Source of the DNA: Scleromatobacter humisilvae
Lineage (GTDB): Bacteria; Pseudomonadota; Gammaproteobacteria; Burkholderiales; Burkholderiaceae_C
Direction of reading: 5' to 3'
DNA length: 64,000 bases
Assembly: GCF_023231945.1 (NCBI RefSeq)
Contig: NZ_JAJLJH010000001.1
Span: forward strand, 682,001-746,000
Below are positions 1 to 64,000 of the stretch, in pieces. Within the stretch, counting starts at the first letter, position 1. Each line of letters begins with the position of its first letter. A program made the position numbers and the translations under genes. Under the pieces are notes generated by a model that had not been told where the DNA came from, did no database searches, and saw nothing but the letters and a program-made list of their open reading frames with translations.

Positions 1-48
1 GGTGTTTTCCGGGCTTTCCTGCGCCTTCAGTCCGCGTCCGCCCGGTCG

Positions 49-324
49 TCAGACCAGTTGCATCTGCGCGTGCAGCGCCATCGCCCGCAGCACGTTCTGC
101 TCGCGCTCGGTCAGGCGGCGCCGCTTCATGTTTAGCAGCAGCAGCCTGGCCTGCGTGCCATCCGGGGCCTGGAAAGCCTCGGAGCCCACGACGTGGAAGC
201 CGGACTGGTCGGGCGCCGCGAGGCTGGCCGCGATCGCGTCGCCGGTCACGATGCGCGCCGCGTCGACGTTGCACATCTTGGCAACGTCCATCAGCAGGAA
301 TCCGATATCGTCGAACTGTGCCAT
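49..324 (-). CDS. Small conserved hypothetical protein, third gene of DUF6502 operon
   Basis: A 91-residue soluble protein of unknown function. The ATG at 324 is preferred over an upstream in-frame TTG at 357 because a good AGAGGGAG ribosome site lies just upstream of it. No signal peptide or membrane segment is visible. The C-terminus (RRRLTEREQNVLRAMALHAQ) is basic and helical and resembles the start of a LuxR-type helix-turn-helix, but it is too short to be one. It follows the repeat lipoprotein after about 30 bases on the same strand, so co-transcription is likely. Function not recognised. Confidence 0.6.
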   Translation of the reverse strand: MAQFDDIGFLLMDVAKMCNVDAARIVTGDAIAASLAAPDQSGFHVVGSEAFQAPDGTQARLLLLNMKRRRLTEREQNVLRAMALHAQMQLV

Positions 325-353
325 GTTGGGCTCCCTCTTCCCGACCGCCCGGC

Positions 354-1172
354 TCAATACGCCGATGCGACCTGTGTTGCGCTGCTTGCGACAGCGTCGA
401 GTGCGTAGACGCCGGCGGTGCTGGAGACCGCCTTGCAGACGTCCAGGCTGCGGAACGACGCCGTCACCTGGCCCTGCGCCACGGTGATCGTCGGTGCCAG
501 CGGCAAGCCGCCGTCGGCGGCGGCCGGCACGGCCAGCGCGACCTCCTGCCTGCCGGCCGCGACCACGGCATTGGCCAGCGGCGTGGCGGCGTCGTCGGCG
601 ACGAGCAGCAGGCGGATCTGGCGGTAGGTGCCATCGGGCAGCGTCGAGAAGTCCAGCGGCAGCGCGCTACCGGCAGCGAGCTGCAGCAGGTCGGTGCGCA
701 CCGGCGCGGCCACGGCCACGTCGACCCAGCCCGGGCTGCCGGCGTCGGCCGCGCCGTCGGCGTTGACGCGCGCGCCGGCGATCGTGACGTTGACGCTCTG
801 CAGGCCGCACGCGTGCGCCACGTTGACCGACTCGATGCCGCTGCCGCCGATGCCGCCCACGCTCAGCGTGTTGGCGCCGCTGCCACCGATCCCGCCGACA
901 CTCTGCGTGTTGGCGCCGCTGCCACCGATCCCGCCGACGCTCAGCGTGTTGGCGCCGCTGCCACCGATCCCGCCGACGCTCAGCGTGTTCGCGCCGCTGC
1001 CGCCGATCCCGCCGACGCTCAGGGTGTTGGCGCCGCTGCCGCCGATCCCCCCGACGCTGGCCGATTGCTGCTGGGTGGCAACGTTGTCTTCGGTGGCGTC
1101 ACCGCCTCCGCAGGCGGTGAGAAACGAGAGCGTGGCCAGGGCCGCGGCCGAGAAGAGGATCCTGCTGGTCAT
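354..1172 (-). CDS. Exported lipoprotein with 13-residue GGIGGSGANTL tandem repeats and DUF4382-like domain
   Basis: A 272-residue lipoprotein. The signal peptide ends in lipobox LTAC with the lipidated Cys at residue 21. Residues 39-112 carry five copies and a partial sixth of SVGGIGGSGANTL, a Gly/Ser-rich flexible spacer. The remaining 150 residues form a beta-rich domain (NVTIAGARVNADG, then LPDGTYRQIRLLLV) that resembles DUF4382-type envelope domains. The start overlaps the DUF6502 stop by four bases (ATGA), with AGGAAG upstream, so the two are translationally coupled. It is probably anchored in the outer membrane or periplasm. Ligand and function are unknown, and repeat number may vary among strains. 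Confidence 0.75.
   Translation of the reverse strand: MTSRILFSAAALATLSFLTACGGGDATEDNVATQQQSASVGGIGGSGANTLSVGGIGGSGANTLSVGGIGGSGANTLSVGGIGGSGANTQSVGGIGGSGANTLSVGGIGGSGIESVNVAHACGLQSVNVTIAGARVNADGAADAGSPGWVDVAVAAPVRTDLLQLAAGSALPLDFSTLPDGTYRQIRLLLVADDAATPLANAVVAAGRQEVALAVPAAADGGLPLAPTITVAQGQVTASFRSLDVCKAVSSTAGVYALDAVASSATQVASAY
837..1058 (-). repeat. In-gene tandem array, 39-bp period, about 5.7 units
   Basis: Near-identical 39-base units encode SVGGIGGSGANTL (one unit ends NTQ). The period is a multiple of three, so gain or loss of units keeps the frame. Third-base differences (for example gcgccgctgccacc versus gcgccgctgccgcc) show slight divergence between units. Confidence 0.9.
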
Positions 1173-2011
1173 GTCTGGGCTTCCTGCGCGTTGGTGAGTT
1201 GCTCGAAGTAATGGATGCCGACGCCGACGCGCGCCGTGTCGCCGGGCGGCAGCCCGGACTCCGGCAGGTGTTCGATGTCGTGCTCGGTCAGCCAGGCGTC
1301 GAGGCCCTCCAGCAGGGCCTGGGACTGCCTGGCGCTCATCTCGCGGAAGGCGGGCAGCGCGTCGATCGGGATGCCCACGTGCATGACCTTGCGCTGGTAG
1401 CGCGCGTCGGTGGCGCCGTGCTCGATGTTGTGGGTGATGGTCTCGATGAGCTCGCCCACGTCCGTGCCCAGGATGCCGAGCTTCTGGACGATGCTGTCGT
1501 GCGGCACGAAGGCGCGCTGGCGCAGCGCGATGCGGCCGTCGGCCAGCGTCTGCACGGCGCCGACGCGCTGCAGCTCGTCGAGCACGGCCCGCGCGGGGAC
1601 GTCGCCGCCGTGCAGACGCACCAGTTCGGCGAAGCCGTCCGGGCCGTCCATGGGCAGCGGCTGCGGCGCCCCGCTGCCGCCCGCGAAGCGCGGCTCGCGC
1701 ACCCAGGCGGTGAGCACGCGGGCGGCGCGGTTGTAGTGGGCGGTGGAGACATCGGCGCGGGACGACGGTTCGGCCAGCAGCAGGTTGACGTCCTTGCGTG
1801 TCAGGCCGGTGAGGATGGCCGCGCGCGAGATCGACGGCTTCTTGCCGGGCAACGCGAAGTCTTCCATCGCCGTCTCGACGTAGACGCGCTTGGCGATGGA
1901 CTCGAAGGCGCTGTAGGGAAACGAGTGCTTGAGGAGGAGTCGGACGAGGGGGCGCAGCAACTTGGCCAGCGCGAGGCCGATGGCGGAAACGAGTACGGAG
2001 TCCTCAAGCAT
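1169..2011 (-). CDS. DUF6502-type protein, probable DNA-binding/regulatory
   Basis: A 280-residue cytoplasmic protein matching what I know of the DUF6502 family. It has an N-terminal helical segment (LAKLLRPLVRLLLKH), a conserved FESIAKRVYVETA stretch, then an ILTGLTRKDVNLLL segment that looks like a winged-helix recognition element, and a helical C-terminal half. The ATG at 2011 is chosen; an in-frame TTG at 2029 would add six residues. The chosen start lies inside a perfect palindrome. No ribosome site precedes it, and a TATATT hexamer ends six bases before the ATG, so a leaderless message is plausible. It heads a coupled operon with the repeat lipoprotein. The regulatory role is inferred. 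Confidence 0.65.
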   Translation of the reverse strand: MLEDSVLVSAIGLALAKLLRPLVRLLLKHSFPYSAFESIAKRVYVETAMEDFALPGKKPSISRAAILTGLTRKDVNLLLAEPSSRADVSTAHYNRAARVLTAWVREPRFAGGSGAPQPLPMDGPDGFAELVRLHGGDVPARAVLDELQRVGAVQTLADGRIALRQRAFVPHDSIVQKLGILGTDVGELIETITHNIEHGATDARYQRKVMHVGIPIDALPAFREMSARQSQALLEGLDAWLTEHDIEHLPESGLPPGDTARVGVGIHYFEQLTNAQEAQT

Positions 2012-2031
2012 TTGGGAAATATATCCCAAAT
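2010..2031 (-). promoter_or_regulatory. Palindromic operator overlapping start codon and -10 of DUF6502 operon
   Basis: Arms ATTTGGGA (2010-2017) and TCCCAAAT (2024-2031) are a perfect 8-base inverted repeat around a 6-base AT spacer. On the minus strand the spacer reads TATATT, a good -10 hexamer, ending six bases before the ATG at 2011. A protein bound here would block both polymerase and initiation, which suggests autoregulation. Confidence 0.55.
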
Positions 2032-2234
2032 ATCATGAACGAAAGGTGTCCTGAGCGCGGTACTCGACCATTCCCTACAGCGGCGGACTTTGTAGGAATT
2101 TGCCTGACAGGCGACGTGGCGCCAGGACGACTCAAGTCGCGGAAGTGGGCTTATGTTCCCTCCCAGTTCCCCGCTTTAAAGTTCATCCCACGTTGACACC
2201 GTTTCTTCCTCCACCGCACACAAGGAAAAGCATC

Positions 2235-2558
2235 ATGGAAACCACTCAAATCCTCGCCGAGATCCGCGAAGCCAACCTGTCGTACATGATGCTGGCGCAA
2301 AGCCTGATCCGTTCGGATCGCGAACAGGCGCTGTTCCGCCTGGGCATCTCGGAAGAGACCGCCAACATGATCTCGTCGCTCACCCCGGCGCAGATGATGA
2401 AGATCGCCTCCGGCAACACGCTGCTGTGCCGCTTCCGCATGGACGACGACCTCGTCTGGAACCTGATCACCAGCCACGGCAAGACCGCCGCGAACGAGAC
2501 CGTCTCGCGCCTGCACGCATCGATCCTGATGGCCGGCCGCCACCAGGAAGCCGCGTAA
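2235..2558 (+). CDS. flhD: Flagellar transcriptional activator subunit FlhD
   Basis: A 107-residue FlhD, the usual length. It pairs with FlhC as the heterohexameric class I master activator of flagellar class II genes. The sequence matches the family: ILAEIREANLSYMMLAQSL at residues 5-23, then RLGISEETANMISSLTP and GNTLLCRFR. The ATG at 2235 follows AAGGAAAAG; in-frame sequence upstream (from 2100) lacks family similarity and is leader. flhC follows 52 bases downstream. Class I control usually responds to many signals; none was identified here. Confidence 0.96.
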   Translation: METTQILAEIREANLSYMMLAQSLIRSDREQALFRLGISEETANMISSLTPAQMMKIASGNTLLCRFRMDDDLVWNLITSHGKTAANETVSRLHASILMAGRHQEAA

Positions 2559-2610
2559 GCAGCCGGCAGCGTCCGTCAGATCCAACAAACACCAGGCAGG
2601 AGAGATCACC

Positions 2611-3150
2611 ATGCGCGTCAAGAGCATCCTTACCGAGGCCCGCCAGATCGAACGTGCGGTCACGCTGATCAAGCTGGGCGCCCGCCTGCAGGTGCTCGAG
2701 TCGGAAACCGATCTCTCCTACGAGCGCCTGCTGCGCCTGTACAAGGAAGTCTCGGGCCGCAGCCCGTCCAAGGGCCAGCTGCCGTTCTCGACGGACTGGT
2801 TCATGACCTGGCAGCCCAACATCCACGCCAGCCTCTTCCTCAACATCCACGAGTACCTCAACAAGTCCTCGGCGATGGAAGAGATCGACACGGTGATCAA
2901 GGCCTACCAGCTCTACCTGGAGCAGACCGAGGCCCAGGGCCTGGAGCCGCTGCTGTCCGTCACCCGCGCCTGGCGCCTGGTGAAGTTCGTCGACAACGGC
3001 ATGCTGACGCTGACCAAGTGCACGAAGTGCTCCGGCAACTTCGTCACCCACCCGCACGAGATGGCGCGCCATTTCGTCTGCGGCCTGTGCAACCCGCCGG
3101 CACGCGCCGGCAAGGGCAAGGCGGCGGGCGCCCTGTCCCTCGCGCATTGA
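2611..3150 (+). CDS. flhC: Flagellar transcriptional activator subunit FlhC
   Basis: A 179-residue FlhC, the DNA-contacting, zinc-binding partner of FlhD. The four zinc cysteines fall at residues 137, 140, 157 and 160 (KCTKC and VCGLC), the same numbering as enterobacterial FlhC. The family segments SYERLLRLYKEVSGRSPSKG and LPFSTDWFMTWQPNIHASLF are present. An AGGAGA ribosome site precedes the ATG. It is the second gene of the flhDC operon, and a strong terminator follows about 220 bases after its stop. Confidence 0.96.
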   Translation: MRVKSILTEARQIERAVTLIKLGARLQVLESETDLSYERLLRLYKEVSGRSPSKGQLPFSTDWFMTWQPNIHASLFLNIHEYLNKSSAMEEIDTVIKAYQLYLEQTEAQGLEPLLSVTRAWRLVKFVDNGMLTLTKCTKCSGNFVTHPHEMARHFVCGLCNPPARAGKGKAAGALSLAH

Positions 3151-3515
3151 ATGGGGGACGCGTCGTGCGGATGAGCTCGGTGTCGCGTCAACGGCGACGG
3201 TCGAGCGCAACGGGCCCGGTGGACACCGCATCCGTGAACTACGACGCGTTTCTTTACCTGCAGGGACTTGATAACCGGAACAAACGGTCCGATAACAGGT
3301 CTAGCTAGTAACTGTTTTCTTGTTTTTTTCTTGCTTGTCTCCTCCTAGCACAACCCCTGTGCTTTCCAAGGCGATCCCTTTAAACGGATCGCCTTTTTCT
3401 TTGTCCCGGCGCTTCTGCTCGTCCGCTTGCTTGCTGCACTGCAAGATGAAGAACGGCCGGGATTGCCGCTCTTTTCCGGCCGGTGGCTGAACGCGCGTCC
3501 CCGGACACTCGACGC
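3151..3515 (+). other. flhDC 3' region without a coding gene
   Basis: About 365 bases between flhC and the methyltransferase. They hold a T-rich tract (3314-3335), a hairpin AGCACA-ACCCC-TGTGCT (3347-3363) and the strong terminator at 3368-3401. No protein gene is supported. The two stacked hairpins mean a stable 3'-UTR fragment or small RNA is possible, but nothing here proves one. Confidence 0.6.
3368..3401 (+). terminator. Rho-independent terminator after flhDC
   Basis: Perfect stem AAGGCGATCC / GGATCGCCTT with an 8-base loop, followed by TTTTTC. Confidence 0.92.
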
Positions 3516-4289
3516 ATGGCATCGTCCCCGTCCGTCCGTCGTCCCGTCGCGCCGCGCCTGCCCGCGTTGCGCTGGCCGCTGCCCGCGCTGCTGGCGTGGG
3601 CCGCGGGCTGGGTCGTCATGCTCGCGTTGCTGCGCACGGACGCGGCGGCGCCGGCGCTGGCCGTCGCGGCCGGGCTGGCCGTCGCGGCGCTGCCGGCGCT
3701 GGCCGCGGCCACGTTCTGGCGCCGCGTGATCGTCGCGGGCGGCTTTCCCGTCTCGCTGCTGGCCAGCGGGGTCGGCGGCGCGATCCCCGCCTGGGCCTGG
3801 CTGCTGCCGCTGGCCGCGCTGGCGCTCGCCTACCCTGTCACGGCCTGGCGCGACGCGCCAGTCTTTCCGACGCCGCGCGACGCCCTCGCCGGCCTCGATC
3901 GCCACATCACGCTGGCGCCGGCGGCCAGCGTGCTCGACGCCGGCTGCGGCCTCGGCCACGGCCTGCGGGCGCTGCGGGCCGTCTGGCCGCAGGCGCGCAT
4001 CGCGGGCGTCGAATGGAGCTGGCCGCTGGCGCTGGCCACGCGGCTGCGCTGCCCGTGGGCGCGCGTCACGCGCGGCGACATGTGGCGCGGCTCGTGGGCC
4101 GCGCACGATCTCGTCTACCTGTTCCAGCGCCCGGAGAGCATGGCGCGCGCGCTCGCGAAGGCGGACGCCGAGATGCGGCCGGGCAGCTGGGTCGTCAGCC
4201 TGGAATTCGAGGCCGCCGGCCGGACGCCGCACGCGCGCATGGCGCTGGCGTCGGGCCGTCCGATCTGGATCTATCGGGTCGGCTCATGA
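3516..4289 (+). CDS. Membrane-anchored class I SAM-dependent methyltransferase
   Basis: A 257-residue protein. The N-terminal ~110 residues form several hydrophobic helices (WPLPALLAWAAGWVVMLALL; GLAVAALPALAA; WAWLLPLAALALAYPV). They are followed by a Rossmann methyltransferase domain with SAM motif I VLDAGCGLGHGLRAL and an acidic strand end AGVEWSW. The C-terminal part is short and the substrate cannot be inferred. The ATG at 3516 was chosen; a GTG at 3483 in frame would add 11 residues and neither has a clear ribosome site. It sits between flhC and motA but has its own spacing on both sides, so a flagellar role is only suggested by position. Confidence 0.7.
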   Translation: MASSPSVRRPVAPRLPALRWPLPALLAWAAGWVVMLALLRTDAAAPALAVAAGLAVAALPALAAATFWRRVIVAGGFPVSLLASGVGGAIPAWAWLLPLAALALAYPVTAWRDAPVFPTPRDALAGLDRHITLAPAASVLDAGCGLGHGLRALRAVWPQARIAGVEWSWPLALATRLRCPWARVTRGDMWRGSWAAHDLVYLFQRPESMARALAKADAEMRPGSWVVSLEFEAAGRTPHARMALASGRPIWIYRVGS

Positions 4290-4375
4290 CGCGGATTTCA
4301 AGAATTCCCCACGCGAATCCGCCCGGACGAGGCGTCTGGGCCGCCAATCCCGCTCATTTCACGCCGGACTCGCCC

Positions 4376-4403
4376 TCAAGGCGCGCACCGGACGCGTCGA
4401 TAA
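4376..4403 (+). promoter_or_regulatory. Candidate FliA (sigma-28) promoter for motA
   Basis: TCAA (4376-4379), 16 bases, then GTCGATAA (4396-4403), against the sigma-28 consensus TAAA-N15-GCCGATAA. It lies about 60 bases before the motA ATG. One base of extra spacing and one mismatch in the -10 lower confidence. Confidence 0.5.
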
Positions 4404-4464
4404 AGCCGCATGGCTCCCATCACCGGGTGCCCGGCATGAATAAAGAACTGGAAGCGTACCCAAA

Positions 4465-5325
4465 ATGTTTGTGATCGTCGGCTGGGTCGTCGCACTGGCT
4501 TGCATCTTCGGCGTGTACATCGCCGAGGAAGGCAACATCGCGGTCATTCTGCATGCGCTGCCCTTCGAGTTCATCACGATCTTCGGCGCGGCCGGCGGCG
4601 CCTTCCTGGCCAACAACCAGATGAAGGTGATCAAGGGCGCGATGAAGGGCCTGGGCGCCTGCTTCAAGGGCAGCAAGTTCAGCAAGGCGCGCTACATGGA
4701 GCTGCTGGCGCTGCTGTACGACATCCTGCAGAAGGCGCGCAAGGAAGGCCTGATGTCCATCGAGAAGGACGTCGAGGATCCGCACAGCTCCGCGCTGTTC
4801 CAGAAGTACGCGATCGTCGGCAACGACCACCACGTCGTCGAGTTCATCACCGACTACCTGCGCATGATGGTCTCGGGCAACCTCAACGCGCACGAGATCG
4901 AGTCGCTGATGGACTCCGAGATCGAGACGCACCACGCCGAGGAACACGCCGCCGTGGCCGCGCTCGGGCGCCTGGCGGGCGGCCTGCCGGCGTTCGGCAT
5001 CGTCGCGGCGGTGCTGGGCGTGGTCAAGACCATGGGCTCGGTCGGCCAGCCGCCGGCGGTGCTGGGCGCGATGATCGGCTCGGCGCTGGTCGGCACGTTC
5101 CTGGGCATCCTGCTGGCCTACGGCTTCGTCGAGCCGCTGGGCGGCCTGCTGGAGCAGAAGGTCGAGGACAACGGCAAGGAACTGCAGTGCATCAAGACCA
5201 CGCTGCTGGCCTCGATGCAGGGCTACGCGCCGCAGGTGGCGATCGAGTTCGGCCGCAAGGTGCTGTACTCGCCCGACCGCCCCACCTTCGTCGAGCTCGA
5301 GAGCCACGTGAAGGGCAAGAAGTGA
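4465..5325 (+). CDS. motA: Flagellar motor stator protein MotA
   Basis: A 286-residue MotA, normal length. With MotB it forms the proton-conducting stator of the flagellar motor in the inner membrane. Two N-terminal membrane helices (residues 3-20 and 33-50) are followed by the large cytoplasmic loop with the charged pair that contacts FliG (R92 and E100). Two further helices start at GGLPAFGIVAAVLGVV, with the conserved proline at residue 175. motB starts 17 bases downstream, so motA-motB are one operon, and cheY and cheZ follow. A sigma-28-like sequence lies upstream. Confidence 0.96.
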   Translation: MFVIVGWVVALACIFGVYIAEEGNIAVILHALPFEFITIFGAAGGAFLANNQMKVIKGAMKGLGACFKGSKFSKARYMELLALLYDILQKARKEGLMSIEKDVEDPHSSALFQKYAIVGNDHHVVEFITDYLRMMVSGNLNAHEIESLMDSEIETHHAEEHAAVAALGRLAGGLPAFGIVAAVLGVVKTMGSVGQPPAVLGAMIGSALVGTFLGILLAYGFVEPLGGLLEQKVEDNGKELQCIKTTLLASMQGYAPQVAIEFGRKVLYSPDRPTFVELESHVKGKK

Positions 5326-5342
5326 GCATCGGAAAGTAAGCC

Positions 5343-6311
5343 ATGGCAGGCGATTCGAAGAAGCTCCAGCCGATCATCATCAAGCGCGTCAAGAAGGGTG
5401 GCCATGCCGCCCACGGCGGCGCGTGGAAGATCGCCTACGCCGACTTCGTGACGGCCATGATGGCGTTCTTCCTGCTGATGTGGCTGCTGGGCTCGACCAC
5501 CGACGGCGACAAGAAGGGCATCGCCGACTACTTCCAGTCGCCGCTCAAGATCGCGCTGGCCGGCGGCTCGGGCTCGGGCGATTCGAACTCCGTGCTCAAG
5601 GGCGGCGGCGAGAGCCTCACGTCCACCGTCGGCCAGGTCAAGAAGGGCGACGTGGAGGCGCAGCGCAACACGATCAACCTGCACAAGCTCAAGGCCGAAC
5701 AGATGCGCGCCGAGGTCGCGCGGCTCGAGAACCTGAAGCAGGAGATCCAGCAGAAGATCGCCAGCAACGACAAGCTGAAGGACATCAGCTCGCAGATCCG
5801 CCTCGACATGACCCGCGACGGCCTGCGCATCCAGATCGTCGACGACCAGAACCGGCCGATGTTCGCCTCCGGCTCCGCGACGATCGCGCCGTACATGAAG
5901 GACCTGCTGCGCGCCATCGGCTCGGTGCTGACCGAGGTGCCCAACCGGCTCACGCTCGAGGGCCACACCGACGCCCAGCCGTTTCCCGGCGGCGACCGCG
6001 GCTACAGCAACTGGGAGCTGTCGTCCGACCGCGCCAACGCCTCGCGCCGCGAGCTGATCGCCGGCGGACTCGCCGACGACCGCGTCCTGCGCGTGCAGGG
6101 CCTGGCCTCGAGCCAGCCGTTCGACGAGAAGGATCCGCTGGCGCCCACCAACCGGCGGATCAGCATCATCGTGATGAACCGCGAGGCGGAGGACCGCATG
6201 TTCCGCACCGCGCCCGATCCAGCAGCCGCCGACGGCGCCGATTCTTCGGCCTCGAATGCGACAAATTCCACTGCGCCGCCCGCCGAAGCCTCAAGCGCAC
6301 CCGTCCATTGA
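5343..6311 (+). CDS. motB: Flagellar motor stator protein MotB
   Basis: A 322-residue MotB. One N-terminal membrane helix carries the proton-carrying aspartate D34 in YADFVTAMMAFFLLMWLLG. A linker and plug region with a predicted coiled coil (INLHKLKAEQMRAEVARLEN) is followed by an OmpA-like peptidoglycan-binding domain (LEGHTDAQPF, SNWELSSDRANASR, NRRISIIV). The last 30 residues are Ala/Ser-rich, low-complexity and dispensable-looking. It follows motA after 17 bases. Confidence 0.96.
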   Translation: MAGDSKKLQPIIIKRVKKGGHAAHGGAWKIAYADFVTAMMAFFLLMWLLGSTTDGDKKGIADYFQSPLKIALAGGSGSGDSNSVLKGGGESLTSTVGQVKKGDVEAQRNTINLHKLKAEQMRAEVARLENLKQEIQQKIASNDKLKDISSQIRLDMTRDGLRIQIVDDQNRPMFASGSATIAPYMKDLLRAIGSVLTEVPNRLTLEGHTDAQPFPGGDRGYSNWELSSDRANASRRELIAGGLADDRVLRVQGLASSQPFDEKDPLAPTNRRISIIVMNREAEDRMFRTAPDPAAADGADSSASNATNSTAPPAEASSAPVH

Positions 6312-6348
6312 CCGATAACCCTGCAGAACTTCGCCTCCCGAGGACACC

Positions 6349-6747
6349 ATGAGCAATCCCACCGACCTTAAATTCCTTGTCGTCGACGACTTCTCCACCA
6401 TGCGCCGCATCGTGCGCGGCCTGCTGAAGGAGATGGGCTGCAACAACTGCGAGGAAGCCGAAGACGGCCAGGTCGCGTTGAACATGCTCAAGGCCGCGAA
6501 ATTCGACTTCGTCGTGTCGGACATCAACATGCCCAACATGAACGGCTTCGACCTGCTCAAGGCGATCAAGGCCGACGACTCGATCAAGCACCTGCCGGTG
6601 CTGATGGTGACCGCCGAAGCGCGCAAGGAGGACATCGTCCTGGCCGCGCAGTCGGGCGCCGCCGGCTACATCGTCAAGCCTTTCACCAAGGCGACGCTGG
6701 AAGAGAAGGTCCAGAAGATCATGCAAAAGCTGGCGGCGACGGCCTGA
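6349..6747 (+). CDS. cheY: Chemotaxis response regulator CheY
   Basis: A 132-residue single-domain receiver. The acidic pair D13/D14, the phospho-acceptor D58 ([12 protein letters not shown]), T88 and K110 (GYIVKPF) are all present. When phosphorylated by CheA it binds FliM to alter rotation. It is followed after 16 bases by cheZ, its phosphatase, and is closer to canonical CheY than the second receiver at 14207, so this is the likely motor-binding CheY. Confidence 0.93.
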
Positions 6748-6763
6748 CCAGAGGGAGCAAATC

Positions 6764-7393
6764 ATGAAAATGGAAGACATCGCCGCGATGAAAGTGGATT
6801 CCCTCGCGGTTTCGCCCGAGGTGTTCCAGCAACTGGGCAACATCACCCGCGTGCTGCACGACACCATGCAGCAACTCGGCGTGATGCCCAAGCTGCAGAT
6901 CGCCACGGACGGCCTGCCCGATGCGCGCAGCCGCCTGAGCTACATCGCCTCGAAGACCGCCGACGCGGCCAACAAGGTGCTCAACACGGTGGATGCCGCC
7001 AAGCTCGAGCATCGCCAGATCGCCGACGCCACCCGCAAGATGGCCGAGCTGATCGTGGCCGACCCGGTCAAGGCCGTGGCCACCGGCGCCGTGATGAACT
7101 TCGTGCACGAGGTCGAGACCTCGACCAAGCGCATCGACGACCACCTGACCGACATCATGATGGCGCAGGACTTCCACGACCTGACCGGCCAGGTCGTCGC
7201 CAAGGTCGTGACGCTGGCCAACGACCTGGAAGACAGCCTCGTCAAGCTGCTGATCCAGGTGGTGCCGGAAGGCGTGCGCGAACAGGTCGACCCGTCCGTG
7301 CTGAACGGCCCGGTCGTCAACCCGGAAGGCCGCACCGACGTGGTGTCCGACCAGGGCGAAGTCGACGACCTGCTCGCCAGCCTCGGCTTCTGA
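6764..7393 (+). CDS. cheZ: CheY-P phosphatase CheZ
   Basis: A 209-residue CheZ that dephosphorylates CheY-P. The long helical hairpin carries the diagnostic active-site motif AQDFHDLTGQVVAKVV (residues 134-149). The C-terminal tail ends QGEVDDLLASLGF, the amphipathic CheY-binding peptide typical of the family. A GGGAGC ribosome site precedes the ATG. It is the last gene of the motAB-cheYZ operon, and a terminator follows within 25 bases. Confidence 0.95.
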   Translation: MKMEDIAAMKVDSLAVSPEVFQQLGNITRVLHDTMQQLGVMPKLQIATDGLPDARSRLSYIASKTADAANKVLNTVDAAKLEHRQIADATRKMAELIVADPVKAVATGAVMNFVHEVETSTKRIDDHLTDIMMAQDFHDLTGQVVAKVVTLANDLEDSLVKLLIQVVPEGVREQVDPSVLNGPVVNPEGRTDVVSDQGEVDDLLASLGF

Positions 7394-7414
7394 AGTTCTC
7401 CGTTTCCCTGCGAG

Positions 7415-7440
7415 ACGCCCGCTGCCCGCGGGCGTTTTTC
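7415..7440 (+). terminator. Rho-independent terminator after cheZ
   Basis: Stem ACGCCCGC / GCGGGCGT with loop TGCCC, followed by TTTTC. Confidence 0.9.
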
Positions 7441-7621
7441 ATGGCGGGTCGGACATGCCGCGGCATACCCCACCCGGTTACCCGGCGGTTCGCCGGTCGC
7501 CGCTCATCCGTTGCGCAGCAGGCCAAGGGTTCGCCACATCGAGCGATCGATCGCATTGCGCGATGATCGCCGCCGCGGGACGCGGCGCCCGGACTCGCCG
7601 CCACGACAACGGGAGACAAGA

Positions 7622-8758
7622 ATGCTGCTGAAACTTCGCCTGTGCGCATTGATTGCGCTGAGCCTCGCGGCCGGCTTCGCGACCGCCGACGACAGCCATC
7701 GTGGCCGCGACCCCGCGCCCCCGAAGGTGATCCTCGACACCGACTTCAACACCATCAGCGACGACGGCCAGGCGCTCGCGATGCTGGCGCAGCTCGACGC
7801 CGCCGGCAAGCTGGACCTGCTGGGCGTCACGGTCGCGACCGGCAACGCGTGGCTCGAGCAGGAGACCTCGGACGCGCTGAAGGCCGTCGAGCGGCTCGGC
7901 ATCGATCGCTCGGTGGGCGTCTACGTGGGCGCGAAATATCCGCTGCTGCACGACTACGACGCGTACCTCGACGAGGTCGCGCGGTTCGGCGCGCCGATCG
8001 ACTACGTCGGCGCCTTCGCGAGCCCGCCGCCCACTTCGCCGGGCGACATCGTCGCTCCGCCGGACGGCTTCGCAACCCACACGCGGCCGCAGCGGCAACA
8101 CGCGGTCGACTTCCTCATCGAGCAGATCCACCGCTACCCCCACCAGGTATCGATCCTGGAGATCGCGCCGCCCACCAACCTCGCGATGGCCATCCGCAAG
8201 GACCCGGGCATCGTGCCGCTGATCAAGCAGGTGGTGACGATGGCCGGACAGATCTACGTCGCCGGCAATGCCTACAACGACGTCGCCGAGTTCAACTGGT
8301 GGACCGATCCGGAGTCGGTGAAGATCGTGCTGCGCGCCGCGGTGCCCAAGGTGATCCTGCCGCTGGACCTGACCAACGACGTGCCCCTGACCAAGCCGGT
8401 GTACCTGCAGATCGCAAACCACCGGCCGGTCACGCCGATCACCAAGCTGTACACCGACGCGTACGCCCCCTTCTTCGGCTCGGCCCCGGCGCCGTATCCG
8501 CTCTACATCTGGGACACCACGGCGCTCGCCTACCTGGTCGACCCGACGTTCGCCACCTCGACGCGCGACCTGTGGGTGGACATGAGCACCACCTTCGACG
8601 CCAACTACGGCAAGTCCATCGTCTACGACAGCAATCCGACGCCCACGATCCCGCTGCTGCAGCCGTCGAAGGTCGTGTTCGCGTTCGACACCGCGCGCTT
8701 CTACGCGTTCTACGTCGACCTGCTGACCCGGCCCGTGCCCGTGCATGGCGGTCGCTGA
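7622..8758 (+). CDS. Exported inosine/uridine-preferring nucleoside hydrolase
   Basis: A 378-residue secreted enzyme of the nucleoside N-ribohydrolase family, which cleaves nucleosides to base and ribose. The signal peptide is MLLKLRLCALIALSLAAGFA. The calcium-binding motif appears as DTDFNTISDDGQAL, a variant with two residues inserted relative to classic DTDxxxDDA. Further family blocks are TVATGNAWLEQ and ILEIAPPTNLAMAI. The ATG at 7622 follows GGGAGACAAG and gives the signal peptide; in-frame sequence upstream is Arg-rich and not part of the gene. Its end overlaps the convergent DUF1801 gene by 49 bases. Likely periplasmic nucleoside salvage. Confidence 0.85.
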   Translation: MLLKLRLCALIALSLAAGFATADDSHRGRDPAPPKVILDTDFNTISDDGQALAMLAQLDAAGKLDLLGVTVATGNAWLEQETSDALKAVERLGIDRSVGVYVGAKYPLLHDYDAYLDEVARFGAPIDYVGAFASPPPTSPGDIVAPPDGFATHTRPQRQHAVDFLIEQIHRYPHQVSILEIAPPTNLAMAIRKDPGIVPLIKQVVTMAGQIYVAGNAYNDVAEFNWWTDPESVKIVLRAAVPKVILPLDLTNDVPLTKPVYLQIANHRPVTPITKLYTDAYAPFFGSAPAPYPLYIWDTTALAYLVDPTFATSTRDLWVDMSTTFDANYGKSIVYDSNPTPTIPLLQPSKVVFAFDTARFYAFYVDLLTRPVPVHGGR

Positions 8759-9150
8759 GCCGATTGGCGCGTCTGCATGTCGGCGTGGGCGTCCGCGATC
8801 AGGCGACGCAACGCCGCGTCGTCGACCTCGCGCCCCGGCACCAGCTTCACGTGCCGCATGAACCTGCCCGCGCCCTGCAGCAGCGCCGCGGGGTCGGTCA
8901 GCTCGTTGCCGTGGAAGAAGCCGAGATTGACGTGCCCGGTGAACGCATCCACGTAGGCGAACGCGGCATCGCCGACGCAGGCGGTCGGCTGGCCGTCGTG
9001 CAGCAGTTCGTGGATGTCGTCGCCGCTTGCTCGCAGCACGTCGAACCAGTGCCGCGCGAGCGCGCCCAGCTCGCCGGGATGCGTGTCGAACCACGCCGCG
9101 ACCGCGGGATCGCGGCGGGCCGCTGCAGGGAATCGGAACAGGCGCTGCAT
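8710..9150 (-). CDS. DUF1801 domain protein
   Basis: A 146-residue cytoplasmic protein resembling the DUF1801/YdhG-like family: a helical start (WFDTHPGELGALARHWFDVL), then GQPTACVGDAAFAYVDAFTGHVNLGFFHG and a GRFMRHVKL segment. The last 20 residues overlap the end of the nucleoside hydrolase and look unlike the family, so the true C-terminus may have been extended by stop loss. No close functional partner is visible. Biochemical role unknown. Confidence 0.65.
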   Translation of the reverse strand: MQRLFRFPAAARRDPAVAAWFDTHPGELGALARHWFDVLRASGDDIHELLHDGQPTACVGDAAFAYVDAFTGHVNLGFFHGNELTDPAALLQGAGRFMRHVKLVPGREVDDAALRRLIADAHADMQTRQSAQRPPCTGTGRVSRST

Positions 9151-9175
9151 CCCCCGATTCTGCAGCGGCGCGGCC

Positions 9176-10810
9176 TCAGCGCGCGCGGCGCAGCAGGTTC
9201 GGGTACGCGCTCGCGGTCAGCGCCAGCGTGCCCGACGCGGTCGCCACGACCGCGGGCGTGCGGTCGCTCGGCCCCGTCGTGGCGCGGCCGAGGGCCGAGT
9301 GGAAGTTCGTGCCCCAGCTGAGCACGCGGCCGTCGCGGCCGAGCGCGTAGCTGTCGGAATAGCTCGCCGCGATGGAGACGATGTCGGTGAAGCCGGCGAC
9401 GCTGCCGGCCTCTGACACCGTCACGTGCGGCACGCCGGTGGAGTTCAGCACGGGCGCGCCCGCGCCGTCGCCCAGCTGGCCGTCCGAGGAGACGCCCCAG
9501 GCGAGGACGCGTCCATCGAGATCGAGCGCCAGCGCGTGCCAGCCGCCGGCCGCCACCATCGCGATGCGGGTCAGGTTGCCGCCCGCGGCCTGCACCTGGA
9601 TCGCCACGGCGCTCGAGCCGCCGACGTTGCCGCGACCGAGCTGGCCGTCGGCGTTGCTGCCCCAGGCCCAGACGCTGCCGTCCGCGGCCAGCGCGAGGCT
9701 GAAGTTGTAGCCGGCCGAGACCTGCACGATGCCGTCCAGCGGCGAGCCGTCGGCGCGCACGACGTAGGCGGGCACCGTCGCCGGCGTGTTGGTCGCCGCG
9801 CCGTGCCCGAGCGAGCCGGGGTCGGTGTCGAAGCCCCACGACAGCACGTGGCCGTCGTCGGTCAGCGCGAGCGCGTAGTTCCAGCCGGCCGACACCGCCG
9901 CCACGTGGCCCAGCGGCGTCTTGCCGTCGGTGCCCACCGTCTGCACCGGCAGCAGCGAATCGCCGGCCGTGCCGTTGCCGGTGTAGTCGCCCCAGCTCAG
10001 CACCGAGCCGTCGTCGATCAGGGCCACGCCGTTCTCGTCGCCGAGCTCGATCTGCACGATGTGCTGCAGCGTCGCGTGCGACGTCAGGTCAACCACTGCC
10101 ACCGGCACGAGCGTCGCCCCGGCGTTCACCGTGCTGCCCAGTTCCCTGAAGCTGTCGTCGCCCCAGGCCCACGCGGTGCCGTCCTTGAGCAGCACGGCCC
10201 CGGCCTCCTGGCCCATCGAGGCCTGCATGACGCCGGCCCACGGCGTGCCGGCCGCGTTCTTCGCCGGCGTGGCGACGGCGAGGAACGGCAGCGCGGCGTT
10301 GTTCGCATCCTGGTCGAGGATGCCGCCGTCGTTGTCGCCCCAGGCCGCGACGGCGCCATCGCCCGCGACGCTCAACGCCGCGTAACGCGAGACGCCATGC
10401 GCACCCGTCCAATGCCGTTGCGGCACGCCGTGCACGACGAGGCTGGCGCTGGCGCCGCCGCCGCTGACGTCGATCGTCAGGGCACCGACACGCAGCGCGG
10501 TGATCTGGCTGCAGTCCGCGCTGACCGTGACCTGCGTCGCGTCGTGCGCGGCGCACATGGTGGCCGATGCGGCGACGGCGTGGCCGCTGCCGTCCGTCAG
10601 CGTGACCGACGCCGGCTGCGCCAGGCGCCACGCGAACTCTCCGCTGGCAGGCGAGGCGAGCGTCGCGACGGCAGCGGCCGGAGGCGGGGGTGGCACCGGC
10701 GCCGGAGGCGGGGGCGAAGAGCCGCCGCCGCACGCGGCCAGCGCCGCGGTCAAGGACATCATCACTGCCACGCGGGCAAGCTCGCGCCTTCGCGCGGGCG
10801 AAACAGTCAT
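9176..10810 (-). CDS. RCC1-repeat (beta-propeller) lipoprotein
   Basis: A 544-residue exported lipoprotein. The signal peptide ends AALAAC, followed by a Gly/Ser/Pro linker (GGGSSPPPPAPVPPPPP) and an Ig-like domain (about residues 50-140). At least seven RCC1 repeats follow, marked by VAAWGDNDGG, AWAWGDDSFRELG, VLSWGDYTGNG, VLSWGFDTDPG, VWAWGSNADGQLG, VLAWGVSSDGQLG and VLSWGTNFHSALG. These repeats build a propeller used for binding; there is no catalytic signature. The ATG at 10810 follows AGGGAGT. The gene is transcribed divergently from the 2OG oxygenase. Ligand unknown. Confidence 0.85.
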   Translation of the reverse strand: MTVSPARRRELARVAVMMSLTAALAACGGGSSPPPPAPVPPPPPAAAVATLASPASGEFAWRLAQPASVTLTDGSGHAVAASATMCAAHDATQVTVSADCSQITALRVGALTIDVSGGGASASLVVHGVPQRHWTGAHGVSRYAALSVAGDGAVAAWGDNDGGILDQDANNAALPFLAVATPAKNAAGTPWAGVMQASMGQEAGAVLLKDGTAWAWGDDSFRELGSTVNAGATLVPVAVVDLTSHATLQHIVQIELGDENGVALIDDGSVLSWGDYTGNGTAGDSLLPVQTVGTDGKTPLGHVAAVSAGWNYALALTDDGHVLSWGFDTDPGSLGHGAATNTPATVPAYVVRADGSPLDGIVQVSAGYNFSLALAADGSVWAWGSNADGQLGRGNVGGSSAVAIQVQAAGGNLTRIAMVAAGGWHALALDLDGRVLAWGVSSDGQLGDGAGAPVLNSTGVPHVTVSEAGSVAGFTDIVSIAASYSDSYALGRDGRVLSWGTNFHSALGRATTGPSDRTPAVVATASGTLALTASAYPNLLRRAR

Positions 10811-10914
10811 CGTCAAAATGGATACTCCCTGAGATTCGTCGTGAGTGCCGGGCGGCACCCCGAGCCTTTGAAGGCCGCGCGATTCTAGGAGCCGCCGGCC
10901 GTCGTCCTTGGGGA

Positions 10915-10941
10915 TTGACGGCGCATCGAGCCGCCTAGAAT
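10915..10941 (+). promoter_or_regulatory. Sigma-70-type promoter, probably leaderless, for 2OG oxygenase
   Basis: TTGACG (10915-10920), 15 bases, TAGAAT (10936-10941), then CCTGCA and the ATG at 10948. Initiation about seven bases after the -10 would fall on the A of the start codon, and no ribosome site is present. Confidence 0.5.
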
Positions 10942-10947
10942 CCTGCA

Positions 10948-11646
10948 ATGTCCACAGTCGATTTCATCGAGGTCTACGACGACGCGCTGTCCGCGCAGAG
11001 CTGCCAGGCGTTGATCGAGCGCTTCGAGCGCAGCGGCCAGGCGCGGCGTGGCGCGACGGGCGGCGGGGTCGACGTCGCGCTCAAGGACAGCTGGGACATC
11101 CAGCTCGACGCCTCGCCCGGCTGGGTCGACGCCCGCCAGCAATTGAACGACGCCGCCGCGCGCGGCCTGCGCCACTACCTGCGCCGCTTCGCGCACGTCG
11201 CGCTCGCGCCGCTGCAGCTCAAGATGAAGGACCCGGCCAGCGGCGAGCTGCGGCCGCTGGACGCGGGCGCCGTCGCCGCGCTGAGCGACGACCTGCTCGA
11301 TGGCCTCGTCGCCAAGGTGTTCCGCCCGGGCGGCATCAACATCCAGAAGTACATCGCCGGCCAGGGCGGCTATCCGTACTGGCACTCCGAGCAATACCCG
11401 AAGCGCGACAGCGGCGAGGCGCTGCACCGCGCCGTGCTGTGGACGATCTACCTCAACGACGGCTTCGACGCCGGCGAGACGGAGTTCCTCTACCAGCAGC
11501 GCAAGGTCGCGCCGCGCACCGGCAGCCTGCTGATCGCGCCGACCGGCTTCACGCACACGCACCGCGGCAACCGGCCCGAGGGCGGCGACAAGTACATCGC
11601 GACGAGCTGGATCCTGTACCAGCGGGCCGAGCAGCTCTACGCGTAG
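10948..11646 (+). CDS. 2-oxoglutarate/Fe(II)-dependent oxygenase, prolyl 4-hydroxylase-like
   Basis: A 232-residue cytoplasmic protein with the double-stranded beta-helix signature of prolyl-4-hydroxylase-type dioxygenases. The iron ligands appear as YWHSEQYP (H-x-E rather than the usual H-x-D) and FTHTHRGN. A downstream basic 2OG-binding segment, GDKYIATSW, follows. ALHRAVLWTIYLNDGFDAGETEF matches the family core. There is no signal peptide, and the substrate is unknown. The start codon sits directly behind a promoter-like TAGAAT with no ribosome site. Confidence 0.8.
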   Translation: MSTVDFIEVYDDALSAQSCQALIERFERSGQARRGATGGGVDVALKDSWDIQLDASPGWVDARQQLNDAAARGLRHYLRRFAHVALAPLQLKMKDPASGELRPLDAGAVAALSDDLLDGLVAKVFRPGGINIQKYIAGQGGYPYWHSEQYPKRDSGEALHRAVLWTIYLNDGFDAGETEFLYQQRKVAPRTGSLLIAPTGFTHTHRGNRPEGGDKYIATSWILYQRAEQLYA

Positions 11647-11648
11647 AG

Positions 11649-12284
11649 CTACTCGCCCACCAGTCCGTTGCGGATCGCGTAGACCGTCAGCTCGGAGTTG
11701 TTGGTCAGCGCCAGCTTCTCCAGCACGCGCGCCCGGTAGACGCTCACCGTCTTGGGCGACAGCGTGAGCTCGTTGGCGATGTCCGACAACCGCTTGCCCG
11801 AGGCGATCATCACGAGCGTCTGCAGCTCACGGTCGGACAGCTTCTCGTGCGCGTGCGCGACCTCGGGCGCGGTCAGGCTCTCGACCAGCATCTGCGCGAT
11901 GTCGGGCGTGACGAACTTGCGGCCCTGCGACACGGTGCGCACCGCCGTCACCAGCTGCTGCGGGTCGCCGCCCTTGTTGACGTAGCCGTAGGCACCGGCG
12001 CGCAGCGCGCGGATGGCGTACTGGTCTTCCGGGTACATGCTGCAGATCAGCACCTTCATCGTGGCGCCCTCGTCCTTCAGCACGGCCAGGACGTCCAGGC
12101 CGCTGCGGCCCGGCATGTTGATGTCCAGCACCAGCACGTCGCAGGGCGTGCCGCGCAGCAGGCCGCGCAGCTCGGAGTAGTCGCCGGCCTCGCCGACCAC
12201 CTGGATGTCGGGCGCGTCGGACAAGGTGTCGCGGATGCCGCGCCGGATCAGCGCGTGGTCGTCGCAGAGGATGACGCGGATCAT
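11649..12284 (-). CDS. NarL/FixJ-family response regulator
   Basis: A 211-residue two-domain regulator. The receiver has D8/D9, the phospho-site D54 (LVLDINMPGRSG) and K in YGYVNKGG. The C-terminal LuxR-type helix-turn-helix reads KLSDRELQTLVMIASGKRLSDIANELTLSPKTVSVYRARVLEKL. It overlaps the upstream kinase gene by four bases (ATGA), so the pair is coupled and is almost certainly cognate. The ending KLALTNNSELTVYAIRNGLV is typical of UvrY/NarL-type regulators. Target genes are not evident nearby. Confidence 0.93.
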   Translation of the reverse strand: MIRVILCDDHALIRRGIRDTLSDAPDIQVVGEAGDYSELRGLLRGTPCDVLVLDINMPGRSGLDVLAVLKDEGATMKVLICSMYPEDQYAIRALRAGAYGYVNKGGDPQQLVTAVRTVSQGRKFVTPDIAQMLVESLTAPEVAHAHEKLSDRELQTLVMIASGKRLSDIANELTLSPKTVSVYRARVLEKLALTNNSELTVYAIRNGLVGE

Positions 12285-13459
12285 AGGGTTCCCCAGACCG
12301 ACGGATCGGCGGAATCTTCGAAGGGCGGACGCGTGTCTTCCGCGTCCGGCCCGAACTCGGACGAGTAGCCGTGCGCGTCGGCGGACAGCGGCACCGACAG
12401 GATCAGCGTCGTGCCCTGGTGGCTGCTGGAGAGGTCGACCCAGCCGCCCACCGTCGACGCCCGCTCGTGCAGGCCGCGGATGCCGAAGCTGCGCGCCTTG
12501 GCCAGATCGGCGTCGCGCAGGCCCACGCCGTTGTCGCTGATCTCGAGCGACAGCACGCCGCCGGCCAGCGACAGGTCGACGCTGACCCGCGAGGCGTTGG
12601 CGTGCTTGGTGATGTTGGTGAGCGCCTCCTGCGCCGTGCGGTATGCCACCAGCGGCACGCCCGACGGCAGCTGCATCGCCTCGTGGCTGGTGCGGAAGGT
12701 GCACGTGACGCCGGTGCGCTTCTCGAAGCGCGCGCCCATCCACTGCAGCGCGGCCACCAGGCCCTGCTCCAGGATGGCCGGGTGCAGGTTGTGCATGATC
12801 CGCTTGCTGGACTCGATGGCGTGAGTGACCACTTCGAGCGCGGCCTGGGCACGCTGCTGCACCTGCGCGTCCTTCGAGTGCCGAAGGATCCAGGCGATGT
12901 CGAACTTCAGCGCCGTCAGCGAGCCGCCGACGTCGTCGTGGATCTCGCGCGCGATCGCGGCGCGCTCGTTGTCGACGCTGGTCTGCAGATGCTGCGCGAG
13001 CTCGGACAGCCGCTGCCGCGACTGCGCCAGCTGCTGGTCGGCCGTCTCGCGCGCCAGCCGCGCCTCGTGCGCGTCGATCGCGTGTTCGACCGCCGGCGCG
13101 AGGCGGGCGAGGTTGGCCTTGAGCAGGTAGTCGCTGGCGCCGTTGCGCATCGCCGCCACCGCCACGTCCTCGCCGATCTCGCCCGAGATCAGGATGAAGG
13201 GCAGCGGGCGATCGAGCGACTTGACGATGTCGAGCGCGGCCAGGCCGGAGAAGCCGGGCACGTTGAAGTCGGACAGGACGATGTCCCAGGGCAGTTCCAG
13301 CGCGGCGCGGAAGGCCGGCTCGGAATCGACCCGCATCGACTCGACGTGCGCGCCGCCGCGGCGCAGGTGCGCCATCTCGAGCTCGTGGTCGAGCTCGGAG
13401 TCTTCCAGGTGCAGCACGCGCAGCGAAGTTCGGCGGGCCGGCGCGGAATGGGATGGCAT
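12281..13459 (-). CDS. Cytoplasmic hybrid receiver-histidine kinase (HisKA_3)
   Basis: A 392-residue protein with no membrane segment. It has an N-terminal receiver domain (D20, phospho-site D64 in VLSDFNVPGFSG, and K in YLLKANL), a helical linker/coiled coil (residues 125-165), a HisKA_3 dimerisation box with H174 in AAIAREIHDDVGGSL, and a HATPase domain (TAQEALTNITKHANAS, ISDNGVGL, GIRGLHERASTVGG). Input probably arrives by phosphorylation of its own receiver from another kinase. The ATG at 13459 (MPSHSAPARR) is favoured over one 33 bases upstream, by family-like length. It is coupled to the NarL-type regulator. Confidence 0.9.
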   Translation of the reverse strand: MPSHSAPARRTSLRVLHLEDSELDHELEMAHLRRGGAHVESMRVDSEPAFRAALELPWDIVLSDFNVPGFSGLAALDIVKSLDRPLPFILISGEIGEDVAVAAMRNGASDYLLKANLARLAPAVEHAIDAHEARLARETADQQLAQSRQRLSELAQHLQTSVDNERAAIAREIHDDVGGSLTALKFDIAWILRHSKDAQVQQRAQAALEVVTHAIESSKRIMHNLHPAILEQGLVAALQWMGARFEKRTGVTCTFRTSHEAMQLPSGVPLVAYRTAQEALTNITKHANASRVSVDLSLAGGVLSLEISDNGVGLRDADLAKARSFGIRGLHERASTVGGWVDLSSSHQGTTLILSVPLSADAHGYSSEFGPDAEDTRPPFEDSADPSVWGTL

Positions 13460-13701
13460 GTGGGTGAGTGTAGCCGCCGGTTTCGCGGGCACCCGGGCGC
13501 CGAGACGGGGCTTCGGATGCCAAAAAGGTCACCCCGCAAGCCGACTCGGCCACGGTTGGGGAGAAAAGGATGGGGTTTTCTGTCGTGATCTCCTCAATGT
13601 TCGGGGGTCATGTGCCGAAGAATCAAGCGCAATCCCCACGGGTTCACAAGGCGCGACCGATGCCTTGCCCGAAGAACACAACATCCATGCTTGGAGCCAC
13701 G

Positions 13702-14160
13702 ATGCTGACGAGTGACGCCCAGACCCCATCGCCTGGCGGAGGCCTTCCTCTGGTCGCTGCGGCCGATCTTCAGGATCACCTGATGGTCGCCTCGCACGAC
13801 CTCGAGCGCCTGCAGCGCCTGCTCGAGGATGCCGGCGAGGCGCTGATGGGTCATTTCTACGGTGCGTCGAACCAGATGAACGTGCTGAGGGACGAAGCGC
13901 CCAAGGTCAATCTCGACACCGCGCCGATCAAGGAAGCGCTGCAAGCCCTGGCCGGCGCGATCACCGCGCTGCAGTTCCAGGACATGGCGACGCAGCTGAT
14001 CGCGCACACCCAACGCCGCCTGCGCAACTGCGCGGACCGGATCGCGCGAGACGCCATGGGCGACGACGAGGATGGCGAAGCCATCGTCGAGGACGCTCCG
14101 ATGCGGCCCAACCCCGTGACGCAGGACGAGATGGACGCTGGCTCCATCGACCTGTTCTGA
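13702..14160 (+). CDS. CheZ-like chemotaxis-associated protein
   Basis: A 152-residue helical protein heading the second chemotaxis cluster. The segment LQALAGAITALQFQDMATQLIAHTQRRL (written in parts: LQFQDMATQL, then IAHTQRRL) resembles the phosphatase helix of CheZ (AQDFHDLTGQVV in this window's CheZ). The C-terminus MDAGSIDLF resembles the acidic-hydrophobic CheZ tail that binds CheY. The ATG at 13702 follows TTGGAGCC at good spacing; upstream in-frame sequence looks like leader. cheY follows 46 bases downstream. It may be a truncated CheZ paralogue acting on the neighbouring CheY; phosphatase activity is inference. Confidence 0.65.
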   Translation: MLTSDAQTPSPGGGLPLVAAADLQDHLMVASHDLERLQRLLEDAGEALMGHFYGASNQMNVLRDEAPKVNLDTAPIKEALQALAGAITALQFQDMATQLIAHTQRRLRNCADRIARDAMGDDEDGEAIVEDAPMRPNPVTQDEMDAGSIDLF

Positions 14161-14206
14161 CTCCCTCCTTTTCAGCCCTTATTCAAGACCCTTCCGGAGA
14201 ACTGCA

Positions 14207-14569
14207 ATGCACACGATTCTTGCCGTGGACGACAGCCCCTCGATGCGCCAGATGGTGGCGTTCACCCTGAAGAACGCCGGTTTCAACGTCGTTGAAGCCG
14301 TCGACGGCCAGGATGCCTTCGAGAAGTCCAGCCAGCGCGACTACAACCTCGTCCTGACCGACCAGAACATGCCCCGCATGGACGGCATCAGCCTGACGAA
14401 GAAGCTGCGCGAGAACCCGAAGTTCAAGCAGACCCCGATCCTGATCCTGACCACCGAGTCCAGCGACCAGATGAAGATGGCCGGCCGCGCCGCGGGCGCC
14501 ACCGGCTGGCTCGTCAAGCCGTTCGATCCCGCCAAGCTGATCGAAGTCATCGGCAAGGTCGTGCGCTGA
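14207..14569 (+). CDS. CheY-like single-domain response regulator
   Basis: A 120-residue receiver with D8/D9, phospho-site D52 (VLTDQNMPRMDG), T82/T83 and K104 (GWLVKPF). It lies immediately before cheA and after the CheZ-like gene. It lacks the CheY signature of the motAB-linked copy and resembles the CheY/TsrA-type receivers that accompany Tar-type MCP clusters. It is probably phosphorylated by the adjacent CheA and may act as a phosphate sink or a second output. Confidence 0.88.
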   Translation: MHTILAVDDSPSMRQMVAFTLKNAGFNVVEAVDGQDAFEKSSQRDYNLVLTDQNMPRMDGISLTKKLRENPKFKQTPILILTTESSDQMKMAGRAAGATGWLVKPFDPAKLIEVIGKVVR

Positions 14570-14625
14570 ACGCTGCCGGAGCGCAGAGGTCAGGCCATCA
14601 GGAATCCGGATCAGGAGCAAGAGTA

Positions 14626-16746
14626 ATGGGTGAGATCAGTAACAACAGCAGCTCGGCCGGGATCGACCTGAGCCAGTTCTACCAGGTCTTCTTCGAGGAA
14701 GCCGGCGAGAACCTGGAGCTGATGGAGCAGAAGCTGCTGGAGCTCAACGTCGACGCGGCCGACGACGAGGAGATGAACGCCATCTTCCGTTGCGCGCATT
14801 CCGTCAAGGGTGGCGCCGCCACGTTCGGCTTCTCCGACGTCGCCGCGCTGACGCACCAGATGGAGACGCTGCTGGACAAGCTGCGCCGCCACGAGTTGAC
14901 CCCGACGTCCGCGATGGTCGACGTGCTGCTGGCCGCCGGCGACGCGCTGAAGGCGCAGCTGGCCGTGCACCAGGGCTCCGCGAGCAGCGCGCCCGACACC
15001 AGCGAGCTGCTGGGCCGCATCCGCGCGATGGCCGAAGGCCAGGTCCCGCCCGCCCCGGCCAAGGCCGCCGCGCCCGCGCCTGCCGCCGTCGTCAGCTCCA
15101 CGCTGAAGTCGATGCCCGTGCCGAAGGCGCAGACGCGCGCCATCGAGCTGGTCGTCGGCCCGCTGGAAAAGCCCGAGACCGCCGATGCCCTGAGCGAGCT
15201 GTTCAAGGAGATCGAGGACCTCGGCACGATCGAACCCCTGGACGGCGGCCGCGCCGCGGACGGCATGCGCCGCTTCCGCGTGGTCACGACCACCTCCGAC
15301 AGCGAACTGCTGGACCTGTTCACGTTCCATGTGGCGCGCGAACTGATCCAGATGCGCCCGACCGACCCGGGCTTCGGCTTCTTCCCGGAGAACGCCGGCG
15401 CCCCGCCGGAAGAAAACCCCGTCGATCCGGGCTACGGCTTCTTCGATCCGCTGCCCGACGCGACCCCGGCCGATGCCGCACCGGCCCCGGCCGCCGCGGA
15501 ATCGAACGACGCCGCCGCGCCGGCGCCCGTCGCCGTCGCCGCCGCACCCAAGGCCGCCGCCAAGGCCGACGCCAAGGTCGCCTCGCCCGACCAGGCCACG
15601 CTGCGCGTGTCCATCGAGAAGGTCGACCAGCTGATCAACCTCGTCGGCGAGCTCGTGATCACGCAGGCCATGCTGGCGCAGAACAGCCGCGAAGGCCAGC
15701 TGAACCAGCAGCTGCTGGCCGGCCTGACCGACCTCGAACGCAACACCCGCGACCTGCAGGAAGCGGTCATGTCGATCCGGATGATTCCGATGTCGATGGT
15801 GTTCAACCGCTTTCCGCGCATGCTGCGCGACCTCGCCGCCAAGCTCGACAAGAAGGTCGAACTGGTGACGCAGGGCGAAGCGACCGAGCTGGACAAGTCG
15901 CTCGTCGAGAAGATCACCGACCCGCTGACCCACCTGGTGCGCAACTCGTGCGACCACGGCATCGAACTGCCGGCCGAACGTCTGGCCAAGGGCAAGCCCG
16001 AGCACGGCACGATCACGCTGGTCGCGTCGCATCAGGGCGGCTCCATCGTCATCGAGGTGCGCGACGACGGCAAGGGCCTGTCGCGCCAGAAGCTGATCAG
16101 CAAGGCCCGCGAGCGCGGCATCGACGCGCCCGATTCGATGACCGACCAGGAGGTCTACGCGCTGATCTTCGCGCCGGGCTTCTCGACGGCGGACGTGGTC
16201 ACCGACGTGTCGGGCCGCGGCGTCGGCATGGACGTGGTCAAGAAGAACATCGCCTCGCTCGGCGGCACGGTGGAGATCGACTCCGCCGAAGGCTACGGCA
16301 TGAGCGTGAAGGTTCGCCTGCCGCTGACGCTGGCCATCATGGACGGCATGTCGATCGGCGTCGGCGACGAGTGCTACATCCTGCCGCTGGCCTCGGTGGT
16401 CGAGTCGTTCCAGGTCGCCCCGGGGATGATCAAGACGATCGGCGGCTCGGGCCGCGTGGTCGAAGTGCGCGACGAGTTCATGCCCGTCATCGACCTCGAG
16501 CGCGTCTTCGAAGTGCCGCGCTTCGACTTCGAGCACGTCAGCAACATCATGGTGGTCGTCGAAGCCGAAGGGGCCCGCGTGGCGCTGCTGGTCGACGAAC
16601 TGCTGGGCCAGCAACAGGTGGTCGTGAAGAACCTGGAAGCCAACTACCGCAAGGTGCAGGACGTGTCCGGCGCCACGATCATGGGCGACGGCCGCGTCGC
16701 GCTGATCCTGGACACCGGCTCGCTCGTCCGCCGCACGCGCCATTGA
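14626..16746 (+). CDS. cheA: Chemotaxis histidine kinase CheA
   Basis: A 706-residue CheA. The Hpt (P1) domain has phospho-His H58 ([17 protein letters not shown]). A P2-like domain spans about 160-245, followed by long Ala/Pro-rich linkers and P3 dimerisation helices ([21 protein letters not shown]). The P4 ATPase carries [23 protein letters not shown] and [14 protein letters not shown], and a C-terminal P5 CheW-like domain follows. It phosphorylates CheY (and CheB elsewhere) under control of receptors. A GGAGCAAGAG ribosome site precedes the ATG. It sits between cheY and an MCP gene. Confidence 0.96.
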
Positions 16747-16810
16747 GATCGAGCCCGGTCTCCGTCACGCCAACACCCTGCCCGTCACCTCGCAAAAGAA
16801 TCGAGACTCC

Positions 16811-18130
16811 ATGCTGAACAACCTTCCCACCAGCGTTCGTGCCGGCCTGCTCTTCTCGCTGCTGGCCGGCAGCCAGATCGTCGTCGCCGTCGGCCTCAGC
16901 CTCGGCTGGTCGGCCGGCGCGATCATCACCTGCGGCGTGACGCTGGTCGCGCTCGCGGCCGGCCTGTTCATCGTCTCGCTGAAGATGGTGCGCGGCATCG
17001 TGGGCGACTTCACGCGCCACACGATCGCGATGAGCCAGGGCAACCTGGCCACCGACATCCGCATCGTCGGCAACGCCGAATCGACCGCCGCCCTGCGCGC
17101 GCTCAAGGTGCTGCAGGAAGAGACGCGCAAGACGATCGGCTCGATCCGCTCGGGCACGCACGAGGTGTCGACGGCGTCCTCCGAGATCGCCACCGGCAAC
17201 CAGGACCTGAGCCAGCGCACCGAGCAGACGGCCAGCAACCTGCAGCAGACCGCCAGCTCGCTGTCGCAGCTGACCGGCAACGTGCGCCAGAGCGCCGACG
17301 CGGCCGCCCAGGCCAACCAGCTCGCCAGCTCGGCGACGCAGGTCGCCCGCCGCGGCGGCGCCGTCGTCTCGCAGGTCGTCGCGACCATGGAAGAGATCAA
17401 CTCGTCGTCCAAGAAGATCGCCGACATCATCGGCGTCATCGACGGCATCGCGTTCCAGACCAACATCCTCGCGCTGAACGCCGCGGTGGAAGCGGCGCGG
17501 GCCGGCGAACAGGGCCGCGGCTTCGCCGTGGTGGCTGGCGAAGTGCGCTCGCTGGCGCAGCGCTCGGCCGAAGCGGCCAAGGAGATCAAGAGCCTGATCG
17601 GCACCTCGGTCGACAAGGTCGAGACCGGCTCGAAGCTGGTGCAGGACGCCGGCTCCACGATGGACGAGATCGTTGCCAGCGTGCAGCGCGTGACCGACAT
17701 CATCGGCGAGATCAGCGCCGCCGCGCTGGAGCAGAGCCAGGGCATCGGCCAGGTCAACGAGGCTGTCACGCGCCTCGACCAGATGACGCAGCAGAACGCC
17801 GCGCTGGTGGAGGAGTCCGCCGCCGCCGCCGAGAGCCTGAAGGACCAGGCGCACCGCATGACCACCGTCGTCGCGAACTACAGCCTGGGCGGTTCGTCCG
17901 ACTTCGGCGGCTTCGGCGCGGCGCCGTCGGCCCACGTGCCGGTCGCCGCCAAGGCCATCGCCAAGGCCGCGACGTTCAAGCCGGCTGCCGGCAAGGCCGC
18001 CGCCAAGCCCGTCGCCGCCAAGGCCGTCGCCGCCAAGCCGGCCGCTGCCAAGCCCGCTCCGGCGCCCGTCGCCCCGGCGCCGGCCCCGGCCGCCGCATCC
18101 GGCGCCAGCGACGACTGGGAATCGTTCTGA
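16811..18130 (+). CDS. Methyl-accepting chemotaxis protein without periplasmic sensor, DWESF tail
   Basis: A 439-residue receptor. Two N-terminal membrane helices (about residues 8-28 and 34-56) are joined by a few residues, so there is no periplasmic ligand domain. HAMP-like and methylation helices follow. The signalling tip is [27 protein letters not shown] (written in two parts: [27 protein letters not shown]). After about residue 365 comes a 70-residue Ala/Lys/Pro-rich linker ([19 protein letters not shown]) ending DDWESF, resembling the NWETF CheR/CheB-tethering pentapeptide. It lies between cheA and cheW; a terminator follows. Confidence 0.93.
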
Positions 18131-18146
18131 TCCCCCACGACACCGG

Positions 18147-18174
18147 AAGGGCGCGCTGAGGCGCCCTTTTTTTT
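18147..18174 (+). terminator. Rho-independent terminator after MCP gene
   Basis: Stem AAGGGCGC / GCGCCCTT with loop GCTGAG, followed by eight T. Confidence 0.93.
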
Positions 18175-18209
18175 GCCCGAATAGGCGCGGCAACAGCGCA
18201 AAAAGTCAC

Positions 18210-18236
18210 TTCATTCCGCTCGGCCGTCGCCGATAA
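18210..18236 (+). promoter_or_regulatory. Candidate FliA (sigma-28) promoter for cheW
   Basis: An exact -10 GCCGATAA (18229-18236) with TTCA (18210-18213) 15 bases upstream, between the MCP terminator and cheW, 57 bases before the ATG. The -10 is a perfect consensus match; the -35 is partial. Confidence 0.65.
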
Positions 18237-18292
18237 CGGAAACAGAACCCCTCCGTCCCAAACACCGCACCAAGAAGCCCGAAGGATCCGCC

Positions 18293-18814
18293 ATGGACAT
18301 GATCAAGGAAGCCACCCACATCGCGCGCCAGTCCGCCGAGCGCTCCGCCGCGGCCGGCAAGGGCTCGAAGGGCGAGTTCCTGACCTTCCGCCTGGGCGGC
18401 GAGGAATACGGCATCGACATCCTGCGCGTGCAGGAGATCCGCTCGTACGAACAGCCGACCCGCATCGCCAACACGCCCGAGTTCCTGCGCGGCGTCGTCA
18501 ACCTGCGCGGCGTGATCGTGCCGATCGTCGACCTGCGCCTGAAGCTCGGATGCAAGGAAGCCGACTTCAACGCGTTCACGGTCGTCATCGTCCTGAACGT
18601 CAAGGGCCGCGTGATCGGCGCCGTCGTCGACTCGGTGTCGGACGTCTGCGAACTCGGTGGCGACACCATCAAGCCGGCGCCGACGCTGAACTCGCATGTC
18701 GACATGTCCTTCATCACGGGCATCGCCAACGTCGGCGAGCGCATGCTGATCCTGATGGACATCGAGGCGCTGATGAGCGCGTCCGACATGGGCCTGATCG
18801 AATCGGCGGCCTGA
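18293..18814 (+). CDS. cheW: Chemotaxis coupling protein CheW
   Basis: A 173-residue CheW, which couples receptors to CheA. The core begins at about residue 27 (EFLTFRLGGEEYGIDILRVQEIRSY), with the conserved RGVVNLRGVIVPIVDLRLKLG and ISFITGIANV-type blocks (MSFITGIANVGERMLILMD). It has a longer N-terminus than enteric CheW. It has its own promoter-like sequence and is bounded by terminators on both sides, so it forms a monocistronic unit. Confidence 0.95.
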   Translation: MDMIKEATHIARQSAERSAAAGKGSKGEFLTFRLGGEEYGIDILRVQEIRSYEQPTRIANTPEFLRGVVNLRGVIVPIVDLRLKLGCKEADFNAFTVVIVLNVKGRVIGAVVDSVSDVCELGGDTIKPAPTLNSHVDMSFITGIANVGERMLILMDIEALMSASDMGLIESAA

Positions 18815-18835
18815 ACCGCCGGCCCGTTCCCCTGC

Positions 18836-18860
18836 AAGCCGCCCGCGAGGCGGCTTTCTC
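18836..18860 (+). terminator. Rho-independent terminator after cheW
   Basis: Stem AAGCCGCC / GGCGGCTT with a 5-base loop, then TTTCTCTTT. Confidence 0.85.
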
Positions 18861-18885
18861 TTTGCCAACCCGCATCGACCCTCCC

Positions 18886-19452
18886 ATGAAGAAACTGTTG
18901 CTCGCGACCTCCGCCGCCATCGCCGTCGCCGCGCTCCAGGGCTGCGTCACCGCCCGCACCAGCGGCCAGGTGCTCGTCGCGGACGCGCCTGCCGACAACC
19001 ACCTGCACATCGTGATCGTGCCGGGCAAGCAGGTGCTCGACGACCAGCACCGGGCCGCGCTGCGCAGCGGCGACAAGCACATGGCGACGCTGTTCCCGCA
19101 ACTCGCCTCGCGCCTGCCCGAGGACCTGCGCGCCAACGGCGTCGAGGCCAGCGCGACGCTGCTGGACGCGGGCGATCCGATGCCGCCGCCCACCGGCCAG
19201 CGCACGCTCGTCATCCGTCCGACCCAGGTGGGAGAGATCTACAGCGGCAACGGGTCCTGGCTGGACCTGGACGTCAGCCTGACCGACCCGAAGCGCGGCA
19301 CGCTGTGGCATGGCGCCATCCACTTGTCGAGTGGCACGCCCGGCGTCAGCTACGACGCGTCGGCAGTCGACCACGCCGCGGTGCCGTTGATGGAACAGCT
19401 GCGCGACGCCAAGCTGATCGACATCTCCTGGCGCCGTCCCGTGACGCCCTGA
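18886..19452 (+). CDS. Small lipoprotein, DUF4410-like
   Basis: A 188-residue lipoprotein. The signal peptide ends ALQGC (lipidated Cys about residue 20). The mature part resembles DUF4410-type envelope proteins: an early HIVIVPGKQVLDDQ strand, LRANGVEASATLL, a TLVIRPTQVGEIYSGNGSWLDLDVSLTDP core and a final VPLMEQLRDAKLI helix. It is flanked by two terminators and is a single-gene unit. Function unknown. Confidence 0.75.
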   Translation: MKKLLLATSAAIAVAALQGCVTARTSGQVLVADAPADNHLHIVIVPGKQVLDDQHRAALRSGDKHMATLFPQLASRLPEDLRANGVEASATLLDAGDPMPPPTGQRTLVIRPTQVGEIYSGNGSWLDLDVSLTDPKRGTLWHGAIHLSSGTPGVSYDASAVDHAAVPLMEQLRDAKLIDISWRRPVTP

Positions 19453-19488
19453 ACCAGCTCGGCGGCTCGATCGCCGGCACGCGCCACG

Positions 19489-19513
19489 AAGGGCCGCCCG
19501 CGAGGCGGCCCTT
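19489..19513. terminator. Bidirectional terminator between convergent genes
   Basis: A perfect 10-base stem, AAGGGCCGCC / GGCGGCCCTT, loop CGCGA, with weak T tracts on either side. It separates the small lipoprotein (plus) and the FG-GAP lipoprotein (minus). Confidence 0.8.
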
Positions 19514-19529
19514 GTCATTGGCGAGCCGC

Positions 19530-22127
19530 TCAGTGCCGCGTCGACGCGCGCGGCACCGGGTGCCCCGCCAGCGACGTGGCGAGCGCGTGCCGGTGGGCAG
19601 CCTGCGGCGTCGCCTTCGAACTCGCCAGCGCCGTGAAGACCTGTCCGTTCCAGCCGACGACCTCACGCCCGTCGGGATTCACGCCGACACCGAGGCCGCC
19701 GGGCATGAAGCCCGCCTGCGGCGCGTCGTAGAGGTCTTCCGGCCCGAACGTGCCGTCGGCCCGCCCCAGCAGCACGCCGAGCGCCGTCGGGTGGGCCACG
19801 ATCGCGTCGAGCCGGCCGTCGCCGTCGACGTCGGCCATCACGAGGCCGTCGGCCTCCATGCCGAGATCCTTGCTCGCGGCCAGCACGAAGCTGTGATCGG
19901 CCCGCTGCTTGAGCACCTGCACGCGCGACGGCGCCTGCGAGCCGTAGATGGCCAGCACGATGTCCGGACGCCCGTCGCCGTCGACGTCGGCCACCGAGAC
20001 CGCATCCGGCCAGCCGTCGCCGGTGTCGTAGGTCGTCGGCGGCCCGAAGCCGCCCCCGGCGATCCCGCGCAGCACCGAGAGGCGTGCGGACTGCGAGCCG
20101 GCCGACGAGACGACCAGGTCCGGCACGCCGTCGCCATCGACATCGACCAGGCGCAGCCTCCCGATGGAGCCGATGCCGGCATCGACGGTGCCGGCGTCGA
20201 CGAACTGGCCCGAGGCGTCCTGGTGCCAGAGGTGGAAGTAGGTCTCGTCGCCGGCGCTGAGCATGTCGACGCGGCCATCGCCGTCGAAGTCCTGGAAGGC
20301 CAGGATGCCGGCCTGCTCGTAGTTCGGCAGCAGGATGGTCTGGTTCAGCGTGAAGCTGCCGCCGGCCTGCTGGCGGTAGATGCGCATGCCGCAGGCGCCG
20401 CCCAGCACCAGGTCGGGCAAGCCGTCGCCGTTGAGGTCGACAGCGGCGATGCGTTCCAGCGTGCAGCCGTAGACCGGCGCCGGGATCGGCTCCGTCACCG
20501 GGCCGAGGCTGCCGTCGGCCTGGCCGTGGCGCACGTAGAGGTGCATCAGGGGCGGGAAGACCGATTCGTCCCACGACGCCCAGAGCTGGTCCGGCCGGCC
20601 GTCGCCGTCGATGTCGGCGATCGTCTGCACCGCCTCGAAGCCGATGTCGGCGGCGAGCGGGGTCGCCGCGCCGAAGACGCCCGGCGCCACGCTGAAGCTC
20701 ACGCTCGCCGGTTGCCCCATCGTGTTGCCGACGAGGTCGGCGAAGCTGCCCGGGAACGTGACCGTGTAGGTGTGGCCGTGCGTCCAGTAGGTGCGCGGCT
20801 TCACGGTGATCGTCGCGAGGCTGTCGAAGTCGGGAGAGACGTCCGCCGGCAGGCCGGTGGTCGTGTCCATGACGGTGAACGTGGGGGCGCTCATCCAGAC
20901 GCTGGGCCCGTACAGCGGCTCGCTGAAGACGAAGGTCGCCGTGGCGTTCGACGCGACGCCGGAGGCGCCCGCCGCCGGCGTCGCCAGCGCGAGCGCGGGC
21001 GCGGTGGTGTCGAGCGTGAAGGTCCACGACTGCGGCGTCGCAGCGTTGCCCTCGCGGTCGGTCGCCGCCGCGGTGAGCTTCGCGGTGAAGACGCCGCTGG
21101 GCCAGCCCGCGCCCGGCACGAACACGGCGTTGCGGCCGCTGCCGTCCAGCGTGACCTGCCCGGCCACGGCATGGCCCGCCGCGTCCGTCACCACGAGGCC
21201 GCCGGCGGACAGGCTGGCCGGGTCCATCGGCATCGAGAACGACGCGGTCACCGCGACGCTGCCCGGGTGCACCTGCGCGTCCGCCGGCGCGAAGGATGTC
21301 AGCGTGGGCGCGGGGCCGCCGTGCGCGCTGCCGACGCGGTACGCCTGAAGTTCGGTGTGCTCGCGTTCCGTCACCGTGCCGCTGGCGTCGTCGGTGGCGA
21401 TCAGCGTGGCGCGCACGCGGCCGACGCCGTCGACCAGCCAGATGTCCTGCACGAACGTCGTGGAGTAGCTCGAAGGACCGGCGCTGTCCCTCTCCGTCTG
21501 GTGCAGCGTCGTGCGCAGGTGCAGCGCGTCGGGGAAGGTGCCGGCCGGTGTCGAGACCGGGCCGCGGTCGATCACCTGCACGGTCGACAGCATCAGCAGC
21601 TTCTCGTGCACGCCGTCGCCGTCGTCGTCGTAGCCGCTGTCCACGGTCTTGTCGAACTGCACGAAGCTGTCGCCGACCGTCGCCGGCAGCTTCAGCGCCA
21701 TGAACGGGCCGATCGCGTCGTCGACGACGCCGGCGTCGGGGCCGGGATAGACCGTCACGCCGCTGGCCGTCGACAGATAGCGCATGCCGTCGCCCTGCGC
21801 CGGGTTGGCGTCCAGCGAGGTCGACACGAGGCTGGTGACGGTGTGGCCGTCGACCTGCGTCGTCGCGCCGGTGTCGAGCTGGTAGAGCGCGGACGGCGTG
21901 TCGCCGCCATTCGCGTAGTCGGCGTAGACCCAGCGGGCACCGGGCGCGAGCGGGAAGTAGTTGCTGCCGGAAGGCGGCGAGCTGTCGGACGGCGGGGGTG
22001 TCGAGCCGCCGCCGCCCGGATTCCCGGCGTCATTCCCGCCACCACCGCCGCACGCGGCGAGCAGTGCGGCGGCCAGCGTCGCCGCGGCCACGGCGCGGCC
22101 GCGGACCATCTTCGTGCTCGCGCTCAT
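19530..22127 (-). CDS. FG-GAP/VCBS-repeat lipoprotein A
   Basis: An 865-residue exported lipoprotein. The signal peptide ends LLAAC, followed by a GGGGG/Pro/Ser linker and an N-terminal domain beginning NYFPLAPGARWVYAD. Two bacterial Ig-like (SbsA-type) domains follow (PTLTSFAPADAQVHPGSV; APALALATPAAGASGVASNA). The C-terminal half is at least seven FG-GAP repeats with calcium-binding DxDGDGxxD loops (DIDGDGRPDQL, DLNGDGLPDLV, DFDGDGRVDML, DVDGDGVPDLV, DVDGDGRPDIV, DVDGDGRLDAI), forming a propeller. It overlaps the upstream paralogue by four bases (ATGA). Likely surface adhesion or binding; ligand unknown. Confidence 0.88.
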   Translation of the reverse strand: MSASTKMVRGRAVAAATLAAALLAACGGGGGNDAGNPGGGGSTPPPSDSSPPSGSNYFPLAPGARWVYADYANGGDTPSALYQLDTGATTQVDGHTVTSLVSTSLDANPAQGDGMRYLSTASGVTVYPGPDAGVVDDAIGPFMALKLPATVGDSFVQFDKTVDSGYDDDGDGVHEKLLMLSTVQVIDRGPVSTPAGTFPDALHLRTTLHQTERDSAGPSSYSTTFVQDIWLVDGVGRVRATLIATDDASGTVTEREHTELQAYRVGSAHGGPAPTLTSFAPADAQVHPGSVAVTASFSMPMDPASLSAGGLVVTDAAGHAVAGQVTLDGSGRNAVFVPGAGWPSGVFTAKLTAAATDREGNAATPQSWTFTLDTTAPALALATPAAGASGVASNATATFVFSEPLYGPSVWMSAPTFTVMDTTTGLPADVSPDFDSLATITVKPRTYWTHGHTYTVTFPGSFADLVGNTMGQPASVSFSVAPGVFGAATPLAADIGFEAVQTIADIDGDGRPDQLWASWDESVFPPLMHLYVRHGQADGSLGPVTEPIPAPVYGCTLERIAAVDLNGDGLPDLVLGGACGMRIYRQQAGGSFTLNQTILLPNYEQAGILAFQDFDGDGRVDMLSAGDETYFHLWHQDASGQFVDAGTVDAGIGSIGRLRLVDVDGDGVPDLVVSSAGSQSARLSVLRGIAGGGFGPPTTYDTGDGWPDAVSVADVDGDGRPDIVLAIYGSQAPSRVQVLKQRADHSFVLAASKDLGMEADGLVMADVDGDGRLDAIVAHPTALGVLLGRADGTFGPEDLYDAPQAGFMPGGLGVGVNPDGREVVGWNGQVFTALASSKATPQAAHRHALATSLAGHPVPRASTRH

Positions 22128-24637
22128 GTACCGGCCTTCGAGCCGTGCGACGGCGTGGCCGGATGGCGCAGCGCGCGCATCAGGTGCGACGCGCGCAGCG
22201 CGTGCGCGAGGCCAGGCGTCGCGAGCGGCGCGGCATCGCCGCTGCCGGGCGTGCGCTGGCGCATCAGCATGCCGTCGAGGACGACGTCGGGGCGGCCGTC
22301 GCCCGTCAGGTCGCCGACGGCGAACGAGGCCATCGACGAGCCGTAGGGCGCCGCGTAGTCGACTTCCGGCGCGAGCGTGCCGTCGGCTTGCTGGTACAGC
22401 ACGCCGAAGGTGCCCCAGCCGCTGTATTCGACGAGGACGTCGGGGCGGCCGTCGCCATCGACATCGGCGATCCGCACCGCGCTCGACCACGTCAGCGCCG
22501 GATAGTGCACGCACGGCGCGAAGCTGCCGTCGGCCTGTTGCAGGAACACGCAGGTCTGCGTCGGGTAGTCGCCGATCGCGGCGACGATGTCGGGACGGCC
22601 GTCGCCGTTGACGTCGCCCACGGCGATGTCCTCGATCATCTGGAAGCCCGTGTCCATCTGCGTGCGCAGGGCGTAGCTGCCGTCGACCTGGCGCTGCCAC
22701 ACGGAGACGCCGCTGTCGAAGTTGCCGCCGCCGGCGTAGACCAGCTCGGGAACGCCGCTGCCGTACAGGTCGGCCACGTGCAGCGAGCCGCCGCCGAACG
22801 ACGGCAGCGTGGTCACCACCGGCGTGGCGCCGAAGCGGCGCGCGCCGTCCTGCGTCCAGACCGCCACGCGGCCCGAATCCATCTGGCCGACGAATTCGGG
22901 AATGCCGTCGCCATCGAGGTCGACGACCGCCGCGCCGCCGTTCAGGACGTAGCCGAAGCTCTCGCCCGCCGTGAACTGGCGTGGCGCCGTCTGGCGCAGC
23001 ACGCGCCAGGTGCACCAGGTGCCGCCGACGGCCACGTCGCGCCGGCCGTCGCCGTCGAGGTCGACGACGCGGATCTGGTCGGACTGCGAGCAGTTGTCGC
23101 CGTCGCCCGCCAGCAATTGCACCGGCGCCTCCAGGCCGCCCCCGGCCAGGCCGTAGCGCACGAACGGCGCGATGCGGCCGTCGGGCGTCTGGCCGGTGTA
23201 GACGAAGTCGGCGTGGCCGTCGCCATCGAGGTCGGTGATGACGCTGCCGTAGGCCGCCTGGTTGGACAACAGCGACTGCGGATAGCCGAACGCGCCGGAG
23301 TCGGTCTGGAAGGAGAGGTTGGCGCCGGCCGCCATCGGGTTGCCGACGGCGTCGGTGATGCCGGTGATCGACAGCTGCAGCGTCTTGCGCAACGGCCACG
23401 CGGTGGTCGGCGTCAGCGTCACGCTGGCGCCGTCGACCGCGATCGCGAAGCCGACCGCGTTGCTGCCGTCCGAGGCCCACAGCGTGCCGGCGTTGGCGCT
23501 CGCCGCGGCCACCGGCTCGCTGAAGTTCAGCACGATGGGGGCGTTCAGCGGCAACTGGGACGTGCCGTCCGCGGGCGTCGCGGACAGCAGCGCGGGGCCG
23601 GTGGCGTCGAGCGAGAACGTCCAGCTCGCCGCCTGGGCGAGTGGGTTGCCGATCAGGTCGGTCACGCCGGTCGACAGCGTCGCGGAGTAGCTGCCGCCGG
23701 CCCAGGCCGAGTCCGGCACGAAGTGCGCGGTCGTGCCCACCATCGTGACGTGCCCTTCGACCGCCTGGCCCGACGCGTCCAGGATGCGCCAGCCCGACGC
23801 GAGCGTGTCGGCATCGACGGCCTCGCTGAAGGTGACCGAGACGTCCGCGCCGTTGGCGCGCGCGACTGCGCCCGGGGCCGTCGCCGTGACGGTGGGCGCC
23901 TGGGTCTCGCTGCGCACGCTGCCGACGCGATAGGCGCTCAGGGTGAGCGTCGTCGGCGTTTCGGCCGTGACGCCGTCGGGGTAGTCGACCTCCGTGCTGC
24001 GCACCAGGCCGATGTTCGGGCCGTACCAGTCGTCGACGACGCTGCGGAAGGTGTACGCCGGGCCGCCGCTGGTGGGCTTGACGGTCTCGGTGGAGTCCGT
24101 GCGCACGTGCAGCGCGTTGGCGACGTGACCGGCCGGCACGTCGACTGACTCGAAGCCGACCACCGTGACGACGGACTTCAGCGCCACCGGGTCGGGCTTG
24201 CCGTCCCCGTCGAAGTCGCTGGACGTCACCGTCTTGTCGATCTCGGTGAAGCTCTGGCCGGCGCTGGGCGGGAAGGCCAGCAGCTTGAGCGGGCCGACGT
24301 CGTGCTCGAAGCCCGTGACGTCCGGCGGCGGATAGATCGTGACGCCGCTGGCGTCGGCGTAGGCGATCGTGCTATCCAGCAGCGCGCCCGAGGCGTCCGA
24401 CGTGACCATCGATACGCCCTGGCCCTGCGCCGTGGTGGCCGGGGCAACGACGTCGACGCGCTCGATGCTGCCGTCGTCGGCGGCGTAGATCCAGCGGGCC
24501 TGGGCCGGCACGGGGAAGTAGTCGACGCTGGCCGGCGGCGGGCCGCTCGTGTTGTCGCCGCCACCGCCACCACCGCCGCAGGCGGCCAAAAGCACGCAGG
24601 CGAGCGCGCACGCGCCGCCTGAACGAATGTTCTTCAT
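22124..24637 (-). CDS. FG-GAP/VCBS-repeat lipoprotein B
   Basis: An 837-residue paralogue of the next gene with the same order of parts: lipobox LLAAC, poly-Gly linker, VDYFPVPAQARWIYAADDG domain, two Ig-like domains (PTVTATAPGAVARANGADV; PALLSATPADGTSQLPLNA), and about seven FG-GAP repeats (DLDGDGHADFV, DLDGDGRRDVA, DLDGDGIPEFV, DVNGDGRPDIV, DVDGDGRPDVL, DLTGDGRPDVV). The ATG at 24637 follows AGGGAGGGACGA. A TAGAAT hexamer on the minus strand (24664-24669) lies about 27 bases upstream. The stop overlaps the start of paralogue A, so the two are coupled tandem duplicates. Confidence 0.88.
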   Translation of the reverse strand: MKNIRSGGACALACVLLAACGGGGGGGDNTSGPPPASVDYFPVPAQARWIYAADDGSIERVDVVAPATTAQGQGVSMVTSDASGALLDSTIAYADASGVTIYPPPDVTGFEHDVGPLKLLAFPPSAGQSFTEIDKTVTSSDFDGDGKPDPVALKSVVTVVGFESVDVPAGHVANALHVRTDSTETVKPTSGGPAYTFRSVVDDWYGPNIGLVRSTEVDYPDGVTAETPTTLTLSAYRVGSVRSETQAPTVTATAPGAVARANGADVSVTFSEAVDADTLASGWRILDASGQAVEGHVTMVGTTAHFVPDSAWAGGSYSATLSTGVTDLIGNPLAQAASWTFSLDATGPALLSATPADGTSQLPLNAPIVLNFSEPVAAASANAGTLWASDGSNAVGFAIAVDGASVTLTPTTAWPLRKTLQLSITGITDAVGNPMAAGANLSFQTDSGAFGYPQSLLSNQAAYGSVITDLDGDGHADFVYTGQTPDGRIAPFVRYGLAGGGLEAPVQLLAGDGDNCSQSDQIRVVDLDGDGRRDVAVGGTWCTWRVLRQTAPRQFTAGESFGYVLNGGAAVVDLDGDGIPEFVGQMDSGRVAVWTQDGARRFGATPVVTTLPSFGGGSLHVADLYGSGVPELVYAGGGNFDSGVSVWQRQVDGSYALRTQMDTGFQMIEDIAVGDVNGDGRPDIVAAIGDYPTQTCVFLQQADGSFAPCVHYPALTWSSAVRIADVDGDGRPDVLVEYSGWGTFGVLYQQADGTLAPEVDYAAPYGSSMASFAVGDLTGDGRPDVVLDGMLMRQRTPGSGDAAPLATPGLAHALRASHLMRALRHPATPSHGSKAGT

Positions 24638-24705
24638 TGTCGTCCCTCCCTGGATCCGGGACGATTCTAGACAAGCGGCCGCGTGGCGACAGCTGTGGCG
24701 ATCCC

Positions 24706-25332
24706 TCAGACGAACAGGCGCGCCGCGGGCATGGCCGCGCCCGTGACGACGCGCGCCACGGTACGGGCGATCTTCGCGCCGCCGACGGATGACGGCTCGA
24801 TCGGGTTGGCGTAGTCCTGCGGCTGGTCGCACACCGCGCGAAGGTCGATCACGTCCAGGCCATGGGCGCAGGCCGTGCGCACGATGGCGTCGTTGAAGGA
24901 GGTCAGCGCCACTTCCACGCGCTCGCGGTAGTCGGCGTCGGGAAAGTTGCCGTGGTAGATCGTGCAGACCGTGAGCGGCAGTCCGCGAGCGAGGCAGGCC
25001 GTGACGGCCGATTGGTAGCGCGCCTCGAAGCCACGCACGCTCGCGCCGATCAGGCGCAGCGCGTCGGCGCTCGAGTAGACGGGCTCGTCCAGCAGGCCCG
25101 AGGCCATCAGCGCGTCGTTGCCGCCCACGCTCAGCACGAGGTGCGTCGCGTCGCCGCGCACGCCGGCCAGCTGTGCGGCGACGGCGTCGGCCTGCGAGCC
25201 GTCGACAGCCGCCAGCGCGACGGTCCAACCATCCGGCAGCTCGCCGCGCAACTGCGCGAGGACGTCGGGGCCGCCGTCGGTGTAGGCAGCGTTGTCGAAG
25301 ATGGAGTCGCCGAGCAGGACGATGTGCGGCAT
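24706..25332 (-). CDS. SGNH/GDSL-family hydrolase, catalytic His absent
   Basis: A 208-residue protein with no signal peptide. Block I is VLLGDSIFDNAAY (Ser nucleophile in GDS), block II glycine lies near DGSQADAV, and block III is LSVGGNDALMA (GGND). Block V, normally DxxH, reads YANPIEPSSVGGAKIA, so Glu replaces the catalytic His region. This sub-pattern recurs in an SGNH subgroup, as far as I recall; activity could rely on another base or be lost. Substrate unknown (ester or acetyl group typical of the superfamily). Confidence 0.8.
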   Translation of the reverse strand: MPHIVLLGDSIFDNAAYTDGGPDVLAQLRGELPDGWTVALAAVDGSQADAVAAQLAGVRGDATHLVLSVGGNDALMASGLLDEPVYSSADALRLIGASVRGFEARYQSAVTACLARGLPLTVCTIYHGNFPDADYRERVEVALTSFNDAIVRTACAHGLDVIDLRAVCDQPQDYANPIEPSSVGGAKIARTVARVVTGAAMPAARLFV

Positions 25333-25529
25333 TGGGAAGCGATCAGCGGGTTCGGCCGCCGATTGTCGGCGAACTCATGGTTTGTCCCCGGTGCAGCGCG
25401 CATTCCGATTGCCGGGAGCCGGCTGGCGTGAGCGAGTTCGTCCGGCGTCCGGAAGAAAGTCTCACGCCGCGGCGGCCTGTGCGTCCCTAAGATGGCGCCA
25501 CGTCATCCACGACTGCTTCGAAAGTTCCT

Positions 25530-26834
25530 GTGCCCGATCTCATCGTCCATGGCGGCCGCCCCCTCAGCGGTCGCATCACGCCCTCCGCGAACAAGAACGC
25601 GGTGCTGCCGATCCTGTCGGCCACGCTGTTGACGCGCGAACCCGTCACGCTGCGCGGCGTGCCCGACATCACCGACGTCCGAAAGATCCTGGCCGTGTTC
25701 CGCGAGCTGGGCAGCCGTGTCGAGGGCGAGTTGAAGGACGGCGTGCTGCGCATCCATCACGAGCACACGAACTTCGATCCGGCCGTCAACAAGCTGCCCG
25801 AGGAGATGCGCTCGTCGGTGATGCTGGTGCCGCCGCTGCTGGCGCGCTTCGGCAGCGCGCGCATCGAGAACGACGTGCAGGGCTGCACGCTGGGCGTGCG
25901 CGAGATCGATCCGCACGTCGAGGTGTTCGAGGGCTTCGGCGCGCAGGTCGAGCGTGGCCCGGGCGCGCTGATCGTCCACGCGCGCCGTCCGCTGCACGCG
26001 CATCGCCGCTGGCTGGACTACGCGTCCGTCACCACCACCGAGAACTTCGTGCTGTGCGCGGCGCTGGCCGACGGCGAGTCGGAGCTGACCAACGCGGCGT
26101 CCGAGCCGCACGTGCAGGAGTTCTGCGAATTCATGCGCCGCATGGGCGCCAAGGTCGAGGGTTGCGGCACGTCGCGCCTGACGGTCACCGGCGTCGACGA
26201 GCTGCACGGCGTCGACTTCACCTTCGTCGAGGATTTTCACGAGGTCGTCACCTTCCTCGCGCTGGGCGCCATCACCGGCGGCAACGTGGAGGTGAAGAAC
26301 AGCGCGCCGCAGTTCTTCCCGCTGCTCGATCGCAGCTTCGCGAAGATGGGCGTCGAGGTGACGCACGAGGGCGGCTGGTCGCGCGCCTTCGTGCCCAACG
26401 GCCTGAAGGTGCGCGAGCCCTTCACGCGCAACATGCTGCAGAAGATCGAGGCCGCGCCGTGGCCCTACTTCCCGGTCGATCTGCTGCCCATCTTCATCGC
26501 GCTGGGCGTGCGCGCCGAGGGCCAGATGATGTTCTGGAACAAGGTCTACGACGGGGCGCTGGGCTGGACCTCCGAGCTGTCGAAGTTCGGCGCCCACGCG
26601 TTCCAGTCCGACCCGCACCGCGTCATCACCTTCGGCGGCAAGAAGCTGGTGCCCGCCGAGGTCGACAGCCCATACATCATTCGCGTGGCCATCGCGCTGC
26701 TGATGCTGGCGTCGAGCATCGAGGGCAAGTCGACGATCTACAACGGCACGCCGATCCGGCGGGCGCATCCGCGGTTTGTGGAGAACCTGGTGTCGCTGGG
26801 GGCGAATATCGAGTGGGTCGGCGCCGACGCCTGA
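25530..26834 (+). CDS. MurA-like enolpyruvyl transferase (divergent paralogue)
   Basis: A 434-residue protein of the EPSP/MurA fold, which transfers enolpyruvate from PEP to UDP-GlcNAc in peptidoglycan synthesis. K22 and N23 (SANKNAVLP), the catalytic C119 (QGCTLGVREIDPH), a FPVDLLP aspartate and a late Arg (YIIRVAIALLML) are retained. The usual ENRF block is replaced by MMFWNKVYDGALGW, and no mur or his genes are adjacent, so this may be a second MurA or a related enzyme with altered substrate. The start is GTG at 25530; a TAAGAT hexamer lies about 37 bases upstream. Confidence 0.75.
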   Translation: MPDLIVHGGRPLSGRITPSANKNAVLPILSATLLTREPVTLRGVPDITDVRKILAVFRELGSRVEGELKDGVLRIHHEHTNFDPAVNKLPEEMRSSVMLVPPLLARFGSARIENDVQGCTLGVREIDPHVEVFEGFGAQVERGPGALIVHARRPLHAHRRWLDYASVTTTENFVLCAALADGESELTNAASEPHVQEFCEFMRRMGAKVEGCGTSRLTVTGVDELHGVDFTFVEDFHEVVTFLALGAITGGNVEVKNSAPQFFPLLDRSFAKMGVEVTHEGGWSRAFVPNGLKVREPFTRNMLQKIEAAPWPYFPVDLLPIFIALGVRAEGQMMFWNKVYDGALGWTSELSKFGAHAFQSDPHRVITFGGKKLVPAEVDSPYIIRVAIALLMLASSIEGKSTIYNGTPIRRAHPRFVENLVSLGANIEWVGADA

Positions 26835-26855
26835 CGCAGCGCGTGCGTGGGCGCG

Positions 26856-27266
26856 TCAGGCGCCGTCGAGGCGCGCGCCCGCGTCACGCAGCAGCGCGCG
26901 CAGGATGGAACGATGGCAACGCGCCTCGTTCTCGCAATAGCAGCCCACCGAGAAGTTCGACTCCCGAGACAGCGTCGCCAGCAGCGCGATCGCATGGGCG
27001 TTCTCGGGGCGCGCCATCTCCGCCCGATAGCCGCGCGTGAACGCGGCCCAGTCGCGCTCGCCGGCCGCGCTGAGGTCGGCCTGCGAGGCCAGCGCGCGCT
27101 TGACCAGTTCGGGGCTGGGCGACAAGTTGGGAAACCAGACGTCGTACCAGTCGCCCGACGCGAATTCGGACTTCGGCACCCCGCGCGGCGGCCGCCGCAC
27201 GGTTCCGATGCGCGTGCCTTCGTCCGGATGACGCGGCGTGCCAAGGCGGACGATGCGAACACTCAT
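26856..27266 (-). CDS. DUF488 family protein
   Basis: A 136-residue protein of the DUF488 (YeaO-like) family. Recognisable parts are VRLGTPRHPDEGTRIGTVRRPPRG, DVWFPNLSPSPELVK, FTRGYRAEM, and the C-terminal SVGCYCENEARCHRSILRALL cysteine block. It is cytoplasmic. It ends 22 bases from the convergent MurA-like stop and precedes no obvious partner except the phosphoesterase upstream on the same strand (about 22 bases apart). Function unknown. Confidence 0.8.
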   Translation of the reverse strand: MSVRIVRLGTPRHPDEGTRIGTVRRPPRGVPKSEFASGDWYDVWFPNLSPSPELVKRALASQADLSAAGERDWAAFTRGYRAEMARPENAHAIALLATLSRESNFSVGCYCENEARCHRSILRALLRDAGARLDGA

Positions 27267-27288
27267 GCTGCGATCCTGGCTGCGGACG

Positions 27289-27759
27289 TCACGCGGTGCG
27301 CAACGACTCCAGTTCCACGATGCGTACCGCCACGTCCTTGCCAGTGACCTGCATCAAGGCGACCGACACGGGCAACCTGAAGCGCACGGGGCCCGCGCTC
27401 CCGGGGTTGACGTAGAGCACGCCGCTGCGGCGCTCGACCTTCGGGCGATGCGAGTGGCCGCTGACGACCACGTCCACGCCCGCGGCCTTCGGGTCGATCG
27501 CGAGCCCGGCCAGGTCATGCAGCACATGCAACATGACATCGCCGAAGCGCAGCTGTTCCGTCTCGGCGATGCGCTGGGCCCAGGGCGCGCGGTCGTTGTT
27601 GCCGCGCACGGCGGTCACCGGCGCGATGGTGGACAGTGGCTCGAGCACGCCCTCGCCGATGTCGCCGGCGTGGACGATGAAGTCGCTGCCGCGCAGCACG
27701 TCGAGGGCCTCGGGTCGCAGCAGGCCGTGGGTGTCCGAGACGAGTCCGATTCGAATCAT
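27289..27759 (-). CDS. YfcE/MJ0936-type metallophosphoesterase
   Basis: A 156-residue calcineurin-like phosphoesterase. All metal-binding blocks are present: GLVSDTHG, VHAGDIGE, VRGNNDRAP, VSGHSHRPK and NPGSAGPVRF. Relatives hydrolyse phosphodiesters in vitro. The ATG at 27759 (MIRIGLVSDTHG) is preferred over a TTG nine bases upstream. It lies between the DUF488 gene and the permease gene on the same strand and may be co-transcribed with either. Confidence 0.88.
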   Translation of the reverse strand: MIRIGLVSDTHGLLRPEALDVLRGSDFIVHAGDIGEGVLEPLSTIAPVTAVRGNNDRAPWAQRIAETEQLRFGDVMLHVLHDLAGLAIDPKAAGVDVVVSGHSHRPKVERRSGVLYVNPGSAGPVRFRLPVSVALMQVTGKDVAVRIVELESLRTA

Positions 27760-27835
27760 GGCGGTCAAGGGATCAATCGGCGTGCCGCGACAGGAGCCGT
27801 CGACGACGCGCGTTGCAGCGGGCGTGCGCGCATCG

Positions 27836-30412
27836 TCACTCCTGCGCTGCGCGGCGCAAGGTTTCCATCACCGGCCGGGCGAGCACCTCGTGCAGGCTCC
27901 ACCAGCCGGCGGCGAGCGCCAGCGCGGCACCGCTCGCGGCGCCGGCGAACGGCACCCACCACGGCGGGTTCCAGTGGAATTCGAAGACCCAGGTCGCCAG
28001 GCCCCAACCCACCGCCACCGCCGCGCTCGCGGCCAGCAACCCGGCCAGCGCGCCGACACCGAGCAGCTCCACCTGCTGGACGCGCCCCAGCAGCGAGCCC
28101 GACGCGCCCACCGCGCGCATCACCGCGAACTCGCGCGCCCGCGCCTCGCGCGTGGCCGACACCGTGGCGACCAGCACCACCAGCCCGGCGACCAGCGCGA
28201 ACGCGAACAGCAATTCCACCGCGTGGATGACCTGGTCGAGCACGCCCTGCACCTGCGCGATGGTGGCCGACACGTCGATCGCCGTGACATTGGGGAATTG
28301 CGCCGCGAGCCGGTTGTCGAAGGCGGGCGCTGCCGTGGACGGCGCCTTGAACGCGCTGATGTAGCTCAGCGGCAGGTCGCCCATGCTGGTGCGCGGGAAC
28401 ATCACGAAGAAGTTGACGCGCATCGAGCCCCAGTCGACCTTGCGCAGCGTGGTGACGTGGCCGGACACCGGCACACCGCCGACGTCGAACTGCATCTTGT
28501 CGCCCAGCTTGAGGCCCAGCGTCTTGGCGAGACCCTCTTCGACACTGAGGCCATCCGACTCGTCCGGCACCCATTTGCCGGCGACGATCTTGGTGCCGGG
28601 CGGCTGCTCGCGCATGTGGCTCAGGTTGAGCTCGCGCTGGATCATGTTGGACGCATCGGACTCGGGCTTGTAGCGCTTGGCGATGGGCTCGTCGTTGATG
28701 GAGATGAGGCGCCCGCGGATCATCGGGAACCAGTCGTCGTCGTGGACACCGGCCGCCTTCAGCATGTCGCGATAGGCCTGCGCCTGGTCGGGCTGGATGT
28801 TGATGACGAAGCGGTTCGGCGCATCCGGCGGCGTGGCTGCGCGCCAGCTGTCTATCAGGTCGGTGCGCAGCAGGATCAGCACCCACAGCGCCATCAGGCC
28901 GATGGCCATCGACGACACCTGCAGCACCGCGAACGCCGGACGCGCCGCAATCGCGCGCGTGGCCAGCACGAGCCAGCGCGGCGCGCGCGTCTCCGGCACG
29001 AAGCGGCGCAGGGCCAGCACGGCCAGCCATCCGACCAGCGCGAACAACAGCGCCGCGCCCGCGAAGCCGCCGACGCTGATCAGGGCCAGCTTGACATCGC
29101 GCGCCGCCACCATCATCAACGCGGCGAAGCCGAGGAACGCCCCCGCGAGCACGCCGAGGCTGGCGACCTTGGGCGTGCCGACATCGCGCCGCAGGACGCG
29201 CAGCGGCGGAACGCGCGCCAATTGCAGCACCGGCGGCAGGCCGAAGCCCAGCAGCAGCGTCAGGCCGACACCCACGCCCAGCAGCGCCGGCATCGGCCCG
29301 GGCCACGGCAGCCCGTTGGGCAACCACGCGGTGAGCAGCGCGACGAAGCCCAGGTGCAGCACGAAGCCCAGGCCGAGGCCGACGACGCTCGCGACAAGGC
29401 CCAGGCCGAAGAACTCGATCGCGTGGACGGCCGCGATGCGGTTCTGCGTCTCGCCCAGCACGCGCAGCATCGCGCAGTCGTCGAGATGGCGCTGCGCGAA
29501 GTCGCGCGCGGCGACGGCCACCGCCACCGCCGACAGCAACGCCGTCAGCAGCGCCACCAGGCTGAGGAACTGCTGCGCACGATCCACCGTCTGCGTCATC
29601 TCGGGCCGGCCCGTCGTGAGGTTCTCGACGTGCATGCCACGCAACCCATCGGTCTTGATCTTCGCCTTGGCCCAGTCGGCGTAGGCGCCGGCCGCCTTGT
29701 CGTCGCCGTTCGGCGCGCCCACCGCGAGCCGCCACGTGATGCGGCTGGACGGCTGCACCAGGCCGGTGGCGGGGAGGTCGGCGACGTTGAGCATCACGCG
29801 CGGGGCCAGCGCCGAGAAGCCGGTGCCGCGATCGGGCTCGATCGCGATCAGCGCCGCGATGCGCAAGGTGGCGTCGCCCAGCTCCAGGCCGTCGCCCACC
29901 TTGAGCGCGAGCGCATTGGCCAGCGCCGGGTCGATCCAGACGGTGCCGGCGGCCGGCGCCTGCTTGAGCGATTGCACCGGGGCCGTCTCGCCGAACCTGA
30001 CGTCGATGGTGCCGCGCAGCGGGTACGCGGCGTCGACCGCCTTGACCGCCGCGAGCCTGGCCGCGCCGCCCTGCGCCGCGCCGGCGCGGGCCATGCTCGG
30101 GAAGTTGGCGGCCTGCCCGACGACGAAGCCGCGCCGCAGCGCCTCCTGCATGAACGCCGACGCGAGCGGCTTGTCGCCCAGCACGACGGTGTCGCCGCCC
30201 AGCAGCTGCGCCGCGTCGCGCACGAGGCCCGAGCGCATGCGATCGGCGAAGAAGCCGACGGCCGTCAACGCGCCCACGGCCAGCACGACGGCCCAGAGCA
30301 GCAGCCGCAATTCGCCGGCGATGAAATCGCGCCACACCTGGCGGCCGGCCAGGCGCCAGACGGAGGCCTGCGGCCGCCTGGGTTCGTTCGTCGTCGTGCT
30401 CGGGATCGTCAT
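27836..30412 (-). CDS. FtsX/YbbP-family ABC transporter permease
   Basis: An 858-residue membrane protein with the duplicated FtsX-type architecture of YbbP. An N-terminal helix (LRLLLWAVVLAVGALTAVGFF) is followed by a large periplasmic MacB-like domain, a block of about three helices after residue 265, further helices, a second periplasmic domain, and a terminal trio of helices (LLFAFALVAGLVVLVATVSATREAR). The cognate ATPase (YbbA-like) is not adjacent. The ATG at 30412 was chosen; an upstream in-frame start at 30484 adds Arg-rich sequence. A lipid or lipoprotein-extrusion role is inferred from family. Confidence 0.82.
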   Translation of the reverse strand: MTIPSTTTNEPRRPQASVWRLAGRQVWRDFIAGELRLLLWAVVLAVGALTAVGFFADRMRSGLVRDAAQLLGGDTVVLGDKPLASAFMQEALRRGFVVGQAANFPSMARAGAAQGGAARLAAVKAVDAAYPLRGTIDVRFGETAPVQSLKQAPAAGTVWIDPALANALALKVGDGLELGDATLRIAALIAIEPDRGTGFSALAPRVMLNVADLPATGLVQPSSRITWRLAVGAPNGDDKAAGAYADWAKAKIKTDGLRGMHVENLTTGRPEMTQTVDRAQQFLSLVALLTALLSAVAVAVAARDFAQRHLDDCAMLRVLGETQNRIAAVHAIEFFGLGLVASVVGLGLGFVLHLGFVALLTAWLPNGLPWPGPMPALLGVGVGLTLLLGFGLPPVLQLARVPPLRVLRRDVGTPKVASLGVLAGAFLGFAALMMVAARDVKLALISVGGFAGAALLFALVGWLAVLALRRFVPETRAPRWLVLATRAIAARPAFAVLQVSSMAIGLMALWVLILLRTDLIDSWRAATPPDAPNRFVINIQPDQAQAYRDMLKAAGVHDDDWFPMIRGRLISINDEPIAKRYKPESDASNMIQRELNLSHMREQPPGTKIVAGKWVPDESDGLSVEEGLAKTLGLKLGDKMQFDVGGVPVSGHVTTLRKVDWGSMRVNFFVMFPRTSMGDLPLSYISAFKAPSTAAPAFDNRLAAQFPNVTAIDVSATIAQVQGVLDQVIHAVELLFAFALVAGLVVLVATVSATREARAREFAVMRAVGASGSLLGRVQQVELLGVGALAGLLAASAAVAVGWGLATWVFEFHWNPPWWVPFAGAASGAALALAAGWWSLHEVLARPVMETLRRAAQE

Positions 30413-30575
30413 GGCCGCAACGGTACACCGAAGCCGTGAACGTCGCCCGGCGCGGATCGGGCGATTCGGGCTTTGGAATGTCACGCGCGGACGCGGCCCG
30501 ATTCGTCAACACTGTTGAACAGCGTCGCCAATCGCTTCGAACGGCAGCGTCCCGACCCGGTGATCGAATAGCCCC

Positions 30576-31433
30576 ATGGACACCCGTTACGCCCCCGTCT
30601 TCCTCTCGCACGGCTCGCCGATGACGGCGCTGGACGCCGGCCCGGCCGGCGCGTTCTGGCGCGCGCTCGGCCGCGCCATCGACGCCCGCGTGGCCGCCGG
30701 CGGCGCCGCGCCCAGCGCGATCGTCGCGCTGTCGGCGCACACGCTGGCGCGGCGCGCCGTCACGCTCGCGGGCGCGCGCCACGAGGCCGTGCACGACTTC
30801 GGCGGCTTCCCGCAGGCGCTCTACGACCTGCGCTACGACGTCGCCGGCGTGCCCTGTCTCGCGCCGCACGTCGAGCAGCTGCTGCAATGGGCCGCCATCG
30901 AGGTGGAGCATGCCGACGCCGGCGGGCTCGACCACGGCATCTGGGTGCCGCTGCGCGACATCCGCCCGCGCGCCGACATCCCCGTGCTGCCGCTGGCGTT
31001 CCCGCCCGACCGCACGCCCGAGCAGCTGTTCGAGCTGGGCGCCGCCCTGAGCCCGCTGATCGACGAGGGCGTGTGGATCGTCGGCACCGGCTCCATCACG
31101 CACAACCTGCGCCTGGGCCTGCCGCGCGCCGGTGACGTGCCCGAGCTTCCGGCCAGCGCCGCGTTCCGCGCCTGGTTCGCCGACCGCTCCGCCGCGCGCG
31201 ACTGGCGCGCGCTGTGGCAGTACCGAACGCTGGCCCCCGAGGCGTCGTTCATGCATCCGACCGACGAGCACCTGCTGCCGTGGTTCATCGCGGCCGGCGC
31301 GGGCGGGGCCGAGGATGTGCCGATCCGCCTGCACGCGAGCGTGGCGGGCGGCCACCTCGGCATGGACGCGTACGCGTTCGGCGCCGACGCGCGCGCCCTG
31401 GCGGACGACGTCGAGGCCGCCGCCGCCATGTGA
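30576..31433 (+). CDS. ygiD: DODA-type extradiol ring-cleavage dioxygenase (YgiD-like)
   Basis: A 285-residue LigB-superfamily enzyme. The zinc-type metal ligands are in VFLSHGSPMTAL (His12), VALSAHTL, GLDHGIWVPLRD and TGSITHNL. Relatives (E. coli YgiD) cleave L-DOPA to betalamic-type products. It has no signal peptide and is divergent from the permease gene. A perfect palindrome TCAACACTGTTGA lies in the shared upstream region at 30506-30518. The physiological substrate is uncertain. Confidence 0.88.
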   Translation: MDTRYAPVFLSHGSPMTALDAGPAGAFWRALGRAIDARVAAGGAAPSAIVALSAHTLARRAVTLAGARHEAVHDFGGFPQALYDLRYDVAGVPCLAPHVEQLLQWAAIEVEHADAGGLDHGIWVPLRDIRPRADIPVLPLAFPPDRTPEQLFELGAALSPLIDEGVWIVGTGSITHNLRLGLPRAGDVPELPASAAFRAWFADRSAARDWRALWQYRTLAPEASFMHPTDEHLLPWFIAAGAGGAEDVPIRLHASVAGGHLGMDAYAFGADARALADDVEAAAAM

Positions 31434-31505
31434 GGGGGCAGCCTCGCCCACAGCCCGGGCAGGTACGATGCAAGCCGTCGCGCATCGCGCCCGTCCTGCC
31501 TGTCC

Positions 31506-32126
31506 ATGCTGGGTATCGCCCCACTCGCCCGTTACGAGATCACCACGGCGCGCCTGCGCCTCGTCGCCGGCGACCCCGGCCTCGCGCCGGCCGTCTGCGA
31601 GTTCCAGCGCCGCAACCGGGCGCACTTCGCGCGCTGGGATCCACCGACCGCCGACTCGTTCTACACGCCCGAGGCGCAGGCCGCGCGCGTCGCACTCGGC
31701 ATCACGGCGTTCCAGAACGACACGGCCTACCGCTGGTGGCTGATCGACGCGACGCGCTGCGGCGGCGCGCGCCTGCCGTCGTCGGACGTCGAGGTGATCG
31801 GCAGCCTGCACTTCAGCCAGGTCTCGCGCGGCGCGTTCCAGAGCGCGATGCTCGGCTACGCGCTCGACGAGGCCTACGTCGGCCAGGGGCTGATGAGCGA
31901 GGCGATCGCCGCCGGCCTCGAGGAGGTGTTCTCGCCGCGCGTGAACCTGCACCGCGTGCAGGCCGCCTATCGGCCCGAGAACCTGCGCAGCGCGCGCGTG
32001 CTGGAGCGCCTGGGGTTCCACAAGGAAGGCCTGGCGCCCGACTACCTGTTCATCGACGGCGCCTGGCGCGCCCACATCATCACGTCGCTGCGCAATCCGG
32101 CGTTCGTCCAGCCCGACGGCTGGTAG
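31506..32126 (+). CDS. RimJ/RimL-type GNAT N-acetyltransferase
   Basis: A 206-residue GNAT enzyme of the ribosomal-protein-Ser/Ala acetyltransferase type. It shows the early TTARLRLVAGDPGLAPAVCEF block, AMLGYALDEAYVGQGLMSEAI as the acetyl-CoA binding motif A (V-x-Q-G-x-M), and NLRSARVLERLGFHKEGLAPDYLFIDGAWRAHIIT at the end. It follows the dioxygenase gene after 72 bases on the same strand. Acceptor unknown. Confidence 0.88.
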   Translation: MLGIAPLARYEITTARLRLVAGDPGLAPAVCEFQRRNRAHFARWDPPTADSFYTPEAQAARVALGITAFQNDTAYRWWLIDATRCGGARLPSSDVEVIGSLHFSQVSRGAFQSAMLGYALDEAYVGQGLMSEAIAAGLEEVFSPRVNLHRVQAAYRPENLRSARVLERLGFHKEGLAPDYLFIDGAWRAHIITSLRNPAFVQPDGW

Positions 32127-32127
32127 C

Positions 32128-33657
32128 TCAGAGACGGAACGTCGCGACGGTCCGGGCCAGGCCGTCGGCCTGCACCCGCAGGCTCTCGGCCGCGGCGGCG
32201 GACTCTTCCACCAGTGCGGCGTTCTGCTGCGTGACCTGGTCGAGCTGGGCCACCGCGTCGCCGATCTGGCCGATGCCGCGCGACTGCTCGTCGCTGGCGT
32301 CGCTGATCTCGGTGATCAGCGCGCTCACGCGCCTGACCTGGTCGACGATGTCGTTCATCGTGCGGCCGGCGTCGGCGACGAGGCGCGTGCCGTTCTCCAC
32401 CTTGCCGACGCTCTCGCCGATCAACACCTTGATCTCCTTGGCGGCCGTCGCGGAGCGCTGCGCGAGCGAGCGCACCTCGCTGGCCACGACCGCGAAGCCG
32501 CGCCCCTGTTCGCCGGCGCGCGCCGCCTCGACCGCGGCGTTGAGCGCGAGGATGTTGGTCTGGAACGCGATGCCGTCGATCACGCCGATGATGTCGGTGA
32601 TCTTCCTGGAGCTGTCGGTGATGCCGTCCATCGTCGCGACGACCTGGCCCACCACCTCGCCGCCCTGCGCGGCCACCGTCGACGCGCCCTCGGCCAGCTC
32701 GCTGGCGCGCCGCGCCGTGTCGGCGTTGTGCTTGACGGTAGCCGTGAGTTGCTCCATCGACGCGGCCGTCTGCTGCAGGTTGCTCGCCTGTTCCTCGGTA
32801 CGCTGGCTCAGGTCCTGGTTGCCGGTGGCGATCTGCGCCGAGCCGGTGGCGATCGACCCGGACGCGTTGCGCACGTCGCCGACGATGCCCACGAGGCTCT
32901 CGTTCATCAGCTTCAGCGCCGACAGCAGCGTGCCGATCTCGTCGCGGCGGTCGACGACGACCTCCGAGCCCAGGTCGCCCGACGCCACCGTCTGCGCCAC
33001 CTTCACGGCCTTGCCGATGCCGCCCGCGATCGAGCGGATCAGGCTCAGGCCCACCAGCGCCGAGACCACGAGCACCGCGCCGCTGATGGCCAGCGTCGAC
33101 CAGAGCACGATCGTGTAGAGCTTCTGCGCCGCATGGAACTCGGCGCCCGCGCCATCGAGCTGCACGGCGGCGAGCTTGTCGACGATGTCGGCCACCGGGT
33201 CGATCGCCGGATAGAGCGGGCCGGCGGCCAGGGTGCGCACGCCTTCGGCGTCGCCCTTGTCGAGCAGCGCGCCGAGCTGCGCCACGACCGCGTCGGCCTT
33301 GGCCATCAGCGGCGCGGCCTGCCTGACCAGCGGGATTTCCTCGTCGTCGAGGCTGGACGCCGCGTATTCCTTCCAGCGCTGCGCGATCCTGCCCTGCGCC
33401 GTCTTGAGCTGCGCCGCGGCGGCCGGAGCCGCGAGCGAGCCGGCGCCGACCTTGTGCGCGATGTCCACCGCGTCGTTGTAGCCGTCGCCCACGTGCTTGA
33501 GCTGCTCGAGGGCCACGACGCGGTCGTTGTAGAGCGACCCCAGCGATTCGTTGCTGGCCTTCATGCGGAAGACGGTGAAGCTGGCGGCCACGATCAACAG
33601 GATCAACAGGCTGCCGACCAGCAGGACGAGACGTGTCTTGATGCTCAGGCTATTCAT
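32128..33657 (-). CDS. Methyl-accepting chemotaxis protein with periplasmic four-helix sensor
   Basis: A 509-residue receptor. The first membrane helix is [18 protein letters not shown], followed by a periplasmic helical domain of about 150 residues resembling 4HB_MCP, a second helix ([22 protein letters not shown]), HAMP, and a signalling domain with the tip [21 protein letters not shown]. It has no CheR-tethering tail; it ends VATFRL. The ATG at 33657 ([10 protein letters not shown]) gives the standard MCP start, while upstream in-frame sequence is leader. A sigma-28-like element lies upstream. The ligand is not predictable. Confidence 0.93.
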
Positions 33658-33703
33658 GGACGGTTCCGAAGATGACGCGCCGCCACGTGCGGCGACTTTC
33701 GTC

Positions 33704-33731
33704 ATTTCGGCCGTTCCTGAAGGGGACCTTA
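33704..33731 (-). promoter_or_regulatory. Candidate FliA promoter for MCP at 33657
   Basis: On the minus strand, TAAG (33731-33728), 16 bases, GCCGAAAT (33711-33704), 47 bases before the ATG. It has the same one-base-long spacing as the motA candidate. Partial -10 match. Confidence 0.4.
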
Positions 33732-33771
33732 AGCCAAGCTGAGCCCCGATCGAGATCTCCCTACAACAAAA

Positions 33772-34857
<1,086 letters not shown>

Positions 34858-35034
34858 TTAAGCGGTCGCGGGCCCGGCGGGAAACGGGGCGCACGCGGCT
34901 CGGCTATCGTTCATCGCTTTCCGCATAACGGCCACCCGCAGAATGCCGTCTTCGACCTGCATCCGCGCGTGCCGTCACACGCCGCAGCTCCGAAGCCGTC
35001 CTTCCGTCCACCCGTTTCTCTTGCAGGTCCCGCG

Positions 35035-35823
35035 TTGAACTTCGATCTCATGCACGGCGTTGCAGGCCTGCTCGTGGGCGCCATCGTCGGCGTCACCGGC
35101 GTGGGCGGCGGCGCGCTGATGACGCCGATCCTGGTGATGCTGTTCGGCGTCGCCCCGACCACGGCCGTCGGCACCGACCTGCTCTACGCCTCGATCACCA
35201 AGCTGTTCGGCACCGCCGTGCACCACCGGGCGGGCACCGTCGACTGGCAGGTGGTGCGCCGGCTCGCGCTGGGCAGCCTGCCCGCCGCGGCGCTGACGCT
35301 GGCCTGGATGCACTTCGCGCACGTCGGCCAGCTGCGCGCCGGCGTCATCACGTTCACGCTGGGCCTCGCGCTCATCGTCACCGCGCTGGGCATCCTGTTC
35401 AAGGAGCCGATCCACGCGCTCGGCAAGCGCTTCCGGCTCGGCGACAGCGCGCGCTTCAAGGCGATGCAGCCCTGGCTCACGGTGGCGTGCGGCGTGCTGC
35501 TGGGCGCGATGGTGACGCTGACCTCGGTCGGCGCCGGCGCGCTCGGCACCGCGATGCTGGTGTATCTCTACCCGCTGCGGCTGATCGGCGGCAAGCTGGT
35601 GGGCACCGACCTCGCCCACGCGATCCCGCTGACGCTGATCGCCGGCCTGGGCCACCTGGCGCTGGGCGACGTCAACCTCGGCCTGATGCTCAACCTGCTC
35701 GCGGGATCGATCCCCGGCGTCATCGTGGGCTCGTGGATCAGCACCCGCGCGCCGGTCGCCCCGCTGCGCATCACGATCGCGCTGGTGCTGCTGTTCGTGG
35801 CGTGGAAGATGGTGGCGCGTTGA
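35035..35823 (+). CDS. TauE/SafE-family anion exporter
   Basis: A 262-residue membrane protein of the sulfite/sulfoacetate exporter family with eight or so hydrophobic helices. The N-terminal repeat shows GLLVGAIVGVTGVGGGALMTPILVMLFGV and TTAVGTDLLYASITKLFGT; the C-terminal repeat shows VTLTSVGAGALGTAMLVYLYP and GTDLAHAIPLTLIAG. The start is uncertain: TTG at 35035 gives a family-like MNFDLMHG start with AGG upstream, whereas ATG at 35050 lacks a ribosome site. Substrate unknown. Confidence 0.82.
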   Translation: MNFDLMHGVAGLLVGAIVGVTGVGGGALMTPILVMLFGVAPTTAVGTDLLYASITKLFGTAVHHRAGTVDWQVVRRLALGSLPAAALTLAWMHFAHVGQLRAGVITFTLGLALIVTALGILFKEPIHALGKRFRLGDSARFKAMQPWLTVACGVLLGAMVTLTSVGAGALGTAMLVYLYPLRLIGGKLVGTDLAHAIPLTLIAGLGHLALGDVNLGLMLNLLAGSIPGVIVGSWISTRAPVAPLRITIALVLLFVAWKMVAR

Positions 35824-35832
35824 CCTGACGCG

Positions 35833-36597
35833 TCAGCCGTGGTGGCAGCGCCGGCCCAGGCGGCTGCCCTTCGCGGCCATCTTGGCCTCGACCTTGCGGC
35901 CGGCCATGCCGTCGCCGGTGTCGTAGTGCGGCGTCCACTTCCGGCCTTCGGGCTTGGCGTCGTCCCAGTACATCAGGTAGCCGCCCGCGGCGATCGAGAA
36001 CGGCGCCAGCGACGCGCCGGGCTGGACGCGGCCCAGGAAGTCGTTGCGCCCGCCCTCGACGACCTTGCGCGCGAACCATCCCGGCAGCAGGAAGTTCTGC
36101 ACGTTGACGCCCTCGATCTCGTAGCACTCGCCCGAGACCGCGTCGCACAGCTCGAACTGATGGAACACCAGGCGCCGGTGGTCGGTCGGGTCGGGGCCTT
36201 GCACCAGCAGGTTGTTCAGCGGATCGCCCACCAGCTCGATGGCCTCGTGCGACAGCGCCACCGTCCACGAGTCGGCGCCGGTGGTGCAGACATCGAGGAA
36301 CACGAAGCCGAACGGCACGTCGTCGTTGTTGCCGTCGTGGTAGCCCTCGGTGGCCGACATCGTCGGCTTGTCCTGGACGTAGATGACGGCGTCGCCGCGA
36401 CGGCCCGGCAGCACGGGCAGGTCGACCTTGCGTTCGCGCTGCGAGGGCACGCGGCCGGCGCTGTCGACGCGCAGGCGCGCGCCGAACTGCCAGTGCGGAA
36501 AGAAGTCTTCTTCCAGCTGGCGGTTGATCGCGCGCACTGCGTTCTGCAGCTCGCCATCGGACAGGTGAAGGCTTCGATTGACGACCGAGATCAACAT
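35833..36597 (-). CDS. Unknown conserved protein with HEAIE motif
   Basis: A 254-residue soluble protein with no signal peptide. The central WTVALSHEAIELVGDPLNNL carries an HExxE motif reminiscent of a zincin metal site, but the third ligand is not evident. Other notable parts are DKPTMSATEGYHDGNNDDVPFGFVFLD and a Cys pair (FELCDAVSGECYEI). The ATG at 36597 follows GGAGGAG. The C-terminus is basic (RLGRRCHHG). I do not recognise a function; a peptidase-like or metal-binding role is only suggested. Confidence 0.6.
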   Translation of the reverse strand: MLISVVNRSLHLSDGELQNAVRAINRQLEEDFFPHWQFGARLRVDSAGRVPSQRERKVDLPVLPGRRGDAVIYVQDKPTMSATEGYHDGNNDDVPFGFVFLDVCTTGADSWTVALSHEAIELVGDPLNNLLVQGPDPTDHRRLVFHQFELCDAVSGECYEIEGVNVQNFLLPGWFARKVVEGGRNDFLGRVQPGASLAPFSIAAGGYLMYWDDAKPEGRKWTPHYDTGDGMAGRKVEAKMAAKGSRLGRRCHHG

Positions 36598-36707
36598 GGG
36601 TGGCTCCTCCTGGCTTGGCCTTGTGGCGTGATTGTCGGGCTTCCCGCGGCGTCCCGCCACACGCGATACTGCTTCCCGACAGCCTCACCGCGGCCCGCCG
36701 CCTCGCC

Positions 36708-37622
36708 ATGGATTACGCCGAAGTCCTGCAACAGATCGCGCACGAGCTCGCGCCCGTCATCGGGCAGGGCAAGGTCGCCAGCTACATCCCCGAACTCGCC
36801 AGCGTCTCGCCGCATCATTTCGGCATGGCGGTCGTCACCATCGCCGGCGAGGTCTTCACGGTGGGCGACGCGCGCCAGCCGTTCTCGATCCAGTCGATCT
36901 CCAAGCTGTTCACGCTGGTGATGGCGCTGCAGCTCGAGGACGAGAAGGTGTGGACGCGCGTCGGCCGCGAGCCGTCGGGCACGCCGTTCAACTCGCTGGT
37001 GCAGCTCGAGGCAGAGAACGGCAAGCCGCGCAATCCGTTCATCAACCCGGGCGCGCTCGTGTGCACCGACATCCTGTGCACGCGCTACGCCGTGCCCGAG
37101 AACGCCGTCGTCGAATTCCTGCGCCCGCTGTGCGGCAACCGCGAAGTCCACTACAACCGCGCCGTCGCCGCATCGGAGCGCCGCACCTCGCACCGCAACG
37201 CCGCGATGGCACACCTGATGAAGGCGTTCGGCAACCTGAACAATCCGGTCGGCGAAGTGCTCGACGCCTACTGCCGCCACTGCGCGATCGAGATGAACTG
37301 CGTCGAGCTCGCACGCGCCGTCACCTTCCTCGCGCACGGCGGCACGCACCCCGCGGGCCAGGGCAACATCCTGAGCACCAGCATGGCCAAGCGCCTGAAC
37401 GCGCTGATGCTGACCTGCGGCACCTACGACGCCGCCGGCGACTTCGCCTTCCGCGTCGGCCTGCCGGCCAAGAGCGGCGTGGGCGGCGGCATCGTCGCGG
37501 TGATGCCCGGCGAGTGCGGCGTCTGCGTCTGGTCGCCGGCGCTGGAGCCCTCGGGCAACTCGCTCGCGGGGTCGCTGGCGCTGGAGCGGTTCACGGACAT
37601 CACGGGGCGGTCGATCTTCTAG
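36708..37622 (+). CDS. glsA: Glutaminase A
   Basis: A 304-residue glutaminase of the serine beta-lactamase fold, which hydrolyses glutamine to glutamate and ammonia. The catalytic S-x-x-K is in QSISKLFTL. Other family blocks are GREPSGTPFNSLVQLE, NPFINPGALV, LPAKSGVGGGIVA and MPGECGVCVWSP. The ATG at 36708 gives the family length. Its TAG stop overlaps the convergent gene's stop within the palindrome CTAG (37619-37622). Confidence 0.95.
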   Translation: MDYAEVLQQIAHELAPVIGQGKVASYIPELASVSPHHFGMAVVTIAGEVFTVGDARQPFSIQSISKLFTLVMALQLEDEKVWTRVGREPSGTPFNSLVQLEAENGKPRNPFINPGALVCTDILCTRYAVPENAVVEFLRPLCGNREVHYNRAVAASERRTSHRNAAMAHLMKAFGNLNNPVGEVLDAYCRHCAIEMNCVELARAVTFLAHGGTHPAGQGNILSTSMAKRLNALMLTCGTYDAAGDFAFRVGLPAKSGVGGGIVAVMPGECGVCVWSPALEPSGNSLAGSLALERFTDITGRSIF

Positions 37623-38887
37623 AAGCAGGTGACGATGGCATCGACGACGGTGTAGTCCTCGTCGACGATGGCCATCCAGCGCCACTTGTCGAACGTCGTG
37701 CACGGATGCGAGATGCCCAGGCAGACGCGGTCGCCGACCCGCAGGCCCTGCGTGTCCGACGTCAGGTGCAGGTAGGCATGCTGGTCGTTCAGCTTCTGCA
37801 CGGACCAGCCTTCAGGCACCGGCACGCAAGCCCGGCTGGCGCGCGCGCAGGTGGCCAGCGGGATGGGCATGCCCAGGTCGTACGAGATGTCGCGCTTGCC
37901 GACGGCCAGGATCGCCAGGCCCGGCTCCGGCATGGCCTGCACGAGCGCCCACACCTCCAGCGCGGCACGCAGGCCCTGCGCGTCGCTGCAGCCCAGGCGC
38001 TGGTTGACGGCGTGGACGAGCCGCTGGTAGTGGCCCTGGTCGTGCGTGACGTAGCAGCCCGAGCGCAGCAGGCCGGCGACCGGCCTGGCCAGCCCCACGC
38101 GCAATCGCGGCACGACCAGGTCGAACACGCCCGAGCCGCCGGCCGACACGATCACCTCGTCGGCACCGAACAGGCCCTCGGCGTCGCAGGCGCGCGCGAG
38201 TCGCTCGACGCGATCCATCAGGTCGTCGGCGGCCGGACGGTCGTCCTCGCTGCGGCCGGTGTTGCCCAGGCCTTCGTAGCACTCGATGCCCGCCAGCGTC
38301 ACGGCGGAGCTGTCGTGCGCGCGGCGCGCCAGCGCGAGCGCCGCGTCATGCGCGCGCACGCCCGTGCGCCCGCCCGCGACGCCCACCTCCAGCAGCACCT
38401 CGAACGGCCGGTCGACGGACACCGCCTCGATCAGCGCCAGCTGCGCCTCGGAGTCGAGCAGGAAGACGACGCGGACGTCCGGATGCGTGTCGTGCAGCGC
38501 GGCGATCGCGCCGAGGTCGGCGGCGTCCAGCACCTGGTTGGCGATGAGGATGTTGCGCGCGCCGGCCGCGAGCCCGGCCTGCATCTGCGTGACGGTGGCG
38601 AACGTCAGCCCCCACGCGCCGCCATCGAGCTGGCGCCGGAACAGCTGCGGCGACATCGTCGTCTTGCCGTGCGGCGCGAAGCGCACGCCGGCGTCGTCGG
38701 CGAAGCGCTGCATCCAGCCGATGTTGTGCGCCAGCGCGTCGCGCCGGATCACCGCCAGCGGCAGCGGCAGGTCGCCGGCGAGCACGTTCCAGCCCTGCGC
38801 GCCGACCCGCGACCGCGGCAACGGCGCGGCGCCGTGCGGATAGCCCTTGAACGTGGCGTCGAGCAGCGGGTCGAGGACGTCGGTCAT
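37619..38887 (-). CDS. D-amino-acid PLP enzyme (DSD1/D-threonine aldolase-like)
   Basis: A 422-residue fold-type III PLP enzyme of the alanine racemase-N superfamily. The PLP lysine is in RFAPHGKTTMSPQLF. The C-terminal metal site shows LGISHPCTTFDKWRW (His, Cys). The overall pattern (AVIRRDALAHNIGWMQRFAD; SAGGSGVFDLV) matches the D-serine deaminase/D-threonine aldolase group annotated as amino acid deaminase. It likely removes D-amino acids. The start is ATG 38887. It is convergent with glsA. Confidence 0.85.
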   Translation of the reverse strand: MTDVLDPLLDATFKGYPHGAAPLPRSRVGAQGWNVLAGDLPLPLAVIRRDALAHNIGWMQRFADDAGVRFAPHGKTTMSPQLFRRQLDGGAWGLTFATVTQMQAGLAAGARNILIANQVLDAADLGAIAALHDTHPDVRVVFLLDSEAQLALIEAVSVDRPFEVLLEVGVAGGRTGVRAHDAALALARRAHDSSAVTLAGIECYEGLGNTGRSEDDRPAADDLMDRVERLARACDAEGLFGADEVIVSAGGSGVFDLVVPRLRVGLARPVAGLLRSGCYVTHDQGHYQRLVHAVNQRLGCSDAQGLRAALEVWALVQAMPEPGLAILAVGKRDISYDLGMPIPLATCARASRACVPVPEGWSVQKLNDQHAYLHLTSDTQGLRVGDRVCLGISHPCTTFDKWRWMAIVDEDYTVVDAIVTCF

Positions 38888-39028
38888 GCGTCGATTATTC
38901 ACCTTCGTGGCGCGCGGGCCGCTGCAAATGCCAACTCGTTCACGGCGCGGCGTTCCACGATGGCCGCAAGGCCTCGTCGACGCAGTCTCCCTGCATCCGT
39001 CCGGCCGGGCCGTTCGTACATTCGATTC

Positions 39029-39688
39029 ATGACCCGAACTCGCCTGCCCTTGCTCGCCGCCTGCAGCCTGCTGCTCGCGTTCCGGGCGCATGCCGCCACC
39101 GTCACCGTGGCCGTGCACGGCGCCGATGGCCAGCCGGCGCCCAACGTCGTCGTGCAGCTGATGCCGGCGCATCCGGGCGCGGGCAAGCCGCCGCCGGCAC
39201 CGGTCGTCATCGCGCAGCGCGACATCCACTTCGTGCCCTACCTCACCGCGGTGCCGGTCGGGACGACCGTGCGCTTCTCGAACGAGGATCCATACGACCA
39301 CCACCTGCGCTCCGAGCCGGGCGGCCCGTTCGGCAACGTCGCGCCGGCCAAGGACTTCGAGATGCGCCTGGCCGCCATGACGGGCGGCAAGGCGGCGAGC
39401 GCCGAGGTGAAGTTCGACAGGCCAGGCGTCGTCGTCCTGGGCTGCCACCTGCACAGCTCGATGCGCGGCCACCTGTTCGTCAGCGAGACGCCGTGGGTCG
39501 CGGTGACCGACGCCAACGGCCTCGCCACGATCGCCGACGTGCCCGAAGGCGCGGCCGACCTGCGCACGTGGAGCCCCGAGCAGCTGGCCGACCAGCCGGC
39601 GAGCCAGAAGCAGATCGCCGGCGCCAGCGCGATCCTCGAGGCGACGCTCAACTTCACGCCGTCCAAGCCACGTCGCCGCCACAGCTGA
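39029..39688 (+). CDS. Exported cupredoxin-like copper protein
   Basis: A 219-residue periplasmic protein with signal peptide LPLLAACSLLLAFRAHA. It has a plastocyanin-like fold with copper ligands in YDHHLRSEPG (His) and VLGCHLHSSMRGHLFV (Cys, His, Met). This resembles methylamine-utilisation-linked cupredoxins. The C-terminal domain is a short beta module (VTDANGLATIADVPEGAADLRTWSP). A TACATT hexamer ends six bases before the ATG. It heads a same-strand set with the DUF3034 protein and an exported globin. Confidence 0.85.
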   Translation: MTRTRLPLLAACSLLLAFRAHAATVTVAVHGADGQPAPNVVVQLMPAHPGAGKPPPAPVVIAQRDIHFVPYLTAVPVGTTVRFSNEDPYDHHLRSEPGGPFGNVAPAKDFEMRLAAMTGGKAASAEVKFDRPGVVVLGCHLHSSMRGHLFVSETPWVAVTDANGLATIADVPEGAADLRTWSPEQLADQPASQKQIAGASAILEATLNFTPSKPRRRHS

Positions 39689-39705
39689 TGTCCACCGGAG
39701 CCCCC

Positions 39706-40644
39706 ATGCCGCCGAAAGCCCTTCCCGTCGACGTCTCGCACCGATCGCGCATCGCGATCACGTTGCCGCTGCTCGCCGCCGCCGCGCTCGCGCTGGCCCA
39801 TCCGCGCGCGCACGCCGGGACCGACAAGCTGCTGCTCACGGGTGGCGTCACGACGATCGACGGCGCGGCCGGCGGCGGCCTGACGCCCTGGGCCGTGATC
39901 GGCACCAACGCGACCGAGGGCGAGTTCGGCGTCGCGGCCACGGCGTCGGTCGTCTCCACGCGCAACTACACGATGCAGGTGCAGGGCCTGATGCTGGCGT
40001 TCGACGATCGCGTCGAGGTCTCGATCGCGCGCCAGGACTTCGCGACCGAGGCCACCGGCCGCGCGCTGGGCCTGCCCGGCCTGCATCTGAAGACGATCGT
40101 GTTCGGCGCCAAGGCGCGCCTGTTCGGCGACGCGGTGCTGGACAGCGATCGCTGGCTGCCGCAGGTCGCGGCCGGCGTCGAATGGAAGCAGGCCGACGCC
40201 GGCGGACTCGACCCCACGCTGCACGCACTCGGCGCGCGCACCAACGGCGTCGACGTCTACGTCAGCGCCACCAAGCTGTTCCTCGCGCAGGGCATCCTCG
40301 TCAATGGCACGCTGCGCGCGACCAAGGCCAACCAGAACGGGCTCCTGGGCTTCGGCGGCACGGGCAACGACAGGTACCGGCTCGAGCCCGAGTTCTCGGC
40401 CGCCTGGCTCGCGAACCGCAAGCTGGCCTTCGGCGCCGAGTACCGCCGCAAGCCCGACAACCTGAACCCGTCGCCGCTGGGCGCGGGCCTGAAGGAAGAC
40501 GACTGGTGGGACGTGTTCACCGCGTGGGCGCCCACGAAGAGCATCTCGCTGACCGTGGCCTGGGTGCAGCTGGGCCACATCGTGCCGGCCGTCGCGACGA
40601 AGAAGCAGGACGGCGGCTACGCGTCCGCGCAGATCGCGTTCTGA
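39706..40644 (+). CDS. DUF3034 family exported protein (probable outer-membrane)
   Basis: A 312-residue protein with signal peptide ITLPLLAAAALALAHPRAHA. The mature part is rich in amphipathic beta strands (LLLTGGVTTIDGAAGGGLTPWAVIG, VYVSATKLFLAQGILVNGTLRATKANQNGLLG in shorter pieces) and ends in a Phe (YASAQIAF), the mark of outer-membrane beta barrels. The ATG at 39706 follows GGAG; an ATG at 39688 overlapping the upstream stop (TGATG) is possible. Function unknown; its context links it to a copper protein and a globin. Confidence 0.8.
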   Translation: MPPKALPVDVSHRSRIAITLPLLAAAALALAHPRAHAGTDKLLLTGGVTTIDGAAGGGLTPWAVIGTNATEGEFGVAATASVVSTRNYTMQVQGLMLAFDDRVEVSIARQDFATEATGRALGLPGLHLKTIVFGAKARLFGDAVLDSDRWLPQVAAGVEWKQADAGGLDPTLHALGARTNGVDVYVSATKLFLAQGILVNGTLRATKANQNGLLGFGGTGNDRYRLEPEFSAAWLANRKLAFGAEYRRKPDNLNPSPLGAGLKEDDWWDVFTAWAPTKSISLTVAWVQLGHIVPAVATKKQDGGYASAQIAF

Positions 40645-40658
40645 ACCGAGGATCCGCC

Positions 40659-41102
40659 ATGAACAAGACCCTTCTCGCCATCGTCGCGATCGGCACCGCG
40701 CTCGCGCTGACCGCCGCCCACGCGCAATCGGCACCGGCCGCCGACGACACGCTGTTCCGCGCCCTCGGCGCCCGGCCCGGCATCGATGCCATCGTCGACG
40801 ACTTCGTGCCGCGCCTGGTGGCCGATCCGCGCACCAGCGAGTTCTTCAGGAAGACCAACCAGGCGCACCTGAAGCAGATGCTGGAGGAACAGTTCTGCGT
40901 GGTCTCGGGCGGACCGTGCGTCTACACGGGCCTGCCGATGAAGACGGCGCACCAGGACATGGACATCTCGAAGGGCGACTTCAACGCGCTCGTCGAGGTG
41001 CTGCAGGCCGCCATGGACGCGCAGCACGTGCCCTTCGCGACGCAGAACCAGCTGCTCGCGCGCCTGGCCCCGATGCACCGCGACATCGTCAACGTGCACT
41101 GA
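40659..41102 (+). CDS. Exported group 1 truncated haemoglobin
   Basis: A 147-residue truncated globin preceded by signal peptide TLLAIVAIGTALALTAAHA. That is unusual for a protein family that is normally cytosolic. The globin parts are TLFRALGARPGIDAIVDDF, HLKQMLEEQFCVVSGGPCVYTG and the proximal histidine in TAHQDMDIS. A Cys pair (C-VVSGGP-C) could form a disulphide in the periplasm. Heme-based binding of oxygen or nitric oxide is expected. It starts 14 bases after the DUF3034 stop and overlaps the end of the convergent SDR by 14 bases. Confidence 0.88.
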   Translation: MNKTLLAIVAIGTALALTAAHAQSAPAADDTLFRALGARPGIDAIVDDFVPRLVADPRTSEFFRKTNQAHLKQMLEEQFCVVSGGPCVYTGLPMKTAHQDMDISKGDFNALVEVLQAAMDAQHVPFATQNQLLARLAPMHRDIVNVH

Positions 41103-41979
41103 TCGCCAGCAGGTCGGCGATGCCGAGGCGGCGCGCGAACTCCGCGCGCACGCGCTCGGCGACCTCGGTCACCTCGCCCGCGCCGTCATTGAGGAAGTCA
41201 ACCACCGACCGGAACGGACGCTCGCCCGCGGGCAGCGACACGATGCGCGCGATCTCGTCGGCCACGGCCTGCGGATCGGCGTCCGGCGGCATCAGCGCGG
41301 ACAGCTTCGCGCCGACCTGGTCCATCACGCCGTCGTAGCGCGCGTAGGCCCCCGCGGTCGCCGCGTCGGCCGGCCTGCCGGCGTTCGGGAAGTGCGCGGT
41401 GCCCGACGTGAACGCGCCCGGCACGACGATGGAGGTCTCGACGCCGAAGCGGGTCAGCTCGTAGGACATCGTCACCGCGATCGAGTCCATCGCCGCCTTG
41501 GCCGCGGCATACGGCCCCATGAACGGCGGATAGCCGCCGCGCGTCGTGGTGCTGCCGACCCACAGCAGCAGCCCCGACTGCTGCGCCCGCAGCACCGGCA
41601 GCGCGGCCTTGTTGACGCGCTGCGCGCCGAACACGTTGGTGTCGAACACGCGGGTCATTTCTTCCGGCGTGAAGGCCTCGGTCGGCCCGATGACCAGGTG
41701 GCCGGCGTTGTGCACGACGACGTCGAGCCGGCCCTGCTCGGCGACGATGGTCCTGACGGCCGCGTCGGCGGAGTCCTGCGACAGCACGTCGAGTTCGACG
41801 GCGCGCAGGTCGTGGCCGTGCGCGAAGGCCCAGTCGCGCAGCTCGCGCACGTGCGAGGCGTTGCGGCCCGCGATGTCGCGCATGCTGGCGTAGACGATGT
41901 GGCCGGCGGCGGCCAGCGAGACGGCCGTGAGGCGGCCGATGCCGGTGGACGCACCGGTGACGAGGATGACGCTGTTCAT
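41089..41979 (-). CDS. Short-chain dehydrogenase/reductase
   Basis: A 296-residue classical SDR. The NAD(P)-binding VTGASTGIGR is at residues 7-16, the NAG-equivalent in VVHNAGHLV, and the catalytic Tyr-Lys in PYAAAKAA with an upstream Ser (WVGSTTT). The C-terminal part is longer than average. It lies 30 bases downstream of a second SDR on the same strand, and both are divergent from a LysR regulator that probably controls them. Substrate unknown. Confidence 0.9.
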   Translation of the reverse strand: MNSVILVTGASTGIGRLTAVSLAAAGHIVYASMRDIAGRNASHVRELRDWAFAHGHDLRAVELDVLSQDSADAAVRTIVAEQGRLDVVVHNAGHLVIGPTEAFTPEEMTRVFDTNVFGAQRVNKAALPVLRAQQSGLLLWVGSTTTRGGYPPFMGPYAAAKAAMDSIAVTMSYELTRFGVETSIVVPGAFTSGTAHFPNAGRPADAATAGAYARYDGVMDQVGAKLSALMPPDADPQAVADEIARIVSLPAGERPFRSVVDFLNDGAGEVTEVAERVRAEFARRLGIADLLAISAR

Positions 41980-42009
41980 GAGGGTTCCTTTCGTTGGCGA
42001 GGGGCGATG

Positions 42010-42780
42010 TCAGACGAGGCCGCCGTTGGCGCGCACGACCTGGCCGTTGATCCAGGCCGCATCGGGGCCCACGAGCAGCGCGACGCTGTTGGCGATGTCC
42101 TCGGGCTGGCCCAGGCGTTCGAGCGGCGCGGCCTTGGCGAGGCGCTCGACCTGCTCCGGCGTCTTGCCGTCCAGGAACAACGCGGTGGCGGTCGGGCCGG
42201 GCGCGACGGCGTTGACGGTGATGCCCTTGCCGCGCAGCTCCTTGGCGAGGATGTGGGTCATCGTCTCGATCGCGCTCTTGGTCGCCGCGTAGACCGCGTA
42301 GCCGGGCATCGCGAGGCCGACGACGCTGGTCGAGAAGTTGACGATGCGGCCGCCGCGCCGCAGCCGCGCCGCGGCCTCGCGCATCGTGTTGAAGCTGCCC
42401 TTGACGTTGACGGCCAGCAGCGCGTCGAAGGTGCTGTCGTCGGTGTCGGCCAGCGTGGGCAGGCCGGGCGGCATGATGCCGGCGTTGTTGACGAGCACGT
42501 CGACGCCGCCGTACTGCGCGACGGCCTCGTCGAACAGGCGGCGCACGTCGGCCGGGTTCGAGACGTCGGCCTTGACCGCGACGGCCTGCCCGCCGGCCTC
42601 GCAGACGGCGTCGACGACCGCGGCGGCCTCGTCGGCGCTGCCCGCGTAGTTGACGACGACCGCGTAGCCGTCGCGGCCCAGGCGCCGGGCGATGGCCGCG
42701 CCGATGCCGCGCGCGGCGCCGGTGACGATGGCGACCTGCCTGGCGCCGATGATCGCGGTGTTGATGGTGCTGGTGTTCAT
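42010..42780 (-). CDS. SDR-family oxidoreductase, 3-ketoacyl reductase-like
   Basis: A 256-residue classical SDR with VTGAARGIGAAIARRLG, DVLVNNAGIMPPG, Ser in NFSTSVVG and the catalytic YAATKSA. The sequence resembles FabG-type and glucose 1-dehydrogenase-type reductases (VNAVAPGPTATALF). It is the first gene of a two-SDR unit divergent from a LysR-type regulator, separated from it by a 135-base region. Confidence 0.92.
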   Translation of the reverse strand: MNTSTINTAIIGARQVAIVTGAARGIGAAIARRLGRDGYAVVVNYAGSADEAAAVVDAVCEAGGQAVAVKADVSNPADVRRLFDEAVAQYGGVDVLVNNAGIMPPGLPTLADTDDSTFDALLAVNVKGSFNTMREAAARLRRGGRIVNFSTSVVGLAMPGYAVYAATKSAIETMTHILAKELRGKGITVNAVAPGPTATALFLDGKTPEQVERLAKAAPLERLGQPEDIANSVALLVGPDAAWINGQVVRANGGLV

Positions 42781-42915
42781 GGTGCGCTCCGTGGGGTTGG
42801 GTGGTTCTGGCCCCTGAGGTGTTCAGCGAGTCAGTGGAATGGATTGTTCTGTTTTGCCGTTTCGGGATAAATGAGCTAGATTTGCCATCACTGTTCAACC
42901 CACATCAACAATCGA

Positions 42916-43809
42916 ATGGATCGCTTCGAGGCCATGCAGGTGTTCGTGAAGGTGGCCGAGCTGGCCAGCTTCACGCGCGCGGCCGAGCAGCTGGAGCTGC
43001 CGCGCGCCACCGTCACGCACACGATCCAGCAGCTCGAGAAGCGCCTGGGCGTGCGCCTGCTCCAGCGCACCACGCGCCACGTCAGCGCGACGCCCGACGG
43101 CGAGGCCTTCCTGCAACGCTGCGTGCGGCTGCTGGCCGACCTGCAGGAGGCCGAGGACGCGTTCAGCCGCAGCGCGGTCAGGCCGTCGGGCAAGCTGCGC
43201 GTCGACCTGCAGGGCACGCTGGCGACGCACTTCCTGCTGCCGCACATCGGCGGGTTCTTCGAGCGCTATCCCGACATCGAGATCGACATCGGCCTCGGCG
43301 ACCGCATCGTCGACCTGGTGCGCGAGGGCATCGACTGCGTGCTGCGCGCCGGCGAGCCGCGCGACTCCAGCATGGTGGGCCGGCGCGTGGCGATGCTGGC
43401 GCAGGTGACGTGCGCGAGCGCGGCCTACCTGAAGGCCAATGGCACGCCGAAGACGCCGGCCGATCTCGCGCGCCATCGCGCCGTGAACTACGCCGGCGCC
43501 TCGGGCAAGGCCTTGCCGTTCGACTTCCTTGTCGACGGGCAGGCGCGCAGCGTCAACCTGCGCGGCGGCGTCACGGTGCGCCACGCCGACGCCTACGTCC
43601 AGTGCTGCCAGGCCGGCCTGGGGCTGATCCAGCTGCCGCGCTACCACGTCGAGGCCGCGCTGGCGGACGGCACGCTGCGCGAGGTGCTGGCCGCGTACCG
43701 GCCCGCGCCGCTGCCGGTGTCGGTGCTCTATCCGCACTCGCGCCAGCTGTCGCCGCGGGTGCGCGTGTTCGTCGACTGGGTCAGCGAGCGGATGCAGCGC
43801 GGGCGCTGA
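42916..43809 (+). CDS. LysR-family transcriptional regulator
   Basis: A 297-residue LysR protein. The N-terminal winged helix-turn-helix (FVKVAELASFTRAAEQLELPRATVTHTIQQLEKRLG in shorter pieces) is followed by a type 2 periplasmic-binding-like effector domain (KLRVDLQGTLATHFLLPHI onward). It is divergent from the two SDR genes, the usual arrangement for LysR control of the neighbour. The effector is unknown. Confidence 0.93.
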   Translation: MDRFEAMQVFVKVAELASFTRAAEQLELPRATVTHTIQQLEKRLGVRLLQRTTRHVSATPDGEAFLQRCVRLLADLQEAEDAFSRSAVRPSGKLRVDLQGTLATHFLLPHIGGFFERYPDIEIDIGLGDRIVDLVREGIDCVLRAGEPRDSSMVGRRVAMLAQVTCASAAYLKANGTPKTPADLARHRAVNYAGASGKALPFDFLVDGQARSVNLRGGVTVRHADAYVQCCQAGLGLIQLPRYHVEAALADGTLREVLAAYRPAPLPVSVLYPHSRQLSPRVRVFVDWVSERMQRGR

Positions 43810-43928
43810 CGGTGGCGTCTCCATCTTTCGGCACATGCGCATGCGCTTAGAGCTCGCGTCGATCTCGAAGCAGTTCCTCGCGACCGCCGAATAGTCATTC
43901 GATCGCTCGGGGAGAAGTCGGGTGTTCC

Positions 43929-43961
43929 GCCCGGCGGAATCGGTTCCGCCGGGCCTTTTTT
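43929..43961 (+). terminator. Strong Rho-independent terminator downstream of lysR
   Basis: A perfect 11-base stem GCCCGGCGGAA / TTCCGCCGGGC with loop TCGG, followed by CTTTTTTC. It is about 120 bases after the lysR stop, so a short transcript could also end here. Confidence 0.93.
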
Positions 43962-44046
43962 CGAGCGTGGCCCGGTGCGCGGATGCGCTGCGCTCCGTTG
44001 TTTGGATAGACTCGCCCGTGACCGCCATCGGCCAGGCCCGACTGAA

Positions 44047-44658
44047 ATGCCCACCGCGCATCCCGACACCGCCCCGACGCTGTTCAAGTCCGCCAGGGCC
44101 TTCGAGGCCTGGCTGAAGAAGAACCATGCCAAGTCCGACGGCCTGTGGCTGATGATCGCCAAGAAGGGCGCCGACGAGCCCAGCGTCACCTACCCCGAGG
44201 CGGTGGAGATCGCGCTGTGCTGGGGCTGGATCGACGGCCAGAAGAAGGGCCTCGACGACCAGCACTTCCTGCAGCGCTTCACGCCGCGGCGCGCGCGCAG
44301 CATCTGGTCGAAGATCAACATCGACAAGTGCGCCGCGCTGACCGAGGCCGGTTGCATGCAGCCCGCCGGCCAGGCGCAGATCGACGCCGCCAGGGCCGAC
44401 GGCCGCTGGGCGCAGGCCTACGACGGCGCGCGCACGTCGACCGTGCCGGACGACCTGCAGGCCGCGCTGGCTGCGAGCCCGAATGCGAAGGCGTTCTTCG
44501 CGACGATCAACGCGTCCAACCGCTACGCGGTGCTGTGGCGGGTGCAGACGGCCGTCAGGGCGGAGACCCGCGCGAAGCGCATCGCGCAGCTGGTGGACAT
44601 GCTCGCGCGCGGCGAGGTCGTCCACATCTTCAAGCCGAAGCCCAAGGCCTCGGCCTAG
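44047..44658 (+). CDS. YdeI/OmpD-associated family protein
   Basis: A 203-residue protein of the YdeI/OmpD-associated family: LWLMIAKKGADEPSVTYPEAVEIALCWGWIDGQ, RFTPRRARSIWSKIN and a C-terminal helix-rich segment (ATINASNRYAVLWRVQTAV, then RAETRAKRI). No signal peptide. The ATG at 44047 gives the family start MPTAHPDTAPTLF. Its TAG stop shares the palindrome CTAG (44655-44658) with the convergent GST stop. Function poorly known. Confidence 0.85.
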   Translation: MPTAHPDTAPTLFKSARAFEAWLKKNHAKSDGLWLMIAKKGADEPSVTYPEAVEIALCWGWIDGQKKGLDDQHFLQRFTPRRARSIWSKINIDKCAALTEAGCMQPAGQAQIDAARADGRWAQAYDGARTSTVPDDLQAALAASPNAKAFFATINASNRYAVLWRVQTAVRAETRAKRIAQLVDMLARGEVVHIFKPKPKASA

Positions 44659-45329
44659 GCGAAGTCGTACTTGCCGCCGCGCTCGAGCGCGCGCTGGTAC
44701 GCGGGACGCGCATGTGCGCGCGCGAGCCAGTCCAGCAGGCGCGGCGTCCTGGCCTTGCTCAGGCCGGCGCGCTGGTTCGCCGCCTCGACCGGGAAGCTCA
44801 TCTGGATGTCGGCCGCGCCGAAGTTCGCACCGACGAACCAGGGTCCTTCGGCGAGCTCGCCCTCCATGAAGGCCATCTGGCGCGCCAGGTTCGGGTCGAC
44901 GAAGCTGCTCAGCACCTTGTCGGAGATCCCGCGCGCGATCGGCTTGACGAAGAACGGCATCGGCGTCGACTTGATCTTCTCGAACACCAGCTTCATCACC
45001 AGCGGCGGCATCGCGCTGCCTTCCGCGAAGTGCAGCCAGTAGGTGTAGCGGCGGAAGTCGGCCGTGCCGCGCGCCGGGCGCAGGCCGGAGGCCTCGCCGT
45101 AGGCGTCGAGCAGGTATTCGACGATCGCGCCCGACTCGGCCACCGTGATGTCGCCGTCGGTGATCACCGGCGACTTGCCCAGCGGATGCACCTTGAGCAA
45201 CTCGGGCGGCGCGAGCATGGTCTTCGCGTCGCGCTGGTAGCGCTTGATCTCGTACGGCAACCCGAGTTCCTCGAGCAGCCAGAGGATGCGCTGCGAGCGC
45301 GAGTTGTTCAGGTGGTGGACGATGATCAT
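44655..45329 (-). CDS. Glutathione S-transferase
   Basis: A 224-residue GST. The thioredoxin-like N-terminal domain shows VHHLNNSRSQRILWLLEELGLPYEI with Ser/Asn near the active site and LGKSPVITDGDITVAESGAIVEYLL for glutathione binding. A helical C-terminal domain follows, ending with the conserved FGAADIQMSFPVEA block. Cytoplasmic detoxification enzyme; substrate unknown. It ends convergent with the YdeI-like gene. Confidence 0.92.
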   Translation of the reverse strand: MIIVHHLNNSRSQRILWLLEELGLPYEIKRYQRDAKTMLAPPELLKVHPLGKSPVITDGDITVAESGAIVEYLLDAYGEASGLRPARGTADFRRYTYWLHFAEGSAMPPLVMKLVFEKIKSTPMPFFVKPIARGISDKVLSSFVDPNLARQMAFMEGELAEGPWFVGANFGAADIQMSFPVEAANQRAGLSKARTPRLLDWLARAHARPAYQRALERGGKYDFA

Positions 45330-45393
45330 GGCGCCTCGGCGTTGACGGAAGCGGCGATTGTCACCGCCCGCGCCGGGCGCGGCGTCGCGAACG

Positions 45394-46461
45394 TTACAGC
45401 GCCATCGCCACGCGCAGCGTCTCGGGCAGGCCGGTGACGGCCGGCATGCGCAGCGCGCCGAACAGGTTCTTCGGGTCGGCCAGTTCCGGCACGAGGTCGA
45501 TCGTGCGGCCCAGGCCCAGCTCGACGGCCAGGTCGCGCAGCAGGCGCAGCGCGGAGAAGTCCTCCAGCGCGAAGCCCACCGAGTCGAACACCGTGACCTG
45601 GTCGACCGACACGCGGCCCGGCGCCTCGCCCGCGAGCACGCGCCAGAACTCGGTGACGGCGAAGTCGGCCGGCATCTGCTGCAGGTCGCCTTCGATGCGG
45701 CTCTGCGGCTCGTACTCGACGAACACCGCGCCGGCGCGCAGCACGTCGGCGTGCAGCTCGGTCTTGCCCGGGCAGTCGCCGCCCACGCCGTTGATGTGCT
45801 GGCCCGGCTGCAGCATGTCGGGCGTGATGATGGTGGCGTTGGTCTTGTCGGCGGTCACGGTGGTGACGATGTCGGCGCCGCGCACGGCCTCGGCGGTGCT
45901 CGCGCAGACGGTGATCTTGAGCGAGGGCGCGGCGGCGTCGAGGTTGGCGACCAGCTTGGCCGTCGCGCGCGGATCGACGTCGAACAGGCGCACTTCCGAG
46001 ATGCCCATCAGCAGGTGGAAGGCGAGCGCCTGGAACTCGCTCTGCGCGCCGTTGCCGATCACGGCCATCACGCGGCTGTCCGGGCGCGCGAGGCGGCGCG
46101 CGACCATGACCGAGGTCGCGGCCGTGCGCATCGCCGTCGTCAGCGTCAGTTCGCTGAGCAGCTCGGGCCGGCCGGTGTCGACGTCGGCCAGCAGGCCGAA
46201 GGCCATCACGGTGGGCAGGCCGGCGCGCGTGTTCTTCGGATGGCCGTTGACGTACTTGAAGCTGTAGAGGCTGGCATCCGAGATGGGCATCAGCTCGATC
46301 ACGCCGTCCTTCGAATGGTTGGCGACGCGCGCCGACTTGTCGAACTCGCCCCAGCGGGCGAAGTCTTCCTCGAGGTACGAGACCAGCGTGCCCAGGCAGG
46401 CGGCCAGGCCCTTCGCGGCGACGATGGCGCCGATGTCGCGAGTGGTGAGCAAGGTCGTCAT
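45394..46461 (-). CDS. Ornithine cyclodeaminase family protein
   Basis: A 355-residue member of the ornithine cyclodeaminase/mu-crystallin family. The catalytic Lys region is YSFKYVNGHPKN, the NAD-binding fold is VMAVIGNGAQSEFQALAFHLL, and the Asp pocket is INGVGGDCPGKTELH. It matches bacterial ornithine cyclodeaminase (ornithine to proline plus ammonia) closely, including the C-terminal FGALRMPAVTGLPETLR. It is divergent from an Lrp-type regulator with a dyad operator between them, which supports amino-acid-inducible catabolism. Confidence 0.9.
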   Translation of the reverse strand: MTTLLTTRDIGAIVAAKGLAACLGTLVSYLEEDFARWGEFDKSARVANHSKDGVIELMPISDASLYSFKYVNGHPKNTRAGLPTVMAFGLLADVDTGRPELLSELTLTTAMRTAATSVMVARRLARPDSRVMAVIGNGAQSEFQALAFHLLMGISEVRLFDVDPRATAKLVANLDAAAPSLKITVCASTAEAVRGADIVTTVTADKTNATIITPDMLQPGQHINGVGGDCPGKTELHADVLRAGAVFVEYEPQSRIEGDLQQMPADFAVTEFWRVLAGEAPGRVSVDQVTVFDSVGFALEDFSALRLLRDLAVELGLGRTIDLVPELADPKNLFGALRMPAVTGLPETLRVAMAL

Positions 46462-46547
46462 GAAATGTCTCCGTTGTCGATAGGGAGATTGTTTCGTGAC
46501 CTCGCGGCAAGCGAAATGGGCACTAGTGCTTCGATTCGATCAATAAT

Positions 46548-46583
46548 TTGACATATCGACAGCCTCTGCTGTCATTTCGTCAA
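46548..46583. promoter_or_regulatory. Nested dyad operator between ornithine cyclodeaminase and Lrp-type regulator
   Basis: Two concentric inverted repeats share one centre: outer TTGAC (46548-46552) / GTCAA (46579-46583) and inner GACAG (46558-46562) / CTGTC (46569-46573), in an AT-rich island. This suits a dimer or octamer of an Lrp/AsnC protein controlling both divergent genes. Confidence 0.65.
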
Positions 46584-46609
46584 TTTCTCTTGATGGGATC
46601 TTTACGGCC

Positions 46610-47029
46610 ATGGACACCCTCGACCAGCAACTGATCGCCCTGCTTCGCACCGACGCACGCGCCTCCGTCGCCACGCTGGCGCACCGGCTGGGGGTGTCGC
46701 GCGGCACCGTCAACAACCGCATCACCAAGCTCGAGGACGACGGCACCATCGTCGGCTACACGGTGCGGCTGCGGCCCGACATCGAGCACAACGAGATCAT
46801 CGCGTGGATGAGCATCGCCGTCGAAGGCAACCAGACGCGCGAGGTCATCAGCATCCTGCTGGGCGAGCCGGGCATCGGCGAACTGCACGACACCAACGGC
46901 CGCTGGGACCTGCTCGCCGAGATCCGCTCCGCCAACCTGGCCGACCTGGCGGCGGTGCTCGAGCGCGTCCGGCTGATCAAGGGCATCGGCAACACCGAGA
47001 CCTCGATCCACCTGCAAAGCTACAAGTAG
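46610..47029 (+). CDS. Lrp/AsnC-family transcriptional regulator
   Basis: A 139-residue Lrp/AsnC protein. The N-terminal helix-turn-helix (TLDQQLIALLRTDARASVATLAHRLGVSRGTVNNRITKLE, in pieces) is followed by the RAM ligand-binding domain (IIAWMSIAVEG, GIGELHDTNGRWDLLAEI, GIGNTETSIHL). It is divergent from the ornithine cyclodeaminase gene and probably senses ornithine, arginine or another amino acid. The dyad operator overlaps its upstream region, so autoregulation is likely. Confidence 0.93.
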   Translation: MDTLDQQLIALLRTDARASVATLAHRLGVSRGTVNNRITKLEDDGTIVGYTVRLRPDIEHNEIIAWMSIAVEGNQTREVISILLGEPGIGELHDTNGRWDLLAEIRSANLADLAAVLERVRLIKGIGNTETSIHLQSYK

Positions 47030-47046
47030 CGCGCCCTCGCAGGTTC

Positions 47047-47712
47047 TCAGGCCGCGGGATGCGCGGCGATCTGGCGCAGCGCCTGCTCGAACAGCTCCGG
47101 CGGCTGGCCGCCCTGGATCAGGTGCTTGTCGTCGATGATGATGGACGGCACCGAGTGGATGCCGCGCTGCTGGTAGTACTGCTCGCGCTCGCGCACTTCG
47201 GCGGTGTAGCGGCCGCTCGTCAGTACCTCGCGCGCCTGGTCGCCGTCGAGGCCGGCGTCCGTCGCGTAGCGCACGAGGGTGTCGTGCGAACTCGGATCCT
47301 GGCCGTCGGTGAAGTAGGCCTTGAGGAACGCGTGCTTGAGCGCCAGCGCGTTCTCGCCGGTGGTGCCCTGCTCCTCGTCGAGCACCTCGGCCCAGTGCAG
47401 CAGCCGGTGTGCGTCGAACGTGTTGTAGATGCGCGAGCGCTTGTCCATGTTGAACGTGAAGCCGACCGCCGCGCCGCGCTCGCGGATGGCCTCGCGGTTC
47501 TTCTGCACCTGCTCGGCGGGCATGCCGTACTTCCTCGCGATGTGCTCGTTGGTGTCCTCGCCCTCGGGCGCCATCTGCGGGTTCAGCTCGAACGGCTGGA
47601 AGTGCAGCGTCACGGGCACGTCGGGGCCGAGGCGCTCGAGCGCGGTCTCGAGCGAGGCGAGGCCGATGGCGCACCACGGGCAGGAGACATCGGAGACGAA
47701 ATCGATCTTCAT
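47047..47712 (-). CDS. FrnE-like DsbA-family oxidoreductase
   Basis: A 221-residue thioredoxin-fold protein with the active site SDVSCPWCAIG at residues 6-16, a helical insert, and the cis-Pro loop GIHSVPSIIID. The overall pattern (FQPFELNPQMAPEGEDTNEH) is that of FrnE/polyketide-biosynthesis-type DsbA proteins, which are cytoplasmic; no signal peptide is present with the ATG at 47712. It may isomerise disulphides or take part in stress defence. Confidence 0.9.
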   Translation of the reverse strand: MKIDFVSDVSCPWCAIGLASLETALERLGPDVPVTLHFQPFELNPQMAPEGEDTNEHIARKYGMPAEQVQKNREAIRERGAAVGFTFNMDKRSRIYNTFDAHRLLHWAEVLDEEQGTTGENALALKHAFLKAYFTDGQDPSSHDTLVRYATDAGLDGDQAREVLTSGRYTAEVREREQYYQQRGIHSVPSIIIDDKHLIQGGQPPELFEQALRQIAAHPAA

Positions 47713-48079
47713 GTGCGGGAGTCTAGAACCGTTGCGCGAGCCGCGCCGGAATGCGGCCTTTGCAACCGCGCGGGCAGTCTTGACCAATCCGGTTAAGTGC
47801 GAACCCGCAGCCCTGCATGAGCAACGAGACGACGCCTAGCGCAACTCGCCCGGCGTGTGGCGAAAATCTTCGCGCAATCCTCGTGCCCTCCCCAGTTTGT
47901 AGTTGGGGGAACTTGCTATCCCGGGCTCTGCCACATCGCAACAGAATGAAAGAGCACTCAGGTTCCCGAAAGGGGAATCCGAGCAAGGACAGTGCGGTCG
48001 GGATCCTTCCGCGGACCCGATACGACCGCCCTCACACAGGGCGCGCATTGTCCGGACCAAGCCAGGAAAGAGGGATTCC
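47713..48079 (+). other. Long non-coding leader/intergenic region before PEP-CTERM gene
   Basis: A 367-base region between divergent genes with no supported protein gene. It contains a hairpin with arms CCCCA/TGGGG (47890-47908) and the structured segment at 47954-48042. The remainder holds nothing I can assign. Confidence 0.6.
47954..48042 (+). promoter_or_regulatory. Candidate structured RNA leader (three hairpins) before PEP-CTERM gene
   Basis: Module 1: GCACT (47954-47958) pairs with AGTGC (47991-47995), enclosing a GGTTCCC-GAAA-GGGGAATCC hairpin with a GNRA-type loop and an unpaired GAGCAAGGAC. Module 2: GGTCG (47996-48000) pairs with CGACC (48023-48027), enclosing a GGATCC / GGACCC-type stem. 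Module 3: GCCCT (48028-48032) pairs with AGGGC (48038-48042). It ends 38 bases before the ATG and its ribosome site AAAGAGGGA. I could not match it to a known riboswitch class. Confidence 0.4.
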
Positions 48080-48844
48080 ATGAAGAGTCTTTTCGCGAAG
48101 ACCGCACTTGCTGCGGCCACTGTCCTCAGTGTGGGCGCCGCTCAGGCCTCCGTGATCGATTTCGAGAATGTCGACATGTCGGGCCTCTCGTTCGCGCCCT
48201 TGGTCAGCAACAACGAAATCCTGACGCAGGGGCCGTTTTTCATGCAGGGCTACGACGGCAACGGCTCCAGCGATCCCGGCCTGGTCGGCTCGCTGATCGG
48301 CCCGAAGTCCGGTGGCAGCTGCGACGGGGCGGGCATCGCCTGCCCGACCGGCGACAGTACCGACTATTACGCGACGCTCAACACGGGCGTCCTGTACATG
48401 CAGGGCCCGCACGACATGACGCTGACGCAGTTCGATGCCGGCTTCATCGCGCCCGCGGGCGGCGTTCCCAACGGCGCCTTCGGCCTGCTGGTGGTCGAAG
48501 GCGACCGGGCCGACAAGTCGTACGCGATCGGCGCCTACAAGCTGAGCGGCCCGGACGCCTCCGGCAGCACGTCATTCTCGACCTTCCAGGCCGCCGGCGC
48601 GATGAACGACCTCTTCGGCGGCACCACCGGCACGATCGACCAGGGCGGCTTCGCCGACTACCAGTTCCTCGAGTTCTACTGCTCGTCGAGCTCGCTGGGG
48701 TCGTGCAGCCTCGATCGCAGCAACCTGGGCCAGTTCGCGCTGGACAACGTCACGTTCGCGGTCCCGGAACCTTCGTCGTGGGCGCTGATGGCCTTCGGCC
48801 TGGCCGTCGTCGGCAGCGCCGCCCGTCGTCGTCGCTCGGTCTGA
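48080..48844 (+). CDS. PEP-CTERM sorting-signal exported protein
   Basis: A 254-residue secreted protein. An N-terminal signal peptide (SLFAKTALAAATVLSVGAAQA) is followed by a beta-rich domain beginning VIDFENVDMSGL, with Cys pairs (SGGSCDGAGIACPTGD; YCSSSSLGSCSLD). The C-terminal sorting signal is VPEPSSWALMAFGLAVVGSAARRRR: VPEP, a hydrophobic helix and an Arg tail. It is recognised by exosortase EpsH/XrtA systems that link proteins to exopolysaccharide. The ATG at 48080 follows AAAGAGGGA. A secreted subtilase follows 37 bases downstream. Confidence 0.92.
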   Translation: MKSLFAKTALAAATVLSVGAAQASVIDFENVDMSGLSFAPLVSNNEILTQGPFFMQGYDGNGSSDPGLVGSLIGPKSGGSCDGAGIACPTGDSTDYYATLNTGVLYMQGPHDMTLTQFDAGFIAPAGGVPNGAFGLLVVEGDRADKSYAIGAYKLSGPDASGSTSFSTFQAAGAMNDLFGGTTGTIDQGGFADYQFLEFYCSSSSLGSCSLDRSNLGQFALDNVTFAVPEPSSWALMAFGLAVVGSAARRRRSV

Positions 48845-48881
48845 GCGTCTGCCTGCAACCCCCATCGAAAGCACGACGAAC

Positions 48882-51800
48882 ATGACGAACAAACTCACTT
48901 CCACCGCGCTCGCCAGCCTGGCGCTGCTGGCCAGCATGGCGGCCCATGCGCAGACCAGCAAGGTCTACATCGTCCAGCTGCGCGACGAGCCGGTCGCCTC
49001 CTACCAGGGCACCACCGCCGGCTACGCCGCCACGCAGGCCGCTCCCGGCACCCAGCTCAACGCGCGCAGCCCGGCCGCGGTCGCCTGGGCCGGCCAGCTG
49101 CACGCCAAGCAGGCCGCGGTGCTGTCGACGGTCGGCGGCGCCTCGCTGATCTCGCAGTACGACACCGTCTTCAACGGCTTCACCGCGCGCCTGACGCCCG
49201 CGCAGGCCGCCACGCTGGCGCTCAACGCCAACGTGGTCGGCGTCGCGGAAGACCAGCTGGTCTCGCCGGCGACCATCACCACGCCGATCTTCCTCGGCCT
49301 GACGGCCCCCGGCGGCATCTGGTCGCAGATGGACGCCAGCGGCACGCTGGTCAAGGGCGAGAACATGATCCTGGGCGACGTCGACCTCGGCATCTGGCCC
49401 GAGAGCCCGTCGTACTTCGACCATGTCGACGGCAACGGCGCGCCGGTCGCCAGCGGCGGCACGCTGGCCTACGGCCCGCCGCCCGCCACATGGACGGGCA
49501 CCTGCGTCAACGGCGACGCGTTCGTCGCCGCCAACGCCTGCAACAACAAGCTGATCGGCGCCCGCTACTACGACACCAACCTGCTCGCCAGCGGCGCCGT
49601 GCTCGACTGGACCGCCTTCAACTCGCCGCGCGACGACCTGGGCGGCGCGACCGGCCTGGGCGGCCACGGCGACCACACGGCCTCCACGGCCGCGGGCAAC
49701 GAGAAGGTGACCGTCGTCCTCAACGGCATCACCATGGGCCAAGCCTCGGGCATGGCGCCGCGCGCGCGCATCGCGGCCTACAAGGTCTGCTTCACGTACG
49801 TCTCGGGCGCCGCCAACAAGAACTCGTGCTCGACCGCCGACTCGATGGCCGCCATCGACCAGGCCGTCAAGGATGGCGTCAACGCGATCAACTTCTCGAT
49901 CAGCGGCTCCACCGGCACCACCAACGACATGGTGGAACAGGCGTTCTATCGCGCCGCCCTGGCCGGCGTGTTCGTCGCGGCGGCGGCCGGCAACGACGGC
50001 CCGACCAACACGGTCAACCACCCGAGCCCCTGGCTGACGACGGTGGCCGCGGCCACCCACGACCGCATCATCGAAGGCGACGTGACCCTCGGCAACGCCG
50101 CCAAGTACACCGGCGCCTCGCTCAACCCCAGCGCGCTGGCGGCCTCGCCGCTGATCCGTGCCGAGGACGCGGGCGTGGGCGGCGGCAACGCCAGCCTGTG
50201 CTTCACCCCGGCCGACTTCAGCCTGACGCCGGTCGCCGGCCAGGTGGCGCTCGATCCGGCCAAGGTGTCCGGCAAGGTCGTGATCTGCACGCGCGGCACC
50301 AGCCCGCGCGTCAGCAAGAGCCTGGCCGTGCTGAACGCCGGCGGCGTCGGCATGGTGCTGATGGACAACGGCGCCGGCCTGGTGTCCGAGGTCCACTCGG
50401 TGCCCACGGTGCACGTGACGGCCGCCGACGGCGCGGCCATCAAGGCCTACGCCGTCGCCGGCGCCAGCCCGACCGCGGCCGAATCGGCGTTCTACTTCGG
50501 CCACCAGCCGGCGCCGACGATCGCCTCGTTCTCCGGCCGCGGCCCGAACATGGCCGACCCCAACATCCTGAAGCCCGACCTCGCGGCGCCGGGCGTGGGC
50601 GTCATCGCCAGCGTCACGCCGGGCTACACGCAGGCTCAGCGCAACCAGCTGGCCGCCGGCACGCTGGCCGCCGGTCCGGCCTGGGCCTCGTATGACGGCA
50701 CCTCGATGGCCACGCCGCACGTCCTGGGCGTGTCGCTGCTGCTGAAGCAGGCGCATCCGGCCTGGAGCCCGTCGGCGATCAAGTCGGCGCTGATGACCAC
50801 CGCCTTCGACACCCTCGACGACGGCCTGCCCGGCATGGAGAACGGCAAGCTGCCGTGGTCGCAGGGTGCCGGCTTCATCAGTCCCAACCACGCGATCGAT
50901 CCGGGCCTGGTCTACGACATGGGCAAGGCCGACTACGTCAAGTACCAGTGCCTGACGCAGAAGAGCCTCGTCAGCGCGTCGGACTGCGCGACGTTCGGCA
51001 CGCTCGACCAGACGTACAACCTGAACCTGCCCTCGATCACGCTGGGCGCCATGGTGGGCACGACCACGGTCAAGCGCTCGGTCACCAACGTCGGCACGTC
51101 GCCGGCCGTCTACACGGCGAACGCGACGCTGGGCGGCGGCTTCAGCGTGGCCGTTTCGCCCTCGACGCTGTCGCTGGCCCCGGGCCAGACGCTGCCGTTC
51201 ACGGTGACCGTCACGCCGGGCCCCTCGACGCCGAAGTTCACGTGGGAGTACGGCTCGCTGGTGTGGTCCGACGGCGGCGCGCACAACGTGCGCAGTCCGC
51301 TGCAGGTCAACCTCGGCTCGTCGATCTCGGCACCGGCCGACCAGAGCGCCACCACGGTCTCCGGCAGCAAGATCTTCTCGATCACGACCGGTTTCAACGG
51401 GAAGTCGGTGGCGCTCAAGGGGATGAAGGACGTGACGCTGGGCTCGCCGGTGACGCTGCACCCGAACACCGCCATCGACGCCTCGGCCGTGTGCGCAACG
51501 GCCGTGTCGAACGCCAACATCCAGGTCTACAACTTCACGGTGCCTGCCGGCGCCATCGTGGCGCGCTTCGCGCTGCGCCAGGCCGACGTCAGCGGCGCGA
51601 CCGACGACAACGACCTGGCCGTGGTGCTGCCGAGCGGCGCCGTGGTCTCGTCGGAAGGCGGCACCTCGCACGAGACGGTCGAACTGGCGGATCCGGCGGC
51701 GGGCAACTACAAGGTCTGCGTGGCCTCGTATGCGGCCGTCTCGGGCGCGTCGACGCACCAGCTCTCGAGCTGGATCGTGTCGCCGGGCGATCTCCCCACG

Positions 51801-52037
51801 AGCGGCGCGTTCAACGTGCTGATGCCCAACAGCGTGTTCGCGGGCGGCGCGGCGACGGTCGGCGTGAGCTGGTCGGGCCTGGCCATCGGCCACCGCTACA
51901 TCGGCGGCGTGCAGTACCTCGACGGATCGGGCAGCGTCGCCACCGCGACCGTGATGTCGATCGACACGACGCCGGGCACCCCGCTCGACGTGCCGACGCC
52001 GGTGGCCACGGAGAAGTTCAACGTGACCAAGAAGTAA
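48882..52037 (+). CDS. Secreted S8 subtilisin-like protease with PA and Fn3-like domains
   Basis: A 1051-residue exported protease. The signal peptide is TSTALASLALLASMAAHA, followed by an inhibitor I9 propeptide (KVYIVQLRDEPVASYQG). The catalytic triad is D168 (GDVDLGIWPES; Leu replaces the usual Thr after Asp), H265 (GGHGDHTAS) and S608 (YDGTSMATPH), with oxyanion N371 (AAGNDGP). A protease-associated domain is inserted at about 440-545 and a subtilase Fn3-like domain lies near 690-780. About 270 C-terminal residues form further beta domains, including a prepilin-like pre-peptidase (PPC)-type segment. The architecture resembles cucumisin-type subtilases. No PEP-CTERM tail, so probably released. 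Confidence 0.93.
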   Translation: MTNKLTSTALASLALLASMAAHAQTSKVYIVQLRDEPVASYQGTTAGYAATQAAPGTQLNARSPAAVAWAGQLHAKQAAVLSTVGGASLISQYDTVFNGFTARLTPAQAATLALNANVVGVAEDQLVSPATITTPIFLGLTAPGGIWSQMDASGTLVKGENMILGDVDLGIWPESPSYFDHVDGNGAPVASGGTLAYGPPPATWTGTCVNGDAFVAANACNNKLIGARYYDTNLLASGAVLDWTAFNSPRDDLGGATGLGGHGDHTASTAAGNEKVTVVLNGITMGQASGMAPRARIAAYKVCFTYVSGAANKNSCSTADSMAAIDQAVKDGVNAINFSISGSTGTTNDMVEQAFYRAALAGVFVAAAAGNDGPTNTVNHPSPWLTTVAAATHDRIIEGDVTLGNAAKYTGASLNPSALAASPLIRAEDAGVGGGNASLCFTPADFSLTPVAGQVALDPAKVSGKVVICTRGTSPRVSKSLAVLNAGGVGMVLMDNGAGLVSEVHSVPTVHVTAADGAAIKAYAVAGASPTAAESAFYFGHQPAPTIASFSGRGPNMADPNILKPDLAAPGVGVIASVTPGYTQAQRNQLAAGTLAAGPAWASYDGTSMATPHVLGVSLLLKQAHPAWSPSAIKSALMTTAFDTLDDGLPGMENGKLPWSQGAGFISPNHAIDPGLVYDMGKADYVKYQCLTQKSLVSASDCATFGTLDQTYNLNLPSITLGAMVGTTTVKRSVTNVGTSPAVYTANATLGGGFSVAVSPSTLSLAPGQTLPFTVTVTPGPSTPKFTWEYGSLVWSDGGAHNVRSPLQVNLGSSISAPADQSATTVSGSKIFSITTGFNGKSVALKGMKDVTLGSPVTLHPNTAIDASAVCATAVSNANIQVYNFTVPAGAIVARFALRQADVSGATDDNDLAVVLPSGAVVSSEGGTSHETVELADPAAGNYKVCVASYAAVSGASTHQLSSWIVSPGDLPTSGAFNVLMPNSVFAGGAATVGVSWSGLAIGHRYIGGVQYLDGSGSVATATVMSIDTTPGTPLDVPTPVATEKFNVTKK

Positions 52038-52067
52038 GCCGCACGGGCGCCTCGGCGCCCCGCTGCG

Positions 52068-52103
52068 AAAAGGCCGCGCGTCGCGAGACGGGCGGCCTTT
52101 TTC
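52068..52103 (+). terminator. Rho-independent terminator after subtilase
   Basis: Stem AAAGGCCG / CGGCCTTT around a GC-rich interior, then TTTTT. A second short hairpin (GGGCGCC / GGCGCCC, 52045-52060) lies just upstream. Confidence 0.8.
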
Positions 52104-52121
52104 CTTGGTGGCGAAGGCGCG

Positions 52122-52568
52122 TCAGATCGGCGACGCGATGCCGCCCTGCCCCAGCTGGCACGTCTTCTTGCCGTCGCCGGCACGCGGACGGCAGACGGCG
52201 CTCGGGTCGGGTCGCACCTGGCAGTCGGAGAGCAGCCCGGCGGCCTTGTTCTCGCCGATGCGCGCCTTCGCGAGCTCGACGACGGCGTCCTGCAGCGCCC
52301 GCGAGTCGGTGGTCTTGGTCGACCAGGGCAGCCAACTCTCCGGGCCGCCGCACGGCCGCCGGCCGAGGCCTGCGACGTGGCACTGGCCCTGGCCGTCACA
52401 GGCGGCGTCGCCGATCATCTCGACGATGTGGGCACGCAGCGCCTCGGACGCCGGCGCGGAGGCCGCGCCCGCGGCGGGATCGACCGCGGCGGCACGGCCG
52501 GCAACGGAAAGGATGACGGCGGCGGCAAGCGCGGCGCGCAGGGAGGGAAGTCGCGTGGAGATGTTCAT
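52122..52568 (-). CDS. Exported Cys-containing hypothetical protein
   Basis: A 148-residue protein with signal peptide LRAALAAAVILSVAGRAAA. The mature part has conserved-looking motifs GDAACDGQGQCHVAGLGRRPCGGPESWLPWST and a late DCQVRPDPSAVC block, giving six or so cysteines likely to form disulphides. The ATG at 52568 (MNISTRLPS) was chosen over one 18 bases upstream. I recognise the pattern from uncharacterised proteobacterial proteins but no function is known. It is convergent with the subtilase. Confidence 0.65.
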   Translation of the reverse strand: MNISTRLPSLRAALAAAVILSVAGRAAAVDPAAGAASAPASEALRAHIVEMIGDAACDGQGQCHVAGLGRRPCGGPESWLPWSTKTTDSRALQDAVVELAKARIGENKAAGLLSDCQVRPDPSAVCRPRAGDGKKTCQLGQGGIASPI

Positions 52569-52655
52569 GCGGGCATGCTGGCGCATCCGTGCGCCGCTGG
52601 CAATGCGGTGAACCTCGTGCGGCGCATCCGCGCGAGGTCCGCGGCAATCGCAAGA

Positions 52656-53231
52656 TCAGTCGGGCGCGACCCGGTAGGGCGCCTGCACTGCATCGACCGC
52701 ATCCAGCAAGCTCGTGACGCGCGCCGCCATCTCGCCGCGGCACCACATCGGATTGGCAGCGCCCAGCAGGAGCGGATGCCCGTCGACGGAGGCCTGGACG
52801 ACCACGAAGACGCCATCCAGCATGTTGTCGCAGGAGACCATGCGGTGATCGAAGGCCATCAAGGCCCGGGTGGACTCGACGACCGCGGCGTCCGGCGCCT
52901 TGACGGTCACGATGGTCTCCTCGCGGCGGACGACGTCGCGCGTGTCGCGCTCCTGCACGGGCCCGGGCCCCAGGAAGCGCCACTGGCCGTCTGCGAACAG
53001 CGCTCCGAACTCGTGCGAAGCGCTGACCCGCCAGATCCGCAGCTCGAAGGCGCCCGCGGGCTGCGGCGCCTGCAGCCGCGCCAGGGCCGTGAAACGCGCG
53101 AGCTTGCGGTCGAGACTGTCCGGCTCCAGCGCCCTTACCCGCTCGCGCGGCGTGTCATCGGCGGCGGCGAGGCGTGGCAGGACGGCGGCGGCGAGGGCCA
53201 CGATGGCGAGGACGGGTGCGAGTCGGCGCAT
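52656..53231 (-). CDS. Exported hypothetical protein
   Basis: A 191-residue protein with signal peptide LAPVLAIVALAAAVLPRLAAA. The mature part is a mixed alpha/beta domain (ELRIWRVSASHEFGALFADGQWRFLGPGPVQE; MVSCDNMLDGVFVVVQASVDG) with two cysteines. No recognised family. It lies 55 bases downstream of puuB on the same strand and 88 bases upstream of the previous hypothetical, so weak co-transcription is possible. Confidence 0.6.
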   Translation of the reverse strand: MRRLAPVLAIVALAAAVLPRLAAADDTPRERVRALEPDSLDRKLARFTALARLQAPQPAGAFELRIWRVSASHEFGALFADGQWRFLGPGPVQERDTRDVVRREETIVTVKAPDAAVVESTRALMAFDHRMVSCDNMLDGVFVVVQASVDGHPLLLGAANPMWCRGEMAARVTSLLDAVDAVQAPYRVAPD

Positions 53232-53285
53232 GCTGCAGTCTCGCAGGCCTCGAGGCCGGGTAGGCTCGGGCGCGACCCGCGATGC

Positions 53286-54578
53286 TCAGACGAAGTCGCG
53301 CGCGCGGTAGTACGTCATGCCCACGGCCTGCATCAGCCCGCCGATCGCCTCCCCGCCCGGGAACGGTGGGTTGACGATGGGCGCGAACCAGTCGAGCTCG
53401 TCGGACTTGCGCAGCATCTTGTCGGTGACGACCTTGGCCGCGACGCGCGTGGGCACCAGGCCGTGGCCGCAGAAGCCCTGGGCCCAGAACACCCGGCCGT
53501 TGCGCTGGCCCCAGTCGGGCATGCGGCGCATCGTGATGTCGATGTGGCCGCCCCACGCGTAGTCCATCCGCACGTCCGCCAGTTGCGGGAACACGCGCGA
53601 GATGTTGCGGCGCATGGCTGCCGGCAGGTTGGGCGGCGTGCCGCCGAGATAGGTGCACTTGCCGCCGAACAGCAGGCGGTGATCGGCGGTCATGCGGAAG
53701 TACTCGAGGATGAACTGGTTGTCGTAGACCGCGTGGTTGTGCGGGATCAGGCTGCGCGCCATCGCCTCGCCCAGCGGCGCGGTGACGCCGATGAAGGTGC
53801 CCACCGGCAGCGTGCGCGATGCGAGCCGGGGGTCGAGCTTGTCGACGTAGGCGTTGGTGGCCAGCACGAGCTGGCCGCACCGCACGGTGTGCGGGCCGAC
53901 CTGCACCTCGATGTGGTCCGCCTTCTCGACGTAGCGGTCGGCCTTGCTCTGCTCGTAGATCGACACGCCCAGCTTCTCGACCGCGCGCGCCAGCCCCAGC
54001 ACGTACTTGAGCGGATGGATGTGGCAGCCCTCGGGGTCGATGATGCCGGCCTGGAAGCGCGGCGAGTCGATGTACCTGGGCATGTCCTTCTTCTCGACCA
54101 GCTGCAGCTTGTCGTAGCCCCACTCGTTGACGCACTCCTCGATCCAGCCCGTGAGGTCGGCGACGCGGCGCTGGAGCACGGCGACTTCGAGGTGGCCCTG
54201 CACCAGGTCGCAGTCGATGCGGTGCTCGGCCATGATGCCGCGGATGTCGGCCACCGCCTCGCGCGAGGCGTCGAACATGCGCTTGGCACGTTCCTGGCCC
54301 ATCACGCCCTTCAGGCGCTGCATGCCGCACGGGAAGCCGATGATCATCTGCCCGCCGTTGCGCCCCGACGCGCCCCAGCCGATGCGGCTCGCCTCGACGA
54401 TGGCCACGCGCTTGCCGGCCTTGGCCAGCTCCATCGCGCTGTAGAGGCCGAAGAAGCCGGCGCCGACGACGCAGACATCCACGTCGAGGTTCTGCTGCAG
54501 CGACGGGCGCGTCGACTGCAGGTGGCGCGAGGTGGCCGCGTAGTAAGAGTCGATGTAGTCGGGGTCGGAACGGAACAT
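53286..54578 (-). CDS. puuB: Gamma-glutamylputrescine oxidase-like FAD oxidoreductase
   Basis: A 430-residue FAD-dependent oxidase of the DAO family. It shows the dinucleotide-binding VCVVGAGFFGLYSAMELAKAG at about 35-55, the conserved GWGASGRNGGQMI and a C-terminal FWAQGFCGHGL. It matches PuuB, which oxidises gamma-glutamyl-putrescine in putrescine catabolism. It is 29 bases downstream of the puuA-like gene on the same strand, forming puuA-puuB, divergent from a MocR-type regulator. Confidence 0.9.
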   Translation of the reverse strand: MFRSDPDYIDSYYAATSRHLQSTRPSLQQNLDVDVCVVGAGFFGLYSAMELAKAGKRVAIVEASRIGWGASGRNGGQMIIGFPCGMQRLKGVMGQERAKRMFDASREAVADIRGIMAEHRIDCDLVQGHLEVAVLQRRVADLTGWIEECVNEWGYDKLQLVEKKDMPRYIDSPRFQAGIIDPEGCHIHPLKYVLGLARAVEKLGVSIYEQSKADRYVEKADHIEVQVGPHTVRCGQLVLATNAYVDKLDPRLASRTLPVGTFIGVTAPLGEAMARSLIPHNHAVYDNQFILEYFRMTADHRLLFGGKCTYLGGTPPNLPAAMRRNISRVFPQLADVRMDYAWGGHIDITMRRMPDWGQRNGRVFWAQGFCGHGLVPTRVAAKVVTDKMLRKSDELDWFAPIVNPPFPGGEAIGGLMQAVGMTYYRARDFV

Positions 54579-54607
54579 GGGAATCTCTGGTGAAACTTGA
54601 AGACGGG

Positions 54608-56131
54608 TCAGGCGAGCTCGATCAGGTGCACGAGATCCCAGTGATGGCGCGGATCGGCCGCGGCGTGGCGCTCGGCGCTCTCGTGGCGCTTGAGCGCGAC
54701 GAACAGGTCGACCAGCGGATCGCCGAACAGCTCGCGCATCAGCGCACTGGCCTCGAGCGCGTCGCAGGCCTCGGGCAGCGTGCGCGGCAGCGCGACACCC
54801 GCCGACATGCCCGCCGGCGCGAGGCCCTGCTCGATGCCGGCCAGGCCCAGGCCCAGCGTCGCGGCGACGATCAGGTACGGGTTCGCGTCACCACCCGGCA
54901 GGCGGTTCTCGATGCGGCGGTTCTGCGCGCTCGCCTGCGGGACGCGGAAGGCGACGGCGCGGTCGTCGTGGCCCCAGCTCGCCGACGACGGCGATGCGTT
55001 CGACAGGCGGATGCGGTCGAAGGCCATGTCGTGCGGCGCGAAGAAGGCCATCGCGGCGTCGGCGTGGCGCTGCAGTCCGCCGATGAAGGCGCCGAGCGCG
55101 TCCTTGTCGCGGCCATCGGGATGGGCGAATGCATTGGTGTGCGCGCCGGAAAGATCGGGGCCTTCGCCGGCAAGCGCTCGGCCGCTCCGGAGCGAGCCGG
55201 CGTGAGCCCCTTGGGGGCGGGGAGCCGAGCGGGCCGGGCTGTCATGAACGCTGAAGTGCCAGTGCATGCCGGTGCCGGGCTGGTCGAGGAAGGGCTTGGG
55301 CGCGAACGTCGCGAGGAAGCCGAACTGCGCGGCCACCTGGCGCGCGAGGCGCTTGAAGCGGAACACCGCGTCGGCCTGCGCCAGCGGCTCGCCGGGCATG
55401 AAGTTGACTTCGTACTGCGAGTACGCGGCCTCGTGCGCGTGGCCGCAGACCGGGATGCCCTGCAGGTGGCAGGCGGCGAACAGTGTGTCGAAGTAGTCGG
55501 CGAAGTGGCCGGTGCGTTCGAGCGAGTAGGCCTCGCAGGCGCGCTCGCGCGCGGGGGCGCCCGCGCGGGACGCGGGAGCGTGCAGTCCGACCTGGCCGTC
55601 GACATCGCGGCGGTCGACGAGGAACAGCTCCAGCTCGGGCGCGACGGTGGCCACGAGGCCGGCCTTGTCGAGGCGCGCCAGCACGCGGCGCAGTGCCGCG
55701 CGCGGCGACAGCTCGCTGGCGCAGATCGCGCGGCCGTAGCGTTCGGCCTGCAGCGGGCCGACCGGCTCGCAGATGACGGCGCCGGTGCCCTTGCGGCCCG
55801 GCTGCGGGCAGAGCGTCGCGAGGTCCGGCACCAGGCTGATGTCGAGGTAGGACGCCGGCAGCAGCGGACCGAACACGGCCTCGGGCTCGCCGGCGGTCAG
55901 CGTCAGGCCGAACACCACCGAGGGCAGCTTGCAGCCGGCCATGCCGACGAAATCCTGGTGCCCGACGGACTTGCCGCGCGCCACTGACGTGAAGTCGCCG
56001 ACGGCGCATTCGACGGCCGTCACGGGCACGCCGCCCAGCGCGTCGGAGAGCTGGACCAGCGCGGCGCGCACGGCGTCGCGTTCCGGCGCGACGAGCGCCG
56101 AGGTGGAGGTGAAAGCGGTCGGAGCGTTCAT
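54608..56131 (-). CDS. puuA: Gamma-glutamylputrescine synthetase-like glutamine synthetase
   Basis: A 507-residue glutamine-synthetase-type ligase, longer than the roughly 460-470 usual for PuuA. Family blocks include ELELFLVD (glutamate-binding region), QYEVNFMPGEP, GTGMHWHFSVHD, NRRIENRLPGGDANPYL and the C-terminal HHWDLVHLIELA. It likely glutamylates putrescine or another polyamine with ATP. An in-frame stretch of about 33 low-complexity residues (about 295-327, RSAPRPQGAHAGSLRSGR) interrupts the domain after FSVHD and matches palindromic repeat DNA. The ATG at 56131 is preferred; in-frame sequence upstream overlaps the regulator region. Confidence 0.85.
   Translation of the reverse strand: MNAPTAFTSTSALVAPERDAVRAALVQLSDALGGVPVTAVECAVGDFTSVARGKSVGHQDFVGMAGCKLPSVVFGLTLTAGEPEAVFGPLLPASYLDISLVPDLATLCPQPGRKGTGAVICEPVGPLQAERYGRAICASELSPRAALRRVLARLDKAGLVATVAPELELFLVDRRDVDGQVGLHAPASRAGAPARERACEAYSLERTGHFADYFDTLFAACHLQGIPVCGHAHEAAYSQYEVNFMPGEPLAQADAVFRFKRLARQVAAQFGFLATFAPKPFLDQPGTGMHWHFSVHDSPARSAPRPQGAHAGSLRSGRALAGEGPDLSGAHTNAFAHPDGRDKDALGAFIGGLQRHADAAMAFFAPHDMAFDRIRLSNASPSSASWGHDDRAVAFRVPQASAQNRRIENRLPGGDANPYLIVAATLGLGLAGIEQGLAPAGMSAGVALPRTLPEACDALEASALMRELFGDPLVDLFVALKRHESAERHAAADPRHHWDLVHLIELA
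55183..55218. repeat. Palindromic repeat DNA inside puuA
   Basis: CGCTCCGGAGCG (55183-55194) is a perfect palindrome, and GCCCC-TTG-GGGGC (55206-55218) a perfect hairpin. Together with the flanking GAGCCGGCGTGAGC they resemble extragenic palindromic repeats of Burkholderiales. Here the element is in frame inside a coding gene. Confidence 0.6.
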
Positions 56132-56151
56132 GGGCGACAGCTTACCCAGCG

Positions 56152-56200
56152 AGTGGCCCACCCGGAAGGGCCACTTGGCGGTACATGGCCTGGGCCACTT
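56152..56200. promoter_or_regulatory. MocR-type operator in puuA/regulator divergent region
   Basis: AGTGGCCC (56152-56159) is the inverse of GGGCCACT (56168-56175), with 8 bases between. GGGCCACTT is repeated directly at 56168-56176 and 56192-56200, a 24-base period. Direct plus inverted half-sites at this spacing are typical of MocR/PdxR-family binding regions. The array covers the 88-base gap between puuA and the regulator. Confidence 0.65.
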
Positions 56201-56219
56201 CCGTCCCGAAGAGCGTACG

Positions 56220-57800
56220 ATGCGCGCACCGCCCATGCCGTCGTCCAGCCCCCCCACCGCCGCCAACGCCCGCGCCGACGCGCTCGTCGACTGGCTGCAG
56301 CACGCGTGGGCGCATCCGGCCGGCGACGAACTGGCGCTGGCGATCGGCGCGCGCCTGACGCAGTTGATCAGGCGCGCCATCCTCGACCGCGTCGTGCCGC
56401 CGGCGCACCGGCTGCCGTCCACGCGCGCGCTGGCGCAGGCGCTGCGCATCGCGCGCAACACGGTCGTGCCGGTCTACGAGCAGCTGCGCGCCGAGGGCTT
56501 CGTCGTCGCGGGACACGGCTCGGGCACCTACGTCTGCCGCATCGCGCCCGACGCGCTGCCCGTCGCGGCCAGGCCGATGCAGGCCGTCGAACAGCGGACG
56601 GCCGCGCCGCTCGCGTTCTCGCGCCGCGGCCGCCGCTATCACAGCCATCCGCTGCACGAGTTCTGGACGCGCCAGCCGTTCTGCCCCGGCCAGTTCGACT
56701 TCGCGCTGTTCCCGCACCGGCTGTGGAACCGGCTGCAACAGCGCCAGCTGCGCCGCGCCGACCCGGTGCAGCTCGAACAGGGCGAGCCCGGCGGCGCGCC
56801 CGAGCTGCGCCAGTCGATCGCCGAGCACGTGCGCGCGACGCGCGGCGTGCGCTGCGCGCCCGACCAGGTGATCATCACCGACGGCACCGGCGAGTCGATC
56901 GACCTCGTCGCGCGCCTGATGTGCGACCCGGGCGACGCCGTGCTGCTGGAGGACCCCGGCTACTGGGCCGCGACGCAGGTGCTGTCCGACCACGGCCTGC
57001 GCCTGCAGCCCGTGCCCGTCGACGCCCACGGCCTGCCGGTGCCCGTGCTGCGCAAGGGCCAGCGCGCGCCGCGGCTGGCGTACCTGACGCCGTCGAACCA
57101 GTTCCCCACCGGCGGCGTGATGCCGCTCGCGCGCCGGCTGGAGTGGCTGCAGTTCGCGGCGCGCCACGACACGCTGCTGCTGGAGGACGACTACGACAGC
57201 GAATACCGCTACCAGGGCGCGCCCTTCCCGTCGCTGCAGGGCCAGGACGGCGCCGGCCGCGTGATCTACCTCGGCACGTTCTCGAAGACGGTCTATCCGG
57301 GCATCCGCGTCGCCTTCCTCGTCGTGCCGCAGGGCCTGCAGCGCGTGTTCGCCGACGCCTCGGCCGACTTCTACCGCGACGGCGACCAGATCGTGCAGCA
57401 GGTGCTTGCCGACTTCATGCGCGAAGGCCACTACGCGGCGCACGTGCGCACGCTGCGGCGCGAGTACGCGCTGCGGCGCGACGCGATGCTGCGCGCGCTG
57501 GTCGACGCGCTGCCCGGCGAGTTCGCGTCGCACAGGCTCAGCGTGGTGTCCGGCGCGCGCGGCGTGCACCTGACGCTCGCGCTGCCCGCCGACGTCGACG
57601 ACCGCGCCGTCGCGCGCGAGGCGATCGCGCACGGCGTCACGGCGATCCCGCTGTCGGTCTACGCGATGCGCGTGGCGTGGCGCGGTCTCGTGCTGTCCTT
57701 CGCGGCCACGCCGGCGGAGCACATCGGGCCGCTGGTCGCCGCGCTCGCGCCGGTGTTGCGCAACGCCCTGCGGTCGAGCACAACATACCCCCACAAATAG
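56220..57800 (+). CDS. MocR-family regulator (GntR winged helix plus PLP aminotransferase-like domain)
   Basis: A 526-residue MocR/PdxR-type regulator. The N-terminal GntR helix-turn-helix is ILDRVVPPAHRLPSTRALAQALRIARNTVVPVYEQLRAEGF. The C-terminal fold-type I aminotransferase domain carries the PLP lysine in YLGTFSKTVYPGIR, with DDYDSEYRY and LTPSNQFPTGG. Such proteins sense PLP-amino-acid adducts. It is divergent from puuA, so control of polyamine catabolism, perhaps with a gamma-aminobutyrate-like ligand, is plausible. The ATG may be 56220 or 56235. Confidence 0.88.
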   Translation: MRAPPMPSSSPPTAANARADALVDWLQHAWAHPAGDELALAIGARLTQLIRRAILDRVVPPAHRLPSTRALAQALRIARNTVVPVYEQLRAEGFVVAGHGSGTYVCRIAPDALPVAARPMQAVEQRTAAPLAFSRRGRRYHSHPLHEFWTRQPFCPGQFDFALFPHRLWNRLQQRQLRRADPVQLEQGEPGGAPELRQSIAEHVRATRGVRCAPDQVIITDGTGESIDLVARLMCDPGDAVLLEDPGYWAATQVLSDHGLRLQPVPVDAHGLPVPVLRKGQRAPRLAYLTPSNQFPTGGVMPLARRLEWLQFAARHDTLLLEDDYDSEYRYQGAPFPSLQGQDGAGRVIYLGTFSKTVYPGIRVAFLVVPQGLQRVFADASADFYRDGDQIVQQVLADFMREGHYAAHVRTLRREYALRRDAMLRALVDALPGEFASHRLSVVSGARGVHLTLALPADVDDRAVAREAIAHGVTAIPLSVYAMRVAWRGLVLSFAATPAEHIGPLVAALAPVLRNALRSSTTYPHK

Positions 57801-57891
57801 TCAGCCCGGCGCGACGATCGCGGCCTAGAATTTTTGGCTGGAGGTACTCACGGATGCACCGGCGCAAAGAATCGCCAGCGGACGCACTGCC

Positions 57892-59106
57892 ATGACGATC
57901 GACGGCCGATCGCTGCTCGCGGTCGTGGCCGCGTTGTGCGTGGTGTTCAGCATCGTGGTGCTGGCGCTCGAACGCCGCCTGCGCCAGCCGATGCCGGGCC
58001 TGCGCCTGTGGGCCATCTCCAACCTGCTGCTCGGTGGCGCCGCGGCCGCGCACATGCTGCAGGGCCACGTGCCGGTGTGGGTGCCGGCCATCGTCGGCAA
58101 CTGGGCGATGCTGATCGGACGCACGACCAGCGTCGCCGCGCTGCGCCAGTTCGACCACCAGCCCGTGCCGCGCGCGCTGCTGGCCGCGGCCTGCGGCCTG
58201 CTGATGCTGGCGATCGCCGGCACGCTGCTGGTCTGGCCCGATCCGCGACTGCGCGCGATGATCATGGTCGGCGGCATGGCGGTGCTTGCGGCCTGGGGCA
58301 CCCACACGCTGGCCGTCAGCGCGCCGCTGAGCGTCAGCCGCGCGCTGACGATGGTGGGTCTCGGCGGCTGGGCGCTGGCCAACGTCTGGCGGCTGTGGAC
58401 GACCGCGCACCTGCCGCCCGGTGCGCCCGTCATCGACCTGCACGATCCGACCGTCGCCGCTTACATGGGCGCACTGGTGATCATGGACGTGTTCTGCAAC
58501 ATCGGCTTCGTGCTGCTCATCACCGACCGCATGTACGAATGGGTGCTGCAGCTCGCGCGCACCGACCACCTCACGGGCGCGCTGTCGCGCGGCGCGCTCT
58601 ACACGCAGGCCCGGCGCGACCTGCAGCTGGCGCGGCGCCAGGGCACGCACACCGCCGCCTTCCTCGTCGACATCGATCGCTTCAAGACGATCAACGACAG
58701 CCACGGCCACGCCGCCGGCGACGCGGTGCTGTGCCACGTCGCCAGCCACGGCCAGGCCGTCCTGCGCTGCACCGACCTGTTCGGCCGCTACGGCGGCGAC
58801 GAGTTCGTCGCGATCCTGCCCGAGACCGACCTGCTGACGGCCGCCGCCATCGCCGAACGCCTGCGCGTGGCCGTCGGCGAGCCCGTTCCCGGCGCGCCGA
58901 GGCTGCCGTGCGCGCTGCAGGAGGTCAGCGTCAGCATCGGCGTAGCCGCGGTCGCGGCGGGCTGCGACAGCATCGAGGACCTGATCGCACAGGCCGACCA
59001 GGCGCTCTACACGGCCAAGCACGCCGGCCGCAACCGAACGCGCGTCGCCGACGAGGCCCAGGCGCCGGACAACGTCTCGCTGCAGATGATTCAGAGCCGG
59101 CACTGA
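57892..59106 (+). CDS. Membrane diguanylate cyclase (GGDEF)
   Basis: A 404-residue protein with about six N-terminal hydrophobic helices (for example LLAVVAALCVVFSIVVLAL and AYMGALVIMDVFCNIGFVLL) acting as an integral-membrane sensor. A GGDEF domain follows with the active RYGGDEFVAIL. An inhibitory I-site RCTD lies five residues before GGDEF. Thus it should make cyclic di-GMP with product feedback. No EAL domain. A TAGAAT hexamer lies about 60 bases upstream (57826-57831). Confidence 0.92.
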   Translation: MTIDGRSLLAVVAALCVVFSIVVLALERRLRQPMPGLRLWAISNLLLGGAAAAHMLQGHVPVWVPAIVGNWAMLIGRTTSVAALRQFDHQPVPRALLAAACGLLMLAIAGTLLVWPDPRLRAMIMVGGMAVLAAWGTHTLAVSAPLSVSRALTMVGLGGWALANVWRLWTTAHLPPGAPVIDLHDPTVAAYMGALVIMDVFCNIGFVLLITDRMYEWVLQLARTDHLTGALSRGALYTQARRDLQLARRQGTHTAAFLVDIDRFKTINDSHGHAAGDAVLCHVASHGQAVLRCTDLFGRYGGDEFVAILPETDLLTAAAIAERLRVAVGEPVPGAPRLPCALQEVSVSIGVAAVAAGCDSIEDLIAQADQALYTAKHAGRNRTRVADEAQAPDNVSLQMIQSRH

Positions 59107-59112
59107 AGACGA

Positions 59113-59142
59113 CGAGGCCCCCGGCCGGAACCGGAGGCCTCG
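59113..59142. terminator. Bidirectional hairpin between convergent genes
   Basis: A 12-base stem CGAGGCCCCCGG / CCGGAGGCCTCG with one mismatch, without a long T tract. It separates the diguanylate cyclase (plus) and the large lipoprotein (minus). Confidence 0.55.
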
Positions 59143-59163
59143 CGTCACGCGATCAACCTGCGA

Positions 59164-61272
59164 TCAATGGCTGTGCTTGCGCGCCGCGCTCGGGCCGGGG
59201 TTCGTGGTGCCCGGATTGGTGTTGCCGGCGCAGTTGTTGTCGCCGGCGTTGCAGACACCGCCGCTGCCGCCGTTCCCACCGTCGCCGCCCTGCGTCGGCG
59301 CCGTGCCGCCGATCGGCGCCGGGCCCTGGCCGCACATCTGGCCGGCGGCCTGCGACGTGCAGCTGAAGAACGAGCTCTCGATGTTCATGCCGGACGCATC
59401 GCGGCCACCGAGGATGAACATCTTGAAGTCCCCCGCGGCGAGGCCGCCGGCCGGCGCGTGGATCGGCGTCGTGTTCGTGCGCACGCCCGGATGCAGGCGC
59501 GTCTGGCCGAGGCGAACGTCGCTGCCGTCGCCGCAGTTGCCTGCGGAGCAGACCGTGTTCTCCTCGAAGCCCGTCACGCCGTCGGTGAACGTCCACGAGC
59601 CGGTGAACGAGCCCGTCGTGCCGTCGGCCAGCGCGAGCGATTCGAGCGCGGTCACGGTGTCCGCGGTGAGCGAGCCCCACGCCAGGCTGGGCATCGCCGA
59701 GTCCACGGGCGGCATGCCGTCGATATCGACGGGGAACGTGCTCTTGCCCTGGATCGCGACCGGCGTGCCGCAGCCGGCATCGGAGAACAGCGAGACGTCG
59801 ATCGTGCGGCCCCAGTGATAGAACCTGCGGATCAGGTCGTCGCCGGCGGTGCCGGTCGGCAGTTGCATCCAGGTGTCGTCGCTGCCGCGCAGCTGGCCGA
59901 CGTTCGGGTCGGTGCTGACGGTGTTGCTCATGCCGTCGCTCGTCCACAGCGACATGCGCTGGCCGTCCGGCGAGTAGACCTTGTAGATCGCGATCGTGGA
60001 ATGCGCATCGTCGCGCGACTTCAGAACCGCGCAGGCCACGCCCTCGGTGCGGGCGATGTCGAATTGCAGCGCGCGCGAGTACTGGACCGGCGTGCTCGCG
60101 TCGTCGACGCGCACGCCGCGCTGCACGGCGGCGTTGGCGTTGATCGCGATCGGCAGCAGGTCGCCGTAGAACTGCCAGTGCTTGTCGCGATAGACCACGC
60201 CCATGCCGGAGCCCACGTCCTGGACGCTGCCGTCCGTGGCCTGGATCGCGAAGCTGACCGCGCACAGCGGGTCGGTGCCGGTGACGTCGCAGCGCCCCAG
60301 CACCGGGCTGACGAACTTCGAGCCCCACATCGCGCCGGAATCGCCGTCGCCATGGCCGAAGAACTGGCACAGGCCGGCGGCGACCTGCGCGCCGCCGTCG
60401 AGGCCGCCGCTGTCGTCCATGCTCATATGGGCGTCGCTGGAGACGACGGTGGTCAGGCCGATGCCGGGGTCGGTGCAGGTCGTCGCCGACACGGCGGCCG
60501 CGGTCATCTTGTTGAACAGCGTCTCGAGGCCGCCCAGCGGCAGCGCGGCGGCGGCGGGGGAGGTCGTGATCGAGCCTGTCGTGGTGCCGGTGGTCAGGTA
60601 CAGGTTGCCGTCGCCCAGGCGCGGCTGCACCTGCACGAAGGCGCCGGAGTCCTGGCCCGTGGTGACGTTGACGGCGTCGAGGATGCGGTCGTAGCCGCTG
60701 CGCGTGCCGGCGGCCAGCGAGCCGGTCGTGAAGTCGAAGTTCGCGGCGACGCCGGCGTCGTTCAGCGTGCCGGCCAGGCCGGTCTGCAACTGCGTCTGCG
60801 CGGCGTTCAGCGCCGTCGTGCTCGGGGCGCTGGCGCCGTCGGCCATCAGCGTGTCCGGGGTCTGGCCGGTGGCCAGCGTGATCATCGCGCTGGTCAGCGG
60901 CGTGACGTTGGCGGTGCCGGCGGCCTGGGCCACCGCGTAGATGCAGCCGTAGTTGGCGCCGGTGTAGCCGCAGGCCTCGACGCGCCAGGGGCCGGTGCCG
61001 GTCAGCTCGCCCGCGTCGTAGGTGCCGTCGGCGTTGATCGCGATGTCGTGCGCCACGACGGCGCCGGTCGAGTCGAGGATCCGCAGCTTGCCCTGCGTCA
61101 TCGGAGCGCCGACCGCGGCCGTGCCGGTCAGGTGCGTCGCCGTCGGGGCGACGGGCGGCGTGGGCGTCACCGGCGGGGCCGAGGCGTCGGAGCCGCCGCC
61201 GCAGGCGGACAGCGTCGCGAGCGCGGCGGCGCCCAGCAGGGAAGGAACGAACGATCGGTCGAACAGGCGCAT
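59164..61272 (-). CDS. Large hypothetical lipoprotein
   Basis: A 702-residue exported lipoprotein. The signal peptide ends TLSAC, followed by GGGSDAS and a Pro-rich linker (PPVTPTPPVAPT). A carboxypeptidase-like regulatory fold is suggested early (GTAAVGAPMTQGKLRILDSTGAVV). The central part holds several Cys pairs and the C-terminus is a low-complexity GGDGGNGGSGG/Asn-Pro-Gly stretch. The ATG at 61272 follows GGAG. No enzymatic motif recognised. The nearest gene upstream is kup, 226 bases away; the gap holds no gene. Confidence 0.7.
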   Translation of the reverse strand: MRLFDRSFVPSLLGAAALATLSACGGGSDASAPPVTPTPPVAPTATHLTGTAAVGAPMTQGKLRILDSTGAVVAHDIAINADGTYDAGELTGTGPWRVEACGYTGANYGCIYAVAQAAGTANVTPLTSAMITLATGQTPDTLMADGASAPSTTALNAAQTQLQTGLAGTLNDAGVAANFDFTTGSLAAGTRSGYDRILDAVNVTTGQDSGAFVQVQPRLGDGNLYLTTGTTTGSITTSPAAAALPLGGLETLFNKMTAAAVSATTCTDPGIGLTTVVSSDAHMSMDDSGGLDGGAQVAAGLCQFFGHGDGDSGAMWGSKFVSPVLGRCDVTGTDPLCAVSFAIQATDGSVQDVGSGMGVVYRDKHWQFYGDLLPIAINANAAVQRGVRVDDASTPVQYSRALQFDIARTEGVACAVLKSRDDAHSTIAIYKVYSPDGQRMSLWTSDGMSNTVSTDPNVGQLRGSDDTWMQLPTGTAGDDLIRRFYHWGRTIDVSLFSDAGCGTPVAIQGKSTFPVDIDGMPPVDSAMPSLAWGSLTADTVTALESLALADGTTGSFTGSWTFTDGVTGFEENTVCSAGNCGDGSDVRLGQTRLHPGVRTNTTPIHAPAGGLAAGDFKMFILGGRDASGMNIESSFFSCTSQAAGQMCGQGPAPIGGTAPTQGGDGGNGGSGGVCNAGDNNCAGNTNPGTTNPGPSAARKHSH

Positions 61273-61498
61273 GCGGAGTCTCCGTTGGCGTGCAGGTGAA
61301 GGGCCATGCACGCCGAGCTCCGGAGGTTTCCGGAATGCGTCGCGCATCTCCGGTTCTTATCGACCCTGACACAAACTTCTGAGACGGATCCGTGGCCCGC
61401 GACGCGTGTTACGCGCTCGACAAGGCACAAATGCGCACGCGATGCACAACGTTACGAAGGCTGTCGAAACGCTGTCTGCGGCGCCGCGTTCGATCCGT

Positions 61499-63382
61499 TC
61501 AGATCTGCACGCGCGTGCCCAGCTCGATCACCGAGTTGTTGGGCAGGCGGAAGAACTCCACCACGCTGCCGGCGTTGCGCGTCATCGCGGCGAACAGGCG
61601 CTCGCGCCAGTGCGCCATGCCGTCGCCGCGCGTGGGCACCACCACCTCGCGGCTGAGGAAGTAGCTGGTGGTGAACTCCTCCACCTCGAGGCCGTGCGGG
61701 CGGCACAGCGTCAGGGCCTGCGGGATGTCGGGCGTGTTCTTGAAGCCGTAGTTGACCGTCACGCGCCAGAAGCCGCGCGCCAGCGGCTCGACCTGCACGC
61801 GGTCCGCGAACGGGATCCACGGCACCTCGTGGAACTTGACCGTGAGGATGACGTTGGTCTCGTGCAACACCTGGTTGTGCTTCAGGTTGTGCAGCAGCGC
61901 CTGCGGCACGGTGCCGACGTTGGCCACGGTGAAGACCGCCGTGCGCGGCGTGCGCACGATGTCGTCGGAGGCCAGTGCCGTGATGAACGGGATCAGGTCG
62001 GGGTCGTCGCGGCGGATGCTCTCGAGCAGCAGTTCGCGCCCGCGCTTCCACGTCGACATGATCGCGAACATCACCATCGCCAGCAGCAGCGGGAACCAGC
62101 CGCCGTGCAGGAACTTCAGCGAGCAGGCCGCGACGAGCAGCCCGTCCAGCAGCATGAAGAAGCCCGTGGCGGACAGCGCGATCCACAACGGGAAGCCCCA
62201 GCCGTAGCGCACGACGAAGTAGGTGAGCGTGGTGTCGATCAGCATCGTCACCGTGACCGCGATACCGTACGCCGACGTGAGCGCCGACACGCTGCCGAAG
62301 CCCACGACCGCGCAGATCACCGCCACCATCAGCGCCCAGTTGACGCGCGGCAGGTAGATCTGGCCGGCCTCGCGCACCGAGGTGTAGACGACCTCCATGC
62401 GCGGCAGGAAGCCGAGCTGGATCGCCTGCTTGGCCATCGAGAACGCGCCGGAGATCACGGCCTGCGAGGCGATGACCGCGGCCACCGCGGCGAACGCCAC
62501 CACCGGCAGCACCCAGGTCGACGGGAACAGGCGGAAGAACGGGTTCTCGATCGCGCCCGGGTCGCGAATCAGCAGCGCGCCCTGCCCCATGTAGTTGAGC
62601 GCCAGCGCCGGCAGCACCATCGTGCTCCAGGCCAGGCGGATGGGCGTCTTGCCGAAGTGGCCCATGTCGGCATACAGCGCCTCGGCGCCGGTGAGCGCGA
62701 GCACGATGGCGCCGAGCGCGGCCAGCACGTGCCAGCCGCGATCGAGCAGGAACTGGCCGGCGTAGTACGGGTTGAGCGCGAAGAGGATCTCGGGCGCCTG
62801 GAAGATGTGCAGCGCGCCGACGATGGCCAGCAGGCTGAACCACACCACCAGGATCGGCCCGAACGCCTTGCCGAACGCGCCGGTGCCGAAGCGCTGCGCG
62901 GAGAACAGCGCCACCAGGATCAGCACCGACAAGGGCACGACATAGGACTGCAGCGCCGGCGTGACGACCTCCAGCCCTTCGACCGCGCCCATCACCGTGA
63001 CCGCCGGCGTGATGACGCTGTCGCCGAAGAACAGCGTCGCCCCGAACATCCCGACCAGCATGATCAGCGTGCGCCGCTGCGGCGTGCCGCCGGCCGCCTT
63101 GGCCGCGAGCGCGGTCAGCGCCATCGCGCCGCCTTCGCCGTTGTTGTCGGCCCGCAGGATCAGGATCACGTACTTGAGCGTGACGACGAGCATCAGGCCC
63201 CAGAAGATCGTCGAGATCGCGCCGATGAGGTGGTGCGTGTCGAGCGGCACGCCGACTCCGGAGACCGGCACGAAGATCTCGTGCAGGGTATAGAGCGGAC
63301 TCGTGCCGATGTCACCGTAGACGACGCCCAGTGCGCCCAGCGTCATGGCCCCGAGGCCCGCGCCGCCTTGCTTGCTGCTCAT
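61499..63382 (-). CDS. kup: Potassium uptake protein Kup
   Basis: A 627-residue Kup/HAK-type K+/H+ symporter. It begins [22 protein letters not shown], the family signature, followed by about twelve membrane helices ([23 protein letters not shown], and so on) and a cytoplasmic C-terminal domain ending [21 protein letters not shown]. The ATG at 63382 (MSSKQGG) gives the usual start; the in-frame sequence upstream is Arg-rich leader. It is divergent from corA. Confidence 0.95.
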
Positions 63383-63537
63383 GGAAACGTCTCTGCGGGA
63401 TCGAGCCGGCGCTGTTGGTCGAGCGCGCATTTTGACCCACGCACGCGTGACACCGCCACCGCGCCGCGCAAATGCGTGGTTTCGGCGCCCGTCCGGCGTC
63501 TTGGTTACAGTGGCAGATCCCTTGCCCGAAGCCGCCA

Positions 63538-64000
63538 ATGCTGATCAACTGCGTCGCCTACGAGAACGGCACCAAGCTCGCCGACATCCCCGTCGCGGAG
63601 ATCAGCAACTATCTCGCGCGCCCGGGCTGCTTCGTCTGGGTCGCGCTCAAGGACGCCACGCCCGAGGAAATGGCGACGATGCAGGCGGAGTTCGACCTGC
63701 ACCCGCTGGCCGTGGAGGACTCGCTGCACGGCCACCAGCGGCCCAAGGTCGAGGAGTATGGCGACACGCTGTTCGCGGTCGTGCACACCGTCGAGATGAC
63801 GCCCACGGACCAGATCACCACCGGCGAGGTCGACATCTTCGTCGGCCCGAAGTTCGTGCTGTCGGTGCGCAACCGCAGCAACCAGAACCTGCTGCAGGTG
63901 CGCGAACGCTCCGAGCGCGAGCCGCAGTTGCTGCGCCACGGGCCAGCCTTCGTCTTCTACGCGCTGCTCGACGCGGTGGTCGACCGCTACTTCCCCATCA
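63538..64000 (+). CDS. corA: Magnesium/cobalt transporter CorA, N-terminal part (truncated by window end)
   Basis: The first 154 codons of a CorA-type divalent cation channel. The cytoplasmic N-domain shows [43 protein letters not shown], and [16 protein letters not shown]. The GMN membrane signature lies beyond the window. The ATG at 63538 is about 155 bases from the divergent kup start. Confidence 0.9.

Follow-up and report, generated by a model that had tools for sequence, protein, structure and literature searches.

Truncated globins are usually taken to be cytosolic, and the locus at positions 39029-41102 of the window (the whole stretch of DNA analyzed, 64,000 nucleotides from Scleromatobacter humisilvae) raises the question of what such a globin does when it carries an export signal and lies behind the genes of a copper protein and a predicted outer-membrane barrel. 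A preliminary description of this DNA had treated the three genes as one unit with gaps of about 15 bases. This arrangement was confirmed, all three genes lying on the + strand with 17 bases between the cupredoxin and DUF3034 genes and 14 bases between the DUF3034 and globin genes; the DUF3034 ORF also has an alternative in-frame ATG at 39688, overlapping the cupredoxin stop. The upstream neighbor is a divergent gene of the alanine racemase/D-serine dehydratase type and the downstream neighbors are two convergent short-chain dehydrogenases, so the three genes form a unit that stands alone at this locus. Between 38800 and 41400 the + strand showed no pattern resembling a promoter or a terminator, no Rfam match reached the gathering threshold between 36000 and 43000, and a useful name from NCBIfam was obtained for none of the cupredoxin, DUF3034 and globin proteins. 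When read by eye, the translations of all three genes start with a plain signal peptide.

The first gene (39029-39688, + strand) encodes an exported cupredoxin of 219 amino acids with a C-terminal CarboxypepD_reg-like part, recognized from its ORF, its type 1 copper ligands and a profile match. Its putative signal peptide spans 22 residues (39029-39094) and ends in AHA, followed by ATV. The score against Pfam Cupredoxin_1 was 17.6 bits, under the cut-off of 27, and 12 of 40 relatives matched this family at E 0.01. The profile of these relatives matched cupredoxin domains in the PDB, namely those of copper nitrite reductase (NirK) and pseudoazurin. The full ligand set His, Cys, His, Met is present between 39299 and 39463 (His91, 39299-39301; Cys139, 39443-39445; His142, 39452-39454; Met145, 39461-39463) and is invariant in 40/40 aligned relatives, as expected for a type 1 copper protein, and this site would hold the copper. 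Relatives in RefSeq plasmid records are named "methylamine utilization protein".

The second gene (39706-40644, + strand) encodes a DUF3034 protein (PF11231) of 312 amino acids ending in Phe, which scored 310.4 bits against a Pfam cut-off of 25. A signal peptide of about 37 residues (39706-39816), ending in AHA before a Gly, was read by eye, and the structure prediction places a helix at residues 13-31. The AlphaFold2 model has 12 strands (pLDDT 84.1), and its top Foldseek matches in the PDB are the barrels FapF, Omp33, OmpG and KdgM, so that, together with the conservation of the family, the model predicts an outer-membrane beta-barrel. The first of these matches, FapF (PDB 5o65), is likewise an outer-membrane barrel, but differs in that it shares only 9–12% identity at TM-scores of 0.42–0.48, values that many other barrels approach. 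A Gly-rich N-terminal segment, at about residues 42-63, is conserved. In the open-access literature DUF3034 comes up as no more than a passing mention in two papers.

The third gene (40659-41102, + strand) encodes an exported group 1 truncated haemoglobin of 147 amino acids. It scored 58.5 bits against Pfam Bac_globin (cut-off 21), and its structure model (pLDDT 90.2) had as its best PDB match the Mycobacterium tuberculosis HbN (1idr), at 0.9 Å over 114 columns. Both features looked for in a group 1 (N) member, the 2/2 globin fold and the proximal HisF8, are present; the latter is His98 (40950-40952), which pairs with HbN His81 in the alignment and would ligate the haem, and PheCD1 is also shared with HbN. 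A Protoglobin match remained at 13.3 bits, under the cut-off of 25, and the globin is a separate chain, unlike the globin-coupled sensors. The signal peptide noticed in the preliminary description is of the plain Sec type by eye, with 22 residues (40659-40724) ending in AHA before QS. The Cys pair singled out there could be assigned to Cys80 (40896-40898) and Cys87 (40917-40919), at the end of the E helix and in the EF loop. Both cysteines, as well as HisF8, are kept in 131/131 covering rows of the family alignment, pointing to a probable disulphide. This alignment held 132 rows of globins from the gene cluster (16 relatives including the window, 75 named loci, 39 from a phylum-wide sample, among which are two fragments of one broken copy, L178, and 2 from genomes without DUF3034), and 14 other globins out of the same searches served as controls.

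Export is a recurrent property of these globins. By a simple rule, requiring a hydrophobic stretch plus either a lipobox or a signal peptidase I site, 128 of the 132 rows would be exported, although the rule is lax, since 5 of the 14 controls also passed it. The four misses comprised L040, where the stretch is masked, one fragment of the broken copy L178, and two wrongly anchored sequences (L173, L175), which have a hydrophobic N-terminus on inspection. The rule found a lipobox in 21/39 phylum-sample rows, compared with 1/16 and 4/75 of the closer ones. A cytoplasmic location, which would have spoken against the three genes forming an envelope system, thus receives no support from the signal-peptide evidence.

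The linkage of the genes was followed at three distances. Among 60 related genomes, DUF3034 was present in 16, the genome of the window included; the DUF3034 and globin genes were adjacent in 16/16, accompanied by the cupredoxin gene in 9/16. Of at least 588 confirmed loci, 80 named ones were kept, all close to the query and therefore biased to Burkholderiales; the globin gene lay directly downstream of DUF3034 in 75 of these 80, and a cupredoxin gene was present in the stretch in 37. The five loci without the globin (L068, which runs into the end of its contig, and L075, L097, L098 and L108) all belong to genomes that have it elsewhere. In the phylum-wide sample the two genes were adjacent in 38/38 places, counting the broken copy L178 and also L176, where the DUF3034 match is partial, and the cupredoxin gene was found in 31/37 loci (L178 left out), in varying order. 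Linkage in other genomes, for which the preliminary description had proposed a search, is therefore borne out at each distance and exceeds chance, the cupredoxin being less tightly tied than the DUF3034-globin pair.

Co-occurrence was examined in 398 proteobacterial genomes across the phylum, 39 of which have DUF3034. The globin type was present in 39/39 genomes with DUF3034 and in 2/359 others; its profile, which was built from DUF3034 neighbors, scored above 117 bits at 42 places, spread over 41 genomes, with the next score at 90.6. Cupredoxins above 170 bits were present in 38/39 and 12/359 genomes, respectively. Scoring in these searches was confined to a few top candidates per genome, so misses are possible, and the Fisher p-values are tiny but ignore kinship and shared ancestry. 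The distances among the three proteins were correlated (Spearman 0.40–0.51, against permuted maxima of 0.14–0.19), in agreement with joint inheritance, although the correlation is confounded by species descent. The neighbors of the stand-alone globins of two genomes (L179 and L180) gave no clue among the six ORFs scanned.

A fourth member appears outside the window. In 29/37 phylum-sample loci (L178 again left out) the cluster also holds a gene for a dCache_3-HAMP-GGDEF-EAL protein, as do 3/16 closer loci (L017, L018 and L029), where Pfam confirmed all four domains. Going by the kinship labels, most of the phylum-sample loci with this gene come from the same class as the window but from different orders, or from other classes of the phylum; we take these as Gamma- and Alphaproteobacteria. 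The commonest order is cupredoxin, dCache_3 protein, DUF3034 and globin, with the two halves divergent in some genomes. DUF3034 was also found on 13 plasmid records; the four that were examined (three from Caballeronia and one from Novosphingobium) carry the same four genes by their RefSeq names, and in two of the Caballeronia records the DUF3034, globin, cupredoxin and EAL ORFs lie in a row, overlapping or nearly touching. In contrast, no dCache_3 domain lies beside the three genes in the window or in any of the 80 named close loci kept out of at least 588 confirmed ones. Genes for GGDEF/EAL proteins lacking dCache_3 (at L019, L021, L022, L024, L031 and fifteen named loci) were not counted as members.

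The domain composition of this fourth protein connects the cluster to turnover of the biofilm messenger c-di-GMP. Eight catalytic positions of the EAL domain are invariant in 34/34 proteins, and the loop motif reads exactly DDFGTG in 19/34. The GG[DE]EF motif is intact in only 9/34; the output is therefore probably c-di-GMP breakdown, and the protein is predicted to be a c-di-GMP phosphodiesterase. The genome of the window has such a gene as well. On another contig (C8) a GGDEF gene precedes a second cupredoxin gene, which is followed by a dCache_3-HAMP-GGDEF-EAL gene (L197:4003-6429) whose GGDEF motif reads SGDEF. The same cupredoxin-phosphodiesterase pair was present in 12/18 distant cupredoxin loci, and in 6 of the 12 genomes that have the cupredoxin without DUF3034; two more of these have the dCache_3 part only, one of them at a contig end. 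By a hand tally, the enzyme lies either in the cluster or adjoining a cupredoxin elsewhere in 36 of the 39 genomes with DUF3034, and in the remaining three (G078, G137 and G200) a search of the neighborhoods of the cluster and the cupredoxins found none. As the enzyme-cupredoxin pair also occurs apart from DUF3034 and the globin, the gene set seems to consist of a cupredoxin-phosphodiesterase block and a DUF3034-globin block that are fused or split according to lineage. In the genome of the window the set is split over two contigs, with an extra cupredoxin in the DUF3034-globin block.

In the haem pocket of the globins, none of the 129 rows covering position B10 has Tyr there, and 123 of them have V/M/L/I. 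E11 is L/F/I/V in all 131 covering rows, 118 of which have Leu; Gln or His occupies E14 in 122 rows, and 109 have Leu at G8. The TyrB10 + GlnE11 pair that stabilizes O2 in the HbN-type NO dioxygenase is thus absent, as is the PheB9-TyrB10 distal pair, the commonest state at these positions, which is typical of the family but not required. Compared with HbN, these globins are exported or lipoproteins, carry two invariant cysteines (at E16 and in the EF loop), and have a mainly aliphatic B10 in place of Tyr, mainly Leu in place of Gln at E11 and mostly Gln or His in place of Phe at E14. In the controls E14 is Phe in 13/14, and three (L190-L192) have TyrB10 with GlnE11. Loss of TyrB10 alone marks nothing, as 9 of the 14 controls also lack it, and three of them (L181, L183 and L184, with Arg at CD1 and from genomes without DUF3034) have the Cys pair too; the signature is therefore the combination and no single residue. 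In a globin tree, the cluster globins are set apart by a branch whose support, 81/81, is under the starred level.

These pocket residues can be compared with published globins. TyrB10 was found in 80% of truncated globins, and absence of distal stabilization was linked to fast O2 release, according to excerpts of PMC4720485; TyrB10 is also described as the most conserved ligand-stabilizing residue in an excerpt of PMC7082302. In clade N, globins of low O2 affinity tend to carry Leu at positions E7, E11 and G8 (PMC4720485, excerpt). The mainly aliphatic B10, E7 and E11 and the Leu at G8 of the cluster globins match this low-affinity pattern, and on that ground a low affinity for O2 is expected for them.

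The reading that best fits these data is an envelope haem-copper sensory module that lowers c-di-GMP, of which the three genes of the window would be one half, because the copper protein pairs with the sensor enzyme and the haem protein with the barrel; we give it a probability of roughly 0.4. In such a module, the exported globin, with its aliphatic, weakly O2-stabilizing pocket and its probable disulphide, and the periplasmic type 1 copper protein would together read a diatomic ligand or a redox state, most likely NO or low O2. The signal would pass, through contacts between the parts, to the periplasmic dCache_3 domain of the membrane-bound EAL phosphodiesterase, which would then lower c-di-GMP, while the DUF3034 barrel would serve in the outer membrane as a pore or as an anchor for the globin. 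Several observations speak against this reading: the enzyme is missing next to the three genes in the window and at the 80 named close loci, none was found beside the cluster or a cupredoxin in three of the DUF3034 genomes, its loop motif is exact in only 19/34 proteins, and O2 storage or transport has been suggested for low-affinity clade N globins (PMC4720485, excerpt). A more explicit version is doubtful: there, a lipoprotein or periplasmic globin held by DUF3034 would bind NO or another gas in an O2-rejecting pocket and relay the event via the copper protein to the dCache_3 phosphodiesterase. H-NOX proteins that lack a distal hydrogen-bond donor prefer NO to O2, and by analogy with them the pocket points to NO, or to a redox state, rather than to tight O2 binding. 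Two results count against NO. In the stretches upstream of 133 clusters, placed by profile hits, patterns of the FNR type and NarL-like and NorR-like ones did not rise above shuffle level, and NirK (TIGR02376, over its cut-off) was found in 3/39 DUF3034 genomes versus 52/359 others, giving no link to NirK denitrification.

Precedents exist for the separate elements of this sensory reading. H-NOX proteins with adjacent c-di-GMP enzymes and the NspS-MbaA system are cases in which separate or periplasmic sensing controls a c-di-GMP enzyme. We know of no cupredoxin or DUF3034 barrel in these systems, nor in HmsC-HmsD or PdeC. The last two, in excerpts of a review of c-di-GMP sensory systems (PMC8846402), resemble the present case in that separate or periplasmic sensing controls the enzyme, but in all four of these systems the sensor proteins are different. 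Globin-coupled sensors also couple a haem globin to c-di-GMP turnover; however, their protoglobin resides on the enzyme's own chain (PMC8846402, excerpts), whereas here a separate truncated globin is exported. The words "copper" and "truncated" do not occur in that review's text. In cable bacteria a truncated globin is likewise proposed to be periplasmic, but as a domain fused to pentahaem cytochromes in a proposed terminal oxidase (PMC11976967, excerpts), and not as a free protein beside a barrel, a cupredoxin and, in many genomes, an enzyme of c-di-GMP turnover. Within the open-access literature, no description of this gene set was found.

The preliminary description had suggested a periplasmic system handling redox, NO or O2. 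What stood of this is the conserved, exported copper-haem-barrel unit; an HbN-type pocket, a co-occurrence with NirK and an enrichment of FNR boxes were all lacking. As the fourth member, absent from that description, is in many genomes a predicted phosphodiesterase with a periplasmic sensor domain, the likely role moves from redox or NO metabolism to signaling. The metabolic version, a detoxifying or redox enzyme in which the globin converts NO, nitrite or peroxide, the cupredoxin acts as electron carrier, the barrel admits the substrate and the phosphodiesterase is only co-regulated, is unlikely in our estimate. Type 1 copper proteins do carry electrons, haem and copper proteins are co-encoded here and the nearest PDB relative of the globin is HbN, but the globins here lack the Tyr/Gln pair that HbN has on its distal side, NirK shows no co-occurrence and the cupredoxin-phosphodiesterase pair occurs without this globin. 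Even less probable is that the low-affinity globin buffers O2 in the periplasm or delivers it to an oxidase, the phosphodiesterase link being regulatory. This would leave the cupredoxin and the barrel unexplained, and a pocket without a hydrogen-bond donor should lose O2 very fast or autoxidize, so that we consider it very improbable, even though storage or transport was proposed for low-affinity clade N globins in an excerpt of PMC4720485.

Two further explanations start from the barrel, and both appear to us quite improbable. If DUF3034 were a FapF-like export channel, the locus could be a secretion or matrix system, with the globin and cupredoxin as accessories and with c-di-GMP control as in other matrix systems. 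FapF, an amyloid secretion barrel, is indeed the best Foldseek match, the Gly-rich N-terminal segment is conserved and two Caballeronia plasmids carry a haemagglutinin-type gene close to the four genes. Nevertheless, secretion is kept only as an alternative because many barrels score alike at such low TM-scores, and no fibre or polymer gene was found among the ten recurring ORFs annotated. Alternatively, the barrel could take up haem or copper, with the globin carrying haem in the periplasm and the cupredoxin storing copper. The predicted envelope location of all three proteins and their haem or copper ligands would suit such an acquisition system, whereas a partial look at the same ten annotated ORFs and the examined RefSeq features found neither a TonB-dependent receptor nor a haem oxygenase.

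In any case, these results delineate a subfamily of exported globins, marked by a distinct pocket signature and a Cys pair and tied to the DUF3034 barrel family across several proteobacterial orders and on plasmids, and a copper protein that connects the globin and DUF3034 to a predicted c-di-GMP phosphodiesterase. One testable role is thereby offered that would be shared by DUF3034, these globins and the so-called "methylamine utilization" cupredoxins. If the sensory reading is true, an extracytoplasmic haem-copper input, a gas or redox sensor working outside the cytoplasm, would be added to c-di-GMP signaling, and the gene set may be a means of sensing a gas or redox change outside the cell and switching lifestyle.

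A second cupredoxin, of the CNIHDGM type, was detected in the window's genome on another contig (C8:131000-145000, locus L197), where it is encoded together with a GGDEF protein and a dCache_3-HAMP-GGDEF-EAL protein within positions 4003-8992 of that locus. At L141 and L142 the cupredoxin gene is located between two dCache_3 phosphodiesterase genes, all within one cluster, and on two Caballeronia plasmids haemagglutinin-type genes lie close to the four-gene cluster (L233, 11399-14786; L236, 13547-14786). A second copy of the DUF3034-globin pair, in this case broken, was found in genome G137 (C3, L178), which also carries an intact pair elsewhere (L174). In one genome, the pair adjoins the gene for a Protoglobin-GAF-EAL protein (L031, 9106-11382), a haem c-di-GMP sensor of a different type.

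Three of the 14 control globins (L181, L183 and L184) constitute a distinct truncated-globin group, with Arg at CD1, Val at E11, a signal-like N-terminus and a Cys pair as in the module globins; a DUF3034 search of the genomes carrying them produced no match. In at least nine genomes of family f57, one or two truncated-globin genes were observed within a few kilobases of NirK-like (multicopper) matches scoring under the family cut-off (G099:C3, G107:C42, G190:C51, G265:C98, G292:C165, G123:C28, G095:C12, G245:C6 and G263:C4).

Elsewhere in the window, the protein encoded at 47903-48844 also looks exported, and its C-terminal end, VPEPSSWALMAFGLAVVGSAARRRRSV, is a sorting signal of the PEP-CTERM type.
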